From the IMG/VR virus record IMGVR_UViG_3300037843_000181, positions 1-29,718 of that record: a stretch of DNA of 29,718 nt; one strand, given 5' to 3'. Position 1 is the first letter of the stretch. The number at the start of each line of letters is the position of its first letter. The notes beneath the pieces are model-generated. The model was not told the origin of the DNA, ran no database searches, and saw only the letters and a program-made list of their open reading frames with translations. This document shows, one piece after another, positions 1 through 29,718 of this stretch. The position numbers and the translations under genes were made by a program. The DNA comes from a virus.

Positions 1-15
1 GCGCACTGTTAGACT

Positions 16-381
16 TCCCCCGGTCGACGCGCGCAACACTCCCCCGTCACTTTCCACGTGTTACCCTTTGCGGCGAAGAATCAAACCGGCAACCCTACGC
101 GGGAAGGAATAAACACACTCTCACCCTCACACCCTCGGATGCCGGGGGGTGTCCCCCGGCCCGCTCTACTCCCCGCATCCCCCGCGCGGTCACGCACTGC
201 CCTATTACGCGTCCCCCGCTCTCACTCCCCCGCGATACGTCCCCAGTGTCACTCTGTCGCACTTATCCCACCGTCACGCATCGATGTAACGGGCCGTCTT
301 TACTTCCGCCGCGAACACCCCAGCGCTATCAGTGAATCAAGGCGCAATATCAGCGGTCGACGCGCGTCTATTTGTCCCCCG
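16..381. repeat. Seven TCCCCCG heptamers, iteron-like
   Basis: TCCCCCG occurs at 16-22, 40-46, 152-158, 178-184, 212-218, 226-232 and 375-381. It is often next to GTCAC or GCG. The reverse-orientation word CGGGGG recurs to the right of 480. The spacing is irregular (24, 112, 26, 34, 14 and 149 bp between starts), so this is not a classical phased iteron array. It could simply reflect a very C-rich tract. Confidence 0.45.
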
Positions 382-430
382 TGACGGCCCGTAAAGGTCC
401 GGAGTTGTCACGGTATAACCTGCAAATATC

Positions 431-467
431 TAATCCTGTAGGATTAACGCGGCCCTGCCCTGTAGGG
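431..467. promoter_or_regulatory. Twin palindromes, probable operator pair
   Basis: TAATCCTGTAGGATTA (431-446) is a 6-bp perfect inverted repeat around TGTA. CCCTGTAGGG (458-467) repeats the same CCTGTAGG core. Their centres are about 24 bp apart, and they sit where top-strand composition flips from C-rich to G-rich. Paired dyads with a common core are typical of dimeric repressor sites in divergent phage control regions. No protein in the window can be assigned to them. The two small DNA-binding proteins (6678 and 10751) are candidates only by default. Confidence 0.45.
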
Positions 468-470
468 TGC

Positions 471-692
471 TCTCATGGGCCGGGGGATGGGCACAGTTGA
501 CCGTTGCGGGGGTGTGCGGGGGTGCGGGAGTTGTCCGGCCCACGACCATCCGCCGCAGCCATCGACGCCTTTTGCCGTTGCGTTTGGGTTTCTGGCAGGG
601 GTGGAGGCGCAGGATAATTCGTCAAAAATAAAAAATTTGGGAACAGATAAAAAACAGAGAGCGCAGGAATATTAAGCACAGAAATATTTTTC
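471..692. other. G-rich non-coding leader region
   Basis: The top strand is G-rich, with CGGGGGA and CGGGGGT words (481-530), and then turns A/T-rich (615-692) ahead of a promoter. Short open frames exist on both strands, but none has a good ribosome binding site or plausible composition. Two copies of a GCGCAGGA element lie here (607 and 661). Confidence 0.5.
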
Positions 693-722
693 TTGACAGG
701 TTGGAGAGGTTATGAGTACAGT
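693..722 (+). promoter_or_regulatory. Candidate sigma70 promoter for first zinc-ribbon gene
   Basis: TTGACA (693-698) is a perfect -35 box. An 18-nt spacer leads to TACAGT (717-722), which matches four of six -10 positions. Transcription would start near 729, almost on the ATG at 731, so the message could be nearly leaderless. The -10 is weak and lies inside a tandem repeat. Confidence 0.4.
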
Positions 723-743
723 TGCACACTATGAGTACAGTTG
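711..743 (+). repeat. 14-bp direct repeat over a gene start
   Basis: TATGAGTACAGTTG occurs at 711-724 and 730-743, a 19-bp period. Each copy carries an ATG, at 712 and 731, in different frames. The first ATG opens a 10-codon reading frame ending in TGA. The second opens the zinc-ribbon gene. The candidate Shine-Dalgarno GGAGAGG (703-709) is about 2 nt before the first ATG and 21 nt before the second, so the repeat makes the start ambiguous. Confidence 0.7.
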
Positions 744-1030
744 AACGGAAAGCATGGCATTGCGACGAATGCGGGTTTGAGTGGTTGCAGACGGAAGGGG
801 TGGTGCCGGTGCAATGTCCGTCGAGAGGGTGCCGCACGCGGAAGTGGAACCTGCTTAGAACGGCGGAGGAGGAGGCACGGGTAAGGGTTATGGCTGGGAA
901 AGAGGCAGAGAAGGCAGGAAGGGGTAAGAGAGAGCCAGCAATGCATAGTGTAGAGCGTTCTACGGGAAGTGGTTGCGTAGAGTGTGGAGCGCTGATTGGA
1001 CATCAAAAATGGTGCAAGGCGAGAGAATAG
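731..1030 (+). CDS. Small protein with two cysteine clusters (zinc-ribbon-like)
   Basis: The 99-residue product carries C11-x2-C14 with C29-x4-C34, a zinc-ribbon-like pattern, and a second cluster near the C-terminus (C82, C85, C95). The middle is a Lys/Glu/Arg-rich helix. Zinc binding is inferred from cysteine spacing, and no named family is recognised. The ATG at 731 is chosen because it follows a TTGACA promoter whose start would fall almost on it. A TTG at 722, about 12 nt after GGAGAGG, would add three residues and is a real alternative. It is the first gene of the rightward block and the first of several cysteine-cluster proteins, which suggests accessory transcription or takeover functions. 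That role is inference. Confidence 0.65.
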   Translation: MSTVERKAWHCDECGFEWLQTEGVVPVQCPSRGCRTRKWNLLRTAEEEARVRVMAGKEAEKAGRGKREPAMHSVERSTGSGCVECGALIGHQKWCKARE

Positions 1031-1048
1031 GCGCGTCTAAGTAAAAAA

Positions 1049-1119
1049 GCGCAGAATTATATTGACAAAGGGAAGGTAGTGGGATATAAGGGAATACGGT
1101 GCTAGAGGGCGCAGAATAA
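1049..1119 (+). repeat. GCGCAGAAT elements flanking a promoter
   Basis: GCGCAGAATTAT starts at 1049 and GCGCAGAATAAT at 1109, so they bracket the promoter at 1062-1090. Related copies are GCGCAGGATAA at 607, GCGCAGGAATA at 661 and GCGCAGGATAA at 17867. The 13-mer AGGCGCAGGATAA is identical at 605-617 and 17865-17877. All five sit in non-coding DNA near promoters, which suggests a regulator-binding site. The last copy lies upstream of the head-region promoter. Confidence 0.5.
1062..1090 (+). promoter_or_regulatory. Strong sigma70-type promoter
   Basis: TTGACA (1062-1067), a 17-nt spacer and TATAAG (1085-1090) form a near-consensus promoter. The start would fall near 1097, about 24 nt before the ATG at 1121. 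It probably drives the long early block, because most genes down to about 6606 are closely spaced or overlapping. Confidence 0.75.
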
Positions 1120-1120
1120 T

Positions 1121-2179
1121 ATGGCAGATGAGGATAAGGATCGGCTGGTTAACATAAATCTACGGAAGACGCCGCTATGGCTGAGGCAAAAGTTGAAGAT
1201 AATGGCGGCGGGATATGGAATGGGATTGGAGGAATTTTGCGTACAAACGCTTAAGATGGAGGCAAGTAAGTGGAAACCGGGTGGCGCGGGCGGGGAAGCG
1301 TTGGGTGGTGGAAATTCCATACCTGCTATGTTGAAGGCCGTGGGAGCGCCGGAGGCGGTGAAGCAAACGCTTGTGGCTCACTGCATCCACTCGACGCCTG
1401 TCGGAGAGATTTGCACAAAATGCGAGGAGCATTGGCGGCAAAGCCGGGAATACATGAGCGAGGTTTGCGCTAAATGCCACAAAATAAGGGCAGAACACAC
1501 ATGGCACAACGGTAAATATCAGTGCGTGGGGAATGTGAACGAGGCATTTGAGCCGGACCCGGCCAAGGTTGTGGATTTCTTCGAGGTAGCGCCGGACTTG
1601 GCCGCGCATCTGGCGGCAGGGCACCATAAACGGCATCACGGGAGGCGCGATCATGGAAACATCGGAGTTGACGCAGCGCGGGCAGGAAATGCTGAAACGA
1701 TTGATGGCGTCGGATGTAGCAGCGCTGGTGGAAGTTCAGGCGGAGATTCAGCGGGTGGGGTGGAACCAGGCGATCAAAGCGGCGGCGAAAGCAGCACAAG
1801 CAAGTTGGATGGAGGGACAGTCGCCAAGGCAGACAGCGCATATAGCCAAGGTGATTCTGGAACTTCTCAGACCCCCATCAAAGAAATCGTCTTGAAGGCG
1901 CGGTCGGTCGGCATTTCTGTAGCCACTGGCAAAAATTGGCCGGTCGGCGAATCTCGAAGCGCATTTTACGTTGAAACTCCCAAAGGTCCCGGCGCACACG
2001 ATGACCGCACTCTGGCAGCAGCCGTCGCCGCCCATTCCCACGTCCTCAGTTCCGCCGATCCCACCCCGCGTGTGGTCGACACGGCACCAGTCCTATGCCA
2101 GCACTGCAAGAAGCCGCTCGAAAGGCGCAGCCCGGTCAGTCTGCACTGCAAGCATTGCGGGAGGAGTTTTCCGGGATGA
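1121..2179 (+). CDS. RHH-like N-terminus with two zinc clusters, long frame
   Basis: The 352-residue frame appears to be a composite. Residues 9-45 fit a ribbon-helix-helix pattern: a short strand VNINLRK and then two helices. Residues 98-119 carry C-x2-C pairs (C98/C101, C116/C119). The C-terminus has another ribbon (C326/C329, C343/C346). Between about 178 and 258 the product is a Gly/Ser linker-like stretch that exactly overlaps a well-formed gene in another frame (1653-1895). Codon third positions also shift from G-rich before about 1890 to C-rich after it. The 3' part could therefore be a separate gene starting at TTG 1892. The ATG at 1121 has only GAGGG 11 nt upstream but a strong promoter. 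Function is unknown; DNA binding is inferred. Confidence 0.6.
   Translation: MADEDKDRLVNINLRKTPLWLRQKLKIMAAGYGMGLEEFCVQTLKMEASKWKPGGAGGEALGGGNSIPAMLKAVGAPEAVKQTLVAHCIHSTPVGEICTKCEEHWRQSREYMSEVCAKCHKIRAEHTWHNGKYQCVGNVNEAFEPDPAKVVDFFEVAPDLAAHLAAGHHKRHHGRRDHGNIGVDAARAGNAETIDGVGCSSAGGSSGGDSAGGVEPGDQSGGESSTSKLDGGTVAKADSAYSQGDSGTSQTPIKEIVLKARSVGISVATGKNWPVGESRSAFYVETPKGPGAHDDRTLAAAVAAHSHVLSSADPTPRVVDTAPVLCQHCKKPLERRSPVSLHCKHCGRSFPG
1653..1895 (+). CDS. Nested helical protein in a second frame
   Basis: This 80-residue product lies entirely inside the longer frame 1121-2179. GGGAGG (1640-1645) sits 7 nt before the ATG, a better ribosome site than that of the enclosing gene. The product is a normal-looking amphipathic helical protein, with heptad-like Leu/Val/Ile spacing through residues 15-45 and alanine-rich helices. 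Its third-position G preference matches its left neighbour. Its TGA overlaps a TTG in the outer frame (TTGA at 1892-1895), which could allow reinitiation. Family is unknown. Either the DNA is truly dual-coding, or two flanking genes were joined into one frame by chance. Confidence 0.65.
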   Translation: METSELTQRGQEMLKRLMASDVAALVEVQAEIQRVGWNQAIKAAAKAAQASWMEGQSPRQTAHIAKVILELLRPPSKKSS

Positions 2180-2466
2180 GTATCGAAGAGAATCGCGCAC
2201 GATACGAGGGCACCGGACTACAGCGGCTTATGGAAGCGTCCGAGCACACCATCTGCCCGCGCTGCTACTGCTGCGACGAAGTGACCGAGAGCGCACCATG
2301 TCCCTACTGTGGAGGATTCGTCGATTACGACGACGAGTGGGACGATAGCGATTGCTCGGAGTGCCACGGCGAAGGCACGATCTACTTCAGGATGTGCATA
2401 GGTCGCTGCGATCAGGATGGGAACCATAAGAGCGCGAGCGACGAGTGCGTTAAGGTGAGGACTTAA
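2176..2466 (+). CDS. Cysteine-rich DnaJ-type zinc-ribbon protein
   Basis: The 96-residue product has ten cysteines: C27/C30, C32/C33, C42/C45, C60/C63 and C74/C78. C60-S-E-C-H-G-E-G is the CxxCxGxG zinc-finger signature of DnaJ-like proteins. No J domain is present, so it is a stand-alone zinc module rather than a DnaJ. The start ATG overlaps the upstream stop as ATGA. An earlier in-frame ATG at 2095 lies inside the upstream gene and is less likely. The first 14 residues closely resemble the N-terminus of the sigma-like protein at 3581 (MSI, N, A, YEGT conserved). Role unknown; protein-protein or nucleic-acid binding is likely. Confidence 0.75.
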   Translation: MSIEENRARYEGTGLQRLMEASEHTICPRCYCCDEVTESAPCPYCGGFVDYDDEWDDSDCSECHGEGTIYFRMCIGRCDQDGNHKSASDECVKVRT

Positions 2467-2699
2467 TGAGCGAAGCGGTTGACCACCCTGAACATTACGG
2501 CGGTGCCGATAATCCCTATGAGGCGATCAAGGTAATCGAGGCGTGGGGACTTGGGTTCTGCCTTGGCAACACCGTTAAGTACATCAGTCGCGCCGGGAAG
2601 AAAGACGACACAGACACGCTCACCGATCTCAAGAAAGCCCGTTGGTATCTGGACCGGGAAATCCAAAACAAGGAGGGAAAACAAAATGGAGTTCGTTAA
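2466..2699 (+). CDS. DUF3310 phage protein (SaV-like)
   Basis: The 77-residue product matches the DUF3310 pattern common in phages. It has an N-terminal DHPEHYGG motif, then YEAIKVIEAWGL, then GNTVKYISRAGKKD, and a final DLKKARWYLDREI helix. Phage annotations often call this a nucleotide kinase, but the family's activity is not settled. The start overlaps the preceding stop (TAATG). The end overlaps the thymidylate synthase start by 14 nt. Position next to thyX is consistent with a role in nucleotide metabolism. Confidence 0.85.
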   Translation: MSEAVDHPEHYGGADNPYEAIKVIEAWGLGFCLGNTVKYISRAGKKDDTDTLTDLKKARWYLDREIQNKEGKQNGVR

Positions 2700-3477
2700 A
2701 CCGAAAGTTTTTCACGTTGCACAGACACGAATTATCGAGAGCGGGATGCAGGGCTACTTTGATGCCTTGGGAATCCCAGACTGGGTAACCGACGCGCCAA
2801 CTGATGCAGAGCGATTAGTAGAAGTCATGGGCCGGGGATGCTATCGCTCATTCCAAGCAGGGATGAATAAGAACGTGACGAAGATTCGTGAAGGTAACGC
2901 CGTTTACATAGGCAATATCCTGAACACAAAGCATGGTTCTGTGATTGAATGTGCAACTGACAGTTACATCTTCCTAGACGCCTCTCGTGTGCTGACCCAT
3001 GAACTTGTTCGCAATCGCGTCGGCAATTCCTTTTCGCAGGAGAGTCTCCGCTATGTGCGCCTAGACGCTTTGAAGGGATATTTCCCGCGAGTGTTCGAAG
3101 AGCATCCGAAGAAAGATCAACTGATGGCTTTCTTTAAGGCTACGTTTGAGTTGCTAGAGGGCGCGCAGGTTCAACTGGCGCAGATTCTCGAACTGGACGC
3201 GATTAAGGAATTCGACACTAAGAAGAGACTCACCTCTGCGATGCGACGGCTGGCTCCGATTGGTCTTGCTACGATGATCGGCTACACTGGCAACCACCGC
3301 TCGATTCGTTGGGCAATCGAACAACGCACCGACAAGGTGGCCGAAGAAGAGATTCGGTTGGTATTTGGAGAAGTAGCTGAGGAGCAGCGACGCTGCTATC
3401 CAAATCTTTATCAGGATATGACCGGAGAGATGGTGGACGGATTTATGAAGTATTCGTTCGTCAACTCTAAAATTTAG
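2686..3477 (+). CDS. thyX: FAD-dependent thymidylate synthase ThyX
   Basis: ThyX makes dTMP from dUMP using FAD, NADPH and methylene-tetrahydrofolate. The 263-residue product shows the family core: HGSVIE (83-88), THELVRNR (104-111) and S120-L-R-Y. The family's usual RHR signature reads R109-N110-R111. There are eight rather than seven residues before the conserved serine, and the usual Glu-His after HxSV reads E88-C89. The QESLRYVRL stretch suggests a divergent ThyX subfamily rather than decay, because the frame is intact and full length. AGGAGGG (2671-2677) lies 8 nt before ATG 2686. An in-frame upstream start at 2551 falls inside the DUF3310 gene and is rejected. Confidence 0.88.
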   Translation: MEFVKPKVFHVAQTRIIESGMQGYFDALGIPDWVTDAPTDAERLVEVMGRGCYRSFQAGMNKNVTKIREGNAVYIGNILNTKHGSVIECATDSYIFLDASRVLTHELVRNRVGNSFSQESLRYVRLDALKGYFPRVFEEHPKKDQLMAFFKATFELLEGAQVQLAQILELDAIKEFDTKKRLTSAMRRLAPIGLATMIGYTGNHRSIRWAIEQRTDKVAEEEIRLVFGEVAEEQRRCYPNLYQDMTGEMVDGFMKYSFVNSKI

Positions 3478-3488
3478 ATAGGAGAGGC

Positions 3489-3584
3489 ATGACGTACTTA
3501 TTGGCCGTTGGTTTGATGGCTAGCGGAGTACTCCTGTGGCTGCTTGATTTGGCTTATACGGCAGGCAAGGATAGGGCGCAATGA
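3489..3584 (+). CDS. 31-residue single-span membrane peptide
   Basis: A short frame encodes an N-terminal hydrophobic run rich in Leu, Val, Gly and Trp, then LAYTAGKDRAQ, consistent with one membrane span and a short charged tail. AGGAG lies just upstream (4 nt spacing). The TGA overlaps the next start as ATGA, so translation is probably coupled to the sigma-like gene. No family assigned. Confidence 0.55.
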   Translation: MTYLLAVGLMASGVLLWLLDLAYTAGKDRAQ

Positions 3585-4387
3585 GCATAGACTCGAATCA
3601 CGCGCAGTACGAAGGTACGGCACGCCGTGATCTTCTGGTGCAATCCCGTTTTCGCAACCTGATTTTATGGGAAGCGATGGCTGGACGTAACAGCGCCGAG
3701 GTCTGCCGCGAGATTAAGATAAACCAAGCGGTATTTGGTAAATTGCTTAATTTAAGAATAAGCCCATTTAAGAAATACTGCACAACAGAGGAAAGAACCT
3801 ACACGCGAGCCGCGCTGGCCATAGCGAAGCATTTTAAAATTTTGCCGGAAGATATGTTTCCAGAAAGTCTCTACTCGCTTGAACTTCCTGACAAAGTAGA
3901 ACGCAGCTACGCTAGTGTAGAACTTCTTCCCCTTCTGGCAGCAGCACGGATGCCAACCCTGCTTAGTTCCCCGGAAGAGGAGACTGAGAAAATTGAACTA
4001 AAGTCCGTACTGGAAGAACTTCTTCATACCGTAACACCAAGAGAGGAGCGTATTATACGAATGCGTTTTGGTTTGGAGGATGGCGAAGAACATACGCTTA
4101 ATGATGTCGCTAGCGTTTTTAATCTTACAACAGAGAGAATTCGCCAGATCGAAACTAGGGCGCTGCGCAAGCTGCGCCACCCAAGCCGCTCGGAGAAACT
4201 GACGCATCACTATTACGGAGCTGAAGAATTTTGCCCGTTCTGTAAAGAACGCCTTATGGATGGACAATGTAAAAACATTTTATGTCCCTCAAGGATGGCA
4301 AAACAACTAGCAGAGGAGGCTAAGAAAAAGCACGAGGCCGAGATTCAGAAACTGAAACTCGCGCACCAGCACGGGGAGGCGGCATGA
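3581..4387 (+). CDS. Sigma-70 region 4 protein with HTH and zinc ribbon
   Basis: Residues 140-205 of 268 are a good sigma-70 region 4: TPREERIIRMRFGL, then HTLNDVASVFNLTTERIRQIE and RALRKLRHP, the helix-turn-helix that contacts the -35 element and the RNA polymerase beta flap. There is no region 2, so it should not melt a -10 element as a complete sigma factor does. Residues 25-100 look like a small helical DNA-binding domain. The C-terminus adds a C218/C221/C230/C235 ribbon and a Lys/Glu helix. It may act as a transcription adaptor that redirects host polymerase (inference). The start overlaps the upstream stop (ATGA). Residues 1-14 resemble the N-terminus of the 2176 product. Confidence 0.8.
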   Translation: MSIDSNHAQYEGTARRDLLVQSRFRNLILWEAMAGRNSAEVCREIKINQAVFGKLLNLRISPFKKYCTTEERTYTRAALAIAKHFKILPEDMFPESLYSLELPDKVERSYASVELLPLLAAARMPTLLSSPEEETEKIELKSVLEELLHTVTPREERIIRMRFGLEDGEEHTLNDVASVFNLTTERIRQIETRALRKLRHPSRSEKLTHHYYGAEEFCPFCKERLMDGQCKNILCPSRMAKQLAEEAKKKHEAEIQKLKLAHQHGEAA

Positions 4388-4587
4388 AACTACAATTGAC
4401 AATCTTTTACCTTATACTCCTAAGCACCCCTGTTCTCTTGGTTATCGGCTGGTGGAGCAGGATGGAGCTAGAGAAGTATCTTAGCCGCCCGACCAATGTT
4501 GAGGATCACCGCGAATATTTAGAGCGATGCATCAGGGCCTTCATCGCTCTTTGCAGGGCGATTGAGAAAGCGAAGGAGAAACGGTGA
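4384..4587 (+). CDS. Small N-terminally anchored membrane protein
   Basis: The 67-residue product has one strong transmembrane segment at about 4-23 (LTIFYLILLSTPVLLVIGWW), then a charged helical cytoplasmic-type tail ending in KAKEKR. GGGGAGG lies 4 nt upstream of the ATG, which overlaps the previous TGA. No family is recognised. A coiled-coil or lysis-associated role cannot be judged. Confidence 0.65.
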   Translation: MKLQLTIFYLILLSTPVLLVIGWWSRMELEKYLSRPTNVEDHREYLERCIRAFIALCRAIEKAKEKR

Positions 4588-4739
4588 AGGTAAAAGGCAT
4601 AACACATAAAGAGTCTCGTCTCCGCCGCAAACTAAAAAGGCTCGACGCTAAATTAGACCGTCTCGAATTGAAGGCGATGCGAATATGGGAGAAACTGGGG
4701 TGCAGGGGCCACCGGAAGCCGGTGCGGCGGGAACACTGA
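4584..4739 (+). CDS. Highly basic 51-residue protein, GTG start
   Basis: The GTG overlaps the preceding TGA as GTGA, with AAGGAG 5 nt upstream. The product is very rich in Lys and Arg, with helical repeats such as RLRRKLKRLDAKLDRLELKA, and ends in HRKPVRREH. Its charge suggests nucleic-acid or membrane-surface binding. It was chosen over the ATG at 4685 in another frame, which reads through the same DNA without a comparable ribosome site. Confidence 0.55.
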   Translation: MKVKGITHKESRLRRKLKRLDAKLDRLELKAMRIWEKLGCRGHRKPVRREH

Positions 4740-4750
4740 GGAGAAATAAT

Positions 4751-4954
4751 ATGGCGATGCGTGCAACTGGTTTTGCTTTCTGTGAGGAATGCGGGGTCGT
4801 CTTTTCTAGGACGGAAAACGATCCACTAGGAACCGTTCGGCACCCAACAGCAGACCAATGGCCGGGTATGAACAGCCAATTGAATGAGTTGTACAGAAAA
4901 TGCCCAAACGCGGGCAAGTTATTCAAACATCCCTTAATGGAGGAAGTCAAATGA
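4751..4954 (+). CDS. Small CxxC protein
   Basis: The 67-residue product has C11-x2-C14 near the N-terminus and a single C51, half of a typical zinc ribbon. TGAGGAG sits about 7 nt before ATG 4751. A longer in-frame start at 4685 would overlap the basic gene upstream and is less supported. The stop overlaps a tiny downstream frame as ATGA. Function unknown. Confidence 0.6.
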   Translation: MAMRATGFAFCEECGVVFSRTENDPLGTVRHPTADQWPGMNSQLNELYRKCPNAGKLFKHPLMEEVK

Positions 4955-4992
4955 ACGAATATCTGGATGCGGCGAGCAGAACGCCGCCATAA
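4951..4992 (+). CDS. 13-codon coupled micro-frame
   Basis: An ATG overlapping the previous stop opens MNEYLDAASRTPP and then stops, 12 nt before the next gene. AGGA lies upstream. It may be a coupling peptide that keeps ribosomes engaged across the gap, or mere chance. Confidence 0.2.
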   Translation: MNEYLDAASRTPP

Positions 4993-5004
4993 AGGAGAAT
5001 AATA

Positions 5005-5241
5005 ATGATCTCAGATGGTCAAGAAAAAGCGCTGAAACAAATTCTCTTGAATTACGCCAACGACGATAACGCTTCCACCTTCGAGGCAATTAAGGCTATT
5101 ACGGCTGTTCTTGGTTGCGATGGCGGAGAAACCCTCCGCGACCGGTTTGCGATGGCGGCGCTGTTGGTCGAAAAATGGGCAGACGAAATCGAGGCGGCAT
5201 TGAAACGTAAGGATTCACAAATTACAAAGGGGAAGCAATGA
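5005..5241 (+). CDS. Hypothetical helical protein, 78 aa
   Basis: AAGGAG precedes the ATG by 7 nt. The product is acidic and helical (QEKALKQILLNYANDDNASTF, then an alanine-rich helix with MAALLVEKWADEIEAALKRK). No catalytic motif is seen. The stop overlaps the next start as ATGA. Unknown function. Confidence 0.65.
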   Translation: MISDGQEKALKQILLNYANDDNASTFEAIKAITAVLGCDGGETLRDRFAMAALLVEKWADEIEAALKRKDSQITKGKQ

Positions 5242-5456
5242 AGATTGAACACGGCATACCGATACCACCCGAAAAAGCAGTCCCACTGGAGGTTACGTTT
5301 CCTGAACTGCTCGTACTTGAAGTTGGGGATTCGTTTGTGATTCCAAATCGAAAATTTCCTACCTATACAGAGTTTGCATTGTGGGGTGCGAAGCACGGGC
5401 AGCACCATGAAATCCGCCAGATCGAAGGGGATTTCAGAGTTTGGAGGACGCTATGA
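5238..5456 (+). CDS. Hypothetical phage protein, 72 aa
   Basis: The product starts MKIEHGIPIPP and has a central beta-rich LEVGDSFVIP motif, then WGAKHGQHHEIRQIEGDFRVWRTL. This resembles small phage proteins of unknown function that share the GDSF/V and final R-x-WR pattern. That recognition is from memory of the family style and is not firm. It is coupled on both sides by ATGA overlaps. Confidence 0.65.
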   Translation: MKIEHGIPIPPEKAVPLEVTFPELLVLEVGDSFVIPNRKFPTYTEFALWGAKHGQHHEIRQIEGDFRVWRTL

Positions 5457-6172
5457 AAGGATCAGGAACCATGAACGATGAACTTAGAATCAGGGACCGC
5501 AAGCCGATCCGTTGTTGTGAACGTGATGACGACGGCGACGGCAATTGCCCGATCCATTCAGCGCCGGGAGTATTCAGGAACCCGGCATTTAATCGTGGCA
5601 AGGCGGATGTGCTGGTGCCAGTGGAGATGATGACCGCTTTTGCAAACGCGATGCAATCGCGGTTCGGAAGTGTTCCCGGTGGATGCGCTGTTGGCGTCGC
5701 CGCCGTTCTGTGCTGGCAGCGGGATAACAGCCGTGCGCCAAATGACCGGGAGTTTGGCGAAATGATTAAGATTTGCCATGATGCTGATCCTCATAAATGG
5801 GAGGCTATGCGCGAGTGGGACCGCGCCATTATTCTGTGCAGTGAATGGATGCGTCATGCTTACGAAGCGCCACCAAAGCCGGAGCCTCACGCCTACGCCG
5901 CACCACCGTTCATTAGGGATGCTGGTCTGCTGGCCGGTGAAGGGCTGTTCTCATCGAGAGGTAAACCTGTCGCTATCTGGAACGGCGATGGCCTGATTCC
6001 ATGGCCGCGAGGCAAAGCGGAGCCAGAAGTGCCAGCGGAAATCAAGGACCTGCTCTACACAAACGCCTACCCCTGCGAAATTTCAGCCGAACAAGCTGAT
6101 GTTAATATGGAAGCCGCTAACCAAAGAATACTCGAAGCCTACCGTCGCGGCCTAAAAGAAGGTGAGAAATGA
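5453..6172 (+). CDS. Hypothetical protein sharing C-terminal motif with next gene
   Basis: The 239-residue product starts at ATG 5453, with GGAGG 5 nt upstream and the stop of the previous gene overlapped. The N-terminus has CC-x9-C near an Asp/Gly-rich loop (residues 21-32). The C-terminus reads EPEVPAEIKDL and then ANQRILEAYRRGLKEGEK, which closely matches the C-terminus of the 6169 product. The middle sections differ, although both contain LxWQR near the start of a helical domain (AVLCWQRDNSRAPN here). No enzyme motif is recognised. Confidence 0.7.
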   Translation: MKGSGTMNDELRIRDRKPIRCCERDDDGDGNCPIHSAPGVFRNPAFNRGKADVLVPVEMMTAFANAMQSRFGSVPGGCAVGVAAVLCWQRDNSRAPNDREFGEMIKICHDADPHKWEAMREWDRAIILCSEWMRHAYEAPPKPEPHAYAAPPFIRDAGLLAGEGLFSSRGKPVAIWNGDGLIPWPRGKAEPEVPAEIKDLLYTNAYPCEISAEQADVNMEAANQRILEAYRRGLKEGEK

Positions 6173-6606
6173 GTGAGATCAAGGTTCCAGAAGGGATGCT
6201 GGAAGCGGCACAACATATTAGCGTGCATCCACTTCATACTTTAAAAATTATCCAAGCCGCCCTGCGCTGGCAGCGGACTGATTGGCTAACGGCACCAAAT
6301 GCAGAGAGAATGCCTGAGCCATGGTATTCAAACAGTCGAAAGAAGTGGGAGAAATTTCACTCGCAGTGGAAGCGTGTTGACGACATTGATTTTGTTGATC
6401 TCTTGATTTTCTTTGTTACGCGCTACTTGGAGCGGTACGACGCCCTGCCGGAGCCGGAAGTGCCGGAGGCGATCAAGGATTTACAATTTGCCGACATTCC
6501 CAGTCAGCGCCTCTATACGATTTCGCAGGAATTAGCCAACGAACGCATCCTCGAAGCCTACCGCCGTGGCTTTGGAAGCAACCGTCAAGCACAGAAAGAA
6601 ACGTGA
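6169..6606 (+). CDS. Hypothetical paralogue of upstream gene
   Basis: The 145-residue product shares three blocks with the 239-residue neighbour: an ALRWQRTDWLTAPN block, EPEVPEAIKDL, and ELANERILEAYRRG. The two probably arose by duplication followed by insertion or loss of the central region. ATGA overlap implies translational coupling. It is the last gene before a new promoter at 6626, so it may end the early operon. Function unknown. Confidence 0.7.
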   Translation: MSEIKVPEGMLEAAQHISVHPLHTLKIIQAALRWQRTDWLTAPNAERMPEPWYSNSRKKWEKFHSQWKRVDDIDFVDLLIFFVTRYLERYDALPEPEVPEAIKDLQFADIPSQRLYTISQELANERILEAYRRGFGSNRQAQKET

Positions 6607-6625
6607 GCATCCAAAAGGAAATCCC

Positions 6626-6653
6626 TTGACAAAGCGCAGTTTTCCGCTATTGT
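6626..6653 (+). promoter_or_regulatory. Sigma70-type promoter upstream of HTH gene
   Basis: TTGACA (6626-6631), a 16-nt spacer and TATTGT (6648-6653) precede the ATG at 6678 by about 18 nt of leader. AAAGCGCAG immediately follows the -35 box, a partial match to the GCGCAG element seen near other promoters. Confidence 0.6.
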
Positions 6654-6677
6654 TGGTTTGAGTGGAGACGTGGACCC

Positions 6678-6914
6678 ATGGCACGGACAGCCGTAAAACT
6701 CACCGAGGAAGACCTTCTCGAACGCAACGATCTAGCGCAAAAAGTGAAAAACTTTATGCGCGATAACTTATTTACAGAAAAGAAGTTAGGAGATATTGTT
6801 GGCGTGTCTCGCAGAACCATCCAGATGATAAAAGCCGCCAACGTCACTCCGCATCCGGGAACGCTCCACAAGCTCGAAACATTATTTTTGCGGTACAAGC
6901 GAGAAGGTAAGTGA
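6678..6914 (+). CDS. XRE-like helix-turn-helix regulator
   Basis: The 78-residue product has a helix-turn-helix at about 35-53: EKKLGDIVGVSRRTIQMIK, where the second helix would read the DNA. A helical segment with alternating Leu follows (TLHKLETLFLRYKRE). This is the minimal size of Cro-like phage regulators. It has its own promoter. The Shine-Dalgarno is weak (GGAG about 10 nt upstream). It may control the switch to the packaging and head genes, but no target site is proven. Confidence 0.75.
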   Translation: MARTAVKLTEEDLLERNDLAQKVKNFMRDNLFTEKKLGDIVGVSRRTIQMIKAANVTPHPGTLHKLETLFLRYKREGK

Positions 6915-6954
6915 ATTATGCGCTAGGATTTAAGCAGCCGGGAGAGTGAACGAC

Positions 6955-7440
6955 GTGTTCGAAGATAAAAAGATTCTCGAAGTTCTGAAAGAGATTCTCG
7001 ATGTGGTGCGCGCGATTCAGCGCGAACTAAAACCTAGACCTCTCACCGCTGCTGTCGCAGTTCTTTTCTCAGGAGATTTCCAAATGGCAAACAACGTTCT
7101 GGTCTTCAATGTAGGCCAAACTTCGCAGGCGTCCATCGTGCCTTTGCTGGCCGATGGCGTCACCCCTAGCGGCGGCGCGCTTTCAAACGTCGCTTACAAC
7201 TTCTCCGATCCCTCGGCGACTGTGGTTTTGAATTCTGACGGCGTTACGGCCACCTGTACCGGCGTTGCAGCATCTTCTGGAGCGGTCGGCGGCACAGCCA
7301 CCTGCACCGTAACAGATACGGACGGCGCAGTTTCCACGTGGTCGCAGGGATTCACGATCACCACGAACGCTCCTCCGCCTCCTCCGCCTTCGCAATTAAC
7401 GCAGAGCGTGGCCGTGCAATTCAGCGCGCCTACGCCTTAA
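6955..7440 (+). CDS. Ig-like domain protein with two possible starts
   Basis: The product has a short helical N-terminus (FEDKKILEVLKEILDVVRAIQ) and then, from about residue 44, a beta-rich Ig-like section with two TATCT/V-type strands, ending in a six-proline run. GTG 6955 is preferred over GTG 6946 because GGGAGAG then has usable spacing. A second start, ATG 7084, has AGGAG (7071-7075) 8 nt upstream and would give the Ig-like part alone (118 aa). Both forms could be made. Phage Ig-like domains usually decorate heads or tails, which makes this a candidate surface protein. Confidence 0.6.
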   Translation: MFEDKKILEVLKEILDVVRAIQRELKPRPLTAAVAVLFSGDFQMANNVLVFNVGQTSQASIVPLLADGVTPSGGALSNVAYNFSDPSATVVLNSDGVTATCTGVAASSGAVGGTATCTVTDTDGAVSTWSQGFTITTNAPPPPPPSQLTQSVAVQFSAPTP

Positions 7441-7481
7441 TTGGCGTTCGCTACCCGTAGTGCTCTTGCAACCGGGAGTCG

Positions 7482-7524
7482 CAGACCGCGAAGCCGTGGA
7501 AGGTGGAGTCGCGGTCTGTTTCCT
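7482..7524 (+). terminator. Possible rho-independent terminator
   Basis: CAGACCGCGA (7482-7491) and TCGCGGTCTG (7509-7518) form a perfect 10-bp stem with a 17-nt loop, followed by a short TTTCC. It lies between two genes, 98 nt apart. The weak U-tract leaves open a processing or regulatory hairpin. Confidence 0.45.
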
Positions 7525-7538
7525 GCTTGGAGATTGAC

Positions 7539-7868
7539 ATGAAGGCACACACATTACCGTTTATTTTTCTGCTCTTGGCCGTTCACATCCCACTGGTGCG
7601 CTGCCAGCAACCATCCGCCCCGCCTCCATCGGCACAACCACCGCAGTTGAGCGAGCTTGAGCAAGCAAACCTTAAAATTCTCCAATTGGAGATCAACGAC
7701 ATCAACCGGGATATTAGAGACTACACGGCGCTATTTGATGCTGCGCACCCCGGCTGGTCAATCAATGTGATGAACGGGCAGATATTTCCAAAGCCCGCAA
7801 CGGCTGTAGTTAAACCAAAAGCGTCTACGCCCGTCCCAGCTAAACCAGACGAGACGCCAAAGAAGTGA
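7539..7868 (+). CDS. Secreted proline-rich coiled-coil protein
   Basis: The 109-residue product opens with MKAHTLPFIFLLLAVHIPL and VRC, a Sec-type signal peptide. The cysteine is preceded by Arg, so a lipobox is unlikely. A proline-rich segment, a coiled-coil stretch (LSELEQANLKILQLEINDIN) and a Pro/Lys-rich tail follow. TGGAG lies 6 nt upstream of ATG 7539; an upstream GTG at 7503 is rejected. A spanin-like or envelope role is possible, but the position before the terminase is unusual for lysis genes. Confidence 0.65.
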   Translation: MKAHTLPFIFLLLAVHIPLVRCQQPSAPPPSAQPPQLSELEQANLKILQLEINDINRDIRDYTALFDAAHPGWSINVMNGQIFPKPATAVVKPKASTPVPAKPDETPKK

Positions 7869-8530
7869 AGAGTAAAACGCCAAATCCGATGCCGGTCCCT
7901 CGACCCATTGTGGACAGAAAGACAGATGCCCTGCTACGATTGAAAATCAAACCTGAACAACTAGAAACAGCGCCCTCTGTAACAAAATTGTTCAAAAGTG
8001 CCTACGGCGGTAAGCGACTGGTCATGGAAGGGATGCGCTTCGCCGCCAATGACGAAGTTATAGCGGCGTTCCTTAAAAAGTACGATTCGATGCCCTCAAG
8101 TGACAGGAAAAATGTTTCATGGGAAGCCATTGCTATTGCTGCCGGAGTGAACTTGAATCACTTCGCAGGCTCTGCAATGCTTGCTACGGCATCGTACTGC
8201 GCAAACAAAAGCAGACTCATTGTGGCTACAAACCATCCTGAGATCACAAAAAAGAGAGTCGAATACGCCCTGCTTCCGGGCGGAGAAAAGGATCGCTACG
8301 CGCTCGACGTGATGGCTGGAGCGATACCCTCAGCTAAAGGACCAACATTTATTGGCAAGGCAATATTCGGCTCCAGTGATGGAGGGGCACGGAAGAAAGA
8401 GGACGAAGACGAACCCATCGACCAGACAGCCATTTTTGGAGTGGAGGGCGATCTCGATGAACTTTTCCCTTCTACGAGCGCGACACAGGATAAGCTAGTC
8501 CCGATAAGGCAAAGGCTGTTGGAAAAATAG
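7865..8530 (+). CDS. Putative terminase small subunit
   Basis: The 221-residue product is assigned mainly by position, directly before the large terminase. It starts with GTG overlapping the previous stop. Residues 65-125 contain helices suited to DNA binding (VIAAFLKKYDSM, WEAIAIAAGVNLNHFAGSAML). An acidic tail (EDEDEPIDQT, DLDELFP) follows, of the kind that contacts the large subunit. No family signature is clear. Confidence 0.5.
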   Translation: MKSKTPNPMPVPRPIVDRKTDALLRLKIKPEQLETAPSVTKLFKSAYGGKRLVMEGMRFAANDEVIAAFLKKYDSMPSSDRKNVSWEAIAIAAGVNLNHFAGSAMLATASYCANKSRLIVATNHPEITKKRVEYALLPGGEKDRYALDVMAGAIPSAKGPTFIGKAIFGSSDGGARKKEDEDEPIDQTAIFGVEGDLDELFPSTSATQDKLVPIRQRLLEK

Positions 8531-8540
8531 GCATCATACC

Positions 8541-10706
8541 TTGTACTCCGAGAGAATCGTACTCGCTAATTTAGATGAATTCGCTTCCCGTAACGCTTGG
8601 ATGCCCACGCGGCATACCTTTGGCGAGGTACAGGATTTTACTGAGTACATCAATAAGATCGTCAAGCCAGTAGAAGCGAACTCCAAAAATACCTATTACA
8701 GCCTCGTACATCCCATAACTGAAAAACGGAAGCAGGAAATCTTTCGCTGGATTGAGAACGAGCAGGTTTTGTCCGGCCTCGATTATCGATACTGGCGCGA
8801 TAATTACGCCTACATCATTAACGAAGGCGGGGTGGAAGTTAAGTTCAAGAACAGGCGTTCGCAGGACGTGTTTGATTCGGTCGTGGCTGACCTAGAAGAG
8901 CAACAGGCAGGTATACAGGTCCTAACGTTGAAGGCCCGGCAGGTCGGAATCACAACTTTAGTATCGTTGATGTTCATCCATAGGATGATGTTTATCCCCA
9001 ACACACTCGCAGACATGGCCTCGGTCCAGAAAACGAAATCAGATGAGATCGAAGTTAAATTCAACACAGCCTACGAGAAGTGCCCGTTCTGGTTGCGACC
9101 GGGAAGGATGCCGAAAAGAAGTTTCACAAACGGCTCACGGTTGATGATCGAATCAGGTATGCAGCCAAAAGGAATCGCACAAGGCCAGACTCCCACGTGT
9201 ATCTTAATAAGCGAAATCGGCTTGATTCCAAATCCTCACAACGTGATCGAAGAGGGCCTTCTTCCCGCTACGCACTCAACCAAAAATATGTTCATGGTCT
9301 TTGAGGGGACAGGATCGGGAAATGTAGGCTGGTTCCCTGATTTCTGGCGCGACTCAAAGAAGAACTGGCCTCTAGGTCTTGCCAGAATGTGTCCCATATT
9401 TATATCGTGGCCACTGGCAACCGATCTTTATCCGCAGGCCGACTGGCTTCGTCAGCACCCCGTTCCAGTCAATTTCTATGAGAAGCGACTAGATGCGACG
9501 CGAGTTCACATCACACGATGCGAATCGTACATCCGCAATACCCCATATTTAGCAAAGGTCGTTGGATCGAACTACAGAGTTCCCATCGAGCAACAGTGGT
9601 TTTGGGAGTTCGAATTTCGTCAAGCGAAGGAGCGTCACGCTCTGCATCAGCACGCTGCGCGCCTTCCAGCAGACGACTTCGAAGCGCTCACCGGAGAACA
9701 TGATAGCGTCTTCGATCAAGAGACGATCATGGAGCTTGAAGACGATATTTATGAAATCAGGACAGATGGAATAAGGGAACGCAGGAATCCGGTGGAAGTA
9801 TTTGCGATCAAAGGTCACTCGATTGAGGAACATCTTTACCCGCAGGATGACGACCCGCGAATCGACAACAGCAAGCCGAGGATTCACATTACACAGGTCA
9901 ACCACCGTGACGAGCGGTATGATTGGACTTTGATTCCGATGCTCCCAATCGATGAGGACATCGAAACAGAAACACTCGATCTATTGCTGGTCTACGAGCG
10001 GCCACGAAAGGGCAATATTTATAGCTGCGGGGTAGATACAGCGCACGGACTGGGAAAAGAAGATGAAGATCGATTCTGCGCGTCAATGGCGAAGGTGGCC
10101 ACTGGATCGGGCTGCGATTCCCAAGTTTGTGAATATACTTCAAATCGCTTGTCCCCCGCTGCCTCTGTGCCAATTCTCGCTGCGATGGGAACATGGTACG
10201 GGCAAGTATCCAAGCACTATCGCGGCGTAAAATATTCCATCGAGCAGGTTGAAGGACCGGGTGATACCTGCCAGAACCAATTAAAGATCATGGGTTTCAA
10301 CTGGCATCACATTCCCGGCAGACTCGACGGCAAGAAAATTAAAGACGAGAACAAGCACCGGGAAGGCTGGTACTCGAATAGGACTACGGTGCCGATTCTC
10401 ATGGACCGTTTTGTGGAAGCTGTGAACGGAGGATGGTATGTCCCGGCGTCAAAGTGGCTGATCGAAGAATTAAAGACTCTGGAGCGGCGTGTTGTAGAGG
10501 GGGGACGCGACAAGATGGTACATCAGCAAAACAAGCATGACGATAGAGTAAGGGCAGCGGCGCAAAGTTTTTTGAATATGCACACTTACGACGATTTAGC
10601 CCAAAGATCACAGCGCAGGTATGCGGCTCCGGCTTCAAAAAAAATCGACCCAAATGAGGGAAGATGTATGCTTAACGCGATCTCGGTTGGTATGGACGAC
10701 GATTGA
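8541..10706 (+). CDS. terL: Terminase large subunit
   Basis: This motor-nuclease cuts and pumps phage DNA into the head. Of 721 residues, K131-A-R-Q-V-G-I-T-T139 is the variant Walker A of large terminases. ILISE (221-225) is Walker B with the catalytic glutamate, and FEGTGSG (254-260) is the coupling motif. The C-terminal RNase H-like nuclease shows CGVDTAHG with D499, E568 in YSIEQVEG, and HDDR (D667/D668). The TTG start at 8541 has no obvious ribosome site; ATG 8601 is the next in-frame choice. The length is slightly above typical. Confidence 0.92.
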   Translation: MYSERIVLANLDEFASRNAWMPTRHTFGEVQDFTEYINKIVKPVEANSKNTYYSLVHPITEKRKQEIFRWIENEQVLSGLDYRYWRDNYAYIINEGGVEVKFKNRRSQDVFDSVVADLEEQQAGIQVLTLKARQVGITTLVSLMFIHRMMFIPNTLADMASVQKTKSDEIEVKFNTAYEKCPFWLRPGRMPKRSFTNGSRLMIESGMQPKGIAQGQTPTCILISEIGLIPNPHNVIEEGLLPATHSTKNMFMVFEGTGSGNVGWFPDFWRDSKKNWPLGLARMCPIFISWPLATDLYPQADWLRQHPVPVNFYEKRLDATRVHITRCESYIRNTPYLAKVVGSNYRVPIEQQWFWEFEFRQAKERHALHQHAARLPADDFEALTGEHDSVFDQETIMELEDDIYEIRTDGIRERRNPVEVFAIKGHSIEEHLYPQDDDPRIDNSKPRIHITQVNHRDERYDWTLIPMLPIDEDIETETLDLLLVYERPRKGNIYSCGVDTAHGLGKEDEDRFCASMAKVATGSGCDSQVCEYTSNRLSPAASVPILAAMGTWYGQVSKHYRGVKYSIEQVEGPGDTCQNQLKIMGFNWHHIPGRLDGKKIKDENKHREGWYSNRTTVPILMDRFVEAVNGGWYVPASKWLIEELKTLERRVVEGGRDKMVHQQNKHDDRVRAAAQSFLNMHTYDDLAQRSQRRYAAPASKKIDPNEGRCMLNAISVGMDDD

Positions 10707-10715
10707 AAATAGCTC

Positions 10716-10744
10716 TTGCATTGTAGTGCTCTGTGCTGTATAAA
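10716..10744 (+). promoter_or_regulatory. Promoter with start at the next gene's ATG
   Basis: TTGCAT (10716-10721), a 17-nt spacer and TATAAA (10739-10744) give a good sigma70 match. The start would fall at about 10750-10752, on the ATG at 10751. The spacer holds GTAGTGCTCT, which also occurs at 7457-7466. Confidence 0.6.
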
Positions 10745-10750
10745 CGCATT

Positions 10751-10918
10751 ATGGATCGTAAGCCAACATCATTCCGTCTGACTACGACAGCGATAAGGCT
10801 ACTCGGCCTTTTAGCAGAATCTCTCGGCCTTTCGCAGGCGGGCGTTATCGAGACGGCCATTCGTGAGTTGGCAAAACAGAACCTACCTTCAGTGATTCCA
10901 ACGGAGAGGCCGGAATGA
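10751..10918 (+). CDS. Ribbon-helix-helix (CopG-type) regulator
   Basis: The 55-residue product fits the CopG/Arc fold. A strand (PTSFRLT, residues 5-11) would insert in the DNA major groove, followed by helix A (TAIRLLGLLAESLG) and helix B (SQAGVIETAIRELAKQ). It would act as a dimer. There is no Shine-Dalgarno site, and the promoter places the transcript start on the ATG, so a leaderless message is likely. It overlaps the next gene by ATGA. The promoter's own dyads or the neighbouring repeat tract are possible targets. Confidence 0.75.
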   Translation: MDRKPTSFRLTTTAIRLLGLLAESLGLSQAGVIETAIRELAKQNLPSVIPTERPE

Positions 10919-11553
10919 AATCTAGTAATGCGATGGCAATTAGTGAACCAACTAACGGGGCAAAAGAGACAATCGAAATCGGGTTGCCGTACATCGTCCA
11001 AGTGACGATTGAGGGATCGTCCGATTTACTACTTCACGCCTGGAACGTAGAGGCTGTCGAAGCCAAAGGCGCAGCCAAGAAAGGCTCTGAAGCTAAAAAG
11101 ACGGACAATTTAGAATCTTATGTTCTCCGCAACGAAGATGGTGTAATCTGTCTCCCGAGCGAGTATCTTCGCATGAGCACCGTCAACGCCGCCAAATTTC
11201 GGCAGGACCCGCGCAGCCCACGGAAAAGCGCGATGGATTTGTACAAAGCGGCTCTGATTAGCCTCAAGCCCCTTGTTCCCATTACGACCGTTACGGGAGA
11301 AATACCAAAAATTTGGGATTACGAACATCGCTGCCGTGTACAGGTCCAGCGTAGCGGTATCACACGGACGCGGCCTGCGTTTCGTGAAGGATGGAAGTGT
11401 ACAGTCCCCCTGTTAGTGAGTCTCCCTGAATATATTTCGCCGCGCGAATTGAACGATTGTATAGCGGCGGCAGGAAGATTAACAGGAGTTGGCGATTTCA
11501 GACCGACGTATGGACGTTTTCAGGTTATCGGTTTTGAAATCCAAAAAGATTGA
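10915..11553 (+). CDS. Conserved-looking phage protein of unknown function
   Basis: The 212-residue product has well-spaced motifs: SSDLLLHAWNVEAVE (36-50), ESYVLRNEDGVICLPSEYLR (about 66-85), a KFRQDPRSPRKSA stretch, and a C-terminal GRLTGVGDFRPTYGRFQV. I recall similar phage proteins ending in a G-D-x-R-P-x-x-G-x-F motif, but I know of no assigned activity. It follows a regulator to which it is coupled. The mixed alpha/beta pattern and conserved Arg/Lys runs would suit nucleic-acid binding. That is a guess. Confidence 0.7.
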   Translation: MKSSNAMAISEPTNGAKETIEIGLPYIVQVTIEGSSDLLLHAWNVEAVEAKGAAKKGSEAKKTDNLESYVLRNEDGVICLPSEYLRMSTVNAAKFRQDPRSPRKSAMDLYKAALISLKPLVPITTVTGEIPKIWDYEHRCRVQVQRSGITRTRPAFREGWKCTVPLLVSLPEYISPRELNDCIAAAGRLTGVGDFRPTYGRFQVIGFEIQKD

Positions 11554-11575
11554 CCCGTGCAGTATGATGGGTCAA
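11550..11575 (+). terminator. 7-bp inverted repeat over a stop codon
   Basis: TTGACCC (11550-11556) and GGGTCAA (11569-11575) form a perfect stem with a 12-nt loop. The stem includes the TGA of the gene. No U-run follows, so it may be an operator or an mRNA 3' hairpin rather than a true terminator. Confidence 0.4.
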
Positions 11576-11580
11576 TATAT

Positions 11581-11680
11581 GGTCTGGCAAGGTCTGGTCC
11601 GATGTGGTTAGCTCCGGTTCGGCGTGGTGCGGTCGGGTATGCCTTGGTCAGGTAAGGTGAGATGCGGTATGGCGAGGTCC
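11581..11680 (+). repeat. Twenty degenerate GGTNN pentamers
   Basis: Exactly 100 bp divide into twenty 5-nt units. Every unit starts with G, 16 of 20 have G second, 16 of 20 have T third, and 13 are GGT. The last two positions of each unit are essentially free. The tract is non-coding, directly after the hairpin at 11550-11575 and before the gene at 11729. The constant phase with variable filler suggests selection on the GGT register rather than simple slippage. The 5-bp period is half a DNA turn. Confidence 0.9.
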
Positions 11681-11728
11681 CAAAAGGATTCTCAGTGAAT
11701 CATAAACAAATTGAAAAGGAGAAACACA

Positions 11729-12190
11729 TTGACCAATCCCACAAATTTCACAAATCCTTTGAGCGGTTTTGAGGTTGTTGAGGATGTTCTATCCCAAATT
11801 CGTAAACGGCTTCACACTGATTGCTCCTTAAGGAAAGAAGACGGATATACAGGAGGTTACTCTGGCACTGTCAAGATCAAATTGAATCTGCACGCCGTCC
11901 GCATCGCTGAAGTCGAGATGGAGATTCCGATCACAACGGGCGTCAAAGCCCCCGGACCCGAAGCCTTTGCGCCAGAGGATGTGGTCGCGGTAGAGGTAGA
12001 GGATGAAATTGTGATTTCGCTGGAGCCAAACCTGAAAGCAGTTCGCGAGAGAACCGCCGAGAATAACGCGGAACCTCTACAAGAAACCGAACCAACTCCA
12101 GAACCTGAACAGCCCGAAACAAGCATCAGTCAGAAGCGCCGCTACGAGCGCCAACAGGCGATGGCTGGCGCTGTGACCGATCAGGGATAA
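11729..12190 (+). CDS. Hypothetical acidic protein, TTG start
   Basis: AAGGAG (11716-11721) lies 7 nt before TTG 11729; the earlier in-frame TTG 11711 precedes that site and is rejected. The 153-residue product has a beta-rich core (SGTVKIKLNLHAVRIAEVEM). A Glu/Pro-rich linker (ETEPTPEPEQPET) and a basic end (QKRRYERQQAMAG) follow. Function unknown. Confidence 0.65.
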   Translation: MTNPTNFTNPLSGFEVVEDVLSQIRKRLHTDCSLRKEDGYTGGYSGTVKIKLNLHAVRIAEVEMEIPITTGVKAPGPEAFAPEDVVAVEVEDEIVISLEPNLKAVRERTAENNAEPLQETEPTPEPEQPETSISQKRRYERQQAMAGAVTDQG

Positions 12191-12194
12191 GCCA

Positions 12195-12932
12195 ATGGCT
12201 GAGGCAGCTAAAAGAGGTTCGCACGGCGGCAATGCGCGTAAGGAAAAATTGTCTCCCGAGCGGCGTTCGGAGATCGCCAAAGAGGCTTCCAAGAAGCGGT
12301 GGGATGAAGCGCGCAGGAAACAAGCTGAGGCGGCGGCGGCTCCTCAAGCTCCTCCTGTCGACTTGCCAACTCCAGAACTCACTCCAATTGCGGACGCTCC
12401 GCAGGAGAAACATTGTCCAGCATGTGCTGCCGGTCAGAGTTTGGAAGAAGGCGAAGGGACGCACATCCTTGCGACCGTGGAGCACCCCATAACGCTACAT
12501 TCGGTTTTCCAAGATGCTGACGCCAACCTAGTCGCAGCAGCGCCTCCTACGGCCCAACAGAAGCCAAGCAGGCGTCAATCTAAGCCGATGCCCAAGGAAC
12601 TCAGAACGGCCAGTTCTTATGCTGAAAAAAGGCTTCCCCAAGCCATCAAGGAAAAAGCCGATCTACTCGTGGAAGTGGCAAGGAGAGAGGCTGAGATTCA
12701 GGAATTGACGAGGGTGATCCAAGCTCTCGGAGGGCAAGCGCCAGTCGGGATACCTAGCGCATCAATGCCTATCAATCCAAACGGAGCCTACCAGACTCCG
12801 CAATTATCACCGCTCTACCCTGAATACCAACAACCGGCTCCGGTGTTACCAATCGTGACGCCGCCGAAACCGATGCGAATGGGGGGAGCCGGAGTAGCGC
12901 CGGGTATTCCCGACGCGTGGCTTGAGGGATAG
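12195..12932 (+). CDS. KxLSPERR-motif protein with proline-rich tail
   Basis: The 245-residue product starts with HGGNARKEKLSPERRSEIAK and RWDEARRK (10-41). This short basic helical motif is found at the ends of many phage and plasmid proteins and is thought to bind nucleic acid. A CPAC pair, a coiled-coil helix (EKADLLVEVARREAEIQELT) and a Pro/Tyr/Gln-rich tail follow. The Shine-Dalgarno is weak (AGGGA). It may be a structural linker. Confidence 0.6.
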   Translation: MAEAAKRGSHGGNARKEKLSPERRSEIAKEASKKRWDEARRKQAEAAAAPQAPPVDLPTPELTPIADAPQEKHCPACAAGQSLEEGEGTHILATVEHPITLHSVFQDADANLVAAAPPTAQQKPSRRQSKPMPKELRTASSYAEKRLPQAIKEKADLLVEVARREAEIQELTRVIQALGGQAPVGIPSASMPINPNGAYQTPQLSPLYPEYQQPAPVLPIVTPPKPMRMGGAGVAPGIPDAWLEG

Positions 12933-12946
12933 TATAGGAAATCGTG

Positions 12947-13288
12947 ATGAACGAAGATCAAGAAGAACGTCTCGTAACCGCTTTCGAGCAAATCGGAAAA
13001 GCCCTGTCCGGGATTCACGAGGAAGCGAAGCACGCAGGAGTACGATATTGGCCGCAACCGCGCGAGTTTCGCGAAACGATTGTCACACGAGTCGAAACGG
13101 ACGAAGAAAGAGAAAAACGGCAACAAGGCGGATGGCGAAGGACTGCGGACCAAGCCATAAATCCAGAAATCGAGGACGAGGAAGCAGAAACCATCGGGCC
13201 AAGAAGCCGCCAGTGGATCAGAGAGCATCCCCCGGAAAGAAATAAAAAGCCAGCGCCGCCGAATGAAAGCGCGAAGGAGGGCGAATGA
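12947..13288 (+). CDS. Hypothetical charged protein
   Basis: The 113-residue product is Glu/Arg-rich and mostly helical or disordered, with a YWPQPREF segment at about 35-42 and a Pro-rich end. AGGA (12936-12939) is 7 nt before ATG 12947, a better spacing than the adjacent GTG 12944. The stop overlaps the next ATG (ATGA). Confidence 0.6.
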   Translation: MNEDQEERLVTAFEQIGKALSGIHEEAKHAGVRYWPQPREFRETIVTRVETDEEREKRQQGGWRRTADQAINPEIEDEEAETIGPRSRQWIREHPPERNKKPAPPNESAKEGE

Positions 13289-13554
13289 ACAGACGATCAT
13301 TTTTCAAATTTCTTGGTATCGGAGCCGCGACGGCTGCAGTTGCTCCGACTATACTTGCCAAATCTGACGCATCACCGCAAACGACTGGCTGGGTTACTCT
13401 ACCGCCGCGTAAGACGTACCAAGCAATTTTTCCTGAGAGCGTAAGAATCTCAGATAAGGAATGGCGGTACCTAGAGTTCCTAAAGAATCGTCAACTGGAG
13501 CAACTCGGCCTGAGTGATCTTCAGAATCTTAAGAAGGTAAAGAGAAATGTCTAG
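13285..13554 (+). CDS. Small protein with Tat-like signal
   Basis: The N-terminus NRRSFFKFLGIGAATAAVAP and TILA is a textbook twin-arginine signal: RR-x-F-F-K, a weakly hydrophobic stretch and an alanine-rich cleavage zone at about residue 25. The mature part (about 65 residues) holds WVTLPPRKTYQAIFPESVRI and a helical Lys/Leu end. Tat export carries folded proteins across the inner membrane, odd for a gene beside head genes. Small Tat-signal proteins do occur in phage genomes, but their role is unclear. It is coupled at both ends. Confidence 0.65.
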   Translation: MNRRSFFKFLGIGAATAAVAPTILAKSDASPQTTGWVTLPPRKTYQAIFPESVRISDKEWRYLEFLKNRQLEQLGLSDLQNLKKVKRNV

Positions 13555-14206
13555 GTGGATCAAAGTTGGCAAGCGCCTTCCCGACACAGACCGCCATGTA
13601 TTTGCGCTGTCCGGGCATGGCACCTTCCTTGCCTACGTGCAGGAGGGAGACTGGTACATAAGCAAGAATATAAAACTTGGCGACGTGACTCGCTGGATGG
13701 AGGTTCCCGGCGAACCGAAGGATTTGGCGTACTGGTGGAATCGCCTCAAAGAATGGTGGGGAAAGCGGGTACAGAATGTAGAGGACGCAAGTGAATTCTT
13801 GACCGGATGGACCAGCAGGAACGCCCAATTAAGCAAGAAGATCATCTACTTCGAGAACCAGCGCACAGGCGAAATCAGGATGGGATTGCCAGAACAATTT
13901 CCCGCATCTAGGGGTTTTCAAAAAGTCGTCTGCGGCTCTGCGCATGAGGCTGAGGTATGGTCGGAGCGGCTTCGCCGTTACAACATGGTTAAGGAAGCAA
14001 AAGTTGACGAGGAGAGAGGACGAATCGAGGGCGAAATGGCTGCGGAGCATCGTAGCAAGATCAATCATCTGATCGCCAACAGCCGGAGCAAATATGGCAA
14101 GGAATTTTTGAGAGCGCATCTAGAAAGGATGGAGAGAGCCGAGAGTCAGAGAAAGACAACGCGAGAAGAATACCTTCACAGTGAAGCATACGAAAAGGGA
14201 CACTGA
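13547..14206 (+). CDS. DUF551-like domain fused to helical tail
   Basis: Residues 3-54 resemble DUF551: RWIKVGKRLPDTDRHVFAL, a central GDWY, then TRWMEVPGEP. That small phage domain has no known activity. The rest of the 219 residues is helical and highly charged (EERGRIEGEMAAEHRSKINH), unlike the usual short stand-alone DUF551 protein. The start overlaps the preceding gene by 8 nt. Confidence 0.65.
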   Translation: MSRWIKVGKRLPDTDRHVFALSGHGTFLAYVQEGDWYISKNIKLGDVTRWMEVPGEPKDLAYWWNRLKEWWGKRVQNVEDASEFLTGWTSRNAQLSKKIIYFENQRTGEIRMGLPEQFPASRGFQKVVCGSAHEAEVWSERLRRYNMVKEAKVDEERGRIEGEMAAEHRSKINHLIANSRSKYGKEFLRAHLERMERAESQRKTTREEYLHSEAYEKGH

Positions 14207-14208
14207 AC

Positions 14209-14505
14209 ATGTGGCCGTTCAAAAAGAAGGAACCGATTCCTACGGACGACAGAATGATGTGTCTATGCGGCGCTGAAATGGTTGTTACCGACTTTGATGT
14301 TTGGAGTATTGATAACGAGGCAGAACATCTGTATGGCGTTTTTTCTTGTCCAGTAGCGGGATGCCAAGGAAACTTTAAGGAGCGGCATGAGAAGCACCTT
14401 GCCGCTATGAAGAAATTGACAGACGAAGAAAAGAAGTTGCTTGGGTTGTGGAATTGGTATGCAGAAGCAAATATACCTGTAGACGAGTCAGAGACTTTGC
14501 CGTAA
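14209..14505 (+). CDS. Small zinc-ribbon protein
   Basis: The 98-residue product has C18-x-C20-G and C47-P-V-A-G-C52, two halves of a ribbon around a beta-rich middle, and a Lys/Glu-rich helix near the end. It starts two bases after the previous stop. Function unknown. Confidence 0.65.
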   Translation: MWPFKKKEPIPTDDRMMCLCGAEMVVTDFDVWSIDNEAEHLYGVFSCPVAGCQGNFKERHEKHLAAMKKLTDEEKKLLGLWNWYAEANIPVDESETLP

Positions 14506-14576
14506 GATTCACATTGAAAGTGTTTTGCACGACCGCTTGGGAGGCGGATGAACCGGGAGGAGAACGGCTATGGTTC

Positions 14577-16688
14577 ATGTACAACGATCCGAACACCCAG
14601 ATCGTACAGTGGCAAGTGCCAGATTTTTCGGCATCACCTAGTCGCAAAATCGGCTGGGTTGAATCTCAAATCCAAGAAGCGGAAGGCTACCTTCAAGGCC
14701 AGAAAAGCTACAAGAATCTCAACGCCAATATGCGCATCTTCGATGCGCTCTTCAAAGATAAAACGCGCTCTCTCCTGATCACCAACGAATTAAAATACTC
14801 CATCAATAAATTCTGTACGACTCTGGCTGAAGTCAGAGAAATTGCGAGCTACGGTTCTGACGTTCCTGCCTACAAGAAAATGGCAGAGATGTTGACCAAG
14901 ATCGCAAAATGCATTTATCTGGAATCTGATTTTCCAATTCAAATTCTGAAAGTTCTGCAATACGCCGCTGTCATGGGCATAGGTTACCTGTGGCCGAAGA
15001 TAAGGCCGACCGAATATGGGTACGGTCCACGGGAGATGACATTCGATGCTCTTGGCGTCCTCGATGTAATGCCCACGCAAATTCCCGCGCGAACCAACGA
15101 CGTGCAGGATGCCTACGCGGTCACGATCTACGACTACATGCCAATCGCCGAAGCGCATGGCCGCTTTCCTCTATTTCAAGGGCAACTCCAGACCGTAGGA
15201 ATGAACAACTACAAATCCTTGATTCAGGCAGAGAGGCAGGATTTTGCGGCGAGTTGGAGATACGGAGAACTTCAGGATCACGGGAAGTCTTTTGGAAATC
15301 TCTACAGCGAAATACGCTGGACGTTTATTCGGGACATGAGAATCAATACCACAGGCTACGAATTGCCCATGGGCGATCCGGGCACGTCGTGGTTCTATAA
15401 GGTTCCGAGTATCGGTCAAGATATTTTTGGGGGAATGAGGAATGGAGAACCAAAGATGCGTCCCGCAATGGCCGAGGATTGCAGGGTGTACCCTAACCTA
15501 CGGCTCATCATTTCATCTCACGGGCTGGACGTGCCAATGTATGACGGGCCAGCTTTTGACTGGGACCCGAAAATTCCGGTAATCCAATACACAGTGGACG
15601 ATGTTCCATGGGAGCCGGGAGGGAGTTCTTTAGTCGGAAATGTTGGTTCAATCCAAACCACCATCAGAAAATTCCAGCGGCAGATCGATCAAGTGGCGAC
15701 CGCTGAAAAAGACCCTCCTGTCGGATATAGCGCGGAAGATAATGGCGGTCCAAAACTTGAGCACTGGAACCTTTTCGATTCAAGTGTAAGGTTAGGATTG
15801 TTTGGAGCGACCGAACCAAGGAAAACCGTGCAGTCCCTTCTTCCCGAAGGCGTGACTGTTGCGGCCATAGATTTCGAGTGGTTAAAGCATCTCCGCGAAG
15901 CCATGCTGGCCCAACTCGGACTAAACGACATTGGCAATCTCGCGAATCTGAAGCTCAACATGAATATGAATAGCGATGACGCAAGCAAACAAATCGAGGC
16001 CATCGGCCCGATAGGTAAGGGCATCGCTATGCGTATCGAGAAATCAAACAAGCGGGTAGGCGACAGAATCAAATATCTAATTCCCCAATGGTTCACTACG
16101 CGTAGGCTGATCGAGTATGTAGGACCGGACAACATCGCGAGAGAAATGTTCGATTATAACCCAGACGACATGGTGCCAAGTCATCTACCCGACGAGATGG
16201 AGAATGAGCTTTATCCTACGGCTCCTTCCCGATACGACAGACTGACCAGAGGGAAGTGGCTGGCAAAGCAGATGCGGTTGATTTCCGTTCCAAGTATGCT
16301 TCTGAAAATTACAGCGATTCAGGAGCAACTGAAATACCTGCAACTGAAAAGGACGCCAGACTGCCCGATCAGTTGGGAAACGGTTCTTGAAAAACTCGGT
16401 TTACAAAATGTCCGACAGGAAATGGAAAAGTACCAGAAGGAAAATATAGAACTAATGAAGTGGAAACTGATCGCTGCCGCGTTAGCCGCTGAGGAGATGA
16501 AAAAACTTGGTATTCATCCTCCACAAGAAGGAGGCACAGCGGGCGGCGGTAAAGGTAAGGGAGGAGGAGGCGGAGGCGGTGGTTTGCATCCGGGAGGAAG
16601 ACCGCCATCTGGACAAAAAGGTCCTCGGCTTGCCCAGAAGGGGGCTGCGGGCGGCGCTCCAAGAACTGTTGTGAAGGAATCGAGCTAG
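14577..16688 (+). CDS. Portal protein (probable)
   Basis: The portal forms the dodecameric ring at one head vertex through which DNA passes and to which terminase docks. The assignment rests on size (703 residues from ATG 14577), the location between terL and scaffold/coat genes, and long alternating beta and helical regions. These include a long central helix around SLVGNVGSIQTTIRKFQRQI and a C-terminal helical segment before a Gly-rich tail. ATG 14577 is chosen because the earlier frame (from 14448) overlaps the preceding gene. GGAGGAG is 14 nt upstream, longer than ideal. The Gly/Lys-rich tail may be flexible. Confidence 0.75.
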   Translation: MYNDPNTQIVQWQVPDFSASPSRKIGWVESQIQEAEGYLQGQKSYKNLNANMRIFDALFKDKTRSLLITNELKYSINKFCTTLAEVREIASYGSDVPAYKKMAEMLTKIAKCIYLESDFPIQILKVLQYAAVMGIGYLWPKIRPTEYGYGPREMTFDALGVLDVMPTQIPARTNDVQDAYAVTIYDYMPIAEAHGRFPLFQGQLQTVGMNNYKSLIQAERQDFAASWRYGELQDHGKSFGNLYSEIRWTFIRDMRINTTGYELPMGDPGTSWFYKVPSIGQDIFGGMRNGEPKMRPAMAEDCRVYPNLRLIISSHGLDVPMYDGPAFDWDPKIPVIQYTVDDVPWEPGGSSLVGNVGSIQTTIRKFQRQIDQVATAEKDPPVGYSAEDNGGPKLEHWNLFDSSVRLGLFGATEPRKTVQSLLPEGVTVAAIDFEWLKHLREAMLAQLGLNDIGNLANLKLNMNMNSDDASKQIEAIGPIGKGIAMRIEKSNKRVGDRIKYLIPQWFTTRRLIEYVGPDNIAREMFDYNPDDMVPSHLPDEMENELYPTAPSRYDRLTRGKWLAKQMRLISVPSMLLKITAIQEQLKYLQLKRTPDCPISWETVLEKLGLQNVRQEMEKYQKENIELMKWKLIAAALAAEEMKKLGIHPPQEGGTAGGGKGKGGGGGGGGLHPGGRPPSGQKGPRLAQKGAAGGAPRTVVKESS

Positions 16689-16697
16689 GGAGACTAA

Positions 16698-16937
16698 ATG
16701 GCTGTCAAAGTTACGGTTCAGAAAGATTATCTGCGCACGGAGGCGAGTATTTCTCCGCAAACTCCCGTGTCTGAGGTTGATGAATTACTGAAGTTAACCA
16801 AGACGAACGGTAAACTCGTGGTCTTGTATAACGAAGGTCATATTCAGGGCATCAACATTGAGCAAAATACTAAGATCACGGATGCCAAATCCGCAGAGGT
16901 TAGGGCTATTGTTAAAGTGTCTGATAAAAACCTCTAA
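16698..16937 (+). CDS. Hypothetical 79-residue protein
   Basis: GGGAG lies 7 nt upstream. The product is a small alpha/beta protein (VKVTVQKDYLR, a helix SEVDELLKLTK, then KLVVLYNEGHIQGI). It sits between portal and scaffold regions and faces the antisense endonuclease tail-to-tail across 3 nt. No family recognised. Confidence 0.65.
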   Translation: MAVKVTVQKDYLRTEASISPQTPVSEVDELLKLTKTNGKLVVLYNEGHIQGINIEQNTKITDAKSAEVRAIVKVSDKNL

Positions 16938-16940
16938 GGC

Positions 16941-17759
16941 TCACACTTCGTCGAATAAAGATAGCTGATCAGAAACAGGCTCCTTCCTCTTTGTGCGGCC
17001 TTGCATGAGGGCGACGATTCTCTTTCGCTCGTTCTCGTTACTCCCATTGCTCTTCCATAAGTTCGCCGCCATCGAAATTACCCACACATTGCCGCTCACA
17101 TACCCAAGTTCGGGCACGATTTTATCGACACTAGGCCAACAACGTCGGTCAGGACCAGCGTTGTAATCCAAGCGAATGTTAGGGAAGATCGGGCATGATT
17201 CTGGCAACGCACCAGTATTTTTATCGAGGAGGTCTAAAGGATTCATGTTAAACGGAATTCCGCTTTTCAGAGCACGGTCCTTGATCCTATATATTTTCTG
17301 TTTTGCCCAGTTCTTTATTTTCCATGCCCTTCTCAGTTCCGCGCGCCGCTTTGGATGTTTTTCGTCGTAAGTTTTTGTATTTTTTTTATTTAGTTCGCTA
17401 ATACGTTCAGGATGTCTCGCTCTGGATTCGCGGGATCGCCGATTGGCCTCTTTCCTATCCTCTGCTTCCGCAACGCACTTTTTGCAGCGTGCTCGGCGTC
17501 CGCTTGGCGTATTTGCGTCTTTACTGAAACTATCGAGAGGCAGGTCCTGTCTGCATTTAGTGCAAACTTTATGGCGCAATTGAAGATCATTCTCTTCAAG
17601 CAGTTCTCGTAGTGTTTTTTGTGGTTCTTGCTTGTCGTCGCTCTCCTCACATGCGGTTTCATCTTCGGTTGGAAGGTCTGGCTCAAATGCAAATTTAACC
17701 ACGGACCAATCTGAAGGAAGTCCTTTTTCGGGGTAGAATGATTTAAGTGGGAGTGTCAT
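16941..17759 (-). CDS. HNH homing endonuclease, antisense
   Basis: The 272-residue product has a zinc ribbon (C66/C69, C92/C95, around DSFSKDANTPSGRRARC) like that of phage HNH proteins. The HNH-type core reads SCPIFPNIRLD (188-198), PSVDKI (209-214) and GYVSGNVWVIS (219-229). Such proteins nick or cut DNA to promote their own spread. ATG 17759 is preferred because GGAGA lies just upstream; the in-frame extension to 17861 adds 34 residues. It is the only convincing minus-strand gene, consistent with a mobile insertion between portal and scaffold modules. Confidence 0.8.
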   Translation of the reverse strand: MTLPLKSFYPEKGLPSDWSVVKFAFEPDLPTEDETACEESDDKQEPQKTLRELLEENDLQLRHKVCTKCRQDLPLDSFSKDANTPSGRRARCKKCVAEAEDRKEANRRSRESRARHPERISELNKKNTKTYDEKHPKRRAELRRAWKIKNWAKQKIYRIKDRALKSGIPFNMNPLDLLDKNTGALPESCPIFPNIRLDYNAGPDRRCWPSVDKIVPELGYVSGNVWVISMAANLWKSNGSNENERKRIVALMQGRTKRKEPVSDQLSLFDEV

Positions 17760-17815
17760 GTCGTTTCTCCGAACGATGAGGCTCTGGCCGGACGTTTCCG
17801 CGTCCGACACTCCCA
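17748..17815 (-). promoter_or_regulatory. Nested inverted repeats over endonuclease start
   Basis: TGGGAGTGTC (17748-17757) and GACACTCCCA (17806-17815) are perfect 10-bp complements. Inside lies CGGACG (17789-17794) against CGTCCG (17801-17806). On the antisense mRNA the start codon region would lie in the closing stem, which could hold back translation. It could also be the scar of insertion. Confidence 0.5.
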
Positions 17816-17919
17816 TTCTACAACACAAGCGATGAGATAGCGAAACACTTTTTGCGGCCATGGAAGGCGCAGGATAAAGAAAAAAGGAACCTTACAATAC
17901 AACATTTATAAAAAAGTTC

Positions 17920-17948
17920 TTGACAAAAACGTCGATTGGCTCTAAACC
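17920..17948 (+). promoter_or_regulatory. Candidate promoter of the head operon
   Basis: TTGACA (17920-17925) in an A/T-rich stretch is followed 17 nt later by TAAACC, a weak -10. An AGGCGCAGGATAA element lies 43 bp upstream. A start near 17955 would place the structured leader at the 5' end of the transcript. Confidence 0.4.
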
Positions 17949-17986
17949 TTGGAGTTGATGTAATGATTTAGAGCGCGTACCCCTCA

Positions 17987-18109
17987 TTCTCCTTCGGTTT
18001 GAATGGAACGGTTCATGAGAACAAGTGGCGGCTCAAGCCTGAGATGCTCGGCTTGGAGCCGCCATTTCATTTTTGAACCGAAAATCCAAACCGCAAAAGG
18101 AGAAACATC
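17987..18109 (+). promoter_or_regulatory. Structured leader sequestering the SD site (copy 1)
   Basis: Three nested stems are visible. The outer stem pairs TTCTCCTT (17987-17994) and CGGTTTG (17995-18001) with CAAACCG (18087-18093), a 3-nt bulge, and AAGGAGAA (18097-18104), which is the Shine-Dalgarno site. The middle stem pairs CGGTTCA (18009-18015) with TGAACCG (18074-18080). The inner 14-bp stem spans 18026-18064, with one bulged G, and is followed by TTTCATTTTT, so it could also act as a terminator. Either state would limit expression of the peptide at 18110. Confidence 0.7.
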
Positions 18110-18217
18110 ATGGCAAAGCGCCACAGAGTAGCAAAAGCGTCGCATGTTAAAAAGGGTGGCAGGAAAGTCAGCCGCCGCAAGAGCCACAGCAAGAAAGCCC
18201 TCAAGATGAAGGCGTAA
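18110..18217 (+). CDS. Very basic 35-residue peptide
   Basis: The product (MAKRHRVAKASHVKKGGRKV, then SRRKSHSKKALKMKA) is about half Lys, Arg and His. This suits DNA condensation or RNA binding. AAGGAG is 6 nt upstream but can be paired in the leader. It lies between the candidate head promoter and the scaffold genes. It resembles the MAKK-type peptides at 22934-23654. Confidence 0.7.
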   Translation: MAKRHRVAKASHVKKGGRKVSRRKSHSKKALKMKA

Positions 18218-18246
18218 AAAAGTAGCCACCCCCAAGGGAGAAACAA

Positions 18247-18543
18247 ATGGCTACGAGTACGCCATCCATGCCCGATCCGAACGCCAGCGCCCAACCTCAA
18301 GCGGGTGCTGGCGGTTCTGCTACCCCTCCTCAAGGTGGAGCGACTCCTCCATCACAAGGTCCAGCGAATCAAATCCAACAACTTTTAGGCAACTGGTCGA
18401 CGGTCGCTCAGCAGATCGCTCAAGCATACCCCCAGATTGCTTCCCAAATGAACAAAATTGTGCAGGCGATAGGTGAGGCGCAGACGGCTATGGTTACGCC
18501 GCCTCAGCCGACACCTACATCGCAGCAACCTGCGGTTCCATAA
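18247..18543 (+). CDS. Low-complexity head-region protein
   Basis: The 98-residue product has Pro/Gly/Gln/Ala-rich ends and a central helix (IQQLLGNWSTVAQQIAQAYP). AAGGGAG lies 7 nt upstream. It may be a head minor protein; no family recognised. Confidence 0.55.
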   Translation: MATSTPSMPDPNASAQPQAGAGGSATPPQGGATPPSQGPANQIQQLLGNWSTVAQQIAQAYPQIASQMNKIVQAIGEAQTAMVTPPQPTPTSQQPAVP

Positions 18544-18570
18544 CAGAAAAATCCGGGAGGATAGAGAGTC

Positions 18571-19587
18571 ATGGCAATACCTACTTTAGGAGAAGTGCTC
18601 AAGCAGAGCGGATGGAGCCAAGAGCAGATCGATGCTCTTGACGCCAAAGCTACCAGCGGTCTCAACGCTGTTCTGACCACTGCGTCGCAGGTTGAGGCGG
18701 ATGCGGCAAGAGTCGCGGCCAAGGCCGAAGCAGACCGCGTGGCGGCGGAGAAAGCAGTGGCAGACGCGCAAACCGCAAAGGAAGCGGCGGAACTCTCAAA
18801 ACGCAGCGTCGATGAATTCTGGAAAGACACCTACAATCCCGGCATGGCTTCATGGGATAAAGAAAAAAAAGAGCGTGATCGGAAGGAAGCGGATTTGGCG
18901 GCGGAGGTGGCTTTCTATAAGACACAGCGAGAGAGCCTAAAAACGGCAGGAATTATCCCCGCCGATGCGCCAGTATTCACTCCTCCAGCGCCCGATCCAA
19001 ACGCTGGCAACGGCAACGGAACGCGCGATGCGCAAGGCCGATTTATTCCCGGCCCCACGGGGAGTCCAGTGTTTGATACGAATACCGTCATCAGCAAGGT
19101 CGGCGACGGAATGAACATGATCCAAAACATCATGTGGAAGTACCAGACGCTCTACAACGGTCAGCCAATGCCGATTTCTCCGACCGAACTCATCGCGAAG
19201 GCCGATCAACTGAAGCTGAATCCGATGGAGTATGCAGCGCGCACCTTCAGGTTTGCCGAGAAGGAAGAGGAGCAGCGCGTAGCAGCGGCCAAGGCGCATG
19301 ATGATGCAATCCGTGCCGCACGAGATGCCGAAAAGGACGCGGAGTGGAAGGCAAAGCTCGACGAACGCGAAAAGGAATTTGCGGCCAAGGAAAAACTTCT
19401 CGCCGAGCGCAGCGCCAACAATCCTGATCAGCGCGTCGTCATATCCTCGAAAATTCCTGATTTGCAGCGTAAGGTGGAGTCGAAAGAAATCGCCGATCCA
19501 CTTATGATGAACGAGAACCAGCGCCGCGCGAACACGGCTAAGATGATTCGCGATTCGATAGCGGCGGGGAAAGAGCAAGCAGCGTAA
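18571..19587 (+). CDS. Putative capsid scaffolding protein
   Basis: Scaffolds guide coat assembly and then leave. The 338-residue product is dominated by Ala/Glu/Lys coiled coil (about 40-80 and 225-285), with a Pro-rich disordered middle (about 130-160) and a charged helical C-terminus. It lies directly upstream of the coat gene, apart from an endonuclease insertion. GGGAGG precedes the ATG by 9 nt. A protease motif is not seen. Confidence 0.75.
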   Translation: MAIPTLGEVLKQSGWSQEQIDALDAKATSGLNAVLTTASQVEADAARVAAKAEADRVAAEKAVADAQTAKEAAELSKRSVDEFWKDTYNPGMASWDKEKKERDRKEADLAAEVAFYKTQRESLKTAGIIPADAPVFTPPAPDPNAGNGNGTRDAQGRFIPGPTGSPVFDTNTVISKVGDGMNMIQNIMWKYQTLYNGQPMPISPTELIAKADQLKLNPMEYAARTFRFAEKEEEQRVAAAKAHDDAIRAARDAEKDAEWKAKLDEREKEFAAKEKLLAERSANNPDQRVVISSKIPDLQRKVESKEIADPLMMNENQRRANTAKMIRDSIAAGKEQAA

Positions 19588-19631
19588 GACCTATGTTTCT
19601 GGTAAGATAGAGGCATGGGAGGAAACAAAAC

Positions 19632-20255
19632 ATGTGGGTAAGAGAAAATAAGCCGGGTCTTGAACCAATCAAGGTGCCAACCGCCATTGATGTTGCATGG
19701 GCTGCAGGAATTTATGAAGGCGAGGGTACTTGCTCAATCAAGGGAGGCAGCAGCGGTAAGGGATCGTACAGCACTACCGTTTCGCAGAAGGACCCTGAAT
19801 TGTTGTACAGGCTGCGCGATTTATTCGGCGGATCGGTCAACCTTTATAAAGTTGGAACGAAGAGAAAATTTGAAGTTCATCACTGGCTAGTAAGTGGCGA
19901 CAAAGCAAGAGGATTTCTTGCGGCAATTTACCCTTTTCTCACTTGTAGAAGGAAAGCGCAGATTGATGCAACGAACGCCAGATTTTTTCTGGAGTATGCG
20001 AGTGACCTCCTTCGTATTAACTATTCTGATCCTTGTTCACGTTTCCAGATGATTCTCGCAAAAGTTCAGGAGTTTCGGTCTTTTGTTAAGTACGAGAACA
20101 AGAGTAAGCGCGCAGAGTACACGCGAAACTGGCAGAACAAGAAATATCGCGAAGACCCTGTGTACCGCTCACGAAGATTAGCAGCGAAGAGAGAAGCAAA
20201 GCGATTGAAGCGAGAACAAAAACTGCACGTAGTCGAGATGCAAAAAACAGCATAG
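19632..20255 (+). CDS. LAGLIDADG-type homing endonuclease
   Basis: The 207-residue product contains AWAAGIYEGEG (22-32), the dodecapeptide that forms the dimer interface and carries a metal-binding acidic residue. Only one copy is seen, so it should act as a homodimer. The C-terminus is very basic (RSRRLAAKREAKRLKREQ). It stands alone between scaffold and coat genes, on the same strand. GGGAGG is about 9 nt upstream. No intron or intein ends are visible in the flanking genes. Confidence 0.8.
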   Translation: MWVRENKPGLEPIKVPTAIDVAWAAGIYEGEGTCSIKGGSSGKGSYSTTVSQKDPELLYRLRDLFGGSVNLYKVGTKRKFEVHHWLVSGDKARGFLAAIYPFLTCRRKAQIDATNARFFLEYASDLLRINYSDPCSRFQMILAKVQEFRSFVKYENKSKRAEYTRNWQNKKYREDPVYRSRRLAAKREAKRLKREQKLHVVEMQKTA

Positions 20256-20275
20256 GTAGTTAGGAGAAAATAGCC

Positions 20276-21526
20276 ATGCCCCAAGACCCATTGTATGGAC
20301 TTATTGACGCAGCGGAACTCGAAGCGGTGCGCGTAGGTGTCTTGTTCAACTGTTTATTCGTCGGGACTCCCTTCCAAGCGAAGTTACGTCGTGCAGGCGT
20401 ATGGGACCCATTCCTTGGCGGCGCTGGAATGAGAGAGAACATCCTCTACGGTCGCACGCAGTATGCTGCCGTTGACTCTGGCCAAACCGTGACGGTGACT
20501 GCGCAGCAGATCAACACCGGCATCAAGTTCCTGCCCAAGTTCTACGCGGCATGGTGGCCGATGGACGATGCGCTGTACGATGATGGCTCGGGAACGGGCG
20601 GTGTCATCAATTCTGGACCTCCAACGATCATCGACGAGTACCAAGCCTACATGGAAAATATGGTGCTTGGCTTGAATACGGCGTTGGAAATGGACTCATT
20701 CCGTCACGGCCAGCCATCGAGCGGCGCGTACATTTCCGACAACCGCATCAAGGCAATCAACGGATTGGACGAAGCGCTGAATAACGGCATCGACCCGTCC
20801 ATTTACGGCAACCGCTATACCACCTACGGCGGTCAACAGCGCAACGGCTCCATTGGAATAGCGCTGAATTCGACGCCACTCTATCTTGGCAACGGCGGAA
20901 CTCCGGGCCAGATCGACTTCGCGGCCATGACGCAGTTGAAGGCGCAATGCACGGTTACGGGCGGAAACCCGGACTTGGGCATTACCAACACCTTCGGCTA
21001 TGCGGCGATCTCGATTGCGCTCGATGCCCAGCGCCGGGATGTAAGCAACAAAAACCACGACATAGCGTGGCGTGGATTCAACTTCGACGGCATCGACATT
21101 TACGCCGATCCTCTGGCACCATCCGCACAGGCGCAAAACTATATCCCGCTTGCTCCCGCAGACGCGGGGCAAGGCAACGCCAACTTGCAGGACGGCGTGG
21201 GTTCAAGCACGCAGACAATATCGTTTACCACCCCGCAGTTCTACAACGGAAACGTGGCGGTATCGTTCTCGCCAACCAATTCGAACCTTCCGTCAAACAC
21301 AACGATTCAGCCATCGGAATATCTGGCTTTCTTGGAGACGAGTTCATTCAAGGTTCGTCCCACCAACAAGAGTGGATGGAACTACGGAATCCGCAGAGCG
21401 CCGATGCCGAACAACGTGTCCATCGATGCCATCTTCATGCGCGTGAGCACGAACCTATACAATTGCCAACCCAAACATTCCGCCTACGCGTTTGGGTTTA
21501 ACAGCGGCATCTTCAACAACGGGTAA
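20276..21526 (+). CDS. Major capsid protein (probable)
   Basis: The 416-residue product is the coat-sized protein directly after the scaffold. The N-terminus (MPQDPLYGLIDAAELEAVRVG) is helical, as the coat N-arm often is. The rest is beta-rich, with many Asn/Gly/Tyr turns and no enzyme motif. AGGAG is 11 nt upstream. Recognition is by context and size rather than by a signature. High expression would be expected. Confidence 0.7.
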   Translation: MPQDPLYGLIDAAELEAVRVGVLFNCLFVGTPFQAKLRRAGVWDPFLGGAGMRENILYGRTQYAAVDSGQTVTVTAQQINTGIKFLPKFYAAWWPMDDALYDDGSGTGGVINSGPPTIIDEYQAYMENMVLGLNTALEMDSFRHGQPSSGAYISDNRIKAINGLDEALNNGIDPSIYGNRYTTYGGQQRNGSIGIALNSTPLYLGNGGTPGQIDFAAMTQLKAQCTVTGGNPDLGITNTFGYAAISIALDAQRRDVSNKNHDIAWRGFNFDGIDIYADPLAPSAQAQNYIPLAPADAGQGNANLQDGVGSSTQTISFTTPQFYNGNVAVSFSPTNSNLPSNTTIQPSEYLAFLETSSFKVRPTNKSGWNYGIRRAPMPNNVSIDAIFMRVSTNLYNCQPKHSAYAFGFNSGIFNNG

Positions 21527-21596
21527 GCAACGGGTAGCAAGGAAATGATCGACAGCGTGAGCGACGAAATTCAGCCAGCGCGGAAGGAGAACTAAA

Positions 21597-22457
21597 TTGC
21601 CTTTTCAACCAATAATCCCTATTTGGGGCGGATTGAACAACGCAAACTCTGCATCAGCAACCGGTCTGCTTGACTCCGTTACTGGCCAGCAATACAACAC
21701 AGGCGGCTTGGATCGTGGCGACTACTTCGATCTCACGGAGCAACAGGCTAATTCCCTGTCCGTAACGACCACGGGATTGTGCCACGCGGGACGCTATCGC
21801 TACGTTCAAGTCGATTCTGGCGCAAATACCGCGAACGTGAAGACGGGAACGGTCGGTTACCTGCGCTCAGGAACATTTGTGCAGGCCGTGCAGACGATCA
21901 CGGTGGGTTCCGGTCAGACCGCAGGCACCTACACCATCAATGCGACGGTCGGAAGCGGCGGTGGGGCTGGTGCTTCCATCCAAGTTGTCGTCGGCTCTGC
22001 AGGAACCATCACTGGAAATCCTGCGGTGCTCAATGGCGGTTCTGGCTACGTTTCCGCGCCAACTTTCAGCCTGACAGCTTTGGGCGGATCAGCAGGAACG
22101 CTTTCCGTTCAGTTGAACACCACGCCGAACACCGTCACAAGCGCAGACCAGATTGGGGCCTCGATTCCAACAGCAATTCCTGTGCGTCCGGTGGTCTTTC
22201 TGAACTCGATCACTCCGGGCAACTACGGATTCATTCAGGAGTTGGGAGTGGCGACAGTTCTTGCCAAGAACAGTGTCGGCACCGCAGCCATCGGAGCGTA
22301 TGTGAACGCTGTCACAACCGACAATGGCGTAGTCACCACGACGGCGCAATCCGGCTCGCCCATCGGATCGACAATCGGCGTGGCAATCGATACTCCGGCC
22401 AACTCGATTCTGTTCAAGGTTCAACTCGGCTACGCTTGCATGGTTGTGCAGGACTAA
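21597..22457 (+). CDS. Putative head decoration protein
   Basis: The 286-residue product starts at TTG with AAGGAG 7 nt upstream. Residues about 100-175 form a Gly-rich beta domain (GSGQTAGTYT, then GAGASIQVVV and LNGGSGYVSAPT) that is closely repeated in the connector-like protein at 23670. The C-terminal part (GVATVLAKNSVGTAAIGAYV) looks like a small beta-barrel. Position after the coat gene suggests a head surface or fibre-like decoration role. Confidence 0.6.
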   Translation: MPFQPIIPIWGGLNNANSASATGLLDSVTGQQYNTGGLDRGDYFDLTEQQANSLSVTTTGLCHAGRYRYVQVDSGANTANVKTGTVGYLRSGTFVQAVQTITVGSGQTAGTYTINATVGSGGGAGASIQVVVGSAGTITGNPAVLNGGSGYVSAPTFSLTALGGSAGTLSVQLNTTPNTVTSADQIGASIPTAIPVRPVVFLNSITPGNYGFIQELGVATVLAKNSVGTAAIGAYVNAVTTDNGVVTTTAQSGSPIGSTIGVAIDTPANSILFKVQLGYACMVVQD

Positions 22458-22468
22458 GGAGACGCTCG

Positions 22469-22801
22469 ATGATTCTCACAATGGTCAACGGGTACCCGGA
22501 CTATATAGGCTATCGCCAAGCGTTTGCCGGATACGGAACGGGACCCAAGTCTTACGATGCTACGACGGGTGATGTGGTTACGCTCTCCAATAACCGAAGG
22601 TTTATCGATGTACTCTTCGGCGGTGTACAGTCGTTGAGCGGAACTTACACCGTATTTGCGAGACCGTCCGGATCGGGCGAACGACAAACGTGGGCGCTGC
22701 ACTGGTTCACAACGGCTAACATGACGGAGGTTACAACAGTAAGCGCGACAAACCTCTCAGCAGAGACGGTGCAGATCGGCGGGTTCTGCGGACAGTTCTA
22801 A
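22469..22801 (+). CDS. Small structural protein, 110 aa
   Basis: AAGGAG overlaps the upstream stop and sits 7 nt before ATG 22469. The product is beta-rich with aromatic residues (MILTMVNGYPDYIGYRQAFAG; TFARPSG-like turns). No family recognised. The longer in-frame start at 21779 lies inside the neighbour and is rejected. Confidence 0.65.
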   Translation: MILTMVNGYPDYIGYRQAFAGYGTGPKSYDATTGDVVTLSNNRRFIDVLFGGVQSLSGTYTVFARPSGSGERQTWALHWFTTANMTEVTTVSATNLSAETVQIGGFCGQF

Positions 22802-22830
22802 ACAAGAATTTTTAACGGAGTCTGTATTCC

Positions 22831-22933
22831 CCTCCCGGTTGCAGACAAATTGACGCCCTCTGTGGGTTCCGTCTCGCGGCGGCTTACAGGGGGCGTTACA
22901 ACAAGCGGTGCAAACGCAAAGGAGAAAAAGCTC
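22831..22933 (+). promoter_or_regulatory. Structured leader before basic peptide (copy 2)
   Basis: TGACGCCCTCTGT (22851-22863) pairs with ACAGGGGGCGTTA (22886-22898) in a 13-bp stem with two wobbles. Outside it CGGTTGCA (22836-22843) faces TGCAAACG (22909-22916) with one mismatch, and CTCC (22832-22835) can pair the Shine-Dalgarno GGAG (22921-22924). The 3' half, CAAACGCAAAGGAGAAA, nearly matches the copy at 18087. Confidence 0.6.
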
Positions 22934-23059
22934 ATGGCAAAGAAAAAGTCAACGAAAGCGCATCTTGCAGTAGCTTCCATGCCGAAGGGCAGACAGTGGG
23001 CGCACAAGAAGACTGGCAAGGCAAAGCCCAAGAATCTTGCCAAGCTCTGCACTAAGTAA
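22934..23059 (+). CDS. Basic 41-residue peptide
   Basis: The product starts MAKKKSTKAHLAVASMPKGR and ends KAKPKNLAKLCTK; it is Lys-rich with one Cys. GGAG is 9 nt upstream inside a pairable leader. An in-frame TTG at 22850 would add 28 residues but reads through the leader stem and is less likely. Confidence 0.65.
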   Translation: MAKKKSTKAHLAVASMPKGRQWAHKKTGKAKPKNLAKLCTK

Positions 23060-23072
23060 CAGGAGGCCGCAA

Positions 23073-23195
23073 ATGGCTAAGACCAAGCGCGTGAGGAAGT
23101 CCTACGCCAGTTCACCCTCATTTGCAAAGCTGTACGGGAAAGCGCAGAAGGCTCCTCGCAAGATGGGCCGGAAGCGCGTCTTCGTGAAGGGGTAA
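23073..23195 (+). CDS. Basic 40-residue peptide with RKRV end
   Basis: AGGAGG lies 6 nt upstream. The product runs MAKTKRVRKSYASSPSFAKL and ends RKMGRKRVFVKG. The GRKRV-x-x-K end is shared with the next two genes. Too short for the usual gene callers. Confidence 0.65.
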   Translation: MAKTKRVRKSYASSPSFAKLYGKAQKAPRKMGRKRVFVKG

Positions 23196-23197
23196 CG

Positions 23198-23437
23198 ATG
23201 GCGCAGAAAAAGCGTTCACAAAAAACCGTTGAATATCGCGATGATTGGAACGCTCCAGCCCACAAGAAGGTTCTGGAGGAAGGCGCGAAATACGGCAATG
23301 ATGTGGCGTTGTGGCCAAAAGACCTTGCTGAAAAAGAGTACGCGACAAGAAAGCGCGTCAGCAGTTCGGCGAAGACGCGGAAGTCAGTCAAGAGCCGCAC
23401 GAAGAAGGCTGCACGGAAACGCGTAGCTGCAAAGTAG
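23198..23437 (+). CDS. Basic protein, 79 aa, RKRV end
   Basis: The product opens MAQKKRSQKTVEYRDDWNAP, has a short acidic-aromatic middle, and ends in repeated Lys/Arg blocks (ATRKRVSSSAK; AARKRVAAK). AAGGGG is 6 nt upstream. It starts three bases after the preceding stop. The tail looks histone- or protamine-like. Role inferred as DNA or RNA binding in the head. Confidence 0.65.
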   Translation: MAQKKRSQKTVEYRDDWNAPAHKKVLEEGAKYGNDVALWPKDLAEKEYATRKRVSSSAKTRKSVKSRTKKAARKRVAAK

Positions 23438-23444
23438 GTGAGCG

Positions 23445-23654
23445 ATGGCGACGAAAAAGAAACCTTTGATGGACGATCACGACGACGCCCACTTCTCCGG
23501 CAATCCTGCCTTGAGGAAGCGGAGCACCAAGAAGCGCGTGTCAAAGAAAGCCGCGCCTCCGTTCAAGGGGCACAATTACGGGTCGTCTCCTCCATGGAGG
23601 GACGCGAAGCATATTGGCACAAAGAATACGCGGAAGCGCGTAGCGGGTAAATAG
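23445..23654 (+). CDS. Basic protein, 69 aa, RKRV end
   Basis: The product is MATKKKPLMDDHDDAHFSGN, then RKRSTKKRVSKKAAPPFKG, ending NTRKRVAGK. It combines a short acidic segment with two KKRV/RKRV blocks. It follows its paralogue after 7 nt. An overlapping frame (23438-23650) is rejected because it lacks this family pattern. Confidence 0.65.
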   Translation: MATKKKPLMDDHDDAHFSGNPALRKRSTKKRVSKKAAPPFKGHNYGSSPPWRDAKHIGTKNTRKRVAGK

Positions 23655-23669
23655 GGGTGAGGAGGCCGC

Positions 23670-24941
23670 GTGAGTTTTCAAAACATGTACCAGCAACTCT
23701 TGGGCCTTCCCGGAATGAATCTTGGACTTGCCAAGACCTTCATCAACGAGGCATTTTCCCTGATCCAAGATGAGCAAGTGTGGAGTTTTCAATGCACGGT
23801 TGGCGGCTGGCTGACTCCAGGTCTACTCGGTGGTTCTTATTCTGGTCAAGGCCAAAATCTATCGTTTAATGCTGGAGCCACCTTTCTCAGCCCCGGAACG
23901 ATCACTGTCCAACCATACACAAATCAGATTACGGGCGATGCCGTAGCAACGGCTGCATGGAATAACGTCACCGCTCCTCCGCTTCTCACACAGCAACAGA
24001 TCAGAGTGCCCTATTTTTCTCTGTACAACATCGTCGCGCAAGGAAACAATGGCACAGTGGCCTACGCGACAGTGTTGGCTAATGGCTCAGGGCAAACCCC
24101 CGGCGTTTACACTACGCCTGTTCTTGATCCAGCCACAGGCGCAGGGGCCACACTGTCGATTACGGTCAATGCAGATGGCACCGTTACGTTGCCGCCTACC
24201 GTATTGACAGTGGGGAGCGGTTACACAACGCCATGCGTTAATTTCTCGCAAGGCGGAACAGCAGCAACGTTCTCCGTGTCGTTGTTTGCCGTGCTAACAA
24301 TAGACCGACCTTGGATGGAGCCTGTTCAGCCTCCGGGAAGCGGCTACATGATATACATGGCATACTTTCCTTCTCCGCCATACTGGAAGCGGTGGTGGAA
24401 TATTAGAGACACCGAGAATAATGTGGATTTGGATTACTCATCGAAAACCCAGATAGACCTCGCTGTTGAGGACGCGGAAAGAACCGTATTCAATGAACCA
24501 ACAAACGTTGCGTACTACGGACAAGATCAACGACCGGGTAGCGCAACGCTAGGCCAGCAACTCTGGGAACTCTGGGGTGGCCCTTTAACCGAATTGCCCT
24601 ACACATTCGGTTGCCAATGCAACTGGCCTCCGCTCGTTAATCCAACCGACACCTTACCATGGCCGCTCAGTGACGAGCTTGTTAAATGGAGAGCACTGGA
24701 AGTTGCCTACCAGTGGGAGGAATCACAAAAGGGCACGGATATAGAGCGTGGCGCTGGCGCTAATTGGCAGTTCTTAACCAAGGCAGCAAGAGAAGAGTAT
24801 GACAAGAGACTCAAAACAACTAGAAACATGGATCGTCACATTGTCGATCTCTACTTCACAAGATGGAATCCCAGTCCGTCTCCCGGATACCAAGACGGAT
24901 TCGCGACTCAAACTGGCCAACTTAATATTGGCACTTTCTAA
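23670..24941 (+). CDS. Head-tail connector or tail accessory protein
   Basis: The 423-residue product opens with helical SFQNMYQQLLGLPGMNLGLA and ends with TKAAREEYDKRLKTTRNMDR. Its middle has a GQQLWELWGGPL, then CNWPPLVNPTDTLPWPLSDE and WRALEVAYQWEES. That Trp/Pro-rich pattern resembles podovirus-type head-completion or tail accessory proteins as I recall them. Residues about 130-205 are the same Gly-rich beta domain as the 21597 product and look inserted. GTG 23670 has AGGAGG 4 nt upstream. Confidence 0.6.
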   Translation: MSFQNMYQQLLGLPGMNLGLAKTFINEAFSLIQDEQVWSFQCTVGGWLTPGLLGGSYSGQGQNLSFNAGATFLSPGTITVQPYTNQITGDAVATAAWNNVTAPPLLTQQQIRVPYFSLYNIVAQGNNGTVAYATVLANGSGQTPGVYTTPVLDPATGAGATLSITVNADGTVTLPPTVLTVGSGYTTPCVNFSQGGTAATFSVSLFAVLTIDRPWMEPVQPPGSGYMIYMAYFPSPPYWKRWWNIRDTENNVDLDYSSKTQIDLAVEDAERTVFNEPTNVAYYGQDQRPGSATLGQQLWELWGGPLTELPYTFGCQCNWPPLVNPTDTLPWPLSDELVKWRALEVAYQWEESQKGTDIERGAGANWQFLTKAAREEYDKRLKTTRNMDRHIVDLYFTRWNPSPSPGYQDGFATQTGQLNIGTF

Positions 24942-24952
24942 GGAGAAATACA

Positions 24953-25354
24953 ATGCCCGCTTATCCCGGTTCCAATCTTGCAACGCTACTTCTCAATAAC
25001 CGCCAAGGATATTTCTGGGACAATGAAACTGTACCTGCCGGACAATATCCGGGGTCGTTGAGTGTGGCGTACCAACTTCAGCGGATCAACCAATCGTTCT
25101 ATCCTTGGGGAGCGGCATTTGAGTTGACTTTTTCAGGAAGCCCAGGAACCTTTGAGGTGGACATCGTTGGCGCTAACACAGACAATCCGCAGAACTATAT
25201 TCAGCTTGGAAAGATCACGGCGGTGACCAGCTATGTGTCCGGATACTATACAGGGCGCTGGGATATGCCGTCGAATATTTGGGTAAAATACGTGGCGGCG
25301 TACATGGCCAGTTTAACGAATCCAGTGAGCGTGACGCTCCAAGTCACACGGTAG
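24953..25354 (+). CDS. Small structural protein, 133 aa
   Basis: AAGGAG is 8 nt before the ATG. The product is beta-rich with many Tyr/Trp/Asn turns (SFYPWGAAFELTFSGSPGTF, GRWDMPSNIWVKYVAAYMAS), consistent with a tail or head-surface subunit. No family recognised. Confidence 0.6.
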   Translation: MPAYPGSNLATLLLNNRQGYFWDNETVPAGQYPGSLSVAYQLQRINQSFYPWGAAFELTFSGSPGTFEVDIVGANTDNPQNYIQLGKITAVTSYVSGYYTGRWDMPSNIWVKYVAAYMASLTNPVSVTLQVTR

Positions 25355-25364
25355 AATGGTGTAA

Positions 25365-28300
25365 ATGAGACGATTAATACAATTAGCACTCTTTATCCTT
25401 GCGGCTCCGCTATTGGGCGTGGCGCAGACAGCCGTTCTTCCCATATATGCTTGTGTTCAAGCTGGGGTTCAAGCGAAGACATCGGGACTGCCATCCTCAA
25501 ACTATCTACAGGGCGTTATTCCGTACTGCACGGTTACGATCTACTTGACGGGCACCACAAATATCGCTACGACCAGCCCTCAGACTCCGTTAACCGCAAA
25601 CACGGACGGCTCGATCCCGCCCATCTTCGCAGCGGTGAATCAGGGCTACGATGTGGTGCTCAGCGGCGGAATACCGCCCAATACCTACCCCGCTCCAGTA
25701 ACGCTCACAGGAGTGTATCCAGGGTTTGAGTTTAGCGGCGGCAGCGCCAGCGGCTACCCTCCGGGCGGTTCGAGCACGAACACACAATATCGTGTAACCA
25801 GTACGACATTTGGCGGTGAAACTGAGATTTATATTGCCCCATCCGGGGATGCGAGTGGCGCGACAGATCAGACCAATATTGCAGCAGCAATAACCGCTGC
25901 ATGTGCCAGTGGTCCACCATCGCCAATTTCTATTAAGCTTGGCTCTGGTATCTTCTACGTGACTGGAGATTTCCCTGTTGGCTGTCCATTTGATTTTCAG
26001 GGAGCAGGTAAAGGCAACACGTTTATTGAGTTTGTCACCACATCTAGCAACTTCATTACAGCCAACTACGGTGGAGGCGCTCTGAATTACGAATCTTATG
26101 GTGCGATGTGGAGCGACTTCTCGTTGCTGATGAAATCTGGAGTAACAGCCGCATCGGGGGATGCTTTTATTCTCTCCGGACTTAACGATGAGCATTATCT
26201 GGCACAACTGCATATCAATCGTGTTGCCATGTATGGACTCTGGGGAGGTTTTAGCACTGGAGCCAATATGGTGGAGAACTGGTTTGAGCATAACTACTGT
26301 GCGTTTTTCGTATCAGGTGGTGACGGGTGTCTTTCCTATGATACGGTTCAACCGGGCGGGGACTTCCACTTTGATTTCAACGAGGCTGTGGGACCGTATA
26401 CCGGGTACACGGTTCTGCAAGGAGATGTCCTTCACTTTAACGGGAACAAGCTGAATGGCTCCCCGTTCCTTTTTTACTCCAACACGTCGTCGATTATAGA
26501 TGTTCTTCTCACAGATGAATCGTATGAGGGAACTCAAGCCTGCGGCATTGATTTCGGAACCGGAGGAGCCCGGATTGCAAACGTAGTTCTCAGTTCTGTT
26601 GAAATCGGAGCTGGCCCTGTGTACGGAACCACCGCCCTCTGCCATGTTACGAATCCCCAGCTAACAGGATTAAGCGGTTGCTATTCTTTTTCAGCGCAAA
26701 ATGGGGGAGCGCCAACCTGTATCGGAGCGCCGTATAATCCTAATCAACTAGCGACGTACAATTTCAGCGTCGTCGAGAATCCGCTCTCTTACAGTGGCAT
26801 GTTCACAGCAGCAGGAACCGGCGCATCACTTCCCCAAGTACCAAGCGCGGGCATTTGCGAACCAGCATCAACTTCCAGTGGTTCCAGTGCGGTGGCGACA
26901 GGTTTTGGCAGTTGGCCCAATAGCCAGTCTACAGCAGTAGTGCTTGCAGCTCTCGGAGGTCAAGGGAGCATTGGGCTGATTCTGAGAGCTTCAGCAACAA
27001 CTGAAACGCTGTATCAGGTAAACCTTGACGGAAGCGCCAACTTGGATGTTTACGCCGTAGTTGCAGGAAGTGCTCACCAGATTGGCTCAACAACATTTAT
27101 ACCAACAGCAAATCAAATGTGGGAAGCATCCGTCGTAGGAACCACTTCGCCCATCATTAACGTCTATCTAAATGGGGCGCTTTTCTACTCGGTGACAGAT
27201 ACGACCTATGGGGCTTCGATTACATCCGGAAGCCCTGGGTTTGCCATTAGGGATAGCGAGGCAATCACAGATACGCAAATCAGCAGTTGGACGGGCGGTT
27301 CTGCGGGCGGAACCATTCTTGCAACCAGCAATCTCTCCGACTGGACGAACAGCGGCGTGGCGAACGGCCTCCCGGCAGTCTGGAACTCAGGCACGAGCAA
27401 ATGGACACCTAGCGGCACTATCGACATGACGTTGGTTAATTCCGCAGGCTACCAATGCAGCGGCTCCTGGGGCACAAACGGTCAAGTCCTTTCCACCACT
27501 GGCTCAGGCTGTCAGTGGCTGAACAATGGCTTCTTCACGGCGGGAGGCGACCTGAGTGGTACTGCCTCCTCACAAGAAGTCACCGGAATCCTGAACAACG
27601 TACTGCCTTCAATAAATATTGGCTATTTGAACTGGACAGGAACACAGTGGGCGTTCTCTAATCCTGCTGGCGCGGGCAACACAACTTCGACCTCGCTCAC
27701 AAGCAACCGGCTGCCCAAAGCAAACGGCACTAACTCGATCATCAATTCGTCTATTTCTGATGATGCGACGACGGTTTCCACAACCGAAATCTTCTCGGCG
27801 GGTAGCTTCAAAGTGGGTTCCAATGCCGTCATTCCTTCTACGGTTACCGGTTACAACGGGAACGCCAGCGGAGTGAAGATTCCATTAGCAGTGGCGTTCG
27901 CGGGGTCATCCGGGGCGGTTGTCTGCGACGACGGCAACCACAATCTAACGGAATCTGGATGCAGCGCCGGAGCGGTGGCCTCTGTTAGCAACTCCGACAG
28001 TACTCTGACTATCTCCCCGACGACCGGCTCCGTGGTCGCCTCGCTCAATCTCGCGCACGCGAACACATGGACCGGGCTCATCACCAGTTCGGCAGGAATC
28101 AACCTCTCTGGTGCCTCTGCTCCGCTTGAATTGGCCGGAAGCGCAGGAACTAGCGGAAACTGTCTGCTTTCGGCGGGAGCCGGAGATACACCAACTTGGG
28201 GAGCTTGTAGCGGAGGAAGCGGCGGGGACAGCATTACCAGTCCTAATTCCACGCTGACCGTAGGAGGGTCGTCAAGCGCAACTACGCTGGACCTTGTAGG

Positions 28301-29690
28301 CTCGGCGGGAGAAATCATGGCCGGGGCTACTCCCGCATTGACCTACACTCCGTCTCTGGGAAAATCCGGCACGGCTGGGTCACTTTCCTTGTATCCCTCC
28401 AGTGGAAATTTTACCACGACTCTCAGCAGTGCGGCGACAGCAAGCAACACGGTAAAATTCTTCGCCACTGTCCCGACAAACCTTGATTTGTTCTACTGTG
28501 CGGTATCGACGACAACTTGTACTCTGACCGATGCCGGATATGCCTATAACGCCATCCCCTTCAGCGACTTAAACGGCAATCTTGCAACAAGCCAAGGCCC
28601 GAGCAGTCTGACGGGAATCCTTTACGACACTACAGGAACGATTAGTCAGTCTACGGCGGCAGAGTTAGGTACGCTTATTGACTTGCCTCAGTATTCTGTT
28701 CCCTATAGTGCTGGAACGACCTCGGCCCTGACGGATGTCGCCTCGCCCACTGTCAATGGTACCTATACTCTTGGATGGGTGGTAACCGGAAGCGCGGCTC
28801 TCGCGCCGACCGCTATCAACGCAAACACGCTGGTAGTAAGCAGTGCTTCCACGGCGACCAATGCAACCAACGTAGCGACGACGACCACGACCAGCAACAC
28901 GGCCTACTACATGGCGTTGCTGACAGATAACGCGACAGAAAATCAGGGCGTTTTAGTGGGCTCTGGGCCGACCTACAACCCGTCGACGGGGGCCTTCACG
29001 CTCGGTGGCTCGACTCATGGTCTATCGATACCGGCAGGAACCGCTGTCTCAGGTGCGTCTGGTTCTGTGATCTATGCTTCCGACTCCACAAATGGATACG
29101 GAGAGATCAATGAGAACAATACTGGTTTGTCCAGAATCTGCACGGCGGCGAATGGAATCTGTGCTCCTGCCAGTGGCATTCCTATCGCAGACGTGGGGAG
29201 CGCGGGATTGAGTGGATCGGGTGGTGTATCCATTGCAGCGACAGGAGCAATTTCACTTGCCTCTATCCCAGGCTCGGCCATGACAAATAACACCATAACA
29301 GCCACGCAGCTTGCCGCCCAGTATAGCAAGGGAGCCTGCACGGAAGTTTGGGGAGGTACTGGAACCAGCAACGTGCTGCAATCTGGCGACGATGCGATCT
29401 CGAACAACACCTGCTACAACGACTCCGGCGTAACTCGAACCATCACGGCGGTCAAATGCCGTAGTGATTATTCAAGCAACACGACAACAGTCAACCCGAC
29501 ATTTGGCAGTGCCGGAACAGGAACGACGATCCTGAGCGGTGCTCTCACTTGCGGAAACTCCTACGCATATTCCTCCAGCGGCACAGTGAGCAACGCAAGC
29601 TGGACCACTGGAACTGGAATCGACCCAGCAATGGGGACGCCGGACACGCACAGCACCAGTCTGGCAATGATTGTGGAGTACACCTACTAA
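25365..29690 (+). CDS. Giant tail fibre/tailspike with signal peptide
   Basis: The 1441-residue product begins MRRLIQLALFILAAPLLGVA, a Sec signal with a likely cut after A20. Residues about 155-400 read as a pectate-lyase-type beta-helix (EIYIAPSGDASGATDQT, GSGIFYVTG, FQGAGKGNTFI), the usual receptor-binding or polysaccharide-cutting fold of tailspikes. A jelly-roll domain (LamG-like) lies at about 520-650. The remainder is Ser/Thr/Asn/Gly-rich repeat stalk with trimeric-fibre phrases such as LPKANGTNSIINSSIS. No clear ribosome site precedes ATG 25365. The long frame excludes frameshift. Confidence 0.8.
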   Translation: MRRLIQLALFILAAPLLGVAQTAVLPIYACVQAGVQAKTSGLPSSNYLQGVIPYCTVTIYLTGTTNIATTSPQTPLTANTDGSIPPIFAAVNQGYDVVLSGGIPPNTYPAPVTLTGVYPGFEFSGGSASGYPPGGSSTNTQYRVTSTTFGGETEIYIAPSGDASGATDQTNIAAAITAACASGPPSPISIKLGSGIFYVTGDFPVGCPFDFQGAGKGNTFIEFVTTSSNFITANYGGGALNYESYGAMWSDFSLLMKSGVTAASGDAFILSGLNDEHYLAQLHINRVAMYGLWGGFSTGANMVENWFEHNYCAFFVSGGDGCLSYDTVQPGGDFHFDFNEAVGPYTGYTVLQGDVLHFNGNKLNGSPFLFYSNTSSIIDVLLTDESYEGTQACGIDFGTGGARIANVVLSSVEIGAGPVYGTTALCHVTNPQLTGLSGCYSFSAQNGGAPTCIGAPYNPNQLATYNFSVVENPLSYSGMFTAAGTGASLPQVPSAGICEPASTSSGSSAVATGFGSWPNSQSTAVVLAALGGQGSIGLILRASATTETLYQVNLDGSANLDVYAVVAGSAHQIGSTTFIPTANQMWEASVVGTTSPIINVYLNGALFYSVTDTTYGASITSGSPGFAIRDSEAITDTQISSWTGGSAGGTILATSNLSDWTNSGVANGLPAVWNSGTSKWTPSGTIDMTLVNSAGYQCSGSWGTNGQVLSTTGSGCQWLNNGFFTAGGDLSGTASSQEVTGILNNVLPSINIGYLNWTGTQWAFSNPAGAGNTTSTSLTSNRLPKANGTNSIINSSISDDATTVSTTEIFSAGSFKVGSNAVIPSTVTGYNGNASGVKIPLAVAFAGSSGAVVCDDGNHNLTESGCSAGAVASVSNSDSTLTISPTTGSVVASLNLAHANTWTGLITSSAGINLSGASAPLELAGSAGTSGNCLLSAGAGDTPTWGACSGGSGGDSITSPNSTLTVGGSSSATTLDLVGSAGEIMAGATPALTYTPSLGKSGTAGSLSLYPSSGNFTTTLSSAATASNTVKFFATVPTNLDLFYCAVSTTTCTLTDAGYAYNAIPFSDLNGNLATSQGPSSLTGILYDTTGTISQSTAAELGTLIDLPQYSVPYSAGTTSALTDVASPTVNGTYTLGWVVTGSAALAPTAINANTLVVSSASTATNATNVATTTTTSNTAYYMALLTDNATENQGVLVGSGPTYNPSTGAFTLGGSTHGLSIPAGTAVSGASGSVIYASDSTNGYGEINENNTGLSRICTAANGICAPASGIPIADVGSAGLSGSGGVSIAATGAISLASIPGSAMTNNTITATQLAAQYSKGACTEVWGGTGTSNVLQSGDDAISNNTCYNDSGVTRTITAVKCRSDYSSNTTTVNPTFGSAGTGTTILSGALTCGNSYAYSSSGTVSNASWTTGTGIDPAMGTPDTHSTSLAMIVEYTY

Positions 29691-29718
29691 TGAAATACTG
29701 TCTTTTCATTATCGGGAT
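29690..29718 (+). CDS. Start of next gene, truncated by window edge
   Basis: An ATG overlapping the fibre stop (TAATG) opens MKYCLFIIG, a Lys followed by a hydrophobic run like a signal peptide or membrane anchor. Only nine codons are visible. Overlap suggests coupling to the fibre. Confidence 0.45.

Follow-up and report, generated by a model that had tools for sequence, protein, structure and literature searches.

Why would a virus place an export signal on a protein the size of a tail fibre? In tailed phages, the proteins that bind receptors are assumed to be both synthesised and joined to the particle in the cytoplasm. The question is raised by a large ORF at positions 25365-29690 (+ strand; ATG start, 1441 aa) of the window, by which we mean the whole 29,718-nucleotide stretch of IMG/VR record IMGVR_UViG_3300037843_000181 analysed here. 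The initial annotation read a Sec-type signal on this fibre-sized protein, a reading that was borne out and that extends to many related phages: the signal peptide on the window spike is real and not a one-off.

The ORF begins with MRRLIQLALFILAAPLLGVA followed by QTAV. A Sec type I signal peptide of 20 residues (25365..25424, +) is predicted from the sequence, a rule-based predictor and the aligned signal peptides of relatives. It combines a positive n-region, a hydrophobic core and a c-region with small residues at -3 and -1 in a V-x-A/Q site (GVA/QT, the slash marking the cut), and it scores 4.81 with the cut after residue 20 (between 25424 and 25425). The predictor is our own rule set and not SignalP; it missed the PhoA control, gave a false positive inside the spike of locus L067, which has no signal peptide, and in its strict form tagged L034, L032 and L020 as negative despite visible signal peptides. 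The window spike has RR at residues 2-3, yet no twin-arginine motif of the SRRxFL type, and such a motif occurs in 0 of 49 signal-bearing relatives, so Tat export was rejected. No Shine-Dalgarno motif precedes the window start (score 0), and in-frame TTG17 and GTG19 codons lie near the cut. Two further window genes had been described as secreted. The next gene (29690..29718, +), which overlaps the spike stop codon as TAATG and is cut by the window end, starts with MKYCLFIIG, which is compatible with a signal peptide but too short for a call. The gene at 7503/7539 (MKAHTLPFIFLLLAVHIPLVRCQQ) has a hydrophobic stretch, but also an Arg in the c-region, and it was rejected by the predictor, which leaves that claim weak.

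Behind the signal lies a mature N-terminal domain (approximately residues 21-122; 25425..25730, +) with two conserved cysteines, Cys30 (25452-25454, +) and Cys55 (25527-25529, +). It is followed by a variable body (residues 130-490; 25752..26834, +), which by eye looks like the start of a candidate pectate-lyase-type beta-helix; residues 126-490 had no relative in the fetched loci among the matches listed, and single-sequence structure prediction of residues 144-493, where a trimeric beta-helix body is in question, gave a mean pLDDT of 39.9. A Ser/Thr/Gly-rich shaft with closely spaced cysteines (residues 655-1300; 27327..29264, +) leads to a C-terminal domain recognised by sequence match (residues 1300-1441; 29262..29687, +), which is shared with a protein of L023/L055 that has a different N-terminus (E 1.9e-62, among the matches listed). 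At E up to 0.1 the spike matched nothing in Pfam or PHROGs; with Pfam at E up to 10 the window N-terminus again had none, and of three relatives only two had matches, which were chance-like. Portal, capsid and tail genes precede the spike gene, as judged from gene order in the window and from similarity to Tunturi 1, and portal-, capsid- and tail-type genes are common to 39 of 44 loci. Directly upstream are a conserved 133-aa gene (24953..25354, +), used as a bait blind to signal peptides, and a tail gene related to Tunturi 1 gp11 (23670..24941, +; 27%).

Profile matches of the N-terminal domain are the N-termini of annotated spikes and depolymerases of Escherichia, Serratia, Klebsiella, Erwinia and Oceanospirillum phages (e.g., the MTx tailspike and the ECOO78 depolymerase) at 42-55 bits, quoted as bits because the E-values were computed over 65 sequences only. 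The Pan3 and Pam1 spikes came first in both the profile and the Foldseek searches, and the P22 and Sf6 spikes also ranked high with weak scores. Foldseek E-values of 0.09-0.10 and PDB profile E-values of 0.06-0.38 are each weak alone, and the fold-search Z-scores of the spike matches (8.3-6.2) overlap those of unrelated chains (7.3 and 6.5). We assign the domain to the podovirus head-binding type with moderate certainty, and 'tailspike-type protein' is a better name for the product than 'fibre'. Ten phage relatives were fetched from matches spanning 14 and 18 records, Tunturi included. In the nine annotated phage relatives examined (two of them, L093 and L094, 'hypothetical protein' in their records), the protein begins at the domain, a signal peptide is absent in 9/9 and none has the full Cys pair.

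Across 23 representative loci, a signal peptide was found on 37 of 71 large genes downstream of the bait vs 1 of 133 upstream, a control set that includes some spurious ORFs because the ORF caller was greedy. Signal peptides are not universal in these clusters, as 34/71 large downstream genes score below 4; at least two signal-bearing genes lie downstream of the bait in 12/23 loci, and none at score 4 in 6/23, five of which end less than 3 kb past the bait. Among downstream genes with a length of 350 aa or more, 30/51 start with a signal peptide, compared with 0/455 internal windows of the same genes and 52/2550 trials with shuffled N-termini. The group of 21 downstream genes without a signal call still includes some whose visible signal peptides scored below 4 or start late, which makes contrasts of signal-bearing genes with this group, as in Cys positions, conservative. 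A search with the domain itself initially gave 95 unique matches (52 with a signal peptide upstream), many of them chance repeats; at E below 1e-10, 59 proteins were kept, and 56 after removal of near-identical ones, with the window gene represented by its copy L001. Signal peptides precede the domain in 54 of these 56 (49 by the strict and 5 by a relaxed rule), and 35/56 have an A-x-A/Q-type site within 14 aa of the domain; related sequences in all these counts are not independent. Export signals on these spikes are, as sequence predictions, well supported.

The signal peptide is coupled to the Cys pair. Both cysteines are present in 52 of 54 signal-bearing domain proteins (the exceptions being L073 and L082) and the complete pair in 0 of 11 relatives that lack the signal, a statistic over all 56 that is biased because the viral scan pattern (A2) contained Cys55. 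This bias does not affect the 23 non-redundant domain proteins whose loci were fetched with the bait: 22 have a signal peptide, all 22 have both cysteines, and the sole protein without a signal lacks the full pair. Proteins without a signal are few (L037, L067 and the nine phage relatives); L037 retains the second Cys, while the nine phage relatives have a gap in the column of the first Cys and an Ala in that of the second. Clustering of cysteines also accompanies the signal, in a test of 50 proteins that included L037 as a case without one. L042 has a signal peptide, yet only 0.62% Cys, and an even total of Cys is seen in just 36 of the 56 ORFs, which include incomplete ones.

Two cultured podoviruses of Tunturiibacter, Tunturi 1 and 2, carry the same arrangement. 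Signal peptides were found on gp12, gp13, gp14 (with its start taken 33 bases downstream of the annotation), gp16 and gp17 (cut by the locus end in Tunturi 1), and the other selected structural proteins lack them (27 of 106 features sampled in Tunturi 1 and 10 of 107 in Tunturi 2). In Tunturi 1, which has T. psychrotolerans X5P2 as laboratory host, the genes of this cluster with a tail spike or virion structural annotation count among those that bear a signal, and the predicted cut in gp12 follows residue 19. No signal peptide was found in selected CDS from the first 50 kb of Tunturi 3 (22 of 147) and Tunturi 4 (13 of 115). The parts of the Tunturi paper that were searched (PMC11924767) do not mention signal peptides. 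In the sister phages L076 and L067, whose capsids are 95% identical, one slot holds either a spike with signal and Cys pair, its cleavage site not clear-cut (L076), or a spike with neither (L067).

At the level of sequence, the signal architecture, the kinship of the next domain, the systematic signals on spikes of this group and their coupling to the Cys pair are evident; beyond that we infer export, cleavage, disulfides, presence in the virion and docking time. The window protein would be a podovirus-type tailspike with a cleavable Sec signal peptide that, during infection, is sent by the host Sec pathway into the periplasm, where signal peptidase I removes the signal and the spike folds and is locked by disulfides; once the inner membrane opens at lysis, it would dock to the tail hub of particles that still lack spikes. 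We consider export, processing and periplasmic folding of the spike, with docking at or after lysis, somewhat more probable than the opposite. Since the spikes would leave separately from everything else in the particle, assembly of the virus may reach completion only outside the interior of the cell. For the soil podovirus group as a whole, we give an even chance to a two-compartment virion, with cytoplasmic heads and hubs and periplasmic disulfide-locked spikes joined at lysis, particles being unable to bind receptors until release, and the trait being switchable by swapping spikes with signal and Cys pair for spikes without a signal.

The initial annotation had offered assembly outside the membrane, a released depolymerase or an N-terminal membrane anchor. 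Assembly outside the cytoplasm fits best because the signal adjoins a head-binding-type domain, because at least two signal-bearing genes occur in about half of the loci and because the sister slot holds an allele without a signal. The depolymerase is a live though unlikely rival: exported spikes might never join the virion and serve instead, either released or bound to the cell, as enzymes or decoys by which exopolysaccharide is stripped or receptors are masked. It is likewise unlikely that they would thereby aid release and prevent re-adsorption, the head-binding-type domain being a relic or trimeriser. The signals on downstream genes, a GDSL hydrolase domain in one relative and the existence of exported tailspike-like enzymes in bacteria (WceF, in passages of PMC7949094) speak for such enzymes, but the signal immediately precedes a virion-attachment-type domain, the L076/L067 slot also accepts a spike without it, and Tunturi 1 annotates signal-bearing genes as tail spike or virion structural. 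A retained hydrophobic N-terminus, holding the spike in a membrane as the phage adsorbs or infects, would make use of the hydrophobic core; it is a poor fit and very improbable, given the processing-type sites close to the domain and the relatives without a signal, which begin at the domain.

It seems improbable that the signal is weak or bypassed and that the spikes, with most copies still in the cytoplasm or else made from a second start or cut by a different protease, follow the usual assembly route. Near the cut, 19/49 proteins, including the window spike, have an in-frame start codon, but a Shine-Dalgarno motif precedes 0/19 of these and 21/49 signal-peptide starts, so that a second start yielding a cytoplasmic form is not supported (0/49 with a Shine-Dalgarno-preceded start near the cut); the Cys pair and Cys clustering also track the signal. 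Least probable of all is an artefact, either false calls on low-charge spikes or cellular genes. Signal-bearing spikes do have few charged residues (median 7.3% vs 19.9% in upstream genes) and the relaxed rule passes 6/133 upstream genes, but no internal window of the same downstream genes passes, and the pattern is present in complete isolate genomes and many contigs. Two scans of genome contigs for chromosomal relatives, with narrow patterns that mostly required Cys, returned 37 and 9 stretches, none confirmed.

Should spikes be exported and only later attached, virion assembly would gain a second compartment and disulfides would be available to the spikes; pipelines in which a signal peptide marks a gene as cellular would misfile them. 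The Tunturi 1 and 2 isolates make export directly testable. In literature largely outside subscription journals, no report of Sec-exported tail spikes was found. Passages of one study describe three signal peptides in two Bacteroides phages, the proteins unnamed there, as a possible precedent (PMC5723332), and in passages of another a missing signal peptide was taken as support for the phage origin of a protein (PMC6199706).

Among known systems, Tunturi 1 and 2 gp12 share gene position, signal peptide and domain with the window spike (44% over residues 1-109), though the viruses are distant (26-28% in TerL, portal, capsid and tail). The tailspikes of P22, Sf6, Pam1 and Pan3 resemble it in the head-binding domain, being first or near first in searches, and in the gene position behind portal, capsid and tail genes. 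These tailspikes are not known to bear a signal peptide, and relative to them the window spike adds the signal and the Cys pair. The Escherichia, Serratia, Klebsiella, Erwinia and Oceanospirillum phage spikes have a homologous domain, but neither the signal nor the full pair. Lambda Lom, as described in passages of PMC12309495, is encoded by a signal-bearing phage gene flanked by genes for a spike and a fibre; unlike the window protein, it is a host outer-membrane beta-barrel and not a spike. Pantoea WceF, in the passages cited above, is an exported trimeric tailspike-like beta-helix enzyme, export being proposed here for the window spike too, but it is a bacterial gene with a Tat signal, whereas the window spike is a phage gene with a Sec-type signal.

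The ORF at 25365-29690 (+) is a genuine gene, starting with ATG and encoding 1441 aa; a tail gene and then, immediately before the ORF, a conserved gene of 133 aa precede it. Residues 1-20 are built like a Sec type I signal peptide (SP), with a V-x-A|Q site. The initial annotation had proposed a Sec signal on this fibre-sized protein, and our analysis confirmed it and generalised it to related phages. The protein is probably a podovirus tailspike with a Sec-type SP added. The record itself, from IMG/VR, is a linear viral sequence of 29.7 kb and breaks off after nine codons of the following gene.

When the full-length protein was compared by tblastn with 50,697 phage records (E cut-off 1e-5), only Tunturi 1 and 2 matched, with 44.1% of residues identical across positions 1-109, a stretch that includes the SP. 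These two are podovirus isolates of Tunturiibacter, Acidobacteriota (PMC11924767). Compared with their Tunturi 1 counterparts, the window's TerL, portal, capsid and tail proteins are 26-28% identical and their genes have the same order, so the window probably derives from a podovirus that infects an acidobacterium or a similar soil host. The Tunturi 1 record lists gp12 as a hypothetical protein.

Directly after the predicted cut comes a domain roughly 100 residues long. A profile of it that excludes the SP matches (42-55 bits) the extreme N-termini of tail fibres, spikes and depolymerases from phages of Escherichia, Serratia, Klebsiella, Erwinia and Oceanospirillum. The nine matched genes begin at the domain itself and have no SP call (0/9), nor has an unannotated KT1 gene. 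In a Foldseek search with an AlphaFold2 model (25 sequences, pLDDT 74.3), the three best matches were tail-complex chains of Pan3 and Pam1 (E 0.09-0.10), and P22 came at rank 7 (E 1.0). On realignment the first five rows include Pan3 (Z 8.3), Pam1 (7.3), Sf6 (6.9) and P22 (6.7); an unrelated chain also reaches Z 7.3, and Fn3 domains appear at 6.5 and below. These Pan3 and Pam1 spikes also headed a PDB profile search (E 0.06-0.38). Each of these fold and profile scores is weak when taken singly; because the two methods agree and annotated homologues match, the domain appears to be related to podovirus tailspike N-termini. When predicted viral structures were searched, phage proteins of the pectate-lyase and tail-collar kinds scored best (E 0.004). 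The C-terminal domain of the protein recurs behind a different N-terminus, and such domain mosaicism is typical of receptor-binding proteins. In 39 of the 44 loci retrieved through the N-terminal domain there are further relatives of genes from the window or Tunturi 1 (portal, capsid, tail or neighbouring genes). One SP-bearing spike (L010:15449-20239, 1596 aa) contains a lipase domain of the GDSL type whose score passes the cut-off (E 3.2e-6).

The SP-less 133-aa gene (24953..25354, +) served as bait and retrieved 35 IMG/VR loci, in which genes of 200 aa or more on both sides were treated with one ORF caller and one predictor. With this simple predictor, used for all counts, SPs at score 4 or more were called in 58/114 downstream versus 1/208 upstream genes. 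In 23 representatives, window included, the counts were 37/71 versus 1/133 (Fisher 1e-19), or 42/71 versus 2/133 at any score. At least one downstream SP gene was present in 17 representatives and two or more in 12. Many genes in these clusters had no SP call, a point against the export reading. Low charge was rejected as a source of the calls, since SPs were accepted at 30/51 N-termini versus 0/455 internal windows of those genes and 52/2550 shuffled N-termini.

In Tunturi 1 and 2, SPs are present on gp12, 13, 14, 16 and 17, and none was called on the terminase, portal, capsid, tail gp11 or later structural proteins tested. Selected CDS of Tunturi 3 (0/22), which was isolated on the same strain, and of Tunturi 4 (0/13) had none. 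The trait thus belongs to phage lineages rather than being demanded by the host. In Tunturi 1 gp14, a TTG 33 bases downstream of the annotated start (L002:15931-15964) gives a compact signal peptide.

Two related loci, L067 and L076, carry different spikes in one slot. Identity is 94.9% between their capsid proteins and 81.1, 77.2, 76.7, 65.9 and 61.5% between other neighbouring proteins (the last two over parts), versus 39.8% between the spikes. The L076 spike, an ORF of only 215 aa, has both conserved cysteines and an SP score of 4.74 with an indistinct cleavage site; that of L067 begins MFKIQGWVEKG and lacks the SP and either cysteine. In the alignment, residue 5 of L067 falls opposite residue 30 of L076; the SP is therefore added ahead of the natural N-terminus. 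On the simplest reading, spikes with and without SP serve one virion site. In a second phage, L037, none of the three large downstream genes has an SP.

The cysteine pattern may provide an independent sign of the predicted export. Bait-fetched loci yielded 23 non-redundant proteins with the domain, of which 22 carry an SP, all with Cys30 and Cys55 (22/22); the sole SP-less one, from L037, has the second cysteine only. Across all 56 domain proteins the pair occurs in 52/54 with SP versus 0/2 without (Fisher 0.004), and in 0/9 proteobacterial or marine phage relatives (9e-11 with these added), in a set that is biased by one search pattern that included Cys55 and whose related sequences are not independent. 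Median cysteine content is 1.86% in SP-bearing spikes, 1.14% in other large downstream genes and 0.57% in upstream proteins. In the SP group, cysteines with a neighbour within 30 residues reach 0.81 versus 0.62 under random placement (46/50 proteins); 20 upstream proteins show no clustering (0.73 versus 0.75). The total count is even in only 36/56 ORFs, some of them incomplete. In a second family directly behind the bait, eight SP-less proteins start with MSGQ and contain 0.39-0.72% cysteine (1.19% in one short fragment); SP versions have an extra two-cysteine module ahead of the shared domain and 0.62-2.42%, L042 being the low one (0.62%).

In the proposed route, the spike would be exported via Sec, lose its SP to signal peptidase, fold in the periplasm with disulfide formation and dock on particles once the inner membrane opens. 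P22 spikes can be added in vitro to spikeless particles, as a last step. PMC9576892 deals with spike folding. In-frame start codons near the cut occur in 19/49 proteins, with a Shine-Dalgarno motif before 0/19, versus 21/49 for the SP starts. The interpretation in the initial annotation is partly supported, and of its options assembly outside the cytoplasm fits best; another of these, that the proteins are released enzymes, or else decoys, is less likely, and a GDSL hydrolase domain in one relative speaks for it.

Other window genes include a small protein starting MNRRSFFKFLGIG (13285-13554, +), whose N-terminus resembles a Tat signal; its Pfam match to TAT_signal (E 0.0011) stays below the cut-off of that family. 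Similar N-termini occur in L012 (17370-18038), L015 and L038, and twin-arginine starts recur in related phages. The small protein at 7503-7868 (+) resembles, by eye only, two small, mutually related proteins (L034:11882-12157 and L020:17404-17682) that combine an SP with a Gln-rich body resembling a coiled coil, possibly a periplasmic chaperone or spanin. We also detected a ThyX-type thymidylate synthase (2551-3477, +; Pfam Thy1 E 1.9e-27) and a phage-encoded protein with a sigma-70 region 4 domain (3581-4387, +; Pfam E 1.2e-16). By eye, two inserts by the capsid/scaffold genes look like endonucleases (16941-17861, -, Pfam Stc1 sub-threshold; 19632-20255, +, no Pfam match).

Our literature search found no report of Sec-exported tail spikes, and in the searched text of the Tunturi paper the word "signal" is present in a reference only (PMC11924767). 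A study of phage DGR targets took SP absence to support phage origin (PMC6199706). The export reading is testable with existing isolates. WceF, a tailspike-like enzyme, is Tat-exported and bacterial (PMC7949094), whereas the spikes described here are phage-encoded with predicted Sec-type SPs, and Tat-type motifs were found in 0/49 proteins.
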